Source: Methanobrevibacter sp. TLL-48-HuF1
GTDB lineage: Archaea > Methanobacteriota > Methanobacteria > Methanobacteriales > Methanobacteriaceae
Length of the DNA: 64,000 nt
Assembly: GCF_023617305.1 (NCBI RefSeq)
Contig: NZ_CP081485.1
Coordinates: forward strand, 1,044,501 to 1,108,500
Direction of reading: 5' to 3'
The first letter of the stretch is position 1. Every line of letters begins with the position of its first letter. The notes beneath the pieces are model-generated. The model was not told the DNA's origin. It saw only the letters and a list, made by a program, of their open reading frames with translations, and searched no databases. A program made the position numbers and the translations under genes. This document shows, one piece after another, positions 1 to 64,000 of the stretch.

Positions 1-319
1 ATATATCATCTCCTTTAATTACTGTTTTAAAAATATTTGTATTATTAGTTCCATTTCCAATAGTAATATTTTTAATATTGATATTATACTCTTCAGTTAT
101 ATTGCTAGTATCTTCAATAAAATCAGAATTAACCTTTTTTAAATCAAAATTATTTTCTATTTTATTAGTGTCCTGTACTTCTAAATCTTCATATAAACTC
201 TGATTACTTTTAAAATTAGCATTATCTATTTCAGAAAATGATGAATCTGTAGCTGATACAAAAGATACAGAACTAACTAAAACTAAAATAAATAATACAA
301 TGACATACTTAAAATTCAT
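1..319 (-). CDS. Adhesin-like secreted protein, N-terminal part (runs off the window)
   Basis: The gene starts at an ATG whose complement is 317-319 and reads leftwards off the window, so only about 106 residues are seen. They open with a signal peptide: a Lys near the N-terminus, a hydrophobic stretch rich in Val, Leu and Ile, then Ser-Ala just before residue 24. What follows is Asn- and Ser-rich with several N-x-T/S sequons. This composition is typical of the secreted adhesin-like proteins of Methanobrevibacter, and the next gene is another one. No repeat domain is visible in the fragment, so the family call rests on signal peptide, composition and neighbour. Confidence 0.6.
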   Translation of the reverse strand, partial: MNFKYVIVLFILVLVSSVSFVSATDSSFSEIDNANFKSNQSLYEDLEVQDTNKIENNFDLKKVNSDFIEDTSNITEEYNINIKNITIGNGTNNTNIFKTVIKGDDI

Positions 320-576
320 GTAAACACTTATAATTATTTTAACTTAAATATATGCTAAATAGACATTAGGTAAACTTACAATCTAACTACCATATAATAA
401 TCATGTATATAAAAGTAGAATATATTTTTTTCTAATTAATTTTATGAAAATTAAAGTATAGTTAATAAGAGGCTTTAGAATAACTTTTAATGAAATTAAG
501 AAAAAATATACTAAAAGAAATTTTATTATCGAATATATTAAAAATTTTTAATATATAGTTAAAAAAAGTAAAAATT

Positions 577-592
577 GTGGGAAAAATCCCAC
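577..592 (-). terminator. Hairpin terminator of the adhesin-like gene
   Basis: GTGGGAAAAATCCCAC is a 6-bp stem with a 4-base loop just past the stop of the minus-strand adhesin gene. Read on the minus strand it is followed by T-rich sequence (TTTTTACTTTTTTT). The 257 bases from here to position 320 are AT-rich and show no gene. Confidence 0.6.
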
Positions 593-596
593 TTAA

Positions 597-2192
597 TTAA
601 GCTGTAACCTTAAGAGTACTATGTACCTGAATATTTTGATACCAATTACTGTTTTGGATAGCAGTGATTAATTGATAAGATCCAGCAGGTAATCCTATTT
701 TAATTTTAGCAATACCTTCATTATCAGAATATGCACCATATGCAGTTCCATTGTAGACAAATATAACTAAGTGATTTACAATAGGATTGTTAGATTTTTT
801 ATCTGTAATTTTAACTTTGTAGTAATCTCCTTTTTTAACTGTAGGAGTTAAAATAGATATTGAAGCTGTTAATTTATTTACAACAATTTTAGTTGAAACA
901 AATGAATCATTCCAGTAAGAAGTACATACATAATTACCTGGGTTTAATCTAATACCTAAATAAGCAATACCATTTGCATCAGTGGTTTTAGTATATATTA
1001 CACCATTAATATTTATTTTAACAGTTTGGTTAGCTAAAGCTTTTCCTTGTCCATCTACTACTTTAACTGTGTAATTTTTACCAGCCTGATAATCCATAGT
1101 CATGTCTTTTGCAATAAGTTTAGGTAAAACAATTACTTTGTTTGAGTTTTCTTCCCCATTACTTGGATTGTAAACAGTTATAGTATAATTACCTGGAAGT
1201 AACCAAATATTTAGTCTAACAGTACCGTTTTCATCAGTGGTTTTGTTATAGAAAACACCATTAATGTTTAATCTAACAGTTTTATTAGCTACAGGAGTAC
1301 CGTTACTATCTACAATAACTGCAGAATAATGAGTATCATTTCTGTAGTATTTTGTAACGTCAGTTCCATTAATAGTAGATAAAACAGTAACATTACATGC
1401 TTTTGCTTCATTATTAATTGGATTATAAGCAGTTAATATGTATTTACCAGGATATAACCAAATGTTTAATCTAGCAGTACCATTTGCATCAGTAGGTTTA
1501 GTATAGAAAACACCATTAATATTAAATTTAACAGTTTTATTAGCTAAAACATTGCCTTGACCATCTACAAAAGTAGCATAATAATGAGTGCCATTTCTAT
1601 ATAATTTAACAACATTAGCTGTATTAATTGTTGAAATAACAGTTACATTATTTTTAACTGATTCATTAGTAGCTAAATTTTTAGATTCTATAACATAGCT
1701 ACCTGGTGCAAGATTAATACCAATATCAGCAGCACCGTTTTTATCAGTGGTTTTATTATAAGCTACACCATTAATAACAAAGGTAATGTTTTGATTAGCT
1801 AATGCTTTTCCGTTTTCATCTAAGAAAATAGCAGAAAATTTAGTACCATTTTTATAGAATAATGAAATATCCTCAGAAATTATAGTACTATTTTTTTCAG
1901 GAGTTGAGGAATTAGTTCCATTGCCACCAGCAGTTCCATTATCGCCAGTGGAAGTATTAGTAGAAGGAGCAGGTACATCCCCACCAGTACTTGAATTTTG
2001 ATTAACATCATCTGAAACAGTAGGTTCAGATGCGCTAATTACATCTGTAAAACTTTGTTCTGATACAATAACATTATTAGCATCATTTATAGCAACAGTA
2101 TCATCACCATCAACAGATTCAGCACTTACAGCTGAAAAAGATAAAGCTGCTAATAATATTAAAGTAAATAAAAATATTTTATTAAACTTCAT
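597..2192 (-). CDS. Adhesin-like protein with five Ig-like repeats
   Basis: A 531-residue secreted protein. Residues 1-24 form a clear signal peptide ending in Ala-Val-Ser-Ala. A linker rich in Ser, Thr, Gly and Asn covers roughly residues 60-105. From about 105 to 525 there are five repeats of about 80-85 residues sharing a pattern such as FVDGQGNVLANKTVKFNING, then F/VYxKxTDxNGxA and a closing PGxY. These resemble bacterial Ig-like/carboxypeptidase-regulatory (Big) beta-sandwich folds seen in methanogen surface proteins. Many N-x-T/S sequons suggest glycosylation. There is no C-terminal membrane segment or obvious sorting motif, so attachment to the cell is unclear. Probable role: surface adhesion or cell-wall contact; the ligand is unknown. 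Confidence 0.75.
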   Translation of the reverse strand: MKFNKIFLFTLILLAALSFSAVSAESVDGDDTVAINDANNVIVSEQSFTDVISASEPTVSDDVNQNSSTGGDVPAPSTNTSTGDNGTAGGNGTNSSTPEKNSTIISEDISLFYKNGTKFSAIFLDENGKALANQNITFVINGVAYNKTTDKNGAADIGINLAPGSYVIESKNLATNESVKNNVTVISTINTANVVKLYRNGTHYYATFVDGQGNVLANKTVKFNINGVFYTKPTDANGTARLNIWLYPGKYILTAYNPINNEAKACNVTVLSTINGTDVTKYYRNDTHYSAVIVDSNGTPVANKTVRLNINGVFYNKTTDENGTVRLNIWLLPGNYTITVYNPSNGEENSNKVIVLPKLIAKDMTMDYQAGKNYTVKVVDGQGKALANQTVKININGVIYTKTTDANGIAYLGIRLNPGNYVCTSYWNDSFVSTKIVVNKLTASISILTPTVKKGDYYKVKITDKKSNNPIVNHLVIFVYNGTAYGAYSDNEGIAKIKIGLPAGSYQLITAIQNSNWYQNIQVHSTLKVTA

Positions 2193-2283
2193 AATATCAC
2201 AAAAAATATCATTATTTTTTCAATAATGTAATATAAATTATACATTTTATAATATATAAATGTTTAATATGAAAAGTAGTTCA

Positions 2284-2301
2284 CCACCACCAAAGTGGTG
2301 A
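2284..2301 (-). terminator. Possible hairpin terminator of the chelatase gene
   Basis: Sequence ACCACCACCAAAGTGGTG can fold into a 6-bp CACCAC/GTGGTG stem just past the stop of the chelatase gene on the minus strand. The T tract after it is weak, so this is a modest call. Confidence 0.4.
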
Positions 2302-2312
2302 TGATTAAGGAA

Positions 2313-2801
2313 TTATAAATTTTGAGATACTCTGTCTTTTATAATTTCATATAATCGAGTATCAATACCTAAAGGGTCAGCTAAAACGATTTCACCATCA
2401 AAATCAAATGCTTCTTCGTGATCGTGATCATGGTCATGGTCATGATGGTGGTGGTGATGATGATGTCCATGATCATGGTCATGATGTTCCCCGGATATTT
2501 CAGATTCATCAAAATCATTTTCAATTCCTAATAATTTTGGAATATCTCTTCTTGTATGAAGTCCATGAGCTACAAATACAGGGACAACAATGATTTTTTC
2601 CAAATCGTTTCCATTAGTTAATTTATTAATACTTTGAGGAATATTAGGTTCCCTCATTTCCATAAATCCATATTCAACAATAGCTTCAGGGAATTCTTCT
2701 TTATACATTTGTGTATATGCTTCAATTACTTTTTCACCTTGGTCTAACCTACTACCATGACTTAAAAGTAAAATTCCAGTTTTAGATAAATCACTAGTCA
2801 T
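2313..2801 (-). CDS. cfbA: Sirohydrochlorin nickel/cobalt chelatase, short CbiX type with His-rich loop
   Basis: About 162 residues from the ATG at 2801 (an in-frame GTG lies three codons earlier). The CbiX-short/CfbA family inserts Ni2+ into sirohydrochlorin for coenzyme F430 and can insert Co2+ for corrinoids. Visible family features: LLLSHGSR near the N-terminus with the first metal-binding His, and VFVAHGLHTRRDIPKLLG with the second His pair. A 25-residue insert made almost wholly of His and Asp follows (HHHHHHHHDHDHDHDH), probably binding or buffering metal. The next gene upstream on this strand is a tandem version of the same fold, so this is a chelatase locus. Which metal it handles in vivo cannot be read from sequence. 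Confidence 0.8.
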   Translation of the reverse strand: MTSDLSKTGILLLSHGSRLDQGEKVIEAYTQMYKEEFPEAIVEYGFMEMREPNIPQSINKLTNGNDLEKIIVVPVFVAHGLHTRRDIPKLLGIENDFDESEISGEHHDHDHGHHHHHHHHDHDHDHDHEEAFDFDGEIVLADPLGIDTRLYEIIKDRVSQNL

Positions 2802-2841
2802 TATAATCACATAAAAAATTAAATTAAAAAATATGAAAAAT

Positions 2842-3762
2842 CTATAAAGCTTTTTCCATATTTTTTACTAAAATATCAATTAAAATATTATCTGAACCAA
2901 TAGGTTCCGGATATAAAATTTCCCCTTCAAAATCAATTGCTTCCAAATCATGATGATGGTGATGATGATGCTCATGACCATGTTCATGACTATGTGAATG
3001 TGAATGGGAATCAGCCTCTTTTAAACCCAAAATAGTTGGAATATCAGAAGTTGTATGAACTCCAGGAGCTATAAACACCGGTACAACAACTAATCTGTCA
3101 ATTTCATTCTCATTAATAAGCTTGTTAATAGAAGTCGGAATGTTAGGTTCTACAAGTTCCATAAATCCAAAATTAGATGGATATTCAGTAGTTTCGCTAA
3201 ATTTCCTATAGACTTCACTTATAAACTCTTTATTATATTTTAATCTGCTTCCATGAGAAACTAATAAAATTCCTGTTTTAGCATCACCATTTAACTCAGA
3301 GTCAGCTAATGCTTCATTAATTCTTTTATTGATAACTTCTAAAAGATCATCATCTGGGCCAATAGCTGGTAATAACTCAATATCTCCATTAAAATCAACA
3401 TCGTCAGCAATAGATAAATAATGGTCATCAGGATAATTACCATCAGGGCATCTAGGATCAGTTTCCAGTGGACTTAATCCTAAAAGAGTTGGAATATCAA
3501 TATTGGTATGAATTCCAGGAGCTAAAAATACAGGAATAGCTATTATTTTTTCAAGTTCTGGAACTTCTTTTTTTAAATTTTCAACAGCTCCAGAAATGGA
3601 AGGTTGGGCTACTTTCATATAACCTACTTCCGTAGCAAATCCAGTAGCCTTGTTAAATTTATCTTTAATCTCATTAAATGTAGTTTCTGCAAAAGGGAGA
3701 CTACTTCCATGGCTTACTAATAGAATTGCAATTTTATTTTGTAACTCTAAATTTGAAACCAT
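2842..3762 (-). CDS. Tandem CbiX-type sirohydrochlorin chelatase with His-rich tail loop
   Basis: A 306-residue protein with two CbiX modules in one chain. Module 1 (about 1-150) carries ILLVSHGSSLPF and VFLAPGIHTNIDIPTLLG. Module 2 (about 160-306) carries ILLVSHGSRLKY and VFIAPGVHTTSDIPTILG followed by a His-rich run (SHSHSHSHEHGHEHHHHHHH). The short CbiX forms dimerise to make an active site; this looks like the fused form, as in CbiX-long cobaltochelatases of the corrinoid pathway. The start at 3762 overlaps the end of the DUF35 gene by 29 bp, so the two are probably cotranscribed, with the short chelatase downstream after a 40-bp gap. Likely reaction: Co2+ insertion into sirohydrochlorin, by analogy. 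Confidence 0.75.
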   Translation of the reverse strand: MVSNLELQNKIAILLVSHGSSLPFAETTFNEIKDKFNKATGFATEVGYMKVAQPSISGAVENLKKEVPELEKIIAIPVFLAPGIHTNIDIPTLLGLSPLETDPRCPDGNYPDDHYLSIADDVDFNGDIELLPAIGPDDDLLEVINKRINEALADSELNGDAKTGILLVSHGSRLKYNKEFISEVYRKFSETTEYPSNFGFMELVEPNIPTSINKLINENEIDRLVVVPVFIAPGVHTTSDIPTILGLKEADSHSHSHSHEHGHEHHHHHHHDLEAIDFEGEILYPEPIGSDNILIDILVKNMEKAL

Positions 3763-4132
3763 AGGAGATTACTCCGTCCTCACCATCTTCTCTAATTTTT
3801 CTGAAGACCATTTCAACAGGGTCTCCAATTTCAAGATTGTCAACATCACAGTCAACAAGTTGTGCAGTTAATTTAGCTCCTTCTTCTAACTCAATTACAG
3901 CAACAGCATAAGGTGCTACTTTTTTAAAGTCGTCTGGAGCTGACCTAATTACAGAGTAAGTAAATATTTTTCCTTTACCACTGAATTGGAAAGGTTCAAG
4001 ATCTCCTTTCCTCCTACAATTAGGACAAACTACACGAGATGGGAAGAATAATTCTCCACAAGTGTTACATTTGGAACCTATAAGATTATATCTTTGTTGT
4101 ATATGACGCCATGTTCTAACAGTATCTGACAT
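3734..4132 (-). CDS. DUF35 zinc-ribbon/OB-fold protein
   Basis: A 132-residue protein with a rubredoxin-like zinc ribbon (CNTCGELFFPSRVVCPNC, about residues 22-39) and then an OB-fold half (FSGKGKIFTYSVIRSAPDDF to the end). This is the DUF35 family, which in archaea often works with thiolase and HMG-CoA synthase as an acyl-CoA-channelling partner; those genes are not adjacent here. A good Shine-Dalgarno (GGAGGATTTGT before ATG) fixes the start at 4132. The 3' end overlaps the tandem chelatase gene. Family is clear; function in this organism is inferred. Confidence 0.8.
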   Translation of the reverse strand: MSDTVRTWRHIQQRYNLIGSKCNTCGELFFPSRVVCPNCRRKGDLEPFQFSGKGKIFTYSVIRSAPDDFKKVAPYAVAVIELEEGAKLTAQLVDCDVDNLEIGDPVEMVFRKIREDGEDGVISYGFKFRVTK

Positions 4133-4250
4133 ACAAATCCTCCATTAATTTAAAAAATTTTTTTATTACAGTATAGTATCTACACAATAATATAAAAAAG
4201 TATTTTTTTTAATACTTAAAACTGAAAATTTAGAGATAATGTAATACTAA

Positions 4251-4843
4251 TTAAAAATTTTCTGATTTTAAAAAATCAATTATATTAAGATGAATTATCC
4301 CATTAGCTGAAAAGTCAAATGAATCCATTGATATAACATACTTCGGATAGCTGTCAGATATTTTCTCTAATGGTTTAAACTCTCTTTTTCTAGTATTTTC
4401 ATCTAAAATAGATTGAGATACCTGAATGTATTTTATCTGATTAGCCCTCCTGCAAACAAAATCTACTTCCAAATCTTGGATTTTTCCTATTGTTATTGAA
4501 TATCCTTGTCTTATTAATTCTAAAAACACGATATTTTCTAATAACTGACCCCAATTCCTTTGAGTGAACCCATTAAAAATAAAATAAAATCCAGGATCAA
4601 CAAGATAATATTTATCAGATATTAATAGCTTCTTTTTTTGTTTAATATTTTCACGTTTAATTTGATACAAAATAAAAGCATTTCTTGCATAATCCATATA
4701 ATTAATTATTGTATGAGGAGTTGTTTTACGATTTTCAGTTTTGTAAAACAAGAAAAATTATTATATCTAATTGTTTGTGAAATTAAGTTATTTTTCAAAA
4801 TAAAATCTGTTAGATATGTTTTATAATTCCCATTAAAAAACAC
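4251..4843 (-). pseudogene. Remnant of an AAA ATPase with DUF4143 domain
   Basis: The 166 residues read from 4751 match the C-terminal DUF4143 half of the common archaeal AAA/DUF4143 ATPases: HTIINYMDYARNAFILYQI, KYYLVDPGFYFIFNG, RNWGQLLENIVFLELIRQGY and VDFVCRR. The P-loop half is absent. Reading further upstream in another frame, 4741-4843 gives FFNGNYKTYLTDFILKNN then IRYNNFS, which is the expected preceding part of the same domain, so a frameshift lies near 4740. Before 4843 the frame is closed. This is a truncated and frameshifted relic, not a working gene. Confidence 0.7.
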
Positions 4844-4866
4844 ATTTTCACTTTTTCACATTGGTG

Positions 4867-4910
4867 CACTTGAAAAAGTAATTTATAAATTGGAAGTTAA
4901 ATTTCAAGTG
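4867..4910. repeat. Inverted pair of CACTTGAAA boxes flanking a TATA element
   Basis: CACTTGAAA at 4867-4875 and its reverse complement TTTCAAGTG at 4902-4910 face each other 44 bp apart across the promoter of the pilin-like operon. The same 9-mer is the core of the origin boxes at 15861-16475. Confidence 0.5.
4881..4890 (+). promoter_or_regulatory. TATA element of the pilin-like operon
   Basis: ATTTATAAAT lies 21 bp before the ATG at 4911. There is no Shine-Dalgarno before that ATG, so the transcript is probably leaderless or nearly so. Confidence 0.5.
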
Positions 4911-5852
4911 ATGAAATATTTAAAAATAGACTCTAAAGGAAATATAATAACTGGAACAACTGTGATTTTAATTGCTTCTCTAATATTAATTCTAATTTTT
5001 GTTTTAACAAGTATATATACTTTAGAAAATGAAAATACTGATTCAATAGCTAATGATAATCTCAAATATATTGTTAATGATTATAATAGAAATTTAGAGG
5101 TTTTATCTCGTGATTCAATAGCTGAAGTTACAGAAGAAGTTTATCACGGAAAACATATTTTCAATTCTGAAAGAGAAATTAAAAAAGTTTTAAATAAAAA
5201 ATTAGATGATAAAAACAAGGAATATGAAAAAAAATATGGTGTTTCAATATCTTCTGATGTCATATCTATCAAAAACACAGATGATCCTATTAATTTAGAA
5301 GTTACAACACATTTAACGCTTTCAAAAAATAAAGACAAATTTTCAGGTAATTTAAAAAGTATAACATCTGTTGAAGGCTTAAAAGACCCCCTGCCCTATG
5401 CTATTTTAACTCCCTATAGTGGAATTTGGCATGATGATAAAAAAATTCATTATGGAGCTACTTTAACTGCCTATCTAACTGCACATGGCATTGACAAACC
5501 TGAAGGCTATTTAGGTGCAACCAGTCCCTTAACAATAAAGAAATGCCCATATGATCCATATATTCATCACGGTGACGGAAATACTCTGCAAAACTGCTTA
5601 AAAAATGGTTATTTCCACGAAAGTGCTGACGGCAGCTGTTATTTATGTAGACTTGAAGGAAAAGGAATCTGCCCGCACTACGGATTTGAAGTTTTTATTG
5701 TTCCACACTGTGTAGGTGTTGAATATTCTGTTTCAGGTTCAGATCATGTTGTATTTCATGACAGATATCCGGGACATAAAATAAATCCTGAAAATCCAAC
5801 TGAGCTATTTTTAGATGTTGCTCATAGAACCAAGTATGGAGTATTGGTATAA
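4911..5852 (+). CDS. Pilin-like membrane-anchored protein with Cys/His-rich C-terminus
   Basis: About 313 residues from ATG 4911 (a TTG at 4890 is possible but lies in the promoter). A short polar N-terminus (MKYLKIDSKGNIITGT) precedes one hydrophobic helix (about 17-37), the layout of archaeal pilin or pseudopilin subunits. The body is mostly charged, then from about residue 200 there is a Cys/His-rich region with CPYDPYIHHGDG, SCYLCRLEGKGICPHYGF and VPHC, enough ligands for one or more metal sites or disulfides. The stop codon overlaps the start of the next gene by one base (TAATG), so the two are translationally coupled. I recognise no named family; pilus or secretion-pseudopilus role is inferred from the N-termini. 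Confidence 0.55.
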   Translation: MKYLKIDSKGNIITGTTVILIASLILILIFVLTSIYTLENENTDSIANDNLKYIVNDYNRNLEVLSRDSIAEVTEEVYHGKHIFNSEREIKKVLNKKLDDKNKEYEKKYGVSISSDVISIKNTDDPINLEVTTHLTLSKNKDKFSGNLKSITSVEGLKDPLPYAILTPYSGIWHDDKKIHYGATLTAYLTAHGIDKPEGYLGATSPLTIKKCPYDPYIHHGDGNTLQNCLKNGYFHESADGSCYLCRLEGKGICPHYGFEVFIVPHCVGVEYSVSGSDHVVFHDRYPGHKINPENPTELFLDVAHRTKYGVLV

Positions 5853-6718
5853 TGAATGAAAAGGGAAGTATTTCAACTGAAATATTAGTTGTGTTAGTTG
5901 TTATTTTATTAATAATTGGTATAACAGCTAAATTCAGTGAAATTACATTAGATAAACTAGCTACATCAGCAGAAAATGAAAATATTGAATTACTGCTTTC
6001 TCAAAGTGCTGATAATTTAATTAATAATCTTGGAACTCCAAACTGGGAAAAATATTTACTAGGTACGCCAGGATTAGCTATTTCAAATGAAAATGAAGCT
6101 ATTATTCCAAACAGTATTTCTTATGATAAATTTTTAATTTTAGGTAAAAATTATAAGAAATTGGTTGATAAGAATATTTTTGATTCAAAAATTAAAACTT
6201 CAATGGAAATCATACCTAAAGAGAGCAGCATTTCAAGTGTAAAAATTGGTTCGCAGGATGATGGGAAAAATGTTTACAGTGTAAATAGAATGATTAAATG
6301 TGATTTTTATAAAAAATATGTTGTAAAAGACTTTCAAACAAAAGGAAAATGTAATCATAATCACAAAGATGACTATAGCTGCAATTATTTCAAGATATAT
6401 AGAAGTTATTTAAGAAGCAATGATTATTATCTGTTAATTGACAAAGATTCAACAGATAACTTAAGATGGAGTATGGACAATACAAAAATAAAATTACCTG
6501 CTTTAGAAAGTGTTACAAGTAATAAAATATATTTAAACAATAGAATAAACTTAGAATTTCCAATAACAGATTTTAGTTCAATAATGTTTATCCATTTCAA
6601 TAAAAAAGATGTTAAAGCTCTTTTAGTTTGTGTTCCAAAAGATTTTGATAAATCAAAACTGGATTATGATTATTTTAGAACAAATAATTGTGAATTTATC
6701 TTAAAGGGATGGTATTAG
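5852..6718 (+). CDS. Class III pilin-like protein
   Basis: 288 residues. The N-terminus MNEKGSISTEILVVLVVILLIIGI closely follows the archaeal class III prepilin signal (charged, then Q-x-S-x-E-x-x-x-L, here S-I-S-T-E-I-L-V-V-L, with Ser in place of Gln), which EppA-type peptidases cut just before the motif. The rest is a soluble domain of about 255 residues including a small Cys/His patch (CDFYKK, KCNHNHKDDYSC). It is coupled to the previous pilin-like gene. Its 3' end overlaps the convergent MgtE gene by 3-4 bp. Surface filament subunit or accessory is the likely role; partner ATPase and peptidase genes are not in the window. Confidence 0.6.
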   Translation: MNEKGSISTEILVVLVVILLIIGITAKFSEITLDKLATSAENENIELLLSQSADNLINNLGTPNWEKYLLGTPGLAISNENEAIIPNSISYDKFLILGKNYKKLVDKNIFDSKIKTSMEIIPKESSISSVKIGSQDDGKNVYSVNRMIKCDFYKKYVVKDFQTKGKCNHNHKDDYSCNYFKIYRSYLRSNDYYLLIDKDSTDNLRWSMDNTKIKLPALESVTSNKIYLNNRINLEFPITDFSSIMFIHFNKKDVKALLVCVPKDFDKSKLDYDYFRTNNCEFILKGWY

Positions 6719-7968
6719 ATAAAAATGGCCCCAGTAATAACTAATGACACTGAAATAAGTATTAAACTAGATATTGAATCTGTAACACTTGTTGAAATTG
6801 GAATTAATATATTATCTGGGTCATATCCTCTATTATATGAAAGAATAGAAATATAATAAACTAAAATTAACATAATTGGAATTAAAATAAAACCTGCAAT
6901 TGAACTGATTAATATTATTTTATCAAAGCCTATACCAACTACTTTTAATAAAACTGATGAAGATTCTGCAAGAATTCCTATAAATGGATACATTACAAGC
7001 ATCAATAATATTATAATTGCAAAATTATGTATGGATTCACCTTCAGGTCTTTTAAGAGGTTCTATAAGACCAGAATGTATACCGGAAGATAGTCTTGCTG
7101 ATAAAATACTTACTAAACCACCACTTTCTCCTGAAAATAAAGGCACTAATGTAAGTAAGCTTGGATTTGTAAGTAAAGTTTCAAGTGAACTGTTAAGAAT
7201 TCCTCCTGCAGATACTCCTAAAACAGAACAGATTAGTAAAACTGGTGTAGATTGCCTTATAATTATTCTATTTTCCTCTGAATAATTATAACAGTACACA
7301 AAACTAAATAATACAAGTGGAATTATTATCATAAAGACTATTAACTCTAAATATACAACTGATTTTAGAGCAGAAATTATAAAAATAGCTACTACAATAG
7401 CAGGTAATGTAAATAAATCACCAACAGCAGCAACTAATGGAGTTGTAACATTATCTGGATCCCAGCCACGTTCAAAACTTCTAAATGAAATGAACATAGT
7501 AACTGGAAGCATTATAGCTATGGAAATTATTCCAGCTATTAGACTAATTAGAATAAAATCTACAATATCCATTGATGGAAATCCAAATATTACACAGATA
7601 ACTTTAGCAATAATAGCTAAAAATAAAGATAAAAATAAAGTTAACACAAATGAAGAGAAAATATTATTAATTAACTCTTCAGAATGGTTAAATTTAGGAT
7701 CTATTATACCAATATGTAATGCAGTAGATAATCTAGAGGCAAAAGAACCAAAAATATTTCCTCTCATTCCTATAGCTCCAGGAATAAGAACTAATAATCC
7801 CGGAAAAGTTTCAAGAAAAATATTCATTTTTCCAAGAATTACACCTGCAATTAAATCACCACAGGCACAAATTAATAAAGCTATAAGACTTTCTTTTAAA
7901 ATATTATCATGTTCTTTTAAAAATGATGAAAAGGTAGAATAAGGATGTCGAATCATCTTCTGTTTCAT
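6715..7968 (-). CDS. MgtE/SLC41-type divalent cation transporter
   Basis: About 417 residues, entirely membrane-spanning, with two MgtE modules in tandem. Each begins with a P-G-L-L-V-L-I-P-G/SLLTLVPLFSG-type segment and contains a NIFGSFASRLSTALHIG or GLVSILSARLSSGIHSG loop, the Mg2+-pore region of the family, followed by a WDPDNVTTP / YDPDNILIP motif. The N- and CBS domains of bacterial MgtE are missing, as usual for archaeal double-module forms. I chose ATG 7968; a GTG at 7977 is in frame but sits almost on the AGGAGGGG ribosome site. The PhoU-RCK_C gene 55 bp upstream is a likely regulator. Role: Mg2+ or other divalent cation transport. Confidence 0.8.
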   Translation of the reverse strand: MKQKMIRHPYSTFSSFLKEHDNILKESLIALLICACGDLIAGVILGKMNIFLETFPGLLVLIPGAIGMRGNIFGSFASRLSTALHIGIIDPKFNHSEELINNIFSSFVLTLFLSLFLAIIAKVICVIFGFPSMDIVDFILISLIAGIISIAIMLPVTMFISFRSFERGWDPDNVTTPLVAAVGDLFTLPAIVVAIFIISALKSVVYLELIVFMIIIPLVLFSFVYCYNYSEENRIIIRQSTPVLLICSVLGVSAGGILNSSLETLLTNPSLLTLVPLFSGESGGLVSILSARLSSGIHSGLIEPLKRPEGESIHNFAIIILLMLVMYPFIGILAESSSVLLKVVGIGFDKIILISSIAGFILIPIMLILVYYISILSYNRGYDPDNILIPISTSVTDSISSLILISVSLVITGAIFI

Positions 7969-8022
7969 AAATATCACTACCCCTCCTCATTTTTAACCAC
8001 TTGTTTATTCAAATAAAAATAA

Positions 8023-8625
8023 TTAATCTTCGTCTTCTTCTAATTCATCAGAAATATCTTCTAGAGAACATGCTCCAGATGCAAGTTTTTCTAAAAGATC
8101 TGCACCGGCTTCAGTACCTTTTAAAAGTAAAGTATCATCTGGAAGTATCAATGTATTTTTATCCGGACCATATATCCAGGAATCTCCACGTCTAATAGCT
8201 ATAACTCTCATTCCGGTACGATTTACTAAAAGCAATTCCCCTAAAGTTTTATTAGCTAAATCTGAATCCAATTCTACAGAAACTCTAACAATCATCTTAT
8301 CAGATTCAGACATGACCATTTTAAATACAGGATGTGGTTTGAATCCTGTAATTACCAAATCAGCTAAATCTTTAGCAGCATTAGCTATACTTTCAGCAGC
8401 CTCAGCCACTTCAAGTAATGCAGTTAATTTCTCAGCATCCTCATAAGAACGTGCTGCAACTAGCGATTCTTTTTTAATTTCATAATTCATTGAATTTACT
8501 TTATTTTCAAGTTTCAAAACTTCTTCAGCTGCATCTTTACTATTAAATAAAACAGCAGAATAAGCTAAATCAACCATCAATTCCGACATATTTTTCATTT
8601 CAATTAAAATATTTTTAATTGACAT
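8023..8625 (-). CDS. PhoU-like/RCK_C (TrkA-C) regulatory protein
   Basis: 200 residues. The first 110 are helical with a PhoU-like pattern ([33 protein letters not shown]). Residues about 120-190 form an RCK C-terminal ligand-binding domain ([34 protein letters not shown] then [15 protein letters not shown]). The tail is acidic. Proteins of this type regulate cation channels and transporters; here the gene is 55 bp ahead of the MgtE-type transporter and 11 bp behind cbiH. The start is supported by GAGGTAATAAGA before ATG. Coupling to the transporter is inferred from position. Confidence 0.75.
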
Positions 8626-8636
8626 TCTTATTACCT

Positions 8637-9713
8637 CTAAAGATCATATGGATTATTTTTTAATAAACAAGCTCTTCTAAGTTTTAATAACATTTTTTTC
8701 TTAGTTTTTAAATCATCTGTTTCCTCTAAAAGTTCTTCTAAAGGTTTTCTTAAGCAATCTACAGCTTCCTTTTCATGAACCCACATGCATTCTTTACAAT
8801 TCCAAACATTTTTACCTTTTATCCATTGTCCACCAGTTGAACTGTCTCCACATGGGTAAAACGGACAGTAACAAAAATCACAGTACTGGCCGTCATAATG
8901 ACACGGATAAAACTCACATTCCCTATTTGGTCCGTGAGAAATTTCTCCATTTAAAAACTTCTCATAATGATCATGAGAAAGAGGATGTATTTTAGACTTA
9001 ATCACATATCCTCTTGGAGTAATTAACTTATCTTCTTGTATGTAAGTTAAATCATTTCCAACAATTAAAGTACAAGACATGTTGACCATATCTTCAGTCA
9101 AATCCTTAATTTTGACAATAGTCTCTTTTGCAGGTTCATAAGTACTATCTACAATTCCGATTAATGCATTTTCACCCTTAATTTTTAAAACCGTCTTTAC
9201 AAACCTTCTAAAAGGTTCTTTACGTGTTTTACTAATAGGATTGTAAATTGCTATAACTAAATTAGCTTTTAGGGCAAATTCTAATTTTTTTTCTATTTCA
9301 GATAAAGGAGTTAAAATATTACTTAAACTAATATTTGCATAATCATTTAAAGGAGCTCCAAGTTTATCTGCTGCATAATTAGCTGCAGATACACCAGGAT
9401 AAATTTTAACTTCAATATCCTCATCATACTTGCTAATTATTTGGTACAAAACATTTGCCATTCCAAAGACACCAGGATCTCCGGAACTTATTAATGAAAC
9501 TGTTTGACCAGCTAAACTTTTATCAATAGCTAGTTGAGCCCTATCTATTTCATCACCCATTCCTTTTTTTATAATTTCTTTATCAGAAACCAAATCAGAA
9601 ATTTGAGCTACATACTTTTTGTATCCCACAATAACATCAGATTCTTCAATAGCTCTAATGGCTCCTAAAGTCATGTTCTCTCTATTTTGGCCAATTCCAA
9701 TTACATTAATCAT
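8637..9713 (-). CDS. cbiH: Cobalt-precorrin-3B C17-methyltransferase with Cys-rich C-terminal domain
   Basis: 358 residues. The first 245 are an SAM-dependent tetrapyrrole methylase: [26 protein letters not shown], then [11 protein letters not shown] and [21 protein letters not shown], as in CbiH/CobJ, which methylates C-17 and contracts the corrin ring. The last 110 carry a dense cysteine cluster ([20 protein letters not shown], later WNCKECMW) that fits the 'cysteine-rich small domain' found with cobalamin genes, probably a metal or Fe-S site. A CbiH of normal length ends near 245, so this is a fusion. It lies 9 bp after a secreted hypothetical protein gene and 11 bp before the PhoU-RCK_C gene. 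Confidence 0.85.
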
Positions 9714-9722
9714 ATAACCAGC

Positions 9723-10217
9723 TCAGTATAATTTTAAAATAGACTGTATAGTGATAGAATCAACATCAACAACTAAATTTCCACTCTTAAATGTTGCATT
9801 ACCCTCAGCTACAATCTTATATGACGGGTCCTGACTAATTACAATTTGTGAAGAATTGGAAGATGGTGATGCATAACCTAAAGCTTCAATAGTTACATTT
9901 AACTCTTCATTATCTTTGTCATCATAAGTTGTGACATTCATTGAATCTACATTAACTCCATCTACCTTTGATAAATCCTCCAGTGATTGAGCCACATCCT
10001 TTTTATTAGTGATGTTTACAACACTTGGATCTTTAACTAAAACATTATTAACATTCTCAGAATTAAAAATGCCTGTGATTTCTGAAATCTGCATATCTAT
10101 TAATCCTTGAATGTCAGGAGCTTCTGCAGCAACTATAGTATATGAACTAAAGAGCCCTATTTCAAAAAATACTACAAATAGTACAACGACTAGTATTATT
10201 CTAAGTGCTTTTGCCAT
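9723..10217 (-). CDS. Hypothetical membrane-anchored extracytoplasmic protein
   Basis: 164 residues. A basic N-terminus (MAKALR) and one strong hydrophobic segment (about 7-31) suggest a signal anchor. The remainder is a soluble, Asp/Ser/Asn-rich domain of alternating beta character with several N-x-S/T sequons and no cysteines. I do not recognise a family. It is the first gene of the run into cbiH (9-bp gap), so it may be cotranscribed with corrinoid and cation-transport functions, but nothing in its sequence points to either. Confidence 0.6.
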   Translation of the reverse strand: MAKALRIILVVVLFVVFFEIGLFSSYTIVAAEAPDIQGLIDMQISEITGIFNSENVNNVLVKDPSVVNITNKKDVAQSLEDLSKVDGVNVDSMNVTTYDDKDNEELNVTIEALGYASPSSNSSQIVISQDPSYKIVAEGNATFKSGNLVVDVDSITIQSILKLY

Positions 10218-10365
10218 TTTATCACATTACTTTTTATCCCTGTATAAAACAGAAATATTAATGATTTAACTATATTTCTAATGTATAATAAAAGTAACTA
10301 CTAAATTTAATTAATAGAAAAAAATTTTTAATAAACGTGAAAATTCAAAGTTCAAATTCTCAAAG

Positions 10366-10376
10366 TTTATTAATAT
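10366..10376 (+). promoter_or_regulatory. TATA-like element of the PolD small subunit gene
   Basis: TTTATTAATAT ends about 24 bp before ATG 10400, and no Shine-Dalgarno precedes the ATG. The layout suggests a leaderless transcript. Confidence 0.35.
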
Positions 10377-10399
10377 AGAAAATAAAAATTTTAATTAAT

Positions 10400-12037
10400 A
10401 TGACTAATAAAATTTTATTAAAATTTGCAAAAAAGGGAATTAATCTATCACCAGAGGCTTATAAAAAAGTTATTGAAGCAGAAAATCCTCTAGATTTTAC
10501 ATCTTCATTAATTGTTAAATTAAAAGGAGGTGATTTTAAATCTAAAGATTTAGTTTCAGTTAGCGGTCAAACTGTTGATGAAATAATGGAAAATAGCACA
10601 ATTGAAAAATCAACTACAAGACCTCAATTAACACAAAAGGAAACTAAAAAACCTACTCCAGAACCTAAACCTAAAGAAAAACCTAAAAAAACAGCCAGTA
10701 TTAGTGATTTTAAAAAAGAATCTGATGTTAAAGAAAAATATGTTAATAAAGAAAATGCAGAAGCTTTAGAAACAGTTGAAAACAAAAAAATCAAATTTAA
10801 AAGGAATTTAACCAAAACCAATGTTGAATATGACTTTAAAATCATACAGGATACAAGTAAAAAATCATACACCAGCGGAGAACTTGAAAACTTAATTGCT
10901 TATTTCCAAAGCAGATATGAAAAACTAGCTAATATTTTAGTTAAAAGACCAGAACTTAAAAATTACACAAAAGTAGCAGATATTGAAGAAGGTCAAAGCA
11001 ATTTAAGTCTTATTTTAATGGTTAGGGAAATCAGATCCACTAAAAATGGCCATAAACTTATTGAATTTGAAGATGATACTGGAACTATTCCTATATTATT
11101 CTCAAATAAAAATGAGGAAGTCTTTAAAGAAGCTGAAAAGCTAGTTAAAGATGAAGTTATTGGTGTTCTCGCTGATAAAAATGGTGATTTAGCTATTGGA
11201 AATGAAATCATAAATCCTGGAGTTATGAGAATACCTAAAAAAGAAATGGATTTCAGTATTGTATTTTTATCTGATGTTCACATTGGAAGTTTAACCTTTT
11301 TAGAAGATGCATTTACCAGATTTATAGATTGGATAAACTGTGAATTCGGAAATGAAGAACAGGTAAAAATAGCTGAAAGTGTTAAATATCTTGTTATTGG
11401 TGGAGATATTGTAGATGGTATTGGTGTATATCCAAATCAGGAAAAAGAACTAGCTATTAAAGATATTACTCAGCAATACAATGAAGCTGCCAGATTCTTA
11501 GGAAACATTAGAAGTGACATTAAAATAATTATTGCTCCGGGAAACCACGATGCATCAAGAGTAGCAGAACCTCAGCCTGCAGTACCTGAAGAGTATGCAA
11601 AAGCTTTATATGAACTTGATAATGTAGAATTCATAAGTAATCCTGGTGTTGTATCTTTAGACGGTATTAATGTCTTAATTTATCACGGACGTAGTTTTGA
11701 TGATTTAGTAATGGCGGTTAAAGAGTTTACTCATGAGAAAAATGATTTATTAATGGAAGAATTACTTAAAAAAAGACATTTAGCTCCAATTTATGGAGAA
11801 AGAACTCCTCTTGCTTCAGAACTTGAAGACTACTTAGTAATTGATGAAGTTCCTGATGTCTTCCATACAGGACATGTTCATATTAATACTCATAAAAAAT
11901 TCAATGGCATTCATTTAATTAACTCCGGAACATTTCAGACTCAAACAGAATTCCAGAAAATTTATAATATTGAACCAACCCCTGCTGAAGTTCCCGTACT
12001 TTACAAAGGGCAATATAAATGTTTAAAGTTCATTTAA
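10400..12037 (+). CDS. polB: DNA polymerase D small subunit (DP1)
   Basis: 545 residues. DP1 is the 3'-5' exonuclease subunit of the archaeal family D replicative polymerase. The N-terminal 80 residues form the helical interaction region; 85-135 is a Lys/Pro/Glu-rich linker; about 200-285 is an OB fold ([21 protein letters not shown]). From 290 comes the Mre11-like phosphodiesterase with its metal motifs in order: [32 protein letters not shown] and GHVHINTHK. The last 20 residues are a short tail ([15 protein letters not shown]). The large subunit is not in the window. The gene lies about 4 kb from the replication origin. Confidence 0.92.
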
Positions 12038-12088
12038 AAATTTTTATAAATAATAACAACTTAAATAATATTAAGTTTAGGTGAAAAA

Positions 12089-12676
12089 ATGGAAAAAAAT
12101 ATTGAAGAAATTATTAATGTTTCAGATTATCTTTATAACAATAAACTTGTTGCCGGAAAAGCTGGAAATGTTAGTGCTAGATTTAAAGGTGAAGATGGTG
12201 ATGTGATTGCTATTACACCTACTTTAAAATCATTATATGGTTTAAATGAAGAAGATATTGTATTAGTGGATTTAGAAGGTAATTTATTAACAAAAGGCAA
12301 ACCTTCTTCTGAAGTTGATCTTCATTTAGAAATTTATAAAAAAAGAAGCGACGTAAATGGAATTGTCCATACTCATTCACCATATGCAACAGGATTTGCA
12401 TTTTCTTCAAAAAGAATTAAAAGACACGAAGGTTTCGGAGCTATTAATACACCATTTTTAGAAGACATTGAATATGAAACTCCTGGAAGTATGAAACTAG
12501 CTAAAAATGCTTCAAACGCTATCGGTGACGAAGATGTTTTAATATTAAAACAGCATGGTGTTTTATGTGTTGGTGACAGTTTAAAAGAAGCTACTTTACT
12601 TGCAACTTTCGTTGAAGAAACAGCTAAAACACAGTTTATAACTTATATGTTAAATTCAACTGAAGATTTAATATGA
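12089..12676 (+). CDS. fucA: Class II aldolase, L-fuculose-1-phosphate aldolase type
   Basis: 195 residues of the AraD/FucA zinc aldolase family. Seen: GNVSARFKG (phosphate loop), the zinc ligands in HTHSPYATGFAF, the EVDLHLEIYK stretch holding the catalytic Glu region, and KQHGVLCVG with the third His. In methanogens such enzymes make lactaldehyde for the lactate of coenzyme F420 or handle similar short sugar phosphates; the true substrate here is unknown. A Shine-Dalgarno AGGTG sits before the ATG. Its 3' end overlaps a convergent small regulator gene by 9 bp. Confidence 0.82.
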   Translation: MEKNIEEIINVSDYLYNNKLVAGKAGNVSARFKGEDGDVIAITPTLKSLYGLNEEDIVLVDLEGNLLTKGKPSSEVDLHLEIYKKRSDVNGIVHTHSPYATGFAFSSKRIKRHEGFGAINTPFLEDIEYETPGSMKLAKNASNAIGDEDVLILKQHGVLCVGDSLKEATLLATFVEETAKTQFITYMLNSTEDLI

Positions 12677-12838
12677 ATCTTCTTGTGAAGATTCACTTTC
12701 TTTTCCAGAATCAACATAATCAGTTATAATATCTAAAATTAAACCAGATAAAGAAGTATCTTTATCAATAGCTATTTTTTTTAATTCTTTTTTCAAATCT
12801 ACGGGCATATTTATAGTTGTTTTACTTATATCTGACAT
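12668..12838 (-). CDS. Small ribbon-helix-helix protein
   Basis: From ATG 12838 the product has 56 residues: a beta strand (KTTINMPVDLK) then two helices (KELKKIAIDKD, SLSGLILDIITDYVDS), the ribbon-helix-helix DNA-binding pattern found in CopG/Arc-type regulators and antitoxins. The tail is Ser/Glu-rich. No toxin partner is adjacent. I prefer ATG 12838 to an upstream ATG at 12859 because a TATA element at 12860-12872 would place transcription initiation near 12838. Confidence 0.6.
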   Translation of the reverse strand: MSDISKTTINMPVDLKKELKKIAIDKDTSLSGLILDIITDYVDSGKESESSQEDSY

Positions 12839-12859
12839 AATTATATAATTGTTTATCAT

Positions 12860-12872
12860 ATTTTATATACTT
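12860..12872 (-). promoter_or_regulatory. TATA box of the ribbon-helix-helix gene
   Basis: On the minus strand GTATATAAAATAT ends 21 bp before ATG 12838, with no ribosome site between. A leaderless start fits. Confidence 0.5.
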
Positions 12873-12976
12873 TTTTCTAAAATGAAATTTACCAAAAAAT
12901 ATTTAAAGATTAATATAATAATATAAGTTTAACATACTGATTTTTTAAATATATATTATTTTGGAGGGGAAATTTT

Positions 12977-13225
12977 ATGTCTAATCAAACAATCGATGAA
13001 GTATCAGAAATATTAGAATATATTATGGAGAACAATTCAGTTCCACGTAACATAAGAGAAGCAGCACAGGAATCCAACACTTTATTAAAAGATGAATCCC
13101 AGGATCAATCTGTAAAAATAAGTACTGTTTTAACTAAGTTAGATGAAATTAGTAATGATCCTAACATACCGGTTCATGCAAGAACTTTAATATGGGAAGT
13201 TCTTTCCAAATTAGAATCTATCTAA
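12977..13225 (+). CDS. UPF0147 family protein
   Basis: 82 residues, all helical, with the conserved pattern of the archaeal UPF0147 family: SEILEYIMENNSVPRNIREAA at the start and NIPVHARTLIWEVLSKLESI at the end. The family is widespread in Euryarchaeota but has no established function. A strong Shine-Dalgarno (GGAGGGG) precedes the ATG. The gene is monocistronic between convergent or divergent neighbours. Confidence 0.8.
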   Translation: MSNQTIDEVSEILEYIMENNSVPRNIREAAQESNTLLKDESQDQSVKISTVLTKLDEISNDPNIPVHARTLIWEVLSKLESI

Positions 13226-13231
13226 TTTTTT

Positions 13232-14251
13232 TTAATCTTTTTTAGAAATAGCTAAAGCTATTGTAACTCCATTAAAAGCTGTTTTTTTATAAATTAATTT
13301 TGAATCAAAGCCTGCTGTAATTAAAGCAGAAGCTTCAGACACACTGCCGACACCAAATTTGGATTTTACAAATTCTGATTCATGTATCTCATCTGATTTA
13401 AATAAAGTCAATTTATCCATTTCAACAAAATTAACAGGAATATTTAACATTTTACTTAAATCCAAGATACCTTTTTCATTTTTCTTAATTTCACCTGAAG
13501 CCAGTTTAGATAATCTGTTTTTAGAAATATTCAAGTCATCAAGTGCCTTATTAAGACCTATTAAAATATCTTTTTTGGATTTACCTCGTTTGCATCCAAT
13601 ACCAACAACAATATCTTCAATTTTCATTATTAGTTTATGATTTTTATATAAGACATGTATTTCATCTGTATTTATGGAACTGGTAAATTCAATTGAAACA
13701 TCAATTTCAAGTGTATTATCATTTAAATAATCAAATAAAAAATCATAGTTTTCTTTACTGTTGACTCTGAACATTATTTCTTCATTGTTTAAAATAGCTT
13801 TATTGAAATATACAATTTCTTTTGGATTTTTAACTGTCAAATACAAATCTTTAGCTATTACATCAACACCTAATTTTTTATTGACATCAGTTGCAGTTGT
13901 AATAACTTCTGTTGCATTTAACATATCAGCTACTTTTGATGTCAGTTTATTGGCTCCTCCTAAGTGACCTGATAATGTGCTGATTACAAAATTAGCATTT
14001 TCATCAATATTCAAAATAGCAGGATCTGAAACTTTTGATTTGATTAATGGTGCAATACTTCTAATTAAAATTCCAGAAGCCATAATAGCTATAATTGCAT
14101 CATATTCATAGAATAATATTTTAAAAGTATTTTTAACATCTTTATAATAAATATCAGTGTTAATAATAGTTGAATCTTTATCTAAATGTTTTTTTAATAA
14201 TAAAGATAAATCATAACCTTTTTTTGAAACAGAAATAATAGCTATTTTCAT
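13232..14251 (-). CDS. cbiG: Cobalt-precorrin-5A hydrolase
   Basis: 339 residues. CbiG opens the delta-lactone of cobalt-precorrin-5A and releases acetaldehyde in the anaerobic corrinoid pathway. Seen: N-terminal MKIAIISVSKKGYDLSLLL, the central SGHLGGANKLTSKVADMLNATEVITTATD motif of CbiG, and the C-terminal module starting at about residue 214 (VVGIGCKRGKSKKDIL) and ending with GVGSVSEASALITAGF. The start overlaps the stop of cbiB by 4 bp (ATGA-type), so the pair is coupled. Confidence 0.9.
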   Translation of the reverse strand: MKIAIISVSKKGYDLSLLLKKHLDKDSTIINTDIYYKDVKNTFKILFYEYDAIIAIMASGILIRSIAPLIKSKVSDPAILNIDENANFVISTLSGHLGGANKLTSKVADMLNATEVITTATDVNKKLGVDVIAKDLYLTVKNPKEIVYFNKAILNNEEIMFRVNSKENYDFLFDYLNDNTLEIDVSIEFTSSINTDEIHVLYKNHKLIMKIEDIVVGIGCKRGKSKKDILIGLNKALDDLNISKNRLSKLASGEIKKNEKGILDLSKMLNIPVNFVEMDKLTLFKSDEIHESEFVKSKFGVGSVSEASALITAGFDSKLIYKKTAFNGVTIALAISKKD

Positions 14252-15282
14252 AATATCACATATAATATAATTATAAATAAAATTATTGCAATGGTAAATA
14301 ATAATATTGTTAATTTTGACAGTTTAACAGCACTGCTTATATCATTTATTTCAATATTTTTATTATTGTCTCCCAATATATAAGTATCTAATTTAATTAA
14401 TTGTATATCTAAAGCTCCTGCAGCTGAAGCCATTGTAAAACCAGAGTTTGGACTTGGACAGTTTCTGGCATCTCTTTTCAATATTTTATAACTGTTTTTA
14501 TAATCAAACCTCAGGCAAAATGCAGATAAAACAACAAATAAACCAGCTATTCTTGATGGAATATAATTTAAAATATCATCTATTTTAGCTGGAACAAAAC
14601 CAATATTAATCAGTTCATCAGTTTTATAACCAACCATTGCATCAAGTGTATTGAATATTCTGTAATTAAATGGAATTAAAATTAAAATAAATAAAAGCAA
14701 ATAGGAATGTATAAAAATTCCAGCAAGACTGCAAATCATGAAATAAAATACAGGTGAAATGTATGAATCAGTAATATTTTCTGTTAAGCTTTCAATAGTA
14801 GCTGAAACAATATGTTCTTCAGTCAGTTCATCAGTGTTCCTGCTGACTAAATATGAAACTGCCTGTCTTGCTTTATCAATATCTTCTTTCAAATCTGCTT
14901 CAACATTAATAGCAGTACCCAACAGCATTTTAATAGAAAAAGTAGATGATAAAATTAATGTAAATAATATAAAAAATATAAATGCATTAAATGAAGATAA
15001 ATAAACTAATATAATCACTAATACACTTGAAGCAATACAGGTAGCAGCTGTTAAAAACAAACCTGACCATTTATTTGTTATTTTTATAAATCTGATTTTG
15101 AAAAAGGATATTACAGATCCGATCATTACAACAGGATGAATCTTAGTTGGAAGTTCGCCATATGTAATATCAAAAGAAATAGCTAAAAATAATGAAAATA
15201 ATATAAATATTAAAATATTATATGAAAAATTAATATTATTAAATATATTGAAATTATTTATTAAATCAAAAGTATAATACAT
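14248..15282 (-). CDS. cbiB: Adenosylcobinamide-phosphate synthase, membrane protein
   Basis: 344 residues with about 5-7 membrane segments. CbiB/CobD attaches aminopropanol or its phosphate to adenosylcobyric acid. Recognisable segments: DITYGELPTKIHPVVMIGSVISF near the N-terminus, the loop around ARQAVSYLVSRNTDELTEEHIVSATIESLTENITDSYISP, and RDARNCPSPNSGFTMASAAGAL. It is the first gene of a cbiB-cbiG pair. The region ahead of the start is AT-rich with no clear ribosome site. Confidence 0.9.
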   Translation of the reverse strand: MYYTFDLINNFNIFNNINFSYNILIFILFSLFLAISFDITYGELPTKIHPVVMIGSVISFFKIRFIKITNKWSGLFLTAATCIASSVLVIILVYLSSFNAFIFFILFTLILSSTFSIKMLLGTAINVEADLKEDIDKARQAVSYLVSRNTDELTEEHIVSATIESLTENITDSYISPVFYFMICSLAGIFIHSYLLLFILILIPFNYRIFNTLDAMVGYKTDELINIGFVPAKIDDILNYIPSRIAGLFVVLSAFCLRFDYKNSYKILKRDARNCPSPNSGFTMASAAGALDIQLIKLDTYILGDNNKNIEINDISSAVKLSKLTILLFTIAIILFIIILYVIL

Positions 15283-15344
15283 TATTTAATATATAATATT
15301 AAAATAAATAAATATTTTATTATAATTTTAAATATGGTGAAAAA

Positions 15345-15830
15345 ATGAGTATTGAACAAGATGTTAAAAACTGGTTAGCTGATGAAGGTGTCTTTAGAGA
15401 AAAAGCTGCAGATGAAAATGCAGACTTTCATTTTGTCATTGAATTTCCTAAAGATAATATAATGGATGTTGTAAAACCAAAAGAAAAAGATGTTATTGTT
15501 ATTGGATGTGCAACACAAGTAGCACCAGAACATATTAATTTAATGCAAAATGCATCTCCTCAAGATAAAAATAAATTTTTATTTGATGTAAGTACTAATT
15601 TAAACTTATTTTTAGTTGATTATGAATTGAAAGTGGATCAAGATATTTTACAGCAATTTGTAGTTACTGATAATATATTTGAAGATGGATTAAGTAAAGA
15701 TGCTTTATTTAAAACTATTAAACGTGTTTTTAAAGCTAAATTACATTGTATAATGTTATTAAATTACGCTTTTGGTAATTCAAACACTAATATTTCCAAA
15801 CCACATAATGAAAATAGTATGTTTGTATAA
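15345..15830 (+). CDS. Conserved hypothetical protein, possibly DUF2299
   Basis: 161 residues, alpha/beta. Features: an N-terminal helix (IEQDVKNWLADEGVFREKA), a beta-rich middle (DFHFVIEFP, DVIVIGCATQVAPEHI) and a C-terminal helix (LFKTIKRVFKAKLHCIMLLNYAF). It resembles the archaeal DUF2299 family, which has no assigned function; I hold that name with moderate confidence. A Shine-Dalgarno (GGTG) precedes the ATG. It is the last gene before the replication origin. Confidence 0.6.
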   Translation: MSIEQDVKNWLADEGVFREKAADENADFHFVIEFPKDNIMDVVKPKEKDVIVIGCATQVAPEHINLMQNASPQDKNKFLFDVSTNLNLFLVDYELKVDQDILQQFVVTDNIFEDGLSKDALFKTIKRVFKAKLHCIMLLNYAFGNSNTNISKPHNENSMFV

Positions 15831-15854
15831 TTTTTTCATAAATTTTAGACAGAC

Positions 15855-16480
15855 AGACATAAATTTCAAGTGAAAGCTCTGCGAAGGTTCTGTAGGAATG
15901 AAGACATGCATTTCATCTGTAAAAACACTTGAAATTTATCTTAATTTTTTGTAGTTAAAATTGAAAATAAAGCCTTTATTATTCTTTTTTTATAAAAATA
16001 ATCATTTTAACCAAGTTAAAAATTTTTTTTCACTTGAAACATATGTCTTGATTTTTGCTTCGCACTAAAAATTGCATTACAGTTGAAATTTATCTCTCAC
16101 TATTCATGTTAAATCATTATATTTTTTTTTGATAAAACTCTTATTGAATTTTTTTTCACTTGAAATATATGTTTTATTTTTCAAATGCTCAGATAAATAT
16201 TATATTATACTGAAAATATTACAATTGAAATACTTCTTCTTTAAATTTGAAATAAAAATTGTTTTAGTCTTATTTTTTTAAATGATAATTTTTTAATAAA
16301 TTTTTAAATTAATTTATTTTATAAAAAATTGATATAAAACATTTATTTTTTAAAAATAAGTAATATATACCTTTTATTTTGTAATTGAAAAATTATAAAA
16401 TTATTTTACAATTATGTTAATTTTGTTTTCATCACTATTTTTTCACTTGAAATATATGTCTTTATAATTGAAATAGTTAA
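15855..16480. other. Chromosomal origin of replication (oriC) with Orc1-box repeats
   Basis: The 940 bases between 15830 and 16771 hold no gene. They carry at least nine copies of a box whose core is CACTTGAAA or a one-base variant. Plus-strand copies start near 15925, 16031, 16078 (ACAGTTGAAAT), 16157, 16221 (ACAATTGAAAT), 16381, 16443 and 16465; one minus-strand copy is at 15863-15875. Several extend to CACTTGAAATATATGT. This matches the mini-ORB boxes bound by Cdc6-1 in Methanothermobacter (recalled consensus TTACACTTGAAA). Very AT-rich blocks (16240-16420, 16500-16680) could be the unwinding element. The orc1/cdc6 gene follows directly, the standard archaeal arrangement. Confidence 0.88.
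15861..15940. repeat. Inverted pair of extended origin boxes
   Basis: AAATTTCAAGTGAAA at 15861-15875 and ACACTTGAAATTTATC at 15925-15940 face each other across about 50 bp of less AT-rich DNA (GCTCTGCGAAGG). It is the only inverted arrangement in the origin; the remaining boxes all point the same way, towards cdc6. Confidence 0.7.
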
Positions 16481-16770
16481 TTTTCATGTTTTAATTTTAA
16501 CTATTTTTATTTACTTTAATTTTTATTTAAGCTATTAATTGACTATTTTTTATAAATTTAAGTATTTTAAACATTTTTTAGTTAATTTTAATTTATTTAA
16601 TTTCTTTAATTTTTATTTTTTAATGAAAATTTATTATCTCAATACAATTTTGTAATACAAACCTTTATTTAACACTGTTTTCATATATTAACACTGGAAA
16701 TAATACTTATAATTTTTTCATATTTTTTAAGATTATTTTACTTTTATTACTTTTTAAGAATGGTGAACAT

Positions 16771-17922
16771 ATGGCAAATATATTTGATGACTTGGAGGTA
16801 GGAAAATCAGTTTTTAAAGATAAACAACCTTTAGATCATAGGTTTTTACCTGAAAATTTACCTCACAGAAAAGAACAGATAACACAAATAGCTAAATATT
16901 GGATTGAAGCATTAAATAATGTTACTCCATCTGATATTACAATTTACGGAAAAACAGGAACTGGAAAAACAGCAGCAGCAAAATTTGCTCGTGAACAACT
17001 AAATGAAGCAGCATCTAATAAGAATGTTTTCATAAAAGTTGAATATATTCGTTGTACTGATTACACAACAGAATATCAGGTTATTGCACAGTTATGTCAA
17101 AAACTTGGAAGAAATGTTCCTCACAGAGGCTGGACAAAAGGGGAAGTTATTAATACTTTCAGAGACATTTTCAGAAGAAATGCATATGGAAAAAAACTAA
17201 TTTTAATTGTTATTTTAGATGAAATTGACATATTGCTTAGTAAAGACGGAGATGGAATTTTATACACTTTAACAAGAACTGACAATGTATCTATATTATC
17301 CATTAGTAATTATGTTGAATTTAAGCAATTTATAACACCTAGAGTAATGAGCAGTTTGAGGGATAAAGAAATTGTTTTCCCACCTTATGGTGCTGATCAG
17401 TTAGCTGATATTTTAAGTGAAAGAGCTCATTTATCATTTAAAGAAGATACAATTGAAAGTGATGTTATACCATTATGTTCAGCTATGGCAGCTAAAGAAG
17501 AAGGAGATGCAAGATATGCACTGGATTTACTTAGAACTGCTGGAGAAATAGCTGATGAAGAAGAATCTGATAAAATCATTGGTGATTATGTAAGAAGGGC
17601 GAAAGACAGAATTGAACATAATAAAATCACTGATATTATTTTAACCTTACCAACTCAGCAACAAAGAGTTTTAGATGCTATTTTAAGACTTACTCAAAAT
17701 AATGAGGAAATAACCTCAGGTAAATTATATGATACTTATAAAGAAGTATCAAAAGGAGATTCTGTAACATACAGAAGAATTTTTGATTTTATAAATGAAC
17801 TTGAAATGTTAGGTATTATTTCAACCAATACTATATCACGTGGACGTGGAAAAGGAAGAACTAATATTATAACACTTCAATGCGATACTAATCTACTTGA
17901 AAAAACACTTTATTCCATATGA
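16771..17922 (+). CDS. cdc6: Origin recognition protein Orc1/Cdc6
   Basis: 383 residues. AAA+ ATPase with Walker A ([13 protein letters not shown], about residue 55-67), Walker B ([10 protein letters not shown]) and sensor-1 (SILSISNY), then the helical lid (sensor 2 region [17 protein letters not shown]), and a C-terminal winged helix (about 285-383, [17 protein letters not shown] to [11 protein letters not shown]). It binds the origin boxes located just upstream and loads MCM. A ribosome site (GGTGAACAT) precedes the ATG. The gene overlaps convergent pyrB by 13 bp. Residues typical of active ATPase are intact, so it is probably the initiator proper. Confidence 0.95.
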
Positions 17923-18860
17923 TTCCATTTGGGATTGTTTTTTATTAAAGTTTTTAAAATAGCCATTCTAACTGGAACAGCATTAAATGCCTGATTGAAA
18001 TATTTATTATGTTTAGTATTATCTAAATCAGTAGCTATTTCATCAATTCTTGGTAACGGGTGCATAACAATAACATCCTTACCTTCCAACATTTTTTTAT
18101 TAACAATATAAGCTCCTTTTATTTTTAAATATTCATCCAAATCTCCAAAGCGTTCTTTTTGAATTCTGGTTACATATAAAACATCTACTTTATCAATGAT
18201 TTCTTCTATACTATCAACTTCAGTATATGGGATATTCTTTTTGTTTAAATCGTGTAAAACTTCCTGAGGCATTTTTAATTCTTTAGGAGCAACAAAATAA
18301 AGTTCTACATTGTCATATAATCCTAATGCATTAGATAATGAATGTACTGTACGGCCAAATTTTAAATCTCCAACCAAAGCTATTTTTAAATTATCAATCT
18401 GCCCTAATTCTTTTTTAATAGTGTATAAATCAAGTAATGTTTGAGTAGGATGTTGACCAGCACCATCTCCGGCATTTATCACTGGAACATCTACAATATC
18501 TGATATAAATTTAGATACACCTTCCAATTCATGTCTAATAACTAAAGCATCGCTGTAGCCTTCAAACATTTTTGCAGTATCAGCTATGCTTTCCCCTTTG
18601 GAAACAGAACATGATCTTGTACTTTCAATACCTATGCAATTTCCGCCTAAACGTTTCATAGATGTTTCAAATGATAATCTTGTTCTTGTAGATGGTTCAA
18701 AAAACATTAATCCAAGGATTTTACCTTTTAATTCGTCACAACATTCTTTTGATTTAGCTATATCTTCTAATTTTGATGCTTCATCCAGAATATAATCAAT
18801 ATCCTTTCTTTCAAAATCTTTTATTGAAATAATACTTTTTAGTTTAAAAATTTTAATCAA
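17910..18860 (-). CDS. pyrB: Aspartate carbamoyltransferase catalytic subunit
   Basis: 316 residues. PyrB joins carbamoyl phosphate and aspartate, the first committed step of UMP synthesis. Seen: carbamoyl-phosphate motif [20 protein letters not shown], the [13 protein letters not shown] aspartate-side motif and [10 protein letters not shown] near the end. The assigned start is a TTG at 18860 ([16 protein letters not shown]); no ATG lies at a sensible place and the family normally begins close to the [11 protein letters not shown] segment. The regulatory subunit PyrI is not nearby. The gene follows a flavodoxin-like gene by 6 bp on the same strand. Confidence 0.92.
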
Positions 18861-18866
18861 CCCATT

Positions 18867-19358
18867 TCATTCAATTCTTTTATCAATTAAATTATTAATA
18901 TAACTGGCAAATTTATCAATTTCATCCATATCCAATACAGGAATATTTTCACTGGAAAGTGTTTTTTTAGCTTTTATTTTATCTATAAAGTTTCCTTCAT
19001 CTGGATTTATTTCATAACCAAAATTTGAAGAAATAAATGATGATTTAACAAGTTGTTCTGAAAATGTTTTGTTCAGATGACTTTTAGTATTTGATTTTTC
19101 ATCACAGTTCATAAAAAGAGCAACCGGTTTTTCCATCAATGTTCCCATATTTCTGGATATGTATCTTTTTAAGATTCCTTGGACTTTTCCATGGTATAAT
19201 GATCCAGCTAATATAATAAAATCATATTTTAACAAACAGGCTGTTTTGGCTTTTTCAATTGGAATTAACTGTATTTTAGCTTTTATTTTATTTGATAAAA
19301 TTTTTGCAGCCTTTTTTGTTATTCCACTGGATGTTGAGTAAATTATTGCTATTTTCAT
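18867..19358 (-). CDS. Flavodoxin-fold protein (HemG-like)
   Basis: 163 residues of the Flavodoxin_5/HemG-like family. N-terminal FMN-phosphate loop IIYSTSSGITKKAA, then FIILAGSLYHGKVQG and a Rossmann-like fold. In bacteria such proteins are menaquinone-dependent protoporphyrinogen oxidase; in methanogens they are better described as general flavodoxins of unknown partner. The start overlaps the hisG stop by 4 bp and pyrB follows after 6 bp, giving a hisG-flavodoxin-pyrB operon. No operon partner tells its substrate. Confidence 0.72.
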   Translation of the reverse strand: MKIAIIYSTSSGITKKAAKILSNKIKAKIQLIPIEKAKTACLLKYDFIILAGSLYHGKVQGILKRYISRNMGTLMEKPVALFMNCDEKSNTKSHLNKTFSEQLVKSSFISSNFGYEINPDEGNFIDKIKAKKTLSSENIPVLDMDEIDKFASYINNLIDKRIE

Positions 19359-20215
19359 ATAATCCTTTCAATTGGCACGACAAGAATATCTTTTGCACCT
19401 GCATTTCTTAAATCGTTAACAAGTTCGAATACTACATCTTCATCTATAACTGCCTGTACAGCTACAGTTTCTTCTTTAGATAATACTTCAGAAATTGTCG
19501 GACCTGTCATTGCCGGCATAACTTTTTTAACATTATCTAAATTTTCTTTTTTAACATTCATCATTACAAGCTTTTTCCTTTCAGCTTCAATTACTCCCTT
19601 TATACTTGTACTTACGGCTTCAACTAACTCTTTTTTATTTTCAAAGCTATTGTCATTAGTAATAAGTTTAATAGTACTTTCTAAAATTACATCAACAATT
19701 TTCAAATGATTCATTTTTAATGTAGTTCCAGTACTGGTTAAATCAGTAATTAAATCAGCTATTCCAATTAATGGTGCGATTTCTGTAGAACCGCTTAATG
19801 TTATTATTTTTGATGTTAAATCATGTTTTTCCAAGTATTTTTTTGTTAATGTTGGAAATTCAGTAGCTACTACCATATCTGATGTTAAATCATCAATAGA
19901 ATTTATATTGGAATCTTCCGGTGATGCTAAAACTAATTTTGTTTGTCCGAAAGATAAATCAACTAATTCCTTAACATTAGCTTCACTTTCATTAATCAAG
20001 TCTACACCAGTTATTCCCATATCAACAATTTCATCTTCAACAAATTTTGGAATATCTGATGCACGAGCAAACATAACATCAATATCTTTATTAAAAGTAG
20101 CAGAAATTAATTTTCTATTAGCATTATCTTTTAATCCTAATCCAGCTTTCTCTAAGATGGCTATTGAAGGATCACTAATTCTTCCTTTAGAAGGTACAGC
20201 AATTTTTAATTTCAT
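19355..20215 (-). CDS. hisG: ATP phosphoribosyltransferase, long form
   Basis: About 286 residues from ATG 20215 (MKLKIAVPSKGRISDPSIAIL). First enzyme of histidine synthesis. The catalytic body carries the usual EDEIVDMGITGVDL and the phosphate-binding ELVDLSFGQTKL, LTSTGTTLKMN. The last 75 residues (LVMMNVKKENLDNVKKVMPAMTGPTISEV and onward) are the ACT-like regulatory domain of the HisG-L form, which binds histidine and needs no HisZ. It leads the hisG-flavodoxin-pyrB run; hisD is elsewhere in the window. Confidence 0.92.
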   Translation of the reverse strand: MKLKIAVPSKGRISDPSIAILEKAGLGLKDNANRKLISATFNKDIDVMFARASDIPKFVEDEIVDMGITGVDLINESEANVKELVDLSFGQTKLVLASPEDSNINSIDDLTSDMVVATEFPTLTKKYLEKHDLTSKIITLSGSTEIAPLIGIADLITDLTSTGTTLKMNHLKIVDVILESTIKLITNDNSFENKKELVEAVSTSIKGVIEAERKKLVMMNVKKENLDNVKKVMPAMTGPTISEVLSKEETVAVQAVIDEDVVFELVNDLRNAGAKDILVVPIERII

Positions 20216-20431
20216 TTTAAATCTTCTCATTTTATTTATGTGATATGATATATTATTTTTTTTATTAATACTTTTTTAAAGTGTTAAAATTCTTAATATT
20301 TTTTAATATTTTCAGTTTTTACTATCAAATAATACAAAATCTTTAAATATAATAGAAATTATAATGATATTAAGCTTAAGATTAATTTAAAATTATCATA
20401 AGTTACAAATTAACTGTTTGAGGTGAAATAT

Positions 20432-20641
20432 ATGTCTGAAATACCAAAAGCTCCTATCGCAAGGATTATTAAAGATACTGGTGCTGAAAGAGTTAGTGAA
20501 GATGCAAAAGCTGAATTAGCTGCATATCTTGAAGAAGTAGCTCGTAATGTTGCAATTGAAGCAAATAATGTTGCTAAAATCGCTAAACGTAAAACTATCA
20601 AACCAGAAGATATTAAATTAGCTATTAAAAATTTAGAATAG
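20432..20641 (+). CDS. Archaeal histone, HMf type
   Basis: 69 residues from ATG 20432, preceded by a GAGGTG ribosome site at 20420-20425. The complete histone fold is seen: PIARIIKDTGAERVSEDAKAELAAYLEEVARNVAIEANNVAKIAKRKTIKPEDIKLAI, with the R-T/K-T-I-K-P-E-D loop and no tails. It wraps DNA in tetramers or longer hypernucleosomes. The promoter region carries TTTAAATATAA near 20342. Confidence 0.95.
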   Translation: MSEIPKAPIARIIKDTGAERVSEDAKAELAAYLEEVARNVAIEANNVAKIAKRKTIKPEDIKLAIKNLE

Positions 20642-20681
20642 TTATTTTAATTGACTTTTTTTATTTTTTTTAGGTGTTATT

Positions 20682-21989
20682 ATGACTGATAATACTATTT
20701 TAATTAAAGACACATTAATTTTAAACCCTTCAGATTTTAAAGAAATAAAAGGTTCTCTTTTAATAAAAAATGATAAAATCGCAGAAATTGATACTGATAT
20801 TGATGAAAGTAATGCAGATAAGGTTATTGATGGTAAGGGTAAAATATTACTTCCAGGATTTGTAAATACTCATACACATTTATCAATGACTTTGTTTAGA
20901 GGATTAGCTGATGATTTAAGTTTGGATTCATGGTTAAATGATAATATCTGGCCAATGGAAGCAAATCTTACATCTGAATACTGTTATATTGGTGCTCTTT
21001 TAGGAGCTATTGAATTAATCAAATCTGGAACAACTACTTTTAGTGACATGTACTTTTACATGGAAGATGTTGCAAAAGCTGTTGAAGAATCAGGAATTAG
21101 AGCAGTTTTATCTTATGGTATGATTGATTTTGGTGATGATGAAAAAAGAGAACATGAAATTAAAGAAAACATAGCCTTGTTTGAAAAATGCAACGGAATG
21201 GCTGATGGAAGAATTAAAGTATTTTTTGGGCCTCATTCTCCATACACTGCTTCAAAAGACTTGTTGGAAGATGTAAGATGGTTAGCTAATGAGTATAATA
21301 CTGGAATTCATATTCATGTTAGTGAAACTCAAAAGGAGATAAATGATTCACTTGAAGCACATAATTTAAGACCATTTGAATATTTGGATTCAATAGGATT
21401 TTTAGGTCCTGATGTTGTAGCTGCACATAGTGTATGGTTATCCCATAATGAAATTGAAATTATTAAAAGGAATAATGTTAAAATTTCACATAATCCATGC
21501 AGTAATATGAAACTGGCTTCAGGTATAGCTCCAATTTATGATTTAATTAATAATGATATTTGTGTTGGAATTGGAACAGATGGGGCATCATCAAATAATA
21601 ATTTAGACTTAATTGAAGAGTTAAGAACAGCTTCTTTACTTCAAAAAGTTAATTTATTAAATCCTAAAGCTTTAACTTCTAATGAAGCATTAGCTATGGG
21701 AACTATCAAAGGTGCAGAAGTTTTAGGGCTTGAACAGGAAATAGGATCAATTGAAGTTGGTAAAAAAGCAGATTTGATTTTAATCGATACCAATAATGCT
21801 AATATGATACCTGATAGTTCAGTTACAAGTTCCAATATTATTTACTCAGCAAATGGTTATAATGTAGATACCACTATCTGTGATGGTAAAATTTTAATGG
21901 AAAATAAAAAATTAACTACATTAGATGAAGAAGAAATTTATAAAAAAGCCAGAAAAGCTATTGAAGAGCTTAAAGAAGCTAGAAAATAA
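20682..21989 (+). CDS. dadD: 5'-deoxyadenosine / methylthioadenosine / S-adenosylhomocysteine deaminase
   Basis: 435 residues of the amidohydrolase superfamily. Metal and catalytic motifs in order: NTHTHLSMTLFRG (first His pair), FFGPHSPYTAS, HIHVSET, VAAHSVWLS and GTDGASSNNNLD. This set is that of the MtaD/DadD group; in methanogens the enzyme deaminates 5'-deoxyadenosine (a radical SAM by-product), SAH and MTA to their inosine forms for recycling. It follows the histone gene by 40 bp, probably from its own weak promoter. Substrate preference is inferred from family. Confidence 0.85.
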   Translation: MTDNTILIKDTLILNPSDFKEIKGSLLIKNDKIAEIDTDIDESNADKVIDGKGKILLPGFVNTHTHLSMTLFRGLADDLSLDSWLNDNIWPMEANLTSEYCYIGALLGAIELIKSGTTTFSDMYFYMEDVAKAVEESGIRAVLSYGMIDFGDDEKREHEIKENIALFEKCNGMADGRIKVFFGPHSPYTASKDLLEDVRWLANEYNTGIHIHVSETQKEINDSLEAHNLRPFEYLDSIGFLGPDVVAAHSVWLSHNEIEIIKRNNVKISHNPCSNMKLASGIAPIYDLINNDICVGIGTDGASSNNNLDLIEELRTASLLQKVNLLNPKALTSNEALAMGTIKGAEVLGLEQEIGSIEVGKKADLILIDTNNANMIPDSSVTSSNIIYSANGYNVDTTICDGKILMENKKLTTLDEEEIYKKARKAIEELKEARK

Positions 21990-21991
21990 GT

Positions 21992-23641
21992 TTATCTAGC
22001 TTCAAATTTTATTTTATTTTTGTTTAAAACAATGCTTCTTTTCCAGATATTATGGCTTTCAGGGAAATCAGATCTGAAATGAGCTCCTCTACTTTCTCTA
22101 CGTAATATTGCTGATTTTACAACTAAAATAGCTATTTCAACCATGTTTATTACTTCAAGAGCAGTTACAAGTTCTGTATTATATTGAGCTTTATTTTCAA
22201 CTTTTAAATCATTTAAGTCTTTTTTCATTTCTTGCAATTGTCTTAAAGCTTTGTTTAAATTTTTTTCGTCTCTGACAATTCCTACTTTTTCCCACATTAA
22301 CTGTTTAAGATTGTTTTTGAATTCTGTAGGATTAATGGAACCGTCTTTAATTAGGCTTTCAATTCTTGTTTTTTCTTCATGAACCATTTCAGGATTTTCT
22401 TTAAAGTCAGTTTCACTTGCAGCTTTCGCAGCACTTTCACCAGCTCTTTTTCCAAATACCTGGGTATCAGCCAGTGCATTTCCACCTAAACGATTAGCTC
22501 CGTGGACTCCTCCAGATACTTCCCCTGCAGCAAATAAATTAGCTACATTTGTAGAGCAATCAGGTTTGATTTTAACACCACCCATAAAGTGATGTGCAGT
22601 TGGAGCTACTTCTATTTTTTCATTTTTAATATCAATACCTACATTTTTAAACTGCAGAACCATAGTTTCTAATTTTTCATCAATTAACTCATCAGGAAGA
22701 TGTGTTATGTCTAAATAAACTCCACCATGTTCACTGCCTCTTCCTTCAATGATTTCCTGATAAATGGATCTTGCAACAACATCACGGGTAGCCAGTTCCA
22801 TTTTTTCAGGAGCATATTTTTTCATGAAGCGTTGGCCGTCTTTATTTAATAATTTTCCACCTTCAGCCCTTACAGCTTCAGTTACAAGGACTCCTTTTTT
22901 GGAATCAGGTGTTACCATTCCTGTTGGGTGGAATTGAATCTGTTCCATATCTATCAGATTAGCTCCTGCATTCCAGGCAAGCATGAATCCGTCACCGTTT
23001 TTTTGAATAGTGTTGGATGTAATTGGATATAAGTTACCTGCTCCTCCACTAGCTAGTATAACAGCTTTAGCTTTAAAATAAATTATTTGAGACTTTGCCA
23101 AATCCAGTCCAACAGCTCCTATAACCTGTCTTAAATTTTCATCTAAAACAAGAGAGGTAACCATTACTTCTTCAATAGTTTCAATGTCTCTTTTAATGAT
23201 TTCTTCTTTAAGAGCACTCATTAATTCATGACCTGTTCTGTCTCCCTGAAAACAGGTTCTTCTGTATTGCTGTCCACCGAATGGTCTTTGATTTATTTTA
23301 CCGGATTCTTGGCGGTCAAAAATCGCCCCATAATTTTCTAAGTCGATTAATCTGTCTGGAGATTCGTGAACAAGTATATCTACAAGTTTTTTATCATTAA
23401 GATAGCTGCCTCCTTTTAAGGTATCTTCAATATGTGCTTCTATTGAATCATCAGCATCGACAGCTTTAAAAACAGCATTATATCCTCCTTCAGCCATTCC
23501 AGTGCATCCTGATCTAAAAGTTAGTCCTTTTGAAACAATAAGTCCTTTAAGACCAGCTTCATCTACTTCAATAGCTGCTCTTGAACCAGCTCCTCCTGAA
23601 CCAATAATTAAAACATCGGTTGAAATTGTTTTAGTTTCCAT
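21992..23641 (-). CDS. tfrA: CoM/CoB thiol:fumarate reductase flavoprotein subunit
   Basis: 549 residues of the SdhA/FrdA family. FAD-binding GSGGAGSRAAIEVDEAG at the N-terminus, FAD-attachment region around RRTCFQGDRTGHEL, active-site HPTGM, and HFMGGVKI plus GNALADTQVFGKRAGESAA towards the end. In methanogens lacking a respiratory chain this is TfrA, which with TfrB reduces fumarate using coenzymes M and B and supplies succinate. tfrB is not in the window. Ribosome site AGGTAATAACT supports the start. It converges on dadD with a 2-bp gap. Confidence 0.85.
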   Translation of the reverse strand: METKTISTDVLIIGSGGAGSRAAIEVDEAGLKGLIVSKGLTFRSGCTGMAEGGYNAVFKAVDADDSIEAHIEDTLKGGSYLNDKKLVDILVHESPDRLIDLENYGAIFDRQESGKINQRPFGGQQYRRTCFQGDRTGHELMSALKEEIIKRDIETIEEVMVTSLVLDENLRQVIGAVGLDLAKSQIIYFKAKAVILASGGAGNLYPITSNTIQKNGDGFMLAWNAGANLIDMEQIQFHPTGMVTPDSKKGVLVTEAVRAEGGKLLNKDGQRFMKKYAPEKMELATRDVVARSIYQEIIEGRGSEHGGVYLDITHLPDELIDEKLETMVLQFKNVGIDIKNEKIEVAPTAHHFMGGVKIKPDCSTNVANLFAAGEVSGGVHGANRLGGNALADTQVFGKRAGESAAKAASETDFKENPEMVHEEKTRIESLIKDGSINPTEFKNNLKQLMWEKVGIVRDEKNLNKALRQLQEMKKDLNDLKVENKAQYNTELVTALEVINMVEIAILVVKSAILRRESRGAHFRSDFPESHNIWKRSIVLNKNKIKFEAR

Positions 23642-23883
23642 AGTTATTACCTGTAAAATTTATACTGTTTTTAAATTTATAACTGATTGTTAAAATAAAT
23701 TTGTTTTTTAAAAAAGTGGGTTATATCATAATAAATATTAGTAAATAGAAATAAATTAGTATTTGACAGTAGCTGATATAAGTTAAATTTTATTCTAAAA
23801 CAGTTACTTTTGATTAAATTAATTATATAATCAATAATTTTAAATGTAATTATAATTCATTGCATATATTTGGAGGTTTTTTA

Positions 23884-24258
23884 ATGAAAATTGATGGAAC
23901 AGTCACAACTGGTTTAGGCAAAGCCGCTTATTTTTTATCACAGGATTTTTATGTTAACAATTTTGAGAAAAATTGCGGATTTCGTCCATATCCAGGAACT
24001 TTAAATGTTATAGTTCCAGAGGAGTACCTTCCTCAAATCAACAAAGTAAAAAATGAATGTAAAAATATTATAAAACCTGATGAAGGTTTTGGAGCTGTTA
24101 AATATATAAAAGCAAGATTAAATGATGAAATTACTGGAGCTATTGTATTTCCAGCTAAAACTACACATGAAGAAAATTATTTGGAATTTATAGCTAAAGA
24201 TAAACTTAGAGATAAGTTAAATCTTGAAGACGATGATGTAGTAACTATTGAGTTTTAA
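23884..24258 (+). CDS. ribK: CTP-dependent riboflavin kinase
   Basis: 124 residues from ATG 23884, behind a GGAGG ribosome site. The archaeal RibK (DUF120) phosphorylates riboflavin to FMN with CTP. Seen: IDGTVTTGLGKAAYFLS (nucleotide loop), GFRPYPGTLNVIV, the YIKARL/ITGAIVFPAKTTHEENYLEFIA segment and the closing DDDVVTIEF. The gene lies directly ahead of the FMN riboswitch and ribB, so two flavin genes are neighbours, with only ribB downstream of the aptamer. Confidence 0.92.
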   Translation: MKIDGTVTTGLGKAAYFLSQDFYVNNFEKNCGFRPYPGTLNVIVPEEYLPQINKVKNECKNIIKPDEGFGAVKYIKARLNDEITGAIVFPAKTTHEENYLEFIAKDKLRDKLNLEDDDVVTIEF

Positions 24259-24308
24259 ATTTATTAAGAAACTTTTTTATAATATAATTAATATATTATT
24301 TCATTGTA

Positions 24309-24434
24309 CAATTCTCAGGGCGGAGTGAAATTCTCCACCGGTGGTGTTTCTAAATAGATAAGTCCACGAGCACAAAATGTGTTGATTTGGTTAGAGTCCA
24401 AAACCGACGGTTATAGTCCGGATGGAAGAGAATA
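24309..24434 (+). promoter_or_regulatory. FMN riboswitch (RFN element)
   Basis: The leader of ribB carries the conserved RFN blocks in order: CTCAGGGCGGAGTGAAATTC, CACCGGTGGT, GTCCACGAGC, then GGTTAGAGTCC, CCGACGGTTATAGTCCGGAT and GAAGAGAA. The outer helix P1 pairs ATTCTC (24311-24316) with GAGAAT (24428-24433). FMN binding would control ribB. A U-rich tract (24441-24457) follows at once and may be the expression platform, since archaeal RNA polymerase stops at oligo-U; this part is inference. Confidence 0.93.
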
Positions 24435-24491
24435 AGAAAGTTATTTTTTTATTTTTAGCCCTGTTTCTACACTATTTAAGGAGATGTTACT

Positions 24492-25172
24492 ATGAGTAAA
24501 AACGATTTAGAAATGGGTTTTGAGGCATTAAGAAATGGTGAATTTATTTTAGTTTATGATGATGATGACAGAGAAGGAGAGGTAGACATGATTATCGCTT
24601 CTGAATTTGTTACACCAAAATCAGTAGCTACTATGAGAGATAATGCAGGAGGATTAATCTGTAACTGTTTAGCTCCGCAGTACTGTGATGCTATTAATTT
24701 ACCATTTATGACAGATATTATGGAAGCTGCTAGTTCAAAATATCCTGATTTAACTAAACTTGCTCCAAATGATATTCCATATGATGAAAGGTCTTCATTT
24801 TCAATATGGGTAAATCATAGAGATTCATTCACTGGAGTTACTGACCATGATAGGGCCATGACTATTAGTGAAATGGCTGTTATGTTAAAAGAAGAAAGAT
24901 ATGATGATTTTGGAAAAACATTCAGATCTCCAGGTCATGTATGTCTTTTAAGAGGAGCTGACGGTTTAGTTAAAAACAGAAGAGGTCATACAGAAATAGG
25001 TTTAGCTATGTGTGAAATGGCTGGTGTGACTCCGGTTTGTGTTGTTTGTGAAATGATGGATAGTGAAACAGGTCAGGCAACATCAGTAGCTGATGCTAAA
25101 AAATATGCAGAAGAAAACGGACTGGTCTTGCTTAAAGGGGAAGACATTATAAAAAAATATTTAGAAGAATAA
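24492..25172 (+). CDS. ribB: 3,4-dihydroxy-2-butanone-4-phosphate synthase
   Basis: 226 residues. RibB converts ribulose 5-phosphate to the four-carbon unit of riboflavin plus formate. Seen: DDDDREGEVDMIIASEFV (metal and acid loop), SVATMRDNAGGLICNCLA, FTGVTDHDRAMTI, FRSPGHVCLLRGADGLVKNRRGHTEIGLAMCEMAG. It has no GTP cyclohydrolase II domain, as usual in archaea. GGAG precedes the ATG. An FMN riboswitch sits in the leader, so product feedback is likely. Confidence 0.94.
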   Translation: MSKNDLEMGFEALRNGEFILVYDDDDREGEVDMIIASEFVTPKSVATMRDNAGGLICNCLAPQYCDAINLPFMTDIMEAASSKYPDLTKLAPNDIPYDERSSFSIWVNHRDSFTGVTDHDRAMTISEMAVMLKEERYDDFGKTFRSPGHVCLLRGADGLVKNRRGHTEIGLAMCEMAGVTPVCVVCEMMDSETGQATSVADAKKYAEENGLVLLKGEDIIKKYLEE

Positions 25173-25598
25173 TTAGCTGTACATAGCTTGATTATTCATT
25201 CTTTTATCATTTATGTAATTAAAGATGTATTGGGTAATTTGCTGGATTTTATATGAATTGTAAATATTAAATACAACATATTTGCCATCATACATATCTA
25301 TTTTTACTCCATCTTTAATTTCTTTAGTTGGACTAACTAAACTTATTTTATCCCATGGAATTCTAAGATTTTTAGATTTTAAAGCTTTTTCAATATAGAT
25401 TCCGTCATCTTTGATTTTCACGATTTTAACAGCTCTGCGGTTTCTTTCAGACATTACCTGAATATCTCCATTATCATCAAAGCCATAATCTGGAATTAGA
25501 CATGTTGCTTTCCAACCCTGTTTAATTTTTTTTGCAACATGAACTCTATCTTTCTTTGTTAACTTAACGCCCTGTTCCGGACTTAAATTAAGTGCCAT
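25173..25598 (-). CDS. Hypothetical protein, 141 residues
   Basis: A basic, beta-rich protein. The N-terminus is Lys-rich (KLTKKDRVHVAKKIKQGWKATC), then come short strands that look like a small beta-barrel with a membrane-independent PH/GRAM-like pattern (IPWDKISLVSPTKEIKDGVKIDMYDGKYVVFNIYN) and a terminal amphipathic helix. I do not recognise the family. It has a good ribosome site (GGTGATATAA) and starts at the base before the stop of the amidotransferase gene, so it is cotranscribed with it. Confidence 0.6.
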   Translation of the reverse strand: MALNLSPEQGVKLTKKDRVHVAKKIKQGWKATCLIPDYGFDDNGDIQVMSERNRRAVKIVKIKDDGIYIEKALKSKNLRIPWDKISLVSPTKEIKDGVKIDMYDGKYVVFNIYNSYKIQQITQYIFNYINDKRMNNQAMYS

Positions 25599-27119
25599 TT
25601 ATATCACCTTGTTTTTTATTTCTTTAAATGGAATTATTCTATTGAAATTTACATTTTTAGCCATGCTGGCTATTGTATTTATATCTATATTTTCTTCAAC
25701 ACATTCCAAAGCATATTTTGAAAATAAATCATATCTGATTTCAACTTCCGGAGTAAATCCGCGCCCTTCTATTTTTAATTTTGATACATTTAAGACATTC
25801 TTAACTTTGGTGTTATTTTTAATGTATGGTACTACATTTTCAAATATATTTTGGTTATAAACTTTGTTTAGAAGTATTGCTTCAACTGTAACTCCAAGTT
25901 TTTCCAACATATTTGCATGAGCTACCAAATCAACTGCTGCTGATTCAATTCCTCCTTTATTAACACCAGACATAAGCAGCATTGGAATATCTGATGACAT
26001 AGCTATTTCACTTGCAGAATATGGAACTTTTTCATTAAGCAGTCCGGTAAATACACTCATAACTCCTTCAATTAATACAATATCATAGTCTGATTTGTTT
26101 AATTTATCAATAGCTAGTTTAATATCCATCCATCCTAAGTGTCCGATTTTTATAGATCCGTAATCTTCCATTTTCCCGTTTGTTAAATACAGACCGGGAA
26201 CAATATCTCTTGCATCAGGACCTACTTTCATAAGAGCCACTTTTAATCCTCTTTTTCTTAGAGCTCCAGCCAGTCCAGTTAAAATAAATGTTTTTCCGGA
26301 ATCAGATCCATTACTTCCAATCATTAAGAATTTAGGGCCTTTTCCATTATTTTTATATTTTAAAAACGGTTCAGCTAGTGTTTCTATTTTATATCCGGAA
26401 TTCACTCCTAAATCTTTGTTTATTTTAGCTTTAACTTCCTTATTTTTACTGGATATATTTTTGATATCTTCACTGGAGGCATCAATGTAATCCAGGAAAT
26501 TATTTCTAATAATAGGGTTTTCATCTAAAATATTATGAATCATAGTTCCTATAACATTTCCTTCGTCGTTACAGGCTCCTGAGAAAATATTGTACTCGGA
26601 TTTTTTATTTACATCTCCATAGTTCATTCTTTGAATCTGAGAGTAAAATAAAGGTTTGGCATCACCTTCAGCTTTACCGTATGTATGTGTGTGGAAACCT
26701 GTAACATCTTCATTTTGGCCTTTTGTAATAAAAGAATTATCATAGACTTTAGCTTTAACACGGTCACTGCTTATGAGTGGTGAAAAGTCAATGTCTATTA
26801 AGCCAAGACCTTCTTTTATTATTGGAACTTCTGATTTTCGTCCGATATCTGTCTGATTTGCTAATAACTGAAAACCTGCACAAACACCAACAATCGGTTT
26901 TCCATCTTTAGCTATTTGTTTTATTTCACTAGCTAATTCACAGCTAATATCTTCTGATTCAAGGATAGTTCCGCCAGGTATAATTAATGCATCTAATTCT
27001 TCACTAGCTTTAATACCATTAACCAAACCGTTTGATTTGACAATATCTGTAGGTAATTTTCCAAAGTCTTCAAATCCCGGAACAGCTCCTTTTACATAGA
27101 CGAGTCCTATTTTTTTCAT
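25599..27119 (-). CDS. GATase1 plus AAA (CobQ/CbiP-like) protein with swapped domain order
   Basis: 506 residues. Domain 1 (about 1-200) is a class I glutamine amidotransferase: LDALIIPGGTILESEDI, catalytic Cys in GVCAGFQLLA, later GFHTHTYG and IGTMIHNIL. Domain 2 (about 255-495) is a dethiobiotin-synthetase-like P-loop ATPase: MIGSNGSDSGKTFILTGLAGALRKRG, VALMKVGPD and IVLIEGVMSVF. CobB/CobQ/CbiP/CbiA enzymes carry the ATPase first and the amidotransferase last; here the order is reversed. It probably amidates a carboxylate, perhaps on a tetrapyrrole. Good ribosome site (GAGG). The exact substrate cannot be read. Confidence 0.7.
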   Translation of the reverse strand: MKKIGLVYVKGAVPGFEDFGKLPTDIVKSNGLVNGIKASEELDALIIPGGTILESEDISCELASEIKQIAKDGKPIVGVCAGFQLLANQTDIGRKSEVPIIKEGLGLIDIDFSPLISSDRVKAKVYDNSFITKGQNEDVTGFHTHTYGKAEGDAKPLFYSQIQRMNYGDVNKKSEYNIFSGACNDEGNVIGTMIHNILDENPIIRNNFLDYIDASSEDIKNISSKNKEVKAKINKDLGVNSGYKIETLAEPFLKYKNNGKGPKFLMIGSNGSDSGKTFILTGLAGALRKRGLKVALMKVGPDARDIVPGLYLTNGKMEDYGSIKIGHLGWMDIKLAIDKLNKSDYDIVLIEGVMSVFTGLLNEKVPYSASEIAMSSDIPMLLMSGVNKGGIESAAVDLVAHANMLEKLGVTVEAILLNKVYNQNIFENVVPYIKNNTKVKNVLNVSKLKIEGRGFTPEVEIRYDLFSKYALECVEENIDINTIASMAKNVNFNRIIPFKEIKNKVI

Positions 27120-27136
27120 AAGTAAACCTCGTGTAA

Positions 27137-27676
27137 TTATTTTATTTTAAGCTTTATAATACTTTCACAGTTAATATCTAAATACTGTGAATAACGGATT
27201 ATTAAAAATTCTTCAATAGCTGCGATTGTTGCAATAATACAGATAATTGCTATTAAATTTTCAGATGGTGCAAAAATTAATAAAACCGGAATTAAAATTA
27301 TTAGTAATCCGGTTATTTTATTGAGATATCTATGAATTGTTGATAATTTTTCAAATTTAATATAACAATATATAGCAGATGCAATTTTTAGTATTACTAT
27401 AATCAGAATTAAAACATATATTTCAAGTGTAAAATTCAAAACAGGCAATAAAACTATTATTAATGATAAAAACATTGTCATGTCTGCTATTGAGTCTAAT
27501 TTTGCTCCAAAATCAGTAACTAAGTTGTATTTGCGAGCAACATACCCATCCAGTACATCGCTGATGCTACAGATTAGATATATAATGAAAAATAAGTAAG
27601 ATAAAGGTTTTGTAAAAAAAAGCAATAAAGAAAATATAATTCTAATAAATGATAATTTATTAGGACTAATTTTCAT
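27137..27676 (-). CDS. CDP-alcohol phosphatidyltransferase family membrane protein
   Basis: About 179 residues, five or six membrane segments. The family signature is complete: D-V-L-D-G-Y-V-A-R, eight residues, G-A-K-L-D-S-I-A-D (D-x2-D-G-x2-A-R-x8-G-x3-D-x3-D) near residues 40-65. Such enzymes join a CDP-lipid to an alcohol headgroup, in archaea to make archaetidyl-inositol, -glycerol or -serine phospholipids. The start ATG 27676 lies inside the end of gatA (overlap 11 bp). Headgroup is unknown. Confidence 0.8.
   Translation of the reverse strand: MKISPNKLSFIRIIFSLLLFFTKPLSYLFFIIYLICSISDVLDGYVARKYNLVTDFGAKLDSIADMTMFLSLIIVLLPVLNFTLEIYVLILIIVILKIASAIYCYIKFEKLSTIHRYLNKITGLLIILIPVLLIFAPSENLIAIICIIATIAAIEEFLIIRYSQYLDINCESIIKLKIK
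27414..27434 (-). repeat. Origin-type box inside a coding gene
   Basis: On the minus strand ACACTTGAAATATATGT sits in the CDP-alcohol transferase gene. It matches the extended origin boxes at 16157 and 16443 and is a complete mini-ORB consensus. It lies 11 kb from the origin. Confidence 0.4.
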
Positions 27677-29036
27677 TTTCAAAGACACTCATTGCCTTAA
27701 TGATTTTCAAATCATCTAATGGTTTAGCTTGAATTTGTAAACCAACAGGAATACCGTCTACTTCACCAGCTTTAATACTTCCAGCTGGAATTCCTGCAAG
27801 GTTAGCTATTACAGTTAATACATCGTAGGCATACATTTCCATAGGAGTTAATTCATCACCAATTTTGTGAGGAAGTTTAGGAACAGTAGGCCCTACGATT
27901 AAATCAACATTTTCCAACATAGCATTGATTTCATCTCTAATAAGTGATCTTGCTTGAAGAGCTTTTTTATAGAATTTTCCGCTGTATTCTTTTTGTGAAA
28001 TATAAGAACCTATTTCAATTCTTCTTAATACTTCCTCTCCACAAACATTTTCTATTCTATAACCGTAATCTCTTCCGTCATATTTTCTGGTAGCTGAGAA
28101 GAATTCTACATAGTTGATTAAATAGTAAGTTGGAAGACATAAGTCAATATGATCAAAGCTTACTTCTACAAGTTCAGCACCAGCTTCAACTAATTTATGA
28201 ATAGCTTTGTTTACAGCAACATTAATTTCAGCATCTGTAACATCAATAAACTCTTTACAAACAGCTATTTTCATACCTTCAAGAGATTTTTCTTCAAGTA
28301 CGCTGGTGAAATCTGACCTTTCCCCTTTTAAGGTTGTACATTCTGTTTCATCATAATCGGATATTGCATTTAGTGCAAGTGCAATTCCACTGGTATCATT
28401 AGCTAATGGTCCGATTTGGTCTAAACTCATTGATAAATCAAGTAAACCTTGTCTTGATACCGCACCGTAAGTTGGTTTAAATCCAACAACTCCACAATGG
28501 GATGCAGGATTCCTGATTGAACCTCCAGTATCTGAACCAAGAGCGATATCACACATTTCCGCAGCTACTGCAGCAGCACTTCCTCCACTGGATCCTCCAG
28601 GGATTCTTCCAGGAGCTGCAGGGTTTTGTGTAGGTCCAAAACAGGAAGTTTCAGTTGAACTTCCAGCTGCAAATTCATCCATATTGGTAATACCGAGAAT
28701 AATTCCGTCTTCAGCTAATATTTTATCAATTACAGTTGCATTATAACTTCCGAAGTAATTATCCAGTGTTTTGGAAGCTGCAGAGATAATATAATCTTCA
28801 ACATTAATATTTGCTTTAATACCAAAAACTAAACCAGATAAAAATCCAACTTTTTCTCCGTTAGCTATTTTTTTATCAATAGCTTCTGCTTGTTTTAGAG
28901 CAGATTCTTTATTAACTTCTAAGAAAATATTTAATTCTTCATTTTTTTCATCAATAACTTTAATAAAGTTTTCCACATTCTCCTTAGCAGTCATTTCTTT
29001 ATTTTGAATGGAATTTAATTTTTCAATAACACTCAT
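27666..29036 (-). CDS. gatA: Glutamyl-tRNA(Gln) amidotransferase subunit A
   Basis: 456 residues of the amidase signature family. The Ser-Ser-Lys triad is intact: Lys in FGIKANINVED, Ser in the GGSSGGSAAAVAAEMC stretch and Ser in GSDTGGSIRNPASHCG. GatA releases ammonia from glutamine for Glu-tRNA(Gln) transamidation with GatB and GatC, which are not present here. Ribosome site AGGTGTTTTA precedes the ATG. Confidence 0.92.
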   Translation of the reverse strand: MSVIEKLNSIQNKEMTAKENVENFIKVIDEKNEELNIFLEVNKESALKQAEAIDKKIANGEKVGFLSGLVFGIKANINVEDYIISAASKTLDNYFGSYNATVIDKILAEDGIILGITNMDEFAAGSSTETSCFGPTQNPAAPGRIPGGSSGGSAAAVAAEMCDIALGSDTGGSIRNPASHCGVVGFKPTYGAVSRQGLLDLSMSLDQIGPLANDTSGIALALNAISDYDETECTTLKGERSDFTSVLEEKSLEGMKIAVCKEFIDVTDAEINVAVNKAIHKLVEAGAELVEVSFDHIDLCLPTYYLINYVEFFSATRKYDGRDYGYRIENVCGEEVLRRIEIGSYISQKEYSGKFYKKALQARSLIRDEINAMLENVDLIVGPTVPKLPHKIGDELTPMEMYAYDVLTVIANLAGIPAGSIKAGEVDGIPVGLQIQAKPLDDLKIIKAMSVFENEN

Positions 29037-29172
29037 TAAAACACCTGAGTAATCATAATAATATATAATAAGTGATATTTTATTTTTTAAGGTTTATATA
29101 AGTTATTGATAATTTTTTTAAAAAAAGTAGATAAGACCTATATTTAATTTATGAGTAATTTAAAGATTGATT

Positions 29173-29400
29173 TTAGTTAAGTGAAGCTTCTTTACCCGAG
29201 TATAAGAATTTGTAGATTAATTTGATAATGATTACACCGATTTCTGGCCCTACAATCAATACCAAACTTGGCTTAAAAATTGTCTGCCTATAACTAATGG
29301 AGAAGCTAAACTGCATGCAGGGTTTACAGAGGTTTCAGTTTATGAAATTCCTATAATATGTACAAATGCCAATTAACATACCAATAGAAACTAAAATAAT
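29173..29400 (-). pseudogene. Relic of an aquaporin (MIP family, AqpM-like)
   Basis: The 440 bases between gatA and the HAD gene hold a decayed gene on the minus strand. In changing frames it reads IILVSIGMLIGI, then TSVNPACSLASPLVIG with the second NPA box, then VGPEIGVIIIKLIYKFLYSGKEASLN and a stop at 29173-29175. This is the C-terminal third of an aquaporin, where NPAR-S/T-F-GP and W-x-YxVGPxIGA are expected. At least two frame changes and one in-frame stop are needed. The N-terminal part has gone. Confidence 0.72.
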
Positions 29401-29478
29401 ATTTTGCCTAAACGAATATTTTTTTACAAAATTATAAATAGTGTACAAGTAATTAAATAAAATTAAAGAGGGGTCAAA

Positions 29479-30273
29479 ATGAAAAAAGCTATTGTGTTTG
29501 ATAATTCTGGAACTTTACTTGAACGCTACAGGGTTATTAAAGATGTTTCAACTGGAGAATTATTCACTGATGTTAATTCATTGCACTTAATTGATTCTAT
29601 GGATTCCTTAGCACTTGTAGTTCTTCAGTTTAATACGAACTGTCTTTTGAATTTGGATAGTAACACTTTAATTTCAGATGTAATTAAACAGCATAATATT
29701 GATTTTGATGTTAGCTTTACAAGCTGTGAAACTACTAAAGAGGAAGTTAGTGATATTTTAGAAAATGAAAATCAGGCTACTATTAGTGATATTACTGATG
29801 GTTTTTCTATTTTAAAAGAAAAAATCCCTAAAATGGAACTTTGTAATGGATCTGCAGTAATTATTGACATTAATAAAAGTAAAATAGCTTATACTATTAC
29901 TTCTGCAGGGAAACTGTTTTCTGAAGTCACAGATACGATTAAGATTTTACAATCCAGAGGCATTGAAATTTATATTGCATCTGGAGACAGAAAGGGAGCT
30001 ATTAACAAATTAGCCGAAATTTTAAATGTTAATAAAAAGCATGCTTTTGGAACTGTTTCCCCAAAGGGCAAATGCAAAGTTGTCAGATGTTTAAAAGATA
30101 GGGGATATAAAGTAATGATGGTTGGAGATGGTCTTAATGATGTTTTAGCTTTTAATAATGCTGATGTATCTGTTTTGACTGTTGAACAGGAAGAAGAAGT
30201 TTCTCCAAAGCTGATTAATAAAACAGATTATGTTATTCAGAAAATTTCAGAAGTTATTTCAATAGATTTTTAA
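29479..30273 (+). CDS. Soluble P-type-ATPase-like HAD phosphatase
   Basis: 264 residues. HAD motif I is FDNSGTLLE (compare DKTGT of P-type ATPases), motif II is ASGDRK, and motif III/IV is MVGDGLNDVLAFNNADVSV, the P-type ATPase hinge. A cap of about 100 residues lies between I and II. No membrane segments or transport parts. It matches the methanogen MJ0968-type soluble P-ATPase-like phosphatases. Good ribosome site (AGAGGGG). The 3' end overlaps the convergent TIM-barrel gene by 20 bp. Natural substrate unknown. Confidence 0.8.
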   Translation: MKKAIVFDNSGTLLERYRVIKDVSTGELFTDVNSLHLIDSMDSLALVVLQFNTNCLLNLDSNTLISDVIKQHNIDFDVSFTSCETTKEEVSDILENENQATISDITDGFSILKEKIPKMELCNGSAVIIDINKSKIAYTITSAGKLFSEVTDTIKILQSRGIEIYIASGDRKGAINKLAEILNVNKKHAFGTVSPKGKCKVVRCLKDRGYKVMMVGDGLNDVLAFNNADVSVLTVEQEEEVSPKLINKTDYVIQKISEVISIDF

Positions 30274-30973
30274 TAACTTCTTTACTTTTTAAAACATTGT
30301 CAAAGTTATTTAACTCAATAATTCCTTTATCTACTTTTTTAAGAAGGTTTAAATCAAGAGTTCCTTCACCTAATGTAATGTGCTGGTCTTTAATACCATT
30401 ATTGTCATTTAAGTGACAGTAGCTAATGTTTTTTAAATCCAGAAAGTCTTCACAATTTCCACAGGTGTTTCCATGACCTACATCAACTGTTAAGCCGCAG
30501 CCAGTTTCATTTTGTATTCTTTCAAGCTCTTCAACTTTATTTCCTAAAAATGAAAATCGTTCGGGCATATTTTCAACGGAAACAATAATGTCTGAATAGT
30601 CAACAAGTTCTCCAATGCTTTCAATAGCTAGTTCCAGTGCATATTTTCTTATTCTCTCTTCATTTCTTCCGATTTGTCCTGGATGGAGGGTTAGTGCAGT
30701 TGCATTTATTTTACTCCCATAATTCAGAGCATCTTTCATTTGCTTAATACTTTCTTTTCTAATTCCTGTGTTTAGGCTGGCGATATTCAAATCAACTGTT
30801 GGGGCATGTATACAAATTTCCAAATCAGTATTTGCAAATTCTAAATTGTCATTTTTAAAAAAAGGGCCTTCTCCAAGTATTTCTATCATTTCAAATTCAT
30901 ATTTTTTAGCAGTTTCTATTATGTCACTATTTGGTTGGGTAAACATTGCTAATGTTGTAAAACCTAATTTCAT
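30254..30973 (-). CDS. Xylose-isomerase-like TIM barrel (AP endonuclease 2 family)
   Basis: 239 residues of the sugar-phosphate isomerase/AP endonuclease IV superfamily. Metal-binding positions are visible: CIHAPT, ALTLHPGQ, VSVENMPER, TVDVGHG, and SYCHLNDNNG. Archaeal members are annotated as endonuclease IV-related but many have no tested activity. No ribosome site precedes the ATG; AT-rich TATATATAATTATAATATA lies about 25-40 bp upstream, so a leaderless start is possible. Confidence 0.72.
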   Translation of the reverse strand: MKLGFTTLAMFTQPNSDIIETAKKYEFEMIEILGEGPFFKNDNLEFANTDLEICIHAPTVDLNIASLNTGIRKESIKQMKDALNYGSKINATALTLHPGQIGRNEERIRKYALELAIESIGELVDYSDIIVSVENMPERFSFLGNKVEELERIQNETGCGLTVDVGHGNTCGNCEDFLDLKNISYCHLNDNNGIKDQHITLGEGTLDLNLLKKVDKGIIELNNFDNVLKSKEVIKNLLK

Positions 30974-31083
30974 AATTTAAGATTAACTTTATATATTATA
31001 ATTATATATAGGTTATTTTGTTATATATCAAAATTTAACATATATAATTTTTTTAAATAACAACTAGGAGGTTTGAGTTGGCC

Positions 31084-31512
31084 ATGTTTAGACGTAAGAA
31101 AAATGTTGATCAGCTTTCAAAAAAAATTATGAGGCATTGTTCTAATGGTTTAACTCATATTATTATATTGTGGATTATTAGTAAAGAAAAAATCCATGGT
31201 TATGGAATTATGAAGAAGTTAGATGAATTTTTTAGTTCTTGTAATCCTAATGAGTATAATAAAACAAATTCAAGTAAAATTTATCCGATTCTAAGGAAAT
31301 TAGAAAAAACTGGGATTATAGAAGGAGAATGGGGAGTCAGTAACAATAAAAATGTTAAGTATTACTCTCTTACAGAAGAAGGGGAATGTTTACTTAAAAA
31401 TTTTAAAAGTGAGTTTGCTTACCTCCTTAATAATCCTCTTTGGTTAAGTTTTATTGAAGATATGTCAGATAATGAAATGCATAAGGTGGAAAACGATGAA
31501 AAATGCAATTGA
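31084..31512 (+). CDS. PadR family transcriptional regulator
   Basis: 142 residues. Winged-helix of PadR type: LTHIIILWIISKEKIHGYGIMKKLDEFF, then SKIYPILRKLEKTGIIEGEW and KYYSLTEEGECLL. These repressors commonly control adjacent exporters, and the next two genes are an ABC-2 exporter whose ATPase gene starts inside this one, so autoregulation of the operon is likely. AGGAGGT at 31066-31072 precedes it. ATG 31084 is chosen; TTG 31078 is also possible and is better spaced from the ribosome site. Confidence 0.82.
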   Translation: MFRRKKNVDQLSKKIMRHCSNGLTHIIILWIISKEKIHGYGIMKKLDEFFSSCNPNEYNKTNSSKIYPILRKLEKTGIIEGEWGVSNNKNVKYYSLTEEGECLLKNFKSEFAYLLNNPLWLSFIEDMSDNEMHKVENDEKCN

Positions 31513-32554
31513 AACTAAGAATCTTACAAAGATTTATAAAAATTTCACTGCTGTTAATTCTTTAAATTTAGAAATTCCTGAAAAAAGTATTTTTGGATTG
31601 CTTGGTCCAAATGGAGCAGGAAAAACCACAACAATTAAAATGCTTACCTGTTTAATTCAACCTACTTCAGGTCAGGCTACTGTTGGAGGTTATGATGTTC
31701 AAAAAAATCCCAATGAAGTAAGAAATTTGTTAGGTATGGTTCCTCAACAGGTTAGTTTATATAAGGATTTAACAGTTCAGGAAAATTCAGAATTGTGTGC
31801 TGATTACTATGGTGTTCCAGTTGATGAAAAATACGACCGTATTGAAGATTTAATGGAATTGGTAGATATTAAATATGCTAGAAATAAAAGAGTTGGACAA
31901 TTGTCCGGTGGACAAAAACAAAAGGCATCTCTTGTAGCTAGTTTGGTACACAGGCCGGAGATATTATTTCTAGATGAACCAACAATCGGGCTTGACCCTA
32001 CTACCAAAAGAACATTATGGGATTTGATTCGTGAATTAAATGATGAAGGAAATACAATTATTTTGTGTTCTCACGACATGCATGAGGTAGATATGCTTTG
32101 TGATAATGTAGGGATTATAAATACTGGTAATTTAGTAGCTTATGATACTCCACAGGGTCTTAAAGATTCTCTTTTAAAAGAAGAAAAAGAAGAGCATGAA
32201 ATTAAAATGAAAGATACTTTAAGAGATATTTCAAATGAAAATGAAGTAAATAAATCAACTAAAGAAGATATTGAAACATTAAACTTAAAGAAAATGTCAT
32301 TTTTACTTAAAGAAACCAATGATTCAATTATTTCAGCTATTCAATCTAATCCAAAGGTACATGGTGTTGAAGTAGCTAAAAACGGACGTTTTAATTTAAG
32401 AATTGATAATTTTGATGATGATGCTGTTAATGATGTTTTAAAAGACATTATTGGGGCAGGCGGTGTTGTTAAATCAATATTTACACAGGAACCGTCTCTG
32501 GAAGATGTATTTATTAAAGCAACAGCTGAGGTGAATGAAGATGATAGAGCTTAG
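31496..32554 (+). CDS. ABC-2 type exporter ATP-binding protein
   Basis: About 352 residues from ATG 31496 behind AAGGTGG. Walker A GPNGAGKTTTIK, Q-loop VPQQV, signature LSGGQKQKAS, Walker B LFLDEPTIGLDPTTKR and switch His in CSHDMHEVD. A C-terminal extension of about 120 residues follows with a Glu/Lys-rich linker. It pairs with the membrane protein that starts 14 bp before its stop. Substrate could be a drug, lipid or surface polymer; the propeller protein downstream suggests an extracytoplasmic cargo or partner. Confidence 0.9.
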   Translation: MKNAIETKNLTKIYKNFTAVNSLNLEIPEKSIFGLLGPNGAGKTTTIKMLTCLIQPTSGQATVGGYDVQKNPNEVRNLLGMVPQQVSLYKDLTVQENSELCADYYGVPVDEKYDRIEDLMELVDIKYARNKRVGQLSGGQKQKASLVASLVHRPEILFLDEPTIGLDPTTKRTLWDLIRELNDEGNTIILCSHDMHEVDMLCDNVGIINTGNLVAYDTPQGLKDSLLKEEKEEHEIKMKDTLRDISNENEVNKSTKEDIETLNLKKMSFLLKETNDSIISAIQSNPKVHGVEVAKNGRFNLRIDNFDDDAVNDVLKDIIGAGGVVKSIFTQEPSLEDVFIKATAEVNEDDRA

Positions 32555-33758
32555 AAAATTTGGATGGATGATTAAAAAAGAACTTTTAAGTTTAAAAAGA
32601 CATCCTCCAAGGTTAATTTCAATTTTAGTTTTCCCTATTATCATGATTTTATTATTTGGTTATGGTATGGGTGGAGACATGACAGATCTGCCGGTAGTTG
32701 TTGTTTCTCAAAGTCATGGTGATTTGACTGATGTAACATTGGATACTATTAAAACGACAGATCAGTATAAGGTAGTAGAGGTTATGGATGATGTTGATGA
32801 TGCAAAAGAACGGGTTGATAGCGGAGAAGTAAAAGCAGCAATTATACTGCCGGAAAATTATGACAGCAATGTGTCTCAAAAGGCAGTTACACTGTATTTG
32901 GATTCATCTGATCAGATGGCTTCTTCAACATTGGAAAGTGTAACTCAGGGAATATTTGCTAAATTATCAAATATGGAAGCATCTAATGCTATTGTTTCTA
33001 ATCCTTCATCACAAGAGTTGGAAAATAGTACAAGTTCACTTAATCAATCTGAATTAGCTACCACTACCCAAAGTGCAAATGTTACAAATTCAATTGGACA
33101 TACATTTGATAATTTTAAAGATGATATTGCACTGCATATTAACAAAATATATGGAAATATCAAGTACATTGACTTTTTAGTTCCTGCAGTTTTAGGAATG
33201 ACAGTAATGATGTCATGTATGATGGGTATGGGTGCATCAATAGCAGGAGAACGTGAAACCGGTGAATTGGCTAGATTATTTATGACTCCAACATCAATTT
33301 CAACTGTAGTTGGAGGTAAAATTGCATCTAAACTTATAGTTGAATTAGTTAGAGCTCTTATATTAATATTCATGGCTATTGTATTGTTTAATGTAAGTAT
33401 TAAAGGAGGAATCTTACAGACATTTATTGTTCTTTTCTTTGGAGCACTGTGTTTTGTTGGTTTTGGTATTATGTTATCTGCAAGAACAAATACTCAGGAA
33501 GACTATACTCAAATAGCTATGCCGTTTTCAATGCCTATGATGTTTGTTTCAGGAGTATTTTATCCTATTGAAACCATGCCCTGGATTTTACAAAAAATAG
33601 CTTATATCTTCCCATTAACTTATCTTAACGATGCAATGAGGGGAGTTATGATTAAAGGTCAAAGTTTAGGTGATGTATGGTTAGATTTAGTTATACTTTT
33701 AGGATTTACTGCACTGTTCTTTATCATTGGAGTTAAAAGGTTTAATAGAGATATTTAA
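32541..33758 (+). CDS. ABC-2 type exporter permease
   Basis: About 405 residues from ATG 32541, seven bases after GAGGTG (ATG 32535 is too close). One N-terminal membrane helix (about 20-40), then a large extracytoplasmic domain (about 45-200), then five membrane segments from residue 210 with FLVPAVLGMTVMMSCMMGMGASIAGERETGELARLFMTP, the ABC2 signature loop, and FVSGVFYPIETMP. Works with the ATPase encoded just before it. Ends 14 bp before the next gene. Confidence 0.88.
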   Translation: MIELRKFGWMIKKELLSLKRHPPRLISILVFPIIMILLFGYGMGGDMTDLPVVVVSQSHGDLTDVTLDTIKTTDQYKVVEVMDDVDDAKERVDSGEVKAAIILPENYDSNVSQKAVTLYLDSSDQMASSTLESVTQGIFAKLSNMEASNAIVSNPSSQELENSTSSLNQSELATTTQSANVTNSIGHTFDNFKDDIALHINKIYGNIKYIDFLVPAVLGMTVMMSCMMGMGASIAGERETGELARLFMTPTSISTVVGGKIASKLIVELVRALILIFMAIVLFNVSIKGGILQTFIVLFFGALCFVGFGIMLSARTNTQEDYTQIAMPFSMPMMFVSGVFYPIETMPWILQKIAYIFPLTYLNDAMRGVMIKGQSLGDVWLDLVILLGFTALFFIIGVKRFNRDI

Positions 33759-33771
33759 GGAGGTTAAAAAG

Positions 33772-35007
33772 ATGTCTAAATATAATAAATTATTAATCGG
33801 ATTTATAATCTGTATATTATGTATCAGCCCAATAGCTGGTGCAAATATTGATTGGAACACATTTCAGGGTAATTTAAATCACACGGGATATGTTGATGAT
33901 AATTCTGACTTTGTTACAAATTTATGGGCCTTTAATATGGAATCACCAGTTGTAGGCTCACCGGCAATCTATGGAGACTTTTTATATGTTGTTTCACAGG
34001 AAGGTATTTTAAAAGTAATTGACATGGAAAATGGAACTGAAGACTGGTCATTTAATTTAAAAGGAGACAGTAATGCAACACCTGTAGTAAGTAACAATAC
34101 AGTATTTGTAGGAAATAATCAAAGTTTTAAAGCTATAGATATTGAATCACAAGATATTTTATGGAAATATAATACTTCTGACGAATCTATTCAAGGTGCA
34201 GCTTATGTAGATAACGATACTGTTTATGTAGGTTGTGATAATGGGCATATTTATGGATTTAACATAGCTGACGGTAATAAAACTTTTGAAGCAGATTTAG
34301 GGGATGATGAAATAGTATCTTCTCCGATTGTTGTTAACGGATCTCTTTATGTTGGTTCAACTAATGGTAATGTTTACTGCATAAATTTAAATAACACAAA
34401 TATAACCTGGCAATATGCTACAGGAGATGCAATTTACTCTTCTCCATCATATGCAGATGGTAAAATTATAATAGGTTCTGATGATGATTCCCTTTATGCT
34501 TTAAATGAAACAAACGGGGATTTATGCTGGGATTATGATTTAAACAATAAAGTTAAATCCTCTCCATGTATTGATGAGTATAATAATAATGTTTATATAG
34601 GTTCTGATGAAGGTAATTTAACCTGTCTTGATTTAAGAGACGGAACTTTTAAATGGAGTCATGCTACTGGAGCTCCAGTTCAGTCAACTCCCGCTATAAA
34701 AGAAGATTTAATTGCATTTGGTTCCAATGATGGAACTGGCTATGTTTTAAATAAATACACTGGTGAAGAGGAATTTACTTACAATCCAGGAACTATATTA
34801 TTTAACTCAGAAATAACTTCCTCTCCTGTTATTAATGGAAATAGTCTATTCTTCGCAGATCATAGTGGACATGTATATTCATTAAACATAGATAAAAATG
34901 AAGTTCCGGCTAGCGAATATCTGTATTATACATTAGCTATTTTTGTTGTAATTTTAGTTGTGATTGTTGTTGTAGTTAAAACCATAAAAAAACACAATAA
35001 AAGATAA
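33772..35007 (+). CDS. Exported PQQ-like beta-propeller protein with C-terminal anchor
   Basis: About 411 residues from ATG 33772, behind AAGGAGG. Signal peptide (LLIGFIICILCISPIAGA). Then seven or eight PQQ-type propeller blades of about 40 residues, each with a VYVGSxDGxLYALxxxxGxxxWxY-like pattern (for example NNTVFVGNNQSFKAIDIES, GSLYVGSTNGNVYCINL, GKIIIGSDDDSLYAL). The last 30 residues are a membrane helix and a basic stop-transfer (KTIKKHNKR). It is placed directly after the exporter and so may be its extracytoplasmic partner. PQQ ligands are not apparent, so a protein- or surface-binding propeller is more likely than an enzyme. Confidence 0.8.
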   Translation: MSKYNKLLIGFIICILCISPIAGANIDWNTFQGNLNHTGYVDDNSDFVTNLWAFNMESPVVGSPAIYGDFLYVVSQEGILKVIDMENGTEDWSFNLKGDSNATPVVSNNTVFVGNNQSFKAIDIESQDILWKYNTSDESIQGAAYVDNDTVYVGCDNGHIYGFNIADGNKTFEADLGDDEIVSSPIVVNGSLYVGSTNGNVYCINLNNTNITWQYATGDAIYSSPSYADGKIIIGSDDDSLYALNETNGDLCWDYDLNNKVKSSPCIDEYNNNVYIGSDEGNLTCLDLRDGTFKWSHATGAPVQSTPAIKEDLIAFGSNDGTGYVLNKYTGEEEFTYNPGTILFNSEITSSPVINGNSLFFADHSGHVYSLNIDKNEVPASEYLYYTLAIFVVILVVIVVVVKTIKKHNKR

Positions 35008-35065
35008 ACTTTAAATATCTAAAAAGAAGTAATTACTAATTACATTAAAATGGGAAGTTTTAATT

Positions 35066-36601
35066 ATGTATGGTAAAAATATCGAGACATTAAAAAAGGA
35101 AAATATGAATCTTGCTGATAAGATTTATATTTTTGATACAACTCTCAGGGATGGTGAACAAGCCCCTGGAGTTGCTCTAACAGTTGATGAAAAAATCCAA
35201 ATTGCTCAAAAGCTTGATAAACTTGGTGTAGATAAAATAGAAGCAGGTTTTCCTGTATCCTCAAACGGTGAAAGAAAAGCTGCAAAAGAACTTAATTCAT
35301 TAGGTTTGAATGCTACAGTTTTAGGTTTAGCTCGCAGTGTGCAAAAAGATATTGATGCTGTTCTTGATTCCGGATTGGACTACATACATACTTTTATCGG
35401 CACTTCTCCATTGCACAGAGACTATAAACTTAAAATGTCTAAAGAAAAAGTCATTGAAACAGCTGTTGAATCTGTTGAATATGCAAAAGATCATGGTTTA
35501 ACTGTTGAATTTTCTGCAGAAGATGCAACAAGAACAGAACATGATTATTTATTTGATGTTTATGATGCTGTTGTAGATGCAGGAGCAGACTTTTTAAATG
35601 TTCCAGACACTGTTGGAGTATTGATTCCAGTTATAACTAAAGAATTAATTACTAATCTTAAGGAAAGATACACTACTCCAATTAGTGTTCATTTTCACAA
35701 TGATTTCGGTTTAGCTACTGCAAATACATTAACTGCTATTGAATGTGGAGCAGATCAGGCTCATGTAACAGTTAATGGTATGGGAGAAAGAACAGGTAAT
35801 GCTTCTCTTGAAGAACTTATTGTTGCACTTCATGCCGCTTACAACATTGACTTAAACATTGATACAACACAATTATATAGTTTATCTGAATTTGTAGGCC
35901 GTATTACCGGTATTAAAATGCCTGTTAACAAACCTATTGTTGGAGCTAATGCATTTGCACATGAATCCGGTATACATGTTCATGGAGTGTTAAATAATGC
36001 TTTAACTTATGAACCGATTTCTCCAGAACTTGTAGGACATTCAAGAAGAATAGTTTTAGGAAAACACACTGGAGCTAATGCAGTAAAAGCTAAATTAGAA
36101 AAATATAACATAGATTTAACAGAGGAACAATTCCAAAATGTATTTGATCAAATTAAAGCACTGGGAGATAAAGGTAAAACAGTTACTGATGATGATTTAA
36201 GAGCTATTGCAATAACTGAAATAAGCAGTGCTAAAGAAACTCCTATTAAACTTGAAGGTTTAGGAATATTGTCTGGAGCTATTGTATCACCAACAGCTAC
36301 TGTTAAATTAAATATTAATGGAAAATTAAAAGAAACATCCTGCACTGGTGTAGGTCCAGTTGATGCAGCTATAAATGCTATAAGAGAATTAATTCAAGAT
36401 ACAATGGATATTGAACTTGAAGAATACAATCTGGAAGCTATTACTGGAGGTACTGATGCATTAGCTGAAGTATTTGTTATTTCTTCTGATGGTGAAGGCA
36501 ATAAATCAACTGGTAGGGCAACTAATGATGATGTGATAATGGCCAGTATATTGGCTGTTTTAGATTCTATTAATAAAATTCTATTGATGGAAAAAAATTA
36601 G
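35066..36601 (+). CDS. leuA: 2-isopropylmalate synthase
   Basis: 511 residues. HMGL-type TIM barrel starts with [26 protein letters not shown] and has the metal motif in [13 protein letters not shown] and [14 protein letters not shown]; residues about 400-511 form the LeuA dimer/leucine-binding domain. It condenses 2-oxoisovalerate with acetyl-CoA. EAGFP near residue 60 fits LeuA better than citramalate synthase, which I remember as EAGSA, and the C-terminal domain excludes homocitrate synthase AksA. An ATG at 35105 with AAGGA may be the true start, 13 codons later. Confidence 0.82.
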
Positions 36602-36673
36602 CTAAAGCAATATTTATATGTTAAAAAAATTATACATTTAATTGTATAACAGTCTATATGGAGTCATGATACT

Positions 36674-36952
36674 ATGGAAGAAAATGTTATCTTTATTGGC
36701 AGTAAACCAGTAATGAACTATGTTCTAGCGGTAGTGACACAATTTAACGGTGGTGCAGACCATGTATCTCTTAAAGCAAGAGGTAAAGCTATTAGTCGTG
36801 CTGTAGACACTGCAGAAATTGTTAGAAATGGGTTTATCCCAAACGCTGATGTTGAAGATATTAGTATTGCTACAGAACAGATAGACACTTACAACGGTGA
36901 AAAAACAAATGTTTCAACTATTGAAATAAAAATTGTAAAAAAGAGTGAATAA
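36674..36952 (+). CDS. albA: Alba DNA/RNA-binding protein
   Basis: 92 residues with the Alba fold: [49 protein letters not shown], containing the Lys of the acetylated loop, then the C-terminal strand ([11 protein letters not shown]). Dimeric chromatin protein. It has its own AT-rich promoter 3' of leuA and complements the histone elsewhere in the window. Confidence 0.92.
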
Positions 36953-36973
36953 CTCTTATCCATTTTATTTTTT

Positions 36974-37633
36974 TTAATATAATTTACGAATATGCTTGTC
37001 AAACAGATATTTTGATAATTTTATATTTGAAGTTCCTTTTCCATGAGCTTCTACTTGACCTTTTTTAATAGATTTCAAAACACTGTCAATATTTAATTCA
37101 CAGTCAATTAAACTATAACAGTCACCTAAGAAATCAATATAATGAGAGTCACTTGCACCTAAAGAGGGTATATTTTTTTTATTAGCTAATTTTTTAGCTT
37201 TATAGTTACACCAACCAACAATAAAACGGGCATTTTTAGTTTCTATAGCATCAAAATTCAGTTCATCAGGATTGCTTTTACAGAATAATCCGTGTCTGTA
37301 AAAACAAAAAGGATGGGGAATAATGGCTAATCCTCCCTGGTCGTGTATTTTATCAATTGTTTCTTCGGGCTCTAAATCTCTTGGAACTGCTTCTTCACAA
37401 CCAAAACCAAGAATATGGCCTTTGGAAGATGAAATTTCAATTGAAGGAATTACAAGTAGATTCTCAATATTTTTTGTTTTTTCAATTGCAACTTCAGAAC
37501 CTTCTACTGTATTATGATCACTGATAGCTATGATATCAATTTTGTCTTCAATAGATTTTTTTATTATATCATCTATTTTTGTAGAAGAGTCCGGGGAATA
37601 CTGGCAATGTATATGAGAATCTAGTTTATACAT
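36974..37633 (-). CDS. PHP-domain metal-dependent phosphoesterase
   Basis: About 219 residues from ATG 37633 (an upstream TTG at 37651 is not needed). PHP motifs: DSHIHCQYSPDSS (motif I), AISDHNTVEG (II), VIPSIEIS, PHPFCFYRHGLF (III) and SLGASDSHY (IV). Single-domain PHP proteins in methanogens have phosphatase or unknown roles. The start overlaps no gene but lies 1 bp before the DUF1786 stop, so they are coupled. Confidence 0.8.
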   Translation of the reverse strand: MYKLDSHIHCQYSPDSSTKIDDIIKKSIEDKIDIIAISDHNTVEGSEVAIEKTKNIENLLVIPSIEISSSKGHILGFGCEEAVPRDLEPEETIDKIHDQGGLAIIPHPFCFYRHGLFCKSNPDELNFDAIETKNARFIVGWCNYKAKKLANKKNIPSLGASDSHYIDFLGDCYSLIDCELNIDSVLKSIKKGQVEAHGKGTSNIKLSKYLFDKHIRKLY

Positions 37634-37634
37634 T

Positions 37635-38669
37635 TTATTCATTCCATTCAATGGTTTTGATTAATCCTACAGTTCCAGTCATCATAACATCTCCTCCGGG
37701 ACATGCATGACGCCAGTCAAGGTTAGTTTTTTCAATTAATTCTCGTTTAGGGCCGCTAACAATGACTTTTTCTAATTTGGTTATTGGATTTAGCACATGT
37801 GCTCCATGACCATGATCATTATATATTTCTTCATTTGTTATTTCTCCGCTGGCTAGTCTGTTGATGTAATTTTCCAGTGATTCACCAGTTAAGTTAGAGG
37901 TGTGATGTTCAAATAATCCCTGAATTTTACCATTTTCTATTGATGCAGCAGTAGTATGTCCGTTTCCAATATCAATAGCTATAAAACTGTTTAATTTCAA
38001 AGCTTCTTCATCATAGCACATTCCGGCTATTGAAGCAAATTTTGTATCCATTAAAAGAGGTGTTTCTTCAATGCCTTCTTTTTTAAGAGCAGATTCTACA
38101 GATTTCATTCTGGAGTAGTAATCAGGAACATTTCCGTTAAATCCAAAGCTTTCAGGTTCTACAGGTTCACTTAGTTTTTCTCTGATTTTTTCAAATCTGA
38201 AGTCCCTGTCTCCCATATTCTCATTGTATCCATGATCCTGAACAGCAATAGCTATTTTATCTATATCAAAGTCCAAATCATATCCTAATACAAATTCAGA
38301 TAACTTTTTGATGTTTATATCTCCTAAATGAATTTTAGTATATCCTTCATAGCTTTTATTTTCATCAGCTATTTTAATTCCATAGGATTTTACCTGTTCC
38401 AAGTCATCTCTTATTGTTTTAGCACATTTTGCTTCCATTACTACATCGTAACCTTTTTCCATATGTTCAAGAATGCTTCTTTTTAATTTTCCCCCGCCCA
38501 TAATTTCTCCATCAAAGTAAATGTCATTTTCAACTTCTTTAATCTGCTGGGAGATGTATAGGTGCGGTGAAGGTAAGACTAATTTAATTGAGTTTTCCAG
38601 CTCTTTTTCGTCGTTGTAAATTAGTATGTCCTGAGTCCCTGTTCCAACATCAATAGCTAAAATTTTCAT
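37635..38669 (-). CDS. DUF1786 family protein
   Basis: 344 residues. N-terminal LAIDVGTGTQDILIY and internal FIAIDIGNGHTTAASI look like the phosphate loops of the actin/ASKHA fold, matching the DUF1786 family that methanogens annotate loosely as pyruvate-formate-lyase-activating-like. No radical SAM cysteines are present, so that name would mislead. Strong motif GGDVMMTG near the end. It diverges from trpB2 across a promoter with TRP boxes, which may also affect it. Confidence 0.72.
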   Translation of the reverse strand: MKILAIDVGTGTQDILIYNDEKELENSIKLVLPSPHLYISQQIKEVENDIYFDGEIMGGGKLKRSILEHMEKGYDVVMEAKCAKTIRDDLEQVKSYGIKIADENKSYEGYTKIHLGDINIKKLSEFVLGYDLDFDIDKIAIAVQDHGYNENMGDRDFRFEKIREKLSEPVEPESFGFNGNVPDYYSRMKSVESALKKEGIEETPLLMDTKFASIAGMCYDEEALKLNSFIAIDIGNGHTTAASIENGKIQGLFEHHTSNLTGESLENYINRLASGEITNEEIYNDHGHGAHVLNPITKLEKVIVSGPKRELIEKTNLDWRHACPGGDVMMTGTVGLIKTIEWNE

Positions 38670-38706
38670 ATTTTTAAATAGGTTTTTATTCTATTAAAAT
38701 ATTGAT

Positions 38707-38742
38707 TGTACAAAACTGTACACTAAAGTTTTAAATAGTACA
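38707..38742. promoter_or_regulatory. TRP boxes (TrpY-type operators) at the trpB2 promoter
   Basis: TGTACA at 38707-38712 and at 38717-38722, spaced 10 bp apart, and AGTACA at 38737-38742, surround a TATA-like TTTTAAATA (38729-38737). In Methanothermobacter the repressor TrpY binds TGTACA boxes and controls the trp operon and trpB2; the sites here match that. trpY is not in the window. Confidence 0.75.
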
Positions 38743-38759
38743 TTAACTAATTTATTAAT

Positions 38760-40061
38760 ATGAATTATAAAATCGTATTATCATCTGAAGATGTGCCAAA
38801 AAAATGGTACAATATTAACGCTGATTTACCTTGCGAACTTCCAATGCCAAAAAACAGTGAAGGAAAAGACCAGATTGGAGATTTGCAAAAAGCATTTACA
38901 AAAGCAGCACTGGAACAAGAGTTTGCAACTGAAAGATATATTAAAATTCCACAAAAAGTAAGGGAATTATACATGCAGATGGGAAGGCCAACTCCTTTAT
39001 TTAGAGCTAGGCGTCTTGAAGAAAAATTAAACACTCCTGCTAAAATCTATTACAAAAGGGAAGATACCTCTCCTACAGGATCACATAAATTAAACAGTGC
39101 AATTCCTCAGGCATACTTTGCTAAAAAAGAAGGTGTTGAAAGATTAACAACAGAAACAGGTGCAGGGCAATGGGGAACTGCCTTGTCACTTGCCTGTTCA
39201 TTACTTGATTTGGACTGTACTGTATACATGGTTAAAGTATCATTTAACCAAAAACCGGACAGGAAAAACATAATGAATATTTATGGCGGCGAAGTATTTG
39301 CCTCCCCAAGTGAAAATACAGAATTTGGACGTAAAGTATTAGCTGAAAACCCTGACCATGTAGGATCACTTGGAATAGCTATTTCAGAAGCAATGGAAGA
39401 AGCTCTCAACAATGACAATGTAAAATACACTTTAGGCAGTGTGTTGAATCATGTAATGTTACATCAGACTGTCATCGGTCAGGAACTTAAAACACAACTG
39501 GAAATAGCTAATGAAGAACCGGACACTATGATTGCATGTGTTGGCGGAGGAAGTAACTTTGCAGGTGCTTTATATCCGTTTATCAAAGATAAACTTGATG
39601 GAAACAGTGATACTGAATTTATTGCAGTAGAACCAAGTGCATGCCCAACATTAACTGAAGGTAAATATGAATATGACTTTGGAGATTCCAATGGATTTAC
39701 TCCGCTTCTTAAAATGTATACCTTAGGTCATGACTTTGTAGCACCTTCTGTACATGCCGGAGGTTTAAGATATCATGGAATGTGTCCACAAATCTCATTA
39801 CTTGCACATGAAGGATATATTAATCCTGTAACCGCTCATCAAAGAGATGTATTTAATGCAGGAATTCAATTTGCCAAATGTGAAGGAATAGTTCCGGCAC
39901 CAGAAACTACTCATGCAATTAAGGCAGGTATTGATGAAGCTATTAAATGCAGACAAACAGGAGAAGAAAAAACCATTGTTATTAACTTTTCAGGTCATGG
40001 TATGTTGGATTTAAAAGGTTATGCAAACTACTTCTCTGGTGAAATGCCAAACAGTAAATAG
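38760..40061 (+). CDS. trpB2: Tryptophan synthase beta chain, TrpB2 type
   Basis: 433 residues, longer than classical TrpB (about 400) with an extended N-terminus (VPKKWYNINADLPCELP). PLP Lys in SPTGSHKLNSA, then ETGAGQWGTALSLACSLL, VGGGSNFAG and HGMCPQISLLAHEGY. TrpB2 enzymes lack the alpha-subunit interface and salvage indole or serine. No Shine-Dalgarno: the ATG follows TTAATAT and the TATA element ends 23 bp upstream, so the message is probably leaderless. Confidence 0.9.
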   Translation: MNYKIVLSSEDVPKKWYNINADLPCELPMPKNSEGKDQIGDLQKAFTKAALEQEFATERYIKIPQKVRELYMQMGRPTPLFRARRLEEKLNTPAKIYYKREDTSPTGSHKLNSAIPQAYFAKKEGVERLTTETGAGQWGTALSLACSLLDLDCTVYMVKVSFNQKPDRKNIMNIYGGEVFASPSENTEFGRKVLAENPDHVGSLGIAISEAMEEALNNDNVKYTLGSVLNHVMLHQTVIGQELKTQLEIANEEPDTMIACVGGGSNFAGALYPFIKDKLDGNSDTEFIAVEPSACPTLTEGKYEYDFGDSNGFTPLLKMYTLGHDFVAPSVHAGGLRYHGMCPQISLLAHEGYINPVTAHQRDVFNAGIQFAKCEGIVPAPETTHAIKAGIDEAIKCRQTGEEKTIVINFSGHGMLDLKGYANYFSGEMPNSK

Positions 40062-40086
40062 AGTTGAGATTAATTCTCTACTCTAT
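40058..40086 (+). terminator. Hairpin terminator after trpB2
   Basis: ATAGAGT, one mismatch, GAGA, loop TTAA, TCTC, mismatch, ACTCTAT pair into a stem spanning the stop codon. It lies between convergent genes. The T tract after it is weak. Confidence 0.5.
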
Positions 40087-40367
40087 TAATTTGAAAGTAT
40101 TCCGTAAAATACTATTTGGAATATTATACAGTACAAACTTTCTAAAAGCAACCAGTATTCCTCATATTTTTGATATTTTTTGTTAAATGGTTTAATTTTA
40201 GAATATATTGTGAATATTATCATTGATAGGAATGGAATCATCAGTATAAACTTGGTATATGTATTGTTTATATCTATGTTAAATAATCTCATTATGATCA
40301 TGTAGCTATATTGTATTATTAGCATAGTATATAATATTTTGAGATATTTTAGTTCTATATTTTTCAT
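40086..40367 (-). CDS. Small hypothetical membrane protein
   Basis: 93 residues, with three hydrophobic helices (about 10-27, 40-55 and 72-90) separated by short basic loops (YSKIKPFNKKYQKYEEY). It has no recognisable motif. It is separated by 12 bases from the following hypothetical gene on the same strand, and the two may be cotranscribed. Function unknown. Confidence 0.45.
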   Translation of the reverse strand: MKNIELKYLKILYTMLIIQYSYMIIMRLFNIDINNTYTKFILMIPFLSMIIFTIYSKIKPFNKKYQKYEEYWLLLESLYCIIFQIVFYGILSN

Positions 40368-40379
40368 ATTTATTCACCA

Positions 40380-40721
40380 TTATCTAAGAGCATTATATCC
40401 TAAATAATCCCATGCATCTATTTTGTCATGTTTAAAATAGGAATATGTTTCATTTCTATCCATTTTTCTTGCTCCATTTTTGCCGTTAATATAAATAGCA
40501 TTATCTCTATCTAATCTACCATCACTTAAAACTGGAACTTCAATAAATGCTTCATATCCATTATTATCTTTAAAACAAAAGGTTTTTGTTCTATCTTGAA
40601 TCAGAGATGGATGATAACTGAAGTATTGCCAAGTATCCATAGGTTTTAAATCATTTCTCACTTGAACAGTAAATTCACCATATCCTATCATTAAACTAAC
40701 TGCTGATTCTATTGCCTCCAA
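40380..40721 (-). CDS. Hypothetical soluble protein, 113 residues
   Basis: Mostly beta-strand with aromatic residues (TWQYFSYHPSLIQDRTKTFCFKDNNGYEAFIEVPVLSDGR) and a charged C-terminal helix. No signal peptide, no motif I recognise. The start is uncertain, as no Shine-Dalgarno is evident. It pairs with the small membrane protein downstream. Confidence 0.4.
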   Translation of the reverse strand: MEAIESAVSLMIGYGEFTVQVRNDLKPMDTWQYFSYHPSLIQDRTKTFCFKDNNGYEAFIEVPVLSDGRLDRDNAIYINGKNGARKMDRNETYSYFKHDKIDAWDYLGYNALR

Positions 40722-40817
40722 AATAGATGTACAACTTCTGTAGACATAATGCTGAATGTATCTTTGTTTTTTAGTATTGTAAAATTATTATTGATTATGG
40801 AGTTGTATAATGATTCT

Positions 40818-40949
40818 AAAGAACAGTTACTTGAATTTCCCGTAACTTAATGCTATATTTTCTAATTTGGATAATGCTAATGAATTAAGACAAAATTAAT
40901 TTCATGTAATATTTGTTTTGTTGATTTATAAATTTTTTCAATTACATTT
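40818..40949 (+). pseudogene. Possible decayed coding remnant
   Basis: Reading in changing frames gives MELYNDSKEQLLEFPVT, stop, then LNAIFSNLDNANELRQN, stop, then FHVIFVLLIYKFFQLHFIYN. The amino-acid composition looks like coding sequence rather than random AT-rich DNA, but I cannot name the family. Confidence 0.25.
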
Positions 40950-41320
40950 TATTTATAATTTATAACTTATAACTAAAAACTTATAACTAATAACTACTAA
41001 CTATTAACTTATTTCTTATTCTTTATAAGTTATCACTTAAAATATCTAACTTATAACTTATTCCTTAAAACGTAGAATTTATAAGATAGAAGTTATAAAA
41101 TATAACTTATACATTAAACCTTTTAACTTAAAACTTATCTCTTTTAAGTTATGAGGTATAAGTTATTAATTAAAAGTTATCTCTTTTAACTTATTTCTTA
41201 AAAGTTATATCCTATAAGTTATTTCTTAAAAGTTAAAACTTATTTCTAATAACTTAGAAGTTATCTCTTGTAAGATATAACTTAAAACTTATTTCTAATA
41301 ACTTAAAACTTATCATTTAT
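40950..41320. repeat. Strictly 7-bp-phased tandem array upstream of parA
   Basis: From 40950 to 41320 the DNA can be cut into 53 heptamers with no insertion or deletion. Exact AACTTAT occurs at 40964, 40978, 41006, 41048, 41055, 41104, 41132, 41188, 41237, 41286 and 41307. AAGTTAT occurs at 41027, 41090, 41146, 41160, 41174, 41202, 41216 and 41258. Every interval between these is a multiple of 7. Other heptamers are relatives (AACTTAA, TTCTTAA, TTCTAAT, CTCTTTT). A 24-bp stretch at 41233-41256 recurs exactly at 41282-41305. The ribosome site AAGGAGA (41321-41327) follows. Likely a protein-binding site; the first choice is the centromere of the ParA system. Confidence 0.9.
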
Positions 41321-41335
41321 AAGGAGAATTAACTA

Positions 41336-42112
41336 ATGAGTGAAATAATAGCTGTAATGAATCAAAAAGGAGGCTGTGGAAAGACTACAACTGTAGTTAA
41401 TACAGCAACTTCACTAGCTGTAATGGGTAAAACTGTTTTGGTAATTGATATGGATCCTCAAGGTAATGCAACTACCAGCTTTGGGATTGATAAAACAAAA
41501 TTAGAAAATACAATTTATGATGCAATTATTGGGGATGTAAGTGTTAAAAAAGTAACAATCCCTACATTTATCAAGAATTTATTTATTATCCCAAGTAATA
41601 TTTCATTAAGTGGAGCAGGTGTTGAATTAAGCAAAAAGGAAAATTATCATATTGTTTTAAAGGAAACTCTTAAGGAATTGCCTCCTTTGTTTGACTATAT
41701 TTTTATTGATTTGCCTCCTTCTTTAGGTGTTATAACAGTTAATGCATTAGTTGCAGCAGACAGTGTACTTATACCTATTCAGGCAGAATATTATGCATTG
41801 GAAGGAGTAGCTGATTTAATTAATACTATTAACTTAGTTAAAAAAAGACTTAGAACACCTGTTCCGATTAAAGGTATTCTTCTGACATTATATGATAAAA
41901 GAACAAGACTTAGTAAAGATGTCTACAAAGAACTTAAGAATCATTTTGGAAGTACAAATCTATTATTTAACACAGTGATTCCAAGAAATATCAGATTAGC
42001 TGAAGCTCCAAGTTATGGTAAACCTTGTTTAATTTATGATTCTGAAAGTACAGGTACAAAAGCTTATTTAAGTTTAGCTAAAGAAATTATAGAACGGGAT
42101 GGAGGTAATTAG
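41336..42112 (+). CDS. parA: ParA/Soj-type partition ATPase
   Basis: 258 residues. Deviant Walker A with the signature Lys: NQKGGCGKTTTVVN (residues 9-22); Walker A' VLVIDMDPQGNATTSFG; Walker B YIFIDLPPSLGVIT; later SVLIPIQAEYYALEGV and PRNIRLAEAPSYGKP, all as in bacterial Soj/ParA. There is no N-terminal helix-turn-helix, so this is the short, chromosomal or type Ib kind, which binds DNA non-specifically as an ATP dimer and is released by a ParB-like partner. A heptamer array lies directly upstream and a ParB-like gene begins at the next base. Ribosome site AAGGAGA precedes the ATG. Confidence 0.93.
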   Translation: MSEIIAVMNQKGGCGKTTTVVNTATSLAVMGKTVLVIDMDPQGNATTSFGIDKTKLENTIYDAIIGDVSVKKVTIPTFIKNLFIIPSNISLSGAGVELSKKENYHIVLKETLKELPPLFDYIFIDLPPSLGVITVNALVAADSVLIPIQAEYYALEGVADLINTINLVKKRLRTPVPIKGILLTLYDKRTRLSKDVYKELKNHFGSTNLLFNTVIPRNIRLAEAPSYGKPCLIYDSESTGTKAYLSLAKEIIERDGGN

Positions 42113-42832
42113 ATGGCTAAAAAATCAACAGGTTTAGGGAAAGGATTAGATTCTTTAATTCCTGATTTTTATGATGAAGACTTTGACAGTAATTCTGCAG
42201 TATCTCTGGAAGACATGTTAAGTGAAGATGAAAAACAAGAAGAATCTAGTGAAGATATTGTAGAAAATATTGATGAAGATGATTCTTCTAGTGAAGAATC
42301 TGCAGAAGAAAGTCCTGAAAATGATGAATCTAATGAAGAAATTGTAGAAGAAGCTGCTGAAAATGAGGAGTCTAGTGAGGAAATTGTAGAAGATACGAAA
42401 TCTCTTGATGATGATACTTCTGAAGAAGATGAAACTGGTGAAGATATTGTAGATAATCAAGAAGATATTGTAGAGGAAGATGAAAATCAACAAATAGATA
42501 ATGAGGAAGAGGATAGCGATGAGGATGTCAACCAAGAGGAAGTTGAAGATATTGAAACATCATCCGAAGACTTATCTGGCAGTGAAAGTGATGAAGAAAG
42601 CATACAAAATCAAAAAGAACAGGAAAAAATCTTAGAGAATGTAGCTGAAGTTAAAGAGATAGTTGATAAAAATCCAAGAATTACTTTATGGTCTTCACAA
42701 TCTGCAGCAGTATTTAGATATTTAAGAAAAACAGAACCTGAATTTAGTATTAGTAAAGAGGCTTCAGTTTTAATTGATGAAGCAGTTTCTAAAAAATATC
42801 CTGAGATTTGGGAATTATTCGAAGATATCTAA
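42113..42832 (+). CDS. Acidic protein with ParB N-terminal ParA-binding motif
   Basis: 239 residues. It begins AKKSTGLGKGLDSLIPD, which is the conserved N-terminal peptide by which bacterial ParB contacts ParA (GLGRGLDALIP). Residues about 20-170 are a Glu/Asp/Ser-rich, presumably disordered region with several E-D/E-I-V-E repeats. The last 65 residues form a separate basic-to-neutral domain (PRITLWSSQSAAVFRYLRKT to YPEIWELFEDI), possibly ribbon-helix-helix or histone-like, which could bind the array. No ParB CTPase or Spo0J helix-turn-helix domain is present. It abuts parA with no gap and overlaps a convergent radical SAM gene by 18 bp. Confidence 0.75.
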   Translation: MAKKSTGLGKGLDSLIPDFYDEDFDSNSAVSLEDMLSEDEKQEESSEDIVENIDEDDSSSEESAEESPENDESNEEIVEEAAENEESSEEIVEDTKSLDDDTSEEDETGEDIVDNQEDIVEEDENQQIDNEEEDSDEDVNQEEVEDIETSSEDLSGSESDEESIQNQKEQEKILENVAEVKEIVDKNPRITLWSSQSAAVFRYLRKTEPEFSISKEASVLIDEAVSKKYPEIWELFEDI

Positions 42833-43933
42833 ACTAGGCTGATATTCTCCGTCTAATTTAATGTATTTTTCAGCTCTATTTACAGCTATTCCTAATCTTT
42901 TCAATTCTTCTTTTTTTGTAAATCTGTATTTTTTTCTAATAGAAATTATTTTTTTAGCTGATTTTACACCAATGCCCGGAACTCTTATCAGGTCAATAAA
43001 TGGTGCACTATTAATTTCTACAGGAAATATATTCATATTATTTGCAGCTAAAATTTTAGGATCAGTATCTAAGGATAATCTGTCATCATCTTCAAATACT
43101 AATTCTTTAAGTTTGTAATTATAATCATTTAATAAACTGTCTGCATTGTAAAGCTTACCTACTCTTTGACTACTGCAGCTGTCTTTTTTTTCAAATTCAG
43201 TACCTTCAATAGGTGTAAATCCACTGTAATATGCACTATGCAATTTGGAATTCTTGTATATTTTATCTATTCTATGTAGAATTTCTCTGTCTGTTTCGTT
43301 ATTTGCACCGATAATTAACTGTGTAGTATGAGTAGAATTTGGATATGTTGTAGAACTGTTTTCCAGTGAATCTATCCAATGTAATCTTTTCAGTATATCT
43401 TTTTTATAATCCTTTGTAGATGACAGTTCAGCCAAACCGCTTGGTGTAGCAGCTTCAATATTAATACTGACTCTATTAGCTAGTGCCATAGCTCTTTTAA
43501 TAGAATCTTTTGATGCTCCAGGAACAATTTTTAGATGTATATAATCATCGTAACCATAATCTTTTCTAAGACATCTGCAGGTTTCTATTGTTTTTTCCAT
43601 TGTAGAATCTTCATTGTCTGCAATACCTGAACTTAGAAACAGACCATTTACAAGACCTTTATTGTAGTATGTCATAAAAGCTTTAGCTAGTTCTTCAGGT
43701 TTTAACTCTAATCTGGTGAAAGTTCTTTTAGACTGATTAATGCAGTATTTACAGTCATTTTTACATTTGTTTGTAAGCAGTGTTTTAAATAATGGTATTT
43801 GACATCCATTATGACCTGTAGCATGGTATATTCCAGGCAGATTTACTTGTGATGATTTTTGATGATTTACATAATCACATAAATCATACTGAGCAGAGTC
43901 AGTTAAAACTTTCATCTTATGTAAAGTGGACAT
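42815..43933 (-). CDS. Radical SAM protein with helix-hairpin-helix, putative DNA modification/repair
   Basis: 372 residues. Radical SAM cluster in LLTNKCKNDCKYCINQS (Cys-x3-Cys-x2-Cys), a partial barrel with VNGLFLSSGIADNEDSTMEKTIE and LKIVPGASKDSIKRAM, and a C-terminal helix-hairpin-helix (RVPGIGVKSAKKIISIRKKYRF). It matches the family annotated 'putative DNA modification/repair radical SAM protein'; in bacteria the neighbour is a uracil-DNA glycosylase-like protein, absent here. No Shine-Dalgarno; TATATAATAATTAAT precedes the ATG. Confidence 0.85.
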   Translation of the reverse strand: MSTLHKMKVLTDSAQYDLCDYVNHQKSSQVNLPGIYHATGHNGCQIPLFKTLLTNKCKNDCKYCINQSKRTFTRLELKPEELAKAFMTYYNKGLVNGLFLSSGIADNEDSTMEKTIETCRCLRKDYGYDDYIHLKIVPGASKDSIKRAMALANRVSINIEAATPSGLAELSSTKDYKKDILKRLHWIDSLENSSTTYPNSTHTTQLIIGANNETDREILHRIDKIYKNSKLHSAYYSGFTPIEGTEFEKKDSCSSQRVGKLYNADSLLNDYNYKLKELVFEDDDRLSLDTDPKILAANNMNIFPVEINSAPFIDLIRVPGIGVKSAKKIISIRKKYRFTKKEELKRLGIAVNRAEKYIKLDGEYQPSLDIFE

Positions 43934-43979
43934 GATTAATTATTATATATTAGTTATAATTAATGCTTTTGGCAAGCAT

Positions 43980-44023
43980 ATGAAAAATAAAAAATAAACC
44001 AGACTATTTATTTAATCTGGTTT
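43980..44023 (-). terminator. Hairpin terminator of hisD
   Basis: On the minus strand AACCAGA pairs with TCTGGTT around the hisD stop codon (43997-44023) and is followed by TTATTTTTTATTTTTC. Confidence 0.6.
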
Positions 44024-45278
44024 TGATTGAGTCAACATGTGCAAATAATCCTTCATATTCAGCTATTGGGATACAGGTCTTAGATATTTTTTCCAAACCT
44101 TCTTGTGTGATTTTTTGAACTGTTGGTTTTTTAATAAATGATTCTGTAGACAATCCGGAATACATTTTAGCTCCTCCACCAGTTGGAAGAACATGGTTAG
44201 TTCCGGATCCATAATCTCCACATGCAACCGGAGAATATTTGCCTAAGAATATTGATCCTGCATTATTTATTTTACTTAATACCCCTTCGTCATCTTTTGT
44301 CATAATAACTAAGTGTTCCGGAGCATATTCATTTGTAACATATATTGCATCTTCAAAGTTTTCAGTAAGAATAATTTTTCCACTGTTAGCTAGAGCTTCT
44401 TTTATGATTTCAGATCTTGGAGCATCTTCGGTTTTTTTATCTACAATTTCTGAAATATCTTCAGCTAATTTTTCATCATCTGTTACAAAAAAACATGACG
44501 CTTTAGGGTCGTGTTCTGCTTGTGATAATATGTCTGTAGCAATATATTCTGCATTAGCTGTTTTATCTGCAAGTATCAGCACTTCAGATGGTCCTGCTGG
44601 AAACTCAATATCTACTTGACCAAATACTAATTTTTTAGCAGCTGTTACGAAAATATTTCCGGGACCTACAATTTTTTCAACTTTAGGAACACTTTCAGTA
44701 CTATAAGCCATAGCTCCAATAGCCTGAGCTCCTCCTACTTTATATATTTCATCTGCTCCAGCTAAATGAGCAGCTACTAAAATTGCATTACCTATTTTAC
44801 CGTCTTTTTGTGGTGGTGAACAGCAGATAATTTTTTTAACTCCAGCTATTTTTGCAGGAATTACAGTCATTAAAATTGTAGACGGATAAGCTGCTCTTCC
44901 TCCGGGAATATAACATCCAACACTGTTTATTGGCCTTACAATCTGTCCGGCAGTTATTCCTTCCCTAACTTCAATATTCCATTCTTCAGGAATTTCTTTT
45001 TTATGAAATTTTTCAATATTTGCAGCTGCTTTTTTTAGAGCTTCCAATAAAGTATCATCTATTGTATCATAAGCTTCTTTTATTTCTTCATCTGTAACTT
45101 TTAAATTATCTATTGTGACTTTGTCGAATTTTTGTGTATAATCTTTCAATGCCTGATCTTTGTTTTGCCTGACATTTTTTAGAATATCAGATACAGCATC
45201 TAAAACATTGTTTACATCTTCTTCTGATCTTTTAACAGTTTGTGATAAATCAATATCATCATATCTTAAAAGTTCCAT
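44004..45278 (-). CDS. hisD: Histidinol dehydrogenase
   Basis: 424 residues. Two-step NAD-dependent oxidation of histidinol to histidine. Seen: VGCYIPGGRAAYPST, VGGAQAIGAMAYSTESVPKVEKIVGPGN, FPAGPSEVLILAD, ILSQAEHDPKAS with zinc ligands, YAPEHLVI and GDYGSGTNHVLPTGGGAKMYSGLS. A GAGGTAATTTAG ribosome site precedes the ATG. It follows ilvD by only 5 bp, so histidine and branched-chain genes are cotranscribed. Confidence 0.95.
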   Translation of the reverse strand: MELLRYDDIDLSQTVKRSEEDVNNVLDAVSDILKNVRQNKDQALKDYTQKFDKVTIDNLKVTDEEIKEAYDTIDDTLLEALKKAAANIEKFHKKEIPEEWNIEVREGITAGQIVRPINSVGCYIPGGRAAYPSTILMTVIPAKIAGVKKIICCSPPQKDGKIGNAILVAAHLAGADEIYKVGGAQAIGAMAYSTESVPKVEKIVGPGNIFVTAAKKLVFGQVDIEFPAGPSEVLILADKTANAEYIATDILSQAEHDPKASCFFVTDDEKLAEDISEIVDKKTEDAPRSEIIKEALANSGKIILTENFEDAIYVTNEYAPEHLVIMTKDDEGVLSKINNAGSIFLGKYSPVACGDYGSGTNHVLPTGGGAKMYSGLSTESFIKKPTVQKITQEGLEKISKTCIPIAEYEGLFAHVDSIKTRLNK

Positions 45279-45283
45279 CTAAA

Positions 45284-46933
45284 TTACCTCAATATAGCTC
45301 CAGTATCTGCTGATTGAACAACTTTGCTGTATATTGATAACCATCCGTCAACATCTCTTTTTGGATTCTTTCTATTGGCTAATCTATTTGATATTTCCTC
45401 ATCAGATAATTCCACATTTATAAATCTGTTTTCAATATCAATTTCTATTATGTCTCCATCTTCAATAGCTCCAATAGGACCGTCAGACATTGCTTCAGGT
45501 GATACATGTCCAATACAGGGACCCCTTGTTCCTCCAGAGAATCTTCCATCTGTAATAAGACCTACATCTTTAATTTCCATACCTGCAAGTGCAGAAGTAG
45601 GATTTAACATTTCCCTCATTCCGGGACCGCCTTTAGGGCCTTCATATCTGATTACTAAAATATCTCCCTCTTCTACTTTATGGTCAAATATAGCCTGAGT
45701 AACTTCTTCTTCACTATTAAATACTTTGGCAGGTCCTTTAAGATGCATTAAATCTGGTGAAACTGCACCTTTTTTAACAACTGATCCGTTAGGTGCAATA
45801 TTTCCTTTTAATATAGCTATTCCACCATCTTTATGTATAGGATTATCTAACGGATGGATAACATCAGTATTTGTAACTTCAACATCTTCAATGTTTTCTT
45901 CTAATGTTTTTGTTGTAACAGTAACAGCAGATGTATCAATTTTATCTCCAAGTGTTTTTAATACTCCAGGAATTCCTCCAGCTTTATGTAAGTCCATCAT
46001 TGTGTCTGTACCTGCTGGAGAAATTAGACAAATATGGGGAACTACTCTGCTGATTTTGTCAAATAAATCAAGAGTAACTTCAACACCTTCAACTTCATTA
46101 GCTATTGCAGGTATATGAAGTGCAGTGTTACTTGATCCGCCAAGAGCCATGTCTACTGTAATTGCATTGTTAAATGCTTCCTGTGTTAAAATATCTGACG
46201 GTTTCAAATCAGCTTCTACTAATTTGATGATTTGTTTACCTGAATTGTAAGCCATTTCTTCATTAGCTTTATCTGCTGCATGAGTTGTAGCACAAAATGG
46301 CAGGGATAATCCTAAAGTTTCTGTTACACATGCCATAGTATTTGCAGTAAATAATCCGGAACAGCTCCCTGCACCTGGACAGGCGCATTTTTCAATTTCG
46401 TAAACTTCCTCTTCTGAGATTTTACCTGCAGATTCCTGACCGACAGCTTCAAATACAGTAATCAAATCTGCATTTTTACCGTTATATTGTCCGGCAGCCA
46501 TTGGCCCACCGGTAACTACGATTGCAGGAACATTTACTCTGGCTGCACCCATAATCATACCTGGAACTACTTTATCACAGCTAGGCATAAGTACTAATCC
46601 GTCAAAACTATGTCCTTTAGCCATACTTTCAACAGTAGCAGCTATAATTTCTCTGGAAGGAAGGGAATATTTCATTCCTTCGTGATTCATACTTATTCCA
46701 TCACAAATAGCCATAGTGTTAAATTCAAATGGAATACCTCCAGCAGCTATTATTCCTTCTTTTACAAATTCAACAAGTTTTCTGAGATGAATATGTCCGG
46801 GAACAATTTCTGTAAAACTGTTAGCTATTCCAATAAAAGGTTTATCAAAATCATTATCTCCAAGACCGCATGCTCTAAGTAAAGACCTATGTGGTGCTCT
46901 TTGAATTCCTTTTTTAATATTGTCACTTTTCAT
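45284..46933 (-). CDS. ilvD: Dihydroxy-acid dehydratase
   Basis: 549 residues. Makes 2-oxoisovalerate and 2-oxo-3-methylvalerate for valine, leucine and isoleucine. Fe-S cysteines and substrate motifs: [57 protein letters not shown] and [19 protein letters not shown]. Feeds LeuA, which is encoded 9 kb away. The ATG follows GTGAT with no stronger ribosome site. Leads the ilvD-hisD operon. Confidence 0.95.
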
Positions 46934-47298
46934 CTAATCACACAATTTAGTCTTTAGTATTTTAATATATAATATTTAATAATAAATAAAAGCTATGTTA
47001 CTTATTTTAAAAGGGAATAATTTAATCTGTTGATTTATTCACGATTTAATAAAGTTTAATAATTTAACTGATTTTATACATGATTTATATTCTTTTTTAT
47101 TAATTATTAGCTGATTTTAATCTGTAACTTTTGATAATTAATCTTTTTAGAGCTTCTGATTTTATTGAATTAACTTATAAAAAATGGATTTTGGCCTGTT
47201 AATCAAATACTTTATTAAATATAAAAATTAAATTTCTTAATATAATGAAAACTTAATTTTATTATAATTATTTTTTTAAAAAACCTAGAGGTGAACCA
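46934..47298. other. Gene-free divergent promoter region
   Basis: 365 bases between divergent ilvD and aspS. AT-rich, with the aspS ribosome site (GAGGTGAACC) at the right end. I see no coding remnant, tRNA, riboswitch or repeat in it. Confidence 0.5.
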
Positions 47299-48618
47299 AT
47301 GCAAGGTTTATTAAACGAATGGAGAAGAACAAATTATACTAAAAATGTTACTCCTGATTTAACTGGACAAGATGTCATCGTCATGGGTTGGGTACATGAA
47401 ATCCGTGATTTAGGTGGAATCATCTTTGTTATTATTAGAGATAGAGAAGGTAAAGTACAAATTACCGCACCAAGTAAAAAAGTGGATGCAGAAATACTTG
47501 AAGATATCAGAAAACTTAGAAAAGAATCTGTTGTAGCTATTAAAGGTACAGTTCAAGAAGCTAACCAAGCACCTACTGGTGTTGAAATTATTCCTAAAGA
47601 AATTAATCTTTTAAATTTAGCTAATCAGCCACTTCCTATGGATCCTACTGATAAAGTTAAAGCTGAAATTGATACAAGATTAGATTCAAGATTCATTGAT
47701 TTAAGAAGGGATAATGTCAGTGCTATTTTCAAAATTAAAAATAGAATGTTCCATACTGTAAGGGATTTCTTCTATGAAAATGGATTTATGGAAATTAACA
47801 CTCCAAAACTTGTAGCTTCTGCTACTGAAGGAGGAACTGAACTTTTCCCAATTACATATTTCGAAAAAGAAGCATTCTTAGGTCAATCTCCACAATTATA
47901 CAAACAGATGATGATGTCTAGTGGAATGGATAGGGTATTTGAAATCGGCCAAATTTTCAGAGCTGAAGAACATGATACTTTAAGACATTTAAACGAAGCT
48001 GTTTCTATTGATGCAGAAGCTTCTTTTATGGATGATGTTGATGTAATGAAAATACTCAACAATATGATTGAACAGGTTATTATTGACATCAATGAAGACT
48101 GTAAAGAAGAATTAAACATATTGGAACATGAAATGCCTGTTCCAGACGGTCCTTTCCCTGTTGTAACTTATGATGAAGCAGTAGATATTGTAAACTCCAG
48201 AGATGTTGAAATGAGCTGGGGTGAAGATTTATCCCGTGCAGGTGAAAAAGCATTAGGTGATGTAATGGGAGGATTCTACTTCTTAACTGAATGGCCTTCT
48301 GAAATTAAACCGTTTTATGTAATGCCTAATTCTAAAGATCCTACTAAAGCACATGCATTTGATTTAATGTATAATAACTTGGAATTATCTTCTGGTGCTA
48401 CCCGTGTACACCAATACGATGTTTTAGTAAAACAAATTGAAGATAAAGGATTGAATGTAGCTTCATTTGGTAGCTACTTAAAAGCTTTCGAATATGGTAT
48501 GCCTCCTCACGCTGGATGGGGTGTAGGTGCTGACAGATTAGCTATGGTACTTACTGGTGTTGAAAATATTCGTGAAACAGTTCTCTTCCCAAGAGACAGA
48601 CACAGATTAACTCCTTAA
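47299..48618 (+). CDS. aspS: Aspartyl-tRNA synthetase (archaeal type)
   Basis: 439 residues, class II. N-terminal OB fold for the anticodon ([24 protein letters not shown]), motif 2 ([21 protein letters not shown]), motif 3 ([34 protein letters not shown]). Archaeal AspRS of this length is often non-discriminating and also loads tRNA(Asn), which is then amidated by GatCAB; that would fit the gatA in this window, but GatA also serves other complexes. Ribosome site GAGGTGAACC. Confidence 0.94.
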
Positions 48619-48630
48619 ATTTTGATTGTT

Positions 48631-49027
48631 ATGGAAGAATTTGATATAGCTGTAATTGGCGGGGGTCCTGCAGGAATAATGGCTGCAATAGTTGCTTCTG
48701 CAGATTCAAATGTTGTATTGCTTGAAAAAAACTCCTCTTTAGGTCATAAACTTCTTATTACTGGGGGAGGCAGATGCAATATAACTAATGAAAAGCCAAT
48801 TAAAAAGCTATTAAATTCTTTTCATGATAAAAACTTTTTAAAACACTCTTTTTACACTTTTACAAATGAAATGCTACTGGACTTATTTAGAAACAGAGGT
48901 CTTGATTTTATAATTGAAGATAATAATAGAGTATTTCCAGAAACTGAGAAATCTCAAGATATATTAGCTATTTTAAAAGATTACTTAAAAGATATAACTA
49001 TAAAATACAATTATAAAGTTTCAGATA
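48631..49027 (+). pseudogene. HI0933-family flavoprotein, 5' part, interrupted by an IS element
   Basis: First 132 residues of an NAD(P)/FAD-dependent oxidoreductase: FAD-binding IAVIGGGPAGIMAAIVASA, then SLGHKLLITGGGRCNITNEKP, the BaiN/HI0933 hallmark. Coding is intact up to the IS insertion at 49027, then runs 26 bp into the element. It starts 12 bp after aspS. The 3' part is at 50816-51631. Confidence 0.85.
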
Positions 49028-49046
49028 GGGTGTCCGCCAAAATTGA
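49028..49046 (+). repeat. IS left terminal inverted repeat
   Basis: GGGTGTCCGCCAAAATTGA, directly preceded by GATA. Confidence 0.9.
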
Positions 49047-49274
49047 TTTTTGATTTTTCGTCAAAAAAATTTTTGGGCTTAATTTTTATTATTTTTAATA
49101 TATTTCAATTAATTTTTGTTTATTTTATTTTATTTGGTTTAATTATTTTTTAAATTATTGTTTAGTTTTATTTTATTCTTATTTTTGATTTTTAATGGTT
49201 TTAAGACAGTTAAGTTTATATACTTTGTTGTACATATTTTATATTAGATATAAGTTGTTTTGGTGTTGTTATTT

Positions 49275-50771
49275 ATGGTTAAAAGAAAGTTTGATAGGAA
49301 TCAGGCAAAATTGGGCATTAATACTCTTGATTGGAATGTTCCGGAGAATCATATTTCTCGTTTTGTTGTTGAATTTGTTGAAGAAGTTTTTCCACTTTTA
49401 AATATCAAAGAACCCAAGAAAAAGAAAGGAAGAGACTCCCTTCCAGTGGATTCCATGTTAAAATTGCTTATTTATGCCAAAATCCAACATATTGATAGAA
49501 CATCAATAATTGCAGATATGGCGCGATACCATGATATATTTAAATACGTGTGCGATGATATTAGACCTTCTGAAAGATCAATCCAAAGATATCGAAGAGA
49601 ATATGGCCATTATTTTGAAGTATTGCTGCAAATGACATTAAAAAAGGCCTTTGATGAAGGATTCACTGAATTTAATCACGTTGCCATTGATGGAACCATC
49701 AAAAAAGCATACAATTCCAACAACAACACCATTACAAAAAAAGAAACTCAAATATTGATCGATTACTACGAAGGACGACCTATTGACCCTGAATGTCTTG
49801 AAAAACTTCACAAACCTGCTCAAAGATTATTGGAAAAGAAAGACATAGATGATGAAGATAAATTAGAACTATTATATGGAATAAAAACACAATTTACATT
49901 CACAGGACAGGATAAAATTCCAGTAAATGATATAGAAGCAAGATTTATGAAAGGAAAGAAAGGAAACTTCATGGTTGCTTATAATATCCAATCTGCAGTC
50001 GATTATGATACCAAATTAATCTGTGCAATAAACGTCACACAAAACCCGACAGACCACTACGAACTACCAATAATCGCAGAAAGAGCAATAAGAAACATTA
50101 ACACCACACCAAAGTATATAAGTGCCGATACAATATACTTAAACCAAATATCACTATCATACTTAGCAGATAAAAAAATAGATGGTTTAATACCAAATAG
50201 AAAGCAAAGTAAAGAAAAAATAGGAAAATTAAATCCAAATCCATACCATAAAGACCATTTTGAATATGATTATGAATTAGATGCATTCAAATGCCCAAAA
50301 AATCAATATATGCACTTTTTCGCAAAATACATCGAACCACACAAAGATCCAGAAAAACCAGACAAAATAAAAAGACTCTACAACAATTATGAAGCCTGTA
50401 AAAACTGCAAAGCACGAAACAAATGCTTAACAGGCAAACAAACACACAAAACCATCACAGAATACGGATCAGAAATGCAAAAAGCAATGAACGAAAAAAT
50501 GGAAAAACAGGAATATAAAGACGAATATAGCAAAAGATCAAGCGTTGAAGGACCATTTGGAATATTCAAAGAACAATTCCAAATAGAAAAAGAAGTAGTC
50601 ATCGGAATGGTAAAAACAGAAGAAAGAATAAACTTAGATGCATTAGCATATAATTTAATACGACTACACAACATAAAACAAGAAATAAAAAACACAACAG
50701 AAGATTTAGAAGATTTCTGCGAAAGCACATCCATTAAAAACCAATTAAAACTTGATGTAACAATATTTTAA
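49275..50771 (+). CDS. IS1182-family transposase
   Basis: About 498 residues from ATG 49275. N-terminal helical domain of DUF772 kind (LPVDSMLKLLIYAKIQHIDRTSIIADMARYHDIFKYVCDD), then a DDE core: HVAIDGTIKKAY (first Asp), PKYISADTIYLN (second Asp) and SSVEGPFGIFKEQF (Glu). A Cys cluster (CKNCKARNKCL) lies before the last motif, as in this family. Codon use in the 3' half is richer in A and C than neighbouring genes, a sign of transfer. No stop or frameshift. Confidence 0.9.
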   Translation: MVKRKFDRNQAKLGINTLDWNVPENHISRFVVEFVEEVFPLLNIKEPKKKKGRDSLPVDSMLKLLIYAKIQHIDRTSIIADMARYHDIFKYVCDDIRPSERSIQRYRREYGHYFEVLLQMTLKKAFDEGFTEFNHVAIDGTIKKAYNSNNNTITKKETQILIDYYEGRPIDPECLEKLHKPAQRLLEKKDIDDEDKLELLYGIKTQFTFTGQDKIPVNDIEARFMKGKKGNFMVAYNIQSAVDYDTKLICAINVTQNPTDHYELPIIAERAIRNINTTPKYISADTIYLNQISLSYLADKKIDGLIPNRKQSKEKIGKLNPNPYHKDHFEYDYELDAFKCPKNQYMHFFAKYIEPHKDPEKPDKIKRLYNNYEACKNCKARNKCLTGKQTHKTITEYGSEMQKAMNEKMEKQEYKDEYSKRSSVEGPFGIFKEQFQIEKEVVIGMVKTEERINLDALAYNLIRLHNIKQEIKNTTEDLEDFCESTSIKNQLKLDVTIF

Positions 50772-50796
50772 AAAAAATCAACAAGTCAGCCAAAAT

Positions 50797-50815
50797 TCAA
50801 TTTTGGCGGACACCC
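50797..50815 (-). repeat. IS right terminal inverted repeat
   Basis: Exact inverted copy of the left end (TCAATTTTGGCGGACACCC), directly followed by GATA. Confidence 0.9.
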
Positions 50816-51631
50816 GATATTAAAAAAGAAAATAATTTTGTAATAAATAATGACATTATTGCTAAAAAAGTCATAATAGCTACTGGGGGAGCTACATTTC
50901 CAAAAACAGGTTCTGCAGGAGACGGATATTGTCTGACAGATAATCCGGTTACAGATATTAAATATGGGCTGGTTCCTTTAATAACTAAAAAAGACTTGTC
51001 AGATATTGCAGGAATTACCTTATATGATGTTGTTATAAAATATAAAAACTTCAAAATTAAAGATAATGTTCTAATAAGTCATGTTGGTTTAACAGGTCCT
51101 GGAATTTTAAATATAAGTAGTGAAATTTCCAGAAATGTGGATTATAATATTTTGGATAATGCTGATGTTAAATTAGATGAAGTCTTGTCTGTTGATTTAT
51201 GCCCTGATTTTAATCAGGAAGAATTAAAAACTAAATTCACTAATGATTTTCAGGATAAAGGAAAAACATACATTAAAAACTACTTAAAATACTTTTTAAC
51301 TAATAATTTTATTCCATTCTTTTTAGAATCTGTTGAAATTGAAGGGGAAACTCAATTAAGCAGAATTAATAAAAAACAAAAAAATAAGTTAGTTGAAGCT
51401 TTAAAAAATTTTAAATTTGAAATATCCGCTTTCAATAAAGATTTAAGTCATGTTACTTTAGGTGGGATAGCTATTGAGAATATTAATCCTAAAACTATGG
51501 AATCAACAATAACTGAAGATTTATATTTTGCAGGTGAAGTTTTAGAACCTGTCGGTCCTACAGGTGGATATAATCTCAAAATAGCATTTTCTACAGGATA
51601 TTTGGCAGGTTTATCTGCATCTAAAAAATAA
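50816..51631 (+). pseudogene. HI0933-family flavoprotein, 3' part, interrupted by an IS element
   Basis: The rest of the flavoprotein: DIIAKKVIIATGGATFPKTGSAGDGYCL, SHVGLTGPGILN, LSHVTLGGIAIENINPKTMESTITEDLYFAGEVLEP, GPTGGYNLKIAFSTGYLAG. Deleting the IS and one GATA joins GTT TCA GAT ATT AAA in frame with the 5' part, giving a whole protein of about 403 residues. No other lesion is seen, so the insertion is recent. Confidence 0.85.
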
Positions 51632-51647
51632 AATAGAATTATTTTAG

Positions 51648-52421
51648 CTATTCATTTTTTGCAGATAATTTAGATGATGTATTATTTTTTATGGATTCCT
51701 TTAGTTCACCAAGAGTTGCCATTCCAATATTGGTTACATAGGATACGTCATATAAATCCATTTCTTTTTTTATCAGTTCCTCAGCTATTTCAAAGCTGGA
51801 TTCTTTTATTCCTCTTTTTATTCATTCTTTGAATCCTTTTTCGAATCCTTCGTTGTATTTTTGTTCTCCATATTCTTCTTCTAATGTAAACATATTATGA
51901 CCTTACTTTTTGTATATTGTTTCTAATTCTCTTGTTGGGATGTCTGTTATCTCTGATACAAATTTCATTGACAAATCTCTTTTTAATAATTTTTCAGCTG
52001 TTTCTACTTTATTTTTTTCTATGCCTTTTTTTTCTCCAGCTTCAAATCTGGACTGACCAAATTCTTCTAATAATCTCATATTATCACTTAGTATATTGCT
52101 TAATTTTATTCGTGTTTCTTTATTTTCAATAAATTTATCTACTAATAGTCAAGTTATGCCTAATACAAATTCTGACTTGTGGTGTATTGATTTTATTAAT
52201 TTATTTAGTGTCTGCACAGTTTTTTCTAGCTGTTTTTCTATAGTGCATTCAAAACTCATTAATGGTGATAATGCAAGGTTTATCAATTCAGTCCAGTTTA
52301 TTTTTTGGTTATTTTTTATTTTATTTTCAATAATAGTTATAGCTTCATCACCGTCTTTGTTTTTTAGAGATATTGCTAGTATTTTAAAGCTACAGCTATT
52401 ATTAATCTTGTAATCAATCAC
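51648..52421 (-). pseudogene. Relic of an Rpn-like PD-(D/E)XK nuclease/transposase protein
   Basis: The minus strand holds a C-terminal relic: ISLKNKDGDEAITIIENKIKNNQKINWTELINLALSPLMSF then a stop, IRLSNILSDNMRLLEEFGQSRFEAGEKKGIEKN then a stop, MFTLEEEYGEQKYNEGFEKGFKE then a stop, and IKRGIKESSFEIAEELIKKEMDLYDVSYVTNIGMATLGELKES to a final stop at 51648. Three in-frame stops lie in one frame, and the N-terminal nuclease part with the catalytic motif is gone. This resembles the Rpn/PD-(D/E)XK transposase-associated proteins common in Methanobrevibacter. The middle stop may be the end of one gene and the start of another. Confidence 0.65.
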
Positions 52422-52616
52422 TTTGGTTTAAGCAAAACAATATTGTAACATGATTTGTTTTTTAAAAAACCTGAATCAGAAATATATTCTTTTTAGTATT
52501 ATGTAAGTGAAGCTTATTTTCATTTTAAGAGAATAAAAGCAATATTATTGTTTTATAGGAGTATTTGATTCATACAGCTTAAAATAACATTTTTAACGGT
52601 AAATAATTGCATTTTT

Positions 52617-52630
52617 AAAATTATAAATAT
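52617..52630 (+). promoter_or_regulatory. TATA element of cbiC
   Basis: AAAATTATAAATAT lies 21 bp before ATG 52652 with no Shine-Dalgarno between. The rest of 52422-52616 is AT-rich with nothing recognised. Confidence 0.4.
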
Positions 52631-52651
52631 ATTAACATTATATATTATATT

Positions 52652-53281
52652 ATGAAAAATCAGATGTTTATGGGCGCATCAACTAAACAAGGTTATGATA
52701 TAGCTACTAAAAGTAGGGAAATTATTCGTGGCCTTATTGGTGATGACATTAAAGATTTGGCTCCGGCTGAAAGAGATATTGTTGAACGTATTGTTCACTC
52801 TACAGCTGATCCAGAATATGCTAAACTTGTACATATGAGTGCTGATTTTGTTGAAGCAGCTATGACTTCTTTAAGAAATAATGAAACAATTTTAACTGAT
52901 ATTAATATGGTTAAATATGGTATAACTCAATATGATGGAGAAGTTGAATGCTTTATTAAAAATGAGGAAGTTAAAAAAATAGCTAAAGAAAATCAGATTA
53001 CAAGAGCGGCTGCTGCTATGAGGTATGCTGCAGAAAATGATTTTGAAGGAATTGTTGTTTCTGGTAATGCTCCAACAGCTGTTTTTGAAGCTATGGACTT
53101 ATATGAAAAAGGTGAAATGAACCTTAAAGCTATTGTTGGAGTTCCTGTTGGTTTTGTTGGTGCTGCTGATTCAAAAGAAGCTTTGAGAAATTCAAATATT
53201 CCAAATATTATTGTTGAAGGCCCTAAAGGTGGAACACCAATAGCTGTGGCCTGTGTAAACTCTTTAATTCAAAATTTATAA
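52652..53281 (+). CDS. cbiC: Cobalt-precorrin-8 methylmutase
   Basis: 209 residues. Moves the methyl group from C-11 to C-12 to give cobyrinic acid. Catalytic His is in ERIVHSTADPEYAKLVHMS; also ILTDINMVKYGI, VVSGNAPTAVFEAMDL and VGVPVGFVGAADSKEAL, PNIIVEGPKGGTPIAVA. hemL follows 9 bp after the stop, so two tetrapyrrole genes are cotranscribed. Confidence 0.93.
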   Translation: MKNQMFMGASTKQGYDIATKSREIIRGLIGDDIKDLAPAERDIVERIVHSTADPEYAKLVHMSADFVEAAMTSLRNNETILTDINMVKYGITQYDGEVECFIKNEEVKKIAKENQITRAAAAMRYAAENDFEGIVVSGNAPTAVFEAMDLYEKGEMNLKAIVGVPVGFVGAADSKEALRNSNIPNIIVEGPKGGTPIAVACVNSLIQNL

Positions 53282-53290
53282 TGTGATAAT

Positions 53291-54562
53291 ATGTTTTCCA
53301 AAGATTTGTTCCAAGAATCTAAAAAATTCATTCCTGGAGGAGTTAGTTCTCCAGTTCGTGCATTTGAACCGTATCCGTTTTTTGTTAAAAAAGCTAGCGG
53401 TTCAAAAATATATGATGTTGATGGAAATAAGTATATTGACCATTGTTTAGCTTATGGTCCTTTAATACTTGGACATGCAGATCCGAAAGTAGTCAGGGAA
53501 GTTTCTAATCAATTAACAATTGGTTCTGCTTATGGTGCTCCAACTGAAAATGAAATTATTTTAGCAAAAGAAGTTGTTGACAGAATACCTAGTGCTGAAA
53601 TGGTAAGATTTGTAAATAGTGGTGGGGAAGCTACTATGAGTGCTATTAGATTAGCCCGTGGTTTTACTGGTAAGGATAAAATCATTAAATTTGATGGTGC
53701 TTACCATGGCGCTCATGATTATACATTGGTTAAGGGAAAACCTGGTGAGGCTTGTGTTCCGGATACTAAAGGAATTCCTCTTGATACAGCTAAAAACACT
53801 TATTCTGTACCTTTCAATGATGAAGAAGCTTTAAGTGATTTAATCCAAAAAGATGGAGATAACATAGCATGTCTTATTATGGAAGTAGTTATGGGTAATA
53901 TTGGATGTATTGAACCTAAAAAAGGATTTTTGGAATTTGTAAGAAAAATCACCAAAGAAAATAATATTTTATTAATATTTGATGAAGTTATAACAGGTTT
54001 TAGATTAGCCAGAGGCGGTGCTCAGGAATATTATGGTGTAACTCCTGATTTAACTACAATGGGTAAAATTGTAGGTGGAGGTTTGCCTATGGGTGCCTTT
54101 GCAGGTAAAAAAGAAATAATGGAATTGATAGCACCTAACGGTCCAGTTTATCAGGCAGGTACTTTTAGCGGTAATCCAATATCTGTTCAGGCAGGAATAT
54201 CTACATTAAAACAGTTAGATAATCAGTTCTACAAAGATTTGGAAAGAAAAGGAAACTTTTTAAGAAGCAATATTCAATCAGTAATTGATGAACAGGGATA
54301 CAATATTACTCCTGTAGGCTGCGGATCAATGTTTCAGATATATTTCAACCCTGCTCCAGTTTACAATAATGAAGATGCCCATAATTCTGATGCAAAAAGA
54401 TTCTTGAGATACTTCAGAGCATTACTGAAAGAAGGGGTTTTCATTCCTCCAAGTCAGTTTGAATGTAACTTTATTTCAAGTGCTCACACTATGGAGGACT
54501 TAACACAGACTGCAGAAGCTATTGAAATGGCTTTGGAAGTAGCTTTTAAGAAAAAAGGATAG
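53291..54562 (+). CDS. hemL: Glutamate-1-semialdehyde 2,1-aminomutase
   Basis: 423 residues. PLP aminomutase that makes 5-aminolevulinate in the C5 tetrapyrrole pathway. Motifs: [64 protein letters not shown] and [18 protein letters not shown] with the PLP Lys. It supplies the precursor for F430, corrinoid and siroheme. Ribosome-site GTGATAAT precedes the ATG. A hairpin terminator follows. Confidence 0.95.
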
Positions 54563-54595
54563 TGTCATCTGTTTGACATTATTTTTTATTTTATT
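54563..54595 (+). terminator. Hairpin and T-rich terminator after hemL
   Basis: TGTCATCTGTTTGACA (54563-54578) makes a 5-bp TGTCA/TGACA stem followed by T-rich sequence (TTATTTTTTATTTTATTTT). Confidence 0.6.
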
Positions 54596-54703
54596 TTATC
54601 AGTAATTTAACCATCAATCCAATTTCATGTTTAAAAATATTTTATAAGTTTTAGCTAAATTATTTATAATTATTAATATATATTTAATTATTAAGGTGTT
54701 AGC

Positions 54704-55126
54704 GTGACAGATTATAAAGAAATCATATCTTACATCGTTATTCTTGCAGTAGTTTTAATAGCTGCCCAACACTTAAATGTAGTTGTTTCAGGAAGTATGG
54801 AACCTGTTTTCTATAGGGGAGATATTGTAGCTGTTGAAAAAGCTGATTTTTTAGGAATTCATGAATTTGATCCTAATGATGTACAGGTAGGAGATATTGT
54901 TGTTTATGATGCAACATGGTATAATGAACCTGTAATTCATAGGGTAATTAATATTACAGAAATAAATGGGACAACGTATTATATGATTAAAGGAGACCAT
55001 AACAGTCATCCTGACCCATATTATGCAACAGCAGATCAAATAAATGAAAGGGTATTGACTTGGGATGGCCATCCTATTGTTATTCCATATATTGGAAATA
55101 TTTCTCTTTGGTTAAGAGGTTTGTAA
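54704..55126 (+). CDS. Signal peptidase I (S26B, archaeal)
   Basis: 140 residues, starting at GTG 54704 behind AAGGTGTTAGC. One N-terminal membrane helix (ISYIVILAVVLIAAQ), then the catalytic Ser in VVVSGSMEPVFYRGDIV, His in PVIHRVINI and Asp in MIKGDHNSHPD. It is the Ser-His-Asp type of archaea and the endoplasmic reticulum, without the bacterial Lys. It processes secretory proteins such as the adhesins here. Cotranscribed with argS 15 bp downstream. Confidence 0.9.
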   Translation: MTDYKEIISYIVILAVVLIAAQHLNVVVSGSMEPVFYRGDIVAVEKADFLGIHEFDPNDVQVGDIVVYDATWYNEPVIHRVINITEINGTTYYMIKGDHNSHPDPYYATADQINERVLTWDGHPIVIPYIGNISLWLRGL

Positions 55127-55141
55127 TTTAAAGGTGAGTTA

Positions 55142-56869
55142 ATGTATTTTGAGATAGAAAAACAGGCGATTGATGCTATAAGTGATGCTTTAGACAAGTT
55201 TGAAGTAGATGATACTTTAGAAAATTTTCAGGTTGAAGATGAAAAGAATTTTAGATTGGAATTTCCCCCAAATCCGGACATGGGAGATTTAGCTAGTACT
55301 ATTGCATTTTCACTTGCTAAAAAATTAAGGAAAGCCCCTAATCTTATAGCTTCTGAAATTGTAGAAAAACTTGAAATTCCCGAAATATTTGAAAAAGTAG
55401 AAGCTATCGGCCCATATGTTAATTTTTTCATTGATTACTCAGCTTTTTCTAAAAAGCTTTTAGAGCATGTCGGAAAAGATTATGGTCAGCTTCCAAAGGC
55501 AGATGAAAAAATAATATTGGAACACACTTCAGCTAATCCTAATGGTCCGTTACATATTGGACATGTAAGGAATTCTATTTTTGGTGATTCATTAAATCGT
55601 CTTTTAAAAGTAGCCGGTAGGGAAGTTGAAACACAGTATTATGTAAATGATATGGGAAGACAGATAGCTATTATTGTATTTGGAATTACTGAACTTGGTT
55701 TAAAAATTGAAGATCAGGAAGGAGATAAAATCGACCATAAGATTGGAAGATTATATTTCAAAGCCAATCAAAAATTAAACGAAGATGAAAGTTTAGTTTC
55801 ACATGTAGATAATCTGATTGAAAGATATGAAGGTGGAGCAGAACCTGAATTAAATAAAATATTCGAAGAAGTAGTTGAAAGCTGTCTTTTAGGAATTAAG
55901 GAAACACTTCATAGAATCAATATAAACCACGATGATTTTGTATGGGAAGGTCAGTTTGTAAGAAGTGGTGAAGTGGATGATATGATTAAATACTTTGACC
56001 ATGAAGGATTTGTCTCATATGGTGATGTAACTTATATTGATTTAACCTGCTTCCAAATCGAAAAAGAATTTGTACTTAGAAGGTCTGACGGTACTTCACT
56101 TTACTCAACAAGAGATTTAGCTTATCACAGATACAAAGCCACTCAGGGAGATGTGGTTTTAGATATTTTAGGTTCAGACCACAAATTAGCAGCTCAACAG
56201 ATTAATGTAATCTTTAAAGAAATTTTAAGAGAAATTCCTCCGGAAGTTATATTCTATGAATTTATTACGCTTCCTTCAGGATCCATGTCTACAAGAAAAG
56301 GAGTATTTGTTTCAGTTGATGAACTGGTTGATGAAGCTGTAAAAAGAGCAGCTGATGAAATTAAATCCAGAAATCCTGATTTAACTGATGAAGAAATTAA
56401 ACCTATGGCTGAAGATATTGGTGTTGGAGCTATCAGGTTCTTTATAGCTAAATTATCCCCTGAAAAACACTTAACCTTTAAATGGGATGAGGCATTAAGC
56501 TTTGAGCGAGGATGTGCTTCTATTCAGTATGCTCATGCAAGAGCATGTAAATTACTTAAAAAATCAGGTAAAGATGTATCTTCTTTAGCTGTATCTGATG
56601 ACTGGGTCCCTGATGAAAATGAAAAAGATTTAATTAGGACAATAGCTAAGTTCCCACAGGTTATTGAAGACTGTGCTAACAAAAAAAGGATTCACAATAT
56701 TACACAATACTGTCAGGATTTGGCTGGTGCATTTAATAAATTCTATAAAGCTGAACAAGTTATTGGTTCAGATGTAGAAGATACAAGACTTGTTTTAGTT
56801 GATAGGGCTAAAACTACTTTAAAAAATGCTTTAGATATTTTAGGAGTTCCAGCTCCTCAAAAAATGTAA
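55142..56869 (+). CDS. argS: Arginyl-tRNA synthetase
   Basis: 575 residues, class I. HIGH motif in SANPNGPLHIGHVRNSIFGDSLNRLLK; KMSKS-like MSTRKGVFV; N-terminal Add1 domain and C-terminal DALR anticodon domain (YCQDLAGAFNKFYKAEQV). Ribosome site AAAGGTGAG. A hairpin follows the stop. Confidence 0.94.
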   Translation: MYFEIEKQAIDAISDALDKFEVDDTLENFQVEDEKNFRLEFPPNPDMGDLASTIAFSLAKKLRKAPNLIASEIVEKLEIPEIFEKVEAIGPYVNFFIDYSAFSKKLLEHVGKDYGQLPKADEKIILEHTSANPNGPLHIGHVRNSIFGDSLNRLLKVAGREVETQYYVNDMGRQIAIIVFGITELGLKIEDQEGDKIDHKIGRLYFKANQKLNEDESLVSHVDNLIERYEGGAEPELNKIFEEVVESCLLGIKETLHRININHDDFVWEGQFVRSGEVDDMIKYFDHEGFVSYGDVTYIDLTCFQIEKEFVLRRSDGTSLYSTRDLAYHRYKATQGDVVLDILGSDHKLAAQQINVIFKEILREIPPEVIFYEFITLPSGSMSTRKGVFVSVDELVDEAVKRAADEIKSRNPDLTDEEIKPMAEDIGVGAIRFFIAKLSPEKHLTFKWDEALSFERGCASIQYAHARACKLLKKSGKDVSSLAVSDDWVPDENEKDLIRTIAKFPQVIEDCANKKRIHNITQYCQDLAGAFNKFYKAEQVIGSDVEDTRLVLVDRAKTTLKNALDILGVPAPQKM

Positions 56870-56892
56870 ATGAGTTGAAAAACTCATTTTTC
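56867..56892. terminator. Bidirectional hairpin between argS and the MarR gene
   Basis: AAATGAGTTGAAAAACTCATTTTT forms an 8-bp AATGAGTT/AACTCATT stem and is followed by T-rich sequence. It overlaps the 3' end of the convergent MarR gene. Confidence 0.6.
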
Positions 56893-57330
56893 TTCTCTTT
56901 TTACTATAGTTGAATATATTTTTTTAAGTGTGGTTTTAAATTCTTCAAACTCTTTTTCGCTTAAATTTTCACTGCAAATTTTGTCCCACTGTTTATCGTA
57001 GTCCATAACTTCTTTAGCTATTTTGGCACCTTTGGAAGTAACTTTGACATAATTTTTTCTTTTGTTTTCATAGTTTGGGTGTTTTTCAATATATCCTTTT
57101 TCTTCTAGTTTGTTTAGTGCTCGTGTTATGGTACTTTCATTAAGTTGGAATATTTTAGCTAGATTTTGCTGTGTTGACGGTCCTTTATCATATAATTCTA
57201 TTAAAAAGGGGTACTGTCCAAAACTTAAATTATACTTTTTCATTTTATTATTTATGAATATCCCATATTTTCGGTGTATTGTTCCAACAAAAGGAATTGT
57301 GGGAACGTCTTTTTCGTCTTCAAGCCCCAT
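56884..57330 (-). CDS. MarR family transcriptional regulator
   Basis: 148 residues. Winged helix of MarR type: FLIELYDKGPSTQQNLAKIFQLNESTITRALNKLEEKGYIEKHPNYENKRKNYVKVTSKGAKIA. N-terminal and C-terminal helices form the dimer arms. It overlaps the end of the upstream MATE exporter gene by 11 bp, so the exporter and regulator are cotranscribed and the MarR protein probably binds the two palindromes ahead of the exporter. Confidence 0.88.
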   Translation of the reverse strand: MGLEDEKDVPTIPFVGTIHRKYGIFINNKMKKYNLSFGQYPFLIELYDKGPSTQQNLAKIFQLNESTITRALNKLEEKGYIEKHPNYENKRKNYVKVTSKGAKIAKEVMDYDKQWDKICSENLSEKEFEEFKTTLKKIYSTIVKREEK

Positions 57331-58690
57331 TTTGATTTCTCCTGATTAGGCGTTTGACATAAATTTCAATAATTCCGTAAGCTATTACGGAACCGATAAG
57401 TCCTCCTATAAGCATTCCAATATACACTCCAATTTCACCCATATTAAATACAAGTCCTAGGAGACATGCAAATATTAAAACTAATATCAATTCTCTGAAT
57501 GTTGTTAGTACAAGGGAGATTGTTCCTTTTCCAAGTCCCTGGAATACATTTCCTGCAGTTGCACCAAATGGTACAAACAATACAAATAAGCACATTATTT
57601 TTAAGAAATCTGTGATTAATGGAGCTAATGCAGCACTTGTTGATGAATATGAGAATATATATGCAATTTGACCTGCAAAGAAATGGATTAATAAACATGT
57701 AATTAATGAAACGATAAATCCGATTTTAACAGCATATCTTACTGTTGTTTTTATTTTATCATAATTTCGAGCACCATAAGCTACTCCCGCTACTGTAACT
57801 GCTGCTGTTCCTACTCCTACTGCTGGTATGATTCCAACTGAAATAATTCTCCAGCCTGCTGTATATACTGCAACTGCTGTTGTTCCAGCTACGATAGTTA
57901 GTAAGAAGTTAACAACAATAGCTAGTACAGACATAATAAGCTGTTCTAAACTGGCTGGAATTCCTACTGTTAAAATATCCAAATACATTTTCATATTGTT
58001 TTTAAAGTTTTTAAGAGAGTATGAAAGATAAGTGTTCTTTTTAACATAAATCCAGTAAATTTGCATTAAAAGACCGATAAATCCAGCTATTCCTGTTGCC
58101 ATAGCTGCTCCGGCAATTCCTTGATTTAATGTGTAGATGAATATTGGGTCTAAAATCATATTTGCAATAGCTGTAACTGCAAGGGGAATTGTTGCTCTAT
58201 TTACATCTCCTTCTGCTCTAAATATTCCTCCGATGATTGTAGGTATTACTAATGCAAAAGTCCAGATAAACAGTACTACTCCATATTGTTTACAGTAATC
58301 CAATACTTCAGCAGCTCCCATAATTTTTAATATAGGATCTAAAATTATAAGAAAAAGCACCATAAATGCTATTGAGATAACTATACTCAGTATTAATGAA
58401 TGTGCTGTTGCACTGTCTGCTCCTTTTTTATCTTTTGCTCCGATGAATCTTGAAATAAGAGAGTTTGCCCCTGCTCCTATACCATTTCCTACTCCTACTA
58501 AAATCATAAATAATGGAGTAATATAACCTATTGCAGCTAGAGGGTCTGAACCTAAACCTGCAACCCATACACTGTCTATAATGTTATTTAGCATTATCAG
58601 AAGCAAACTTCCTATAATAGGGTAAGCTAATTTGTTTATTGCTTTTTTTGGGTCTCCTCTTAATAATTCCACATTTGCATTTTCTGACAT
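57320..58690 (-). CDS. MATE family efflux transporter
   Basis: About 456 residues from ATG 58690, behind GAGGTGGAAA. Twelve membrane segments in two bundles, with the family's LAYPIIGSLLLIMLNNIIDSVWVAGLG and GVGNGIGAGANSLISRFIGAKDK, then IFRAEGDVNRATIPLAVTAIANMILDPIFIY. It exports cationic drugs or metabolites by Na+ or H+ antiport. A close relative is frameshifted 2 kb away. Two MarR-type operators lie before the start. Confidence 0.88.
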   Translation of the reverse strand: MSENANVELLRGDPKKAINKLAYPIIGSLLLIMLNNIIDSVWVAGLGSDPLAAIGYITPLFMILVGVGNGIGAGANSLISRFIGAKDKKGADSATAHSLILSIVISIAFMVLFLIILDPILKIMGAAEVLDYCKQYGVVLFIWTFALVIPTIIGGIFRAEGDVNRATIPLAVTAIANMILDPIFIYTLNQGIAGAAMATGIAGFIGLLMQIYWIYVKKNTYLSYSLKNFKNNMKMYLDILTVGIPASLEQLIMSVLAIVVNFLLTIVAGTTAVAVYTAGWRIISVGIIPAVGVGTAAVTVAGVAYGARNYDKIKTTVRYAVKIGFIVSLITCLLIHFFAGQIAYIFSYSSTSAALAPLITDFLKIMCLFVLFVPFGATAGNVFQGLGKGTISLVLTTFRELILVLIFACLLGLVFNMGEIGVYIGMLIGGLIGSVIAYGIIEIYVKRLIRRNQNGA

Positions 58691-58701
58691 TTTCCACCTC
58701 G

Positions 58702-58741
58702 ACTCTTGCATGTGCAAGTATTACTCTTGCATATGCAACTG
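58702..58741. promoter_or_regulatory. Two palindromic operators of the MATE-marR operon
   Basis: ACTCTTGCATGTGCAAGTA (58702-58720) and ACTCTTGCATATGCAACTG (58723-58741) are near-identical palindromes (TTGCATNTGCAA) set 21 bp apart, two helical turns. They lie between the TATA element and the ATG of the MATE gene. Confidence 0.75.
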
Positions 58742-58745
58742 TTAG

Positions 58746-58757
58746 TATATAAATGTT
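58746..58757 (-). promoter_or_regulatory. TATA element of the MATE-marR operon
   Basis: On the minus strand CATTTATATACT precedes the palindromes by about 5 bp. Transcription would begin inside the operators, so a bound MarR protein would block it. Confidence 0.6.
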
Positions 58758-59038
58758 GTGGCAGTTAGTGGAAAATTGATTTATAATTGTTTGATTATCC
58801 TTTTTTAAAAAAATTACTTTCCAAACAATTAGAAACATTCCATTTTCACTTATTAATGCTTTTAGATTCTTTTTACATCTTTACATTATAAAAATATATT
58901 CTGAATTGGTTTATTATCTGTACTTTTTTTAATTATTTTTACATTGGCTATTAACAATTCTATTAAGTAATGGAAAATTTTAAATATATTAAATACACAA
59001 GTTATATACATAGACATTAAATAAGGTGAAATTCAAAA

Positions 59039-59500
59039 ATGAGCAGATATTTTATTGAAGATGTTAAATGTGGATATGATACATGTTTCGATTGTTGTGG
59101 CCCTCATACAACTGTTGCTTCAGCTATAAAGTACAAAAATGATGATGGAAAAACAGGATGGCTGTATTGCATACAACCGGAAGGCTATGATCCGATAATA
59201 GCATTACATGACGATGATGTTTATGAAGAAATAATAAGGGGAGAATTTCCTGAAATTGATTATGAAGCAGATAGTTTTGGAGATGTTAGTTTAAATATAG
59301 GTAGTGGAAAAGAGGAGTTTTTCGAATTCTTTTATAGGAATAAAAACAGTGGTGCAGCAAATCTTATTCATTATGCATATGATTTATGCATATGTCCTAC
59401 ACACATAGAAGCAGACCTTTTAGCTCTTGGAAAAGGTCACTATAGTGATGAAATAGAAGTTCCAATATTGGATGATGAAAAAACATGGCTTAATAGATAA
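59039..59500 (+). CDS. Hypothetical Cys-rich soluble protein
   Basis: 153 residues, acidic, with cysteines in DTCFDCCGPHTT and later DLCICPTHIE. Composition is alpha/beta with many Asp, Glu, Tyr and Phe; no membrane segment. I recognise no family. Good ribosome site (AAGGTGAAATTC). It is 18 bp ahead of a zinc-ribbon/HIRAN gene on the same strand and so probably in the same operon. Confidence 0.6.
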   Translation: MSRYFIEDVKCGYDTCFDCCGPHTTVASAIKYKNDDGKTGWLYCIQPEGYDPIIALHDDDVYEEIIRGEFPEIDYEADSFGDVSLNIGSGKEEFFEFFYRNKNSGAANLIHYAYDLCICPTHIEADLLALGKGHYSDEIEVPILDDEKTWLNR

Positions 59501-59518
59501 AATTGAAGATGTGATATA

Positions 59519-60601
59519 ATGGGAATTTGTCCAAGATGCGGTAGTTGGGTTGATGAAGGAGATGTATGCAGATCTTGTGGTGGAGTCAGAGAGGTTGAAT
59601 ATGATGAATATGATGAATATGATGAAGGTGATGAAGAGGTATGTGATGATCCTTATGTGGATTTAGAGGCAATAAGGTACAGTGCAGACGAAAAATTAGA
59701 ATCTGCAATGTTTGAAAAAAGGGCTAATCATAATTTAAAAGAGGCTATGAGATTAGTTAATAGTGCTATTGATGAAATTGGTAGTTATGGTGAATTAAAT
59801 GATTTAAAACAATGGGCATTGTCTTTAAAATCTGAAATTAAGGGAGAAATGGAGGATGTTGCTGCCGATAAACGCTATGAAGGTATTTTAAAAAGGAAAG
59901 GTAGGGATAAATTAGTTCATATGTGCGGATATGACCGCATGTTTAATTCCAATGATTTAGTTTTTAGATTGGTAAAAGAAAAGAGCGGATTTATTAACGT
60001 ATGTTATGGTGACATGAAAATAGGTTATGTTTCAGAAAATTGGGGTCATGAAATATGTTATTCATCAGTTAGTGAGCTTACAAATCTTCCAAAAGTATCA
60101 TATGCCAAGTATTTTTGCAGATATCCTGGAAGATATAATTATGTGCCTGATTCTGGTTGGGTAATACTTGAATTATTAGATGATTATTCACCAAGAAAAT
60201 ACTGGACAGAAATTAATAAAGAAATAAAACTAAATATTGATGATGATTTACTAAAAAAAAGGGAGACAGAAGCTAGAAAAAAAGTAAGGCAACTAATAAC
60301 TATTAATCAACACTCAAAAAAAGATTTAATTACAATAGTTGGGACTTCTTTTCAAAAACAGGTACAATTTAAAGAAGGAATGAAATTAAAATTAGTTAAG
60401 GAACCGGATAATTCTTACGATAAGGATGCAATAGCTGTCTATGTAGGTAGTGATAAAGTAGGTTATGTTGCAAATAGCAATGAAACTAATTTTAGTAAGT
60501 CTTCCATGGCTTCAGAACTTAAAAATCTTCCAAAAATAAGTCATGCCAGGTATTTGACGGATTATTTTGATTATCATATAGCTAAGTTAAAATGGGAGTA
60601 G
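59519..60601 (+). CDS. Zinc-ribbon protein with one clear and one probable HIRAN domain
   Basis: 360 residues. Residues 4-20 form a zinc ribbon (CPRCGSWVDEGDVCRSCGG). Then an acidic repeat (EYDEYDEYDEGDEE), a helical segment (about 50-120), a HIRAN-like domain (about 130-230: VFRLVKEKSGFINVCYGDMKIGYVSENW) and a clear C-terminal HIRAN domain (about 268-360: ITIVGTSFQKQVQFKEGMKLKLVKEPDNSYDKDAIAVYVGSDKVGYVAN). HIRAN domains bind DNA ends at stalled or damaged sites in Rad5/HLTF helicases, but no helicase is attached here. Good ribosome site GTGATATA. Follows the Cys-rich gene by 18 bp. Confidence 0.7.
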   Translation: MGICPRCGSWVDEGDVCRSCGGVREVEYDEYDEYDEGDEEVCDDPYVDLEAIRYSADEKLESAMFEKRANHNLKEAMRLVNSAIDEIGSYGELNDLKQWALSLKSEIKGEMEDVAADKRYEGILKRKGRDKLVHMCGYDRMFNSNDLVFRLVKEKSGFINVCYGDMKIGYVSENWGHEICYSSVSELTNLPKVSYAKYFCRYPGRYNYVPDSGWVILELLDDYSPRKYWTEINKEIKLNIDDDLLKKRETEARKKVRQLITINQHSKKDLITIVGTSFQKQVQFKEGMKLKLVKEPDNSYDKDAIAVYVGSDKVGYVANSNETNFSKSSMASELKNLPKISHARYLTDYFDYHIAKLKWE

Positions 60602-60620
60602 AGGGGGGTGTTAAATACAA

Positions 60621-61986
60621 TTAACTATTTGCTTTTTTAAGTAAGCGGCTAATAAATATTTCAATACATAAAAGTCCTACAGCAGATCCGATAGCATTAC
60701 CGATAACTAATCCGTAATAAACTCCACGAACTCCTAATGACAGGCAGATTCCAAGGATAAATGTAAATATAATCACTAAAATAGCCTCTCTTTGCATTGT
60801 TAAAAGAAAACTTGTTATTCCTTTACCCATTCCCTGAAATGCATAACTTGCTGTTGCACCGAAAGCTACTGGAATTATAAATAGCCATACAAAATTTAAG
60901 ATGTAGCTGATTGTTGGAGCAAGTGAACTGCTGTTTGCCGAATATGAAAAGAGAAACGCAATTTGGTTGGAAAATACAATAAATATCAGTGAAGTTACAA
61001 TTGAAAATATAAATCCTAAATTTAATTGAATATCTTGTAGCTATTTTGATATTTTTATAATTCTTTGCTCCATAAGCTATTCCGACAACTGTAATAGTTG
61101 AAGTTGCAATTCCAATAGTTGGCATTATTGCAATACTTATTAATCTCATTACAATCGTATAGGTAGCTACAGCTGATGTTCCTCCAACTATTTCAAAGAT
61201 TAAATTAACTGCAATTGCAACAACTGCCATTAGAAGTTCTTCAAGTCCTGCTGGGATTCCTACATTTAAAATCTCTTTATACATTCCTAAATTAATTTTA
61301 AAGTTTTTAAATGTGTATTTGAAGTAAGTATCTTTTTTTATAAACATCCAATAAAGAATTATCAGCAGTTCAATAAAAATACTAAGTAATGTAGCTATTG
61401 CTGCACCACTTATTCCTAAATTTAAAGTATAAATAAAAATAGGATCTAAAATCATGTTTAGAATAGCTGAAATACACATTGGAAGGGTTGCTCTTTTAAT
61501 ATCTCCTTCAGCTCTGAATATTCCTGCATAAGCTACCGGAAGTATTGTAACAATTGAAAATATAAATAATGGCCTACCATAGTCAATTGCATAGCTAAAT
61601 ACGTCTTTAGCCCCCATAATGTAAAGTGTTGGTTCTAGAATCACTACAAAAATAACTGTAACTATTATGGAAACAATAATACCTAAAACTACTGACTGAA
61701 CAGCTGCTTCATTTGCTTTAGTTTGATTTTTGCTTCCTACATAGCGGGAAATTAATGAATTTACACCTGCACCAATACCTGTTCCAATTCCTACTAAAAT
61801 AAGAAATAATGGAGTTACAAAACCGATTGCAGCTAGTGGTCCGGGACCTAATCCAGCAACCCAAATACTGTCAATTAAATTATTGCTCATTATAAGAAGC
61901 ATACTTATTATAATGGGATAAGCCAGTTTTTTAACAGCTTTTTTAGGATCTCCGGTAATATCTTTCATATTATTATTTAGTTCCAT
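60621..61986 (-). pseudogene. MATE family transporter, frameshifted
   Basis: Starts at ATG 61986 behind AAGGGGAAATCG. The first part, up to about 61022, is a good MATE protein (PIIISMLLIMSNNLIDSIWVAGLGPGPLAAIGF, GIGTGIGAGVNSLISRYVGSK). At an AAATTTA run near 61018-61023 the reading frame changes: in frame it continues to a non-family tail, while the +1 frame resumes LGFIFSIVTSLIFIVFSNQIAFLFSY and MGKGITSFLLTMQREAILVIIFT to 60621. One base too many in the run would explain it. It could be a true lesion or a sequencing error. Confidence 0.75.
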
Positions 61987-62070
61987 TCGATTTCCCCTTA
62001 AAATATAGGTAATATATTTTAATGTCAATTTATATAAATTTATAATATATTAAGAAATTGGTGAATTATT

Positions 62071-63381
62071 ATGAAGGTCTTAGTAGTTGGAACTGGTGCT
62101 CGTGAACATGCAATAGCTGATGCACTTAAAGATGATGTTGAGTTATATTGTTATATGAGTAAAGTAAATCCAGGTATTTCAAAAATAGCCGAATTTGCAC
62201 AGGGTGATGAAGGAGAAATTGAAAAAGTAGCCAAGTTTGCTGTGGATAACAATATTGACATAGCATTTATTGGTCCTGAAGCTCCTTTAGGAAAAGGAAT
62301 AGTTGATGAACTTGAAAAAAATGGAATTAGCTGTGTCGGACCATCTCAAAGTGCAGCCAGAATAGAAACTGACAAATCTTTCATGAGAAAATTATTTGAA
62401 GATTATAATATTGAAGGATCTCTTGTTTACAAAGTATTTGACAATTATGATGATGTTAGTGCATTTTTAGATGACTTTGACAGGGATGTTGTAGTAAAAC
62501 CTGTAGGTTTAACTGGTGGAAAAGGAGTTAAAATCGTAGGTGACCACTTAAAAGATAATCATGAAGCTAAAGAATATTCCAAAGAAGTAATTGACAATGC
62601 AATGGGTGGTTTTACTCAAGTTATCATTGAAGAAAGGTTAATCGGTGAAGAATTTACTATTCAGGCTTTTTGTGATGGAACTCACCTTGCACCAATGCCT
62701 GCAGCACAGGATCATCCTCATGCTTTTGAAGGAGATGTAGGTGCAATTACTGGTGGAATGGGTTCTTACTCTGATAAAGGAGGATTATTACCATTTTTAT
62801 CTCAGGATGATTATGATAAAGCAGTAAAAATAATGGAAGCTACATTGGAAGCTATTGCAAAAGAAGCAGAACCTTATAAAGGTATTCTTTATGGTCAATT
62901 TATGTTAACTGCAGATGGGCCTAAATTAATAGAATATAATGCAAGATTTGGAGATCCTGAAGCTATGAATGTTTTACCATTACTTAAAACTCCATTAGCT
63001 GATGTATGTCAGGCTATTGTAGATGGCAGTTTAGATAAAGTGGAATTCAATGACAAAGCTAGTGTATGTAAATATATAGTTCCTGAGGGATATCCGGAAA
63101 CTTCTCATGGCGGAGAACTCATTGAAGTGGATGAAAGAGCTATTGAAGAGTTGGGAGCTAAAGTATTTTATGCAGCAGTCGGTCTTGAAGATGACGGTAT
63201 TCACCTTTCAGGTTCCAGGGCATTAGGTATTGTAGCTGATGGTGACAGTATTGAAGAAGCTGAAAAAATAGCTGAAAAAGCATGTGCTTGTATAAAAGGT
63301 AATGTATATCACAGAAGTGATGTGGGAACTACGGACCTTGTTAATAAAAGAGTAGAACACATGAAAGAAATCCTAAATTAA
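62071..63381 (+). CDS. purD: Phosphoribosylamine--glycine ligase (GAR synthetase)
   Basis: 436 residues, ATP-grasp. N-terminal [17 protein letters not shown], then [17 protein letters not shown]-grasp core [16 protein letters not shown], and [18 protein letters not shown]. Second step of purine synthesis. Ribosome site GGTGAATT. Followed by a hairpin terminator. Confidence 0.94.
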
Positions 63382-63401
63382 ATTTTAGGATTATTATTTT
63401 T
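63371..63401 (+). terminator. Hairpin terminator after purD
   Basis: ATCCTAAATT pairs with AATTTTAGGAT across the stop codon (63372-63392), followed by TATTATTTTTT. Confidence 0.7.
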
Positions 63402-63607
63402 TAAAAAATAGGTAAAAAAGATTTTTAAATTCTTTTTCAATCCTTTTTTTAAAACTTTCGCTTTATTTTTCAGGGTTAAACCTTAAAAATCCTTTTAGCT
63501 TTATAATATGCTTTTATTTCTGTTTGTTATATTAAATGCTATAGAAAACTTTAATATATAATAATTATATATATTTTATTTTGTTAAGATTAAAGAAGGG
63601 TTAAACT

Positions 63608-64000
63608 ATGAGCAATTTATTGTCTGTTTGTGACATCAAAGATGAAGTACTGGATATTTTAGAATTAGCTAAAAATTTCAAAGAAGGAAAAATGGAAGAA
63701 AAACCTTTAGCAGGTAAATCATTAGCTATGATATTTCAAAAATCATCTACAAGGACTAGGGTATCTTTTGATGTAGGTATGTATCAGTTAGGTGGTCAGG
63801 CTTTGTTTTTATCCTCTTCAGAATTACAAATGGGTAGAGGAGAACCTATTCCGGATACTGCAAAAGTTTTAAGTCGTTTTGTAGACGGAATAATGATACG
63901 TGCTATTGAACATGATGATGTTGTGGAATTAGCTAAATATTCTGATGTTCCGGTTATCAGTGGTTTAACTAACTTGGAACATCCCTGTCAGGCTTTAGCT
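63608..64000 (+). CDS. argF: Ornithine carbamoyltransferase, N-terminal part (runs off the window)
   Basis: The first 131 residues are visible. Carbamoyl-phosphate motif [45 protein letters not shown]; and LEHPCQALA, where HPCQ distinguishes OTC from the aspartate enzyme in this window (HPTQ). Ribosome site AGAAGGG precedes the ATG. Makes citrulline for arginine synthesis. Confidence 0.93.

Follow-up and report, generated by a model that had tools for sequence, protein, structure and literature searches.

The 64,000-nucleotide stretch of Methanobrevibacter DNA that we analyzed, called the window here, contains a gene for a ParA-type ATPase that is directly preceded by a tandem array of 7-bp units (heptads) and directly followed by a second gene (Table 1). 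The ATPase matches the AAA_31 family with an E value of 1.6e-62. The product of the second gene (42113-42832) matched no Pfam or NCBIfam family, including any ParB family. Over its C-terminal 70 residues it resembles Saccharolobus SegB (phmmer E values of 1.8e-6 and 2.9e-6), and a profile of 13 sequences matched PDB entry 7dv2, a SegB-DNA complex, with an E value of 1.9e-10, and also 7duv. SegB proteins were the only relatives returned by this PDB sequence search, and relatives of omega were absent from it. Because the gene behind parA encodes SegB, parA is segA.

Table 1. Features of the segAB locus and of the probable origin in the window
Feature	Position	Strand	Basis or remark
orc1/cdc6	16810..17877	+	TIGR02928, E 1.9e-118; marker of probable replication origin, ~24 kb from array
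Heptad array, 53 units	40950..41320	.	Candidate SegB-binding centromere and probable segAB operator; consensus AASTTAT
Ribosome-binding site and leader AAGGAGAATTAACTA	41321..41335	+	Directly after last heptad; from the sequence
segA, ParA-type ATPase, 258 aa	41336..42112	+	AAA_31 / CbiA; Walker motif KGGCGKTT
segB, SegB-type centromere-binding protein (by homology), 239 aa	42113..42832	+	Start directly after segA stop codon
N-terminal motif GLGKGLDSLIP of SegB	42131..42163	+	Matches bacterial ParB N terminus
Acidic linker of SegB, 42-bp (14-aa) tandem repeats	42242..42393	+	Repeat analysis
Predicted ribbon-helix-helix DNA-binding domain of SegB (KNPRITLWSSQSAAVFRYLRKTEPEFSISKEAS...KYPEIW)	42668..42811	+	Homology to SegB

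The sequence NPRI(T/S)LWS..(S/A)AAV...KT.PEFSIS is kept in all relatives, and a ribbon-helix-helix fold is predicted for the C-terminal domain because of its homology to solved SegB. An AlphaFold2 model of this domain was of moderate confidence (pLDDT 73), and the best PDB matches in a fold search with the model were the SegB structures 7duv and 7dv2, at E values (0.37 and 1.9) that are not significant. The preliminary description of this locus had compared its logic to that of plasmid pSM19035, with a ribbon-helix-helix partner for ParA; that comparison is supported, and the partner proves homologous to archaeal SegB, for which a DNA-bound structure has been solved. The GLGKGLDSLIP motif of SegB resembles GLGKGLGALIP in the ParB of locus L070. 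Motifs of the GLGKGL type at the N terminus contact ParA in bacterial systems, and by analogy this segment of SegB is probably the SegA contact. The 14-residue repeats of the acidic linker (42242-42393) vary among relatives; unrelated 14-residue repeats have reportedly been seen in Metallosphaera SegB.

The array at 40950-41320 is real and keeps one phase without a shift. Identity within it is 0.57-0.66 at lags of 7, 14, 21, 28, 35, and 42 compared to ≈0.31 at other lags, and the lag-7 contrast is by far the largest in the 64-kb window, where nowhere else comes near. Tandem Repeats Finder reported the repeat at 40953-41322 with 0% indels, and all 19 AASTTAT copies in 40950-41320 fall at residue 0 modulo 7. 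The statistic for AASTTAT in a single frame gave z = 30, and none of 1000 dinucleotide shuffles reached the observed value. The preliminary description, which had counted 53 heptamers from 40950 without an indel and 19 exact copies at multiples of 7, was therefore accurate on these points. Counted column by column, the units read A A S T T A T, with 32 C and 12 G among the 53 center positions. This consensus can equally be written TAASTTA, a pseudo-palindrome with S at its center. Since AACTT and AAGTT are reverse complements of each other, the heptad is two-fold apart from its asymmetric center and can lie in either direction, and the two orientations are mixed in related arrays (C, 568; G, 416).

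Pattern searches with reversed controls were run over the whole 1.95-Mb genome. A triple AASTTAT pattern occurred at the array locus only, a looser four-heptad pattern (three or fewer mismatches) clustered at the array alone, and no second array was found. For the preliminary description, an equal phase in many unrelated intergenic regions would have marked the array as simple slippage DNA; in these searches the genome shows the phase at this one locus. An Rfam search detected no RNA in 40700-41400.

We compared 80 related parA loci. Nearly all Methanobrevibacter, Methanovirga, and Methanoflexus loci that include enough upstream DNA carry a 7-bp array directly before segA, as the preliminary description had anticipated for related genomes; the bacterial parA loci in the comparison all lack one. 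The phased AASTTAT arrays of the Methanobrevibacter group contain 25-85 units (median, 53; longest, 84-85), and 20 of 58 array loci lack any phase shift. SegB was found in 123 of 139 genomes of the family, nearly always as a single copy, and the phased pattern in 94 of the 139, where the reversed control was almost empty; among the matches listed, most lie ≈1.5 kb from segB. One 78-unit array (L121, in genome G041, putatively M. smithii) contains internal repeats of 98 bp, or 14 heptads, and array length could therefore differ between strains. Second, short heptad clusters occur up to ≈15 kb from segAB in some Methanobrevibacter relatives (L108:15148-15646, L122:1163-1270, and L109:2240-2328).

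Every second heptad of the array is strong. Identity is greater at even than at odd multiples of 7, and in 57 related arrays strong AASTT heptads were spaced two units apart in 455 cases, three in 258, and one in 190, which makes 14 bp the general second order. The 21-bp triads (AAxTTAx-AASTTAT-YTCTxxT) of the preliminary description are present where it had placed them, but the even-multiple identity and the pair counts (455 versus 258) led us to reject 21 bp as the general rule. Its view that the letters of the units had diverged was half right, in that the columns of the array change at about half the rate of the DNA around it. In 41 close pairs, the difference was 0.083-0.13 in array columns compared to 0.23 outside, with the lowest values at A1, T4, and T5 and the highest at the center. 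In 19 disjoint pairs, C/G exchange made up 35% of the changes involving C or G at the center compared to 6% outside, a signal that in-phase misalignment could inflate; among strictly isolated substitutions the counts were 3 of 5 and 0 of 12. This exchange is consistent with selection for sites that are functional in either orientation. A tendency of indels to be multiples of 7 was unsupported, as alignment gaps were mixed.

Three findings go beyond the preliminary description: the identity of SegB, the conservation of the heptad past the genus, and dispersed copies in other genomes. The same heptad forms shorter arrays, of 2-10 units, in front of segA in Methanosphaera, Methanobacterium, and Methanothermobacter types and in Thermococci, and in all groups these short arrays sit 40-120 bp before segA. 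Of 33 loci from other genera, families, and Thermococci, 30 have two contiguous heptads no more than 250 bp from segA, compared to an expectation of ≈0.07. Examples are CTTATAAGTTATAACTTATAAGATATAATTTATAAGTTC in a genome of ≈49% G+C and TCTAACTTATAAGTTATAACTTATATCTTATAACTG in Thermococci.

Diverged SegB proteins are accompanied by other arrays. A diverged second SegAB in genome G135 (L097) has a 15-unit array directly before its segA with an 8-bp step and the consensus TAASTNNN (z = 15 at period 8, and no signal at period 7). A 7-bp array with other letters accompanies a SegB-like gene in G163, and 7-bp-phased repeats, again with other letters, lie upstream of a SegB-like gene on the Methanohalobium plasmid pMETEV01 (NC_014254), which was the one distant match when plasmids were searched with SegB. 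The protein of this plasmid (L151:2219-2693) shows 36% identity and is encoded behind an AAA ATPase that is not ParA. Searches of viral contigs with SegB and of phages with the octad segB gave no match. Judged from these loci, the phase goes with the protein family and not with one DNA sequence.

In three complete genomes the sites are also dispersed, and they cluster near segAB. All matches to TATAASTTATAASTTATA (two or fewer mismatches) in G149, putatively M. thermautotrophicus, fall in five places within 75 kb, one of which is the segA upstream region (clustering p, 1.7e-5). Heptad matches fall in four places within 69 kb in G151 (p, 2.6e-4) and in six places within 63 kb in G139, putatively Methanothermus fervidus (p, 2e-6). 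These sites carry 3-4 heptads each and lie outside genes or at gene ends. Their offsets from segB are alike in G149 and G151 (-24, 0, +18, and +44 kb), where orc1 lies 9 and 17 kb, respectively, outside the site cluster. In G139, orc1 is ≈100 kb and segB ≈31 kb away, and the six sites all lie elsewhere than directly before segA, where no array was found. Several of the six (L130-L134) belong to a longer intergenic repeat, an arrangement that duplication could have produced.

The distance of segB from orc1 is 9-84 kb in 13 of 15 complete genomes, which are not independent of each other (25 kb here), and 202 and 309 kb in the remaining two. Very AT-rich repeats just before orc1 in the window (16275-16624) are likely the replication origin; GC skew within the window gave no clear origin position. 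The window also contains a 255-bp repeat in two copies that are 77% alike (1158-1668).

We consider it likely that the array serves a chromosomal SegAB system as its cis-acting site, with SegB dimers tiling the heptads and SegA moving the resulting filament, and that it functions as a centromere and probably also as an operator. The preliminary description had guessed at a centromere-like site for an archaeal ParA system, perhaps doubling as the parA operator, and this guess fits all of the comparative evidence. We infer from the sequence comparisons that SegB binds these heptads. Each ribbon-helix-helix dimer would read one S-centered heptad (A-A-S-T-T, in either orientation), and adjacent dimers, stacked every 7 bp, would form a helical filament along the array DNA, similar to what has been reported for Sulfolobus SegB and for omega of pSM19035. 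This filament would be the cargo moved by SegA. The GLGKGLDSLIP motif of SegB would trigger ATP hydrolysis by nucleoid-bound SegA, so that the origin-proximal array would be pulled apart after replication. SegB at the array would probably also repress segAB, since the array abuts the segA start. Centromere use is suggested by the dispersed origin-side clusters in relatives and operator use by the position of the array, and both roles may hold.

An operator alone is improbable in our judgment. SegB would then repress segAB from a long autoregulatory site, the heptad count would determine how much repressor is titrated, and segregation would proceed via other sites or none. This idea accounts for the end of the array at the segA ribosome-binding site, for the short versions at a similar place in all groups, and for the location of the sole array of this genome at the segAB promoter. 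However, it leaves unexplained the clustered sites that genomes of the Methanothermobacter and Methanothermus types carry tens of kb away from segA and the one genome with six sites elsewhere and no array before segA, and 50-85 units far exceed what an operator needs. We regard it as very improbable that SegB is a bystander and that another protein, such as a nucleoid factor, an origin factor, or an unlinked regulator, binds the sites instead. Two small upstream genes on the minus strand (40086-40367 and 40380-40721) could be cited in its favor, but arrays track segAB in every lineage, diverged SegBs are preceded by phased arrays that differ in their letters or step by 8 bp, and the Sulfolobus SegB motif has the same S-centered, 7-bp layout. 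Simple slippage DNA, a neutral AT-rich minisatellite before parA by chance, is hardly credible: array length does vary among relatives and the 98-bp repeats in G041 mean that duplication does occur, but the same heptad and phase recur at the same gene across families and Thermococci, including genomes of ≈50% G+C, substitution is slower inside the array than outside, and the phase is absent from other regions of the genome.

If the array is the SegAB centromere, one long array would have largely replaced dispersed short sites in the Methanobrevibacter group. A broader proposal, which we regard as evenly poised, is that the centromere of this group is a single regional element, with 25-85 contiguous heptads nucleating one continuous SegB filament, and that it arose from dispersed parS-like clusters of 3-4 heptads, which persist close to segAB and, for Methanothermobacter types, next to the origin. 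The 7-bp-stepped SegB code, with its RASTY core, would go back to the ancestor of archaeal SegAB, and arrays such as the 8-bp one at the SegAB paralogue would be spacing variants.

SegAB is already known, and the euryarchaeal heptad centromere appears to be undescribed. No description of heptad SegB sites was found in the literature searched; an earlier one may exist in subscription literature. The appearance of archaeal centromeres, whether they are clustered or dispersed, and the variation of SegAB in Euryarchaea have been listed as open questions (PMC5120986). A 2025 study of SegB reported no site near segAB in Thermococcus sibiricus (PMC12284271); in the Thermococci genome G252, putatively of this species, AASTTAT heptads lie directly before segA. 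The heptad offers precise sites for tests in cultivable species, some of which can also be manipulated, and links archaeal SegB with the heptad filament architecture of the omega type. Methanobrevibacter is the main methanogen of the human gut and rumen.

Bacterial ParABS shares with this locus a ParA-type ATPase, an N-terminal GLGKGL..LIP motif in the partner protein, and clustered sites near the origin. ParB, however, is a helix-turn-helix CTPase clamp on 16-bp parS, and SegB lacks such domains. The delta-omega system of pSM19035 is closer in its sites, which are contiguous 7-bp units in either orientation before the partition genes, and in its ribbon-helix-helix binder (here predicted) with a ParA partner. 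Stimulation of the ParA ATPase there requires four or more contiguous heptads, whatever their orientation (PMC9499535), and Saccharolobus SegB is reported to wrap DNA in a left-handed helix comparable to that of omega (PMC9178275). In contrast to the present array, the pSM19035 sites are plasmid-borne, contain 7-10 units each, and read WATCACW instead of AASTTAT; SegB here carries no sequence evidence of homology to omega.

The closest known system is SegAB of the Sulfolobales. Saccharolobus SegB is a ribbon-helix-helix protein that recognizes TCTAGASTCTAGA, its deletion leads to anucleate cells, and the motif has been reported as degenerate in Euryarchaeota (PMC12284271). The motif was characterized in Sulfolobales and provides no membership criterion for Euryarchaeota. 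By our own comparison, it is itself an S-centered 7-bp repeat (TCTAGAS-TCTAGA), but the core here is TAASTTA, and only R-A-S-T-Y and the 7-bp repeat are common to both. The 13-bp sites of Sulfolobales are spread genome-wide (39 peaks and 46 sites), mostly inside genes, whereas this genome has one contiguous array of ≈53 heptads with the core AASTT and relatives have a few clusters of 3-4 heptads near the origin; SegB here also differs in its long acidic linker. In both, a ParA-type SegA and a ribbon-helix-helix SegB (the fold being predicted here) are encoded in one operon, and S-centered pseudo-palindromic sites (putative here; S1-S3 in Sulfolobales) lie directly before segA. The Methanobrevibacter locus has these features of SegAB: a SegA with a Walker ATPase, a SegB homologue directly downstream, and S-centered pseudo-palindromic heptads, the putative SegB sites, upstream.
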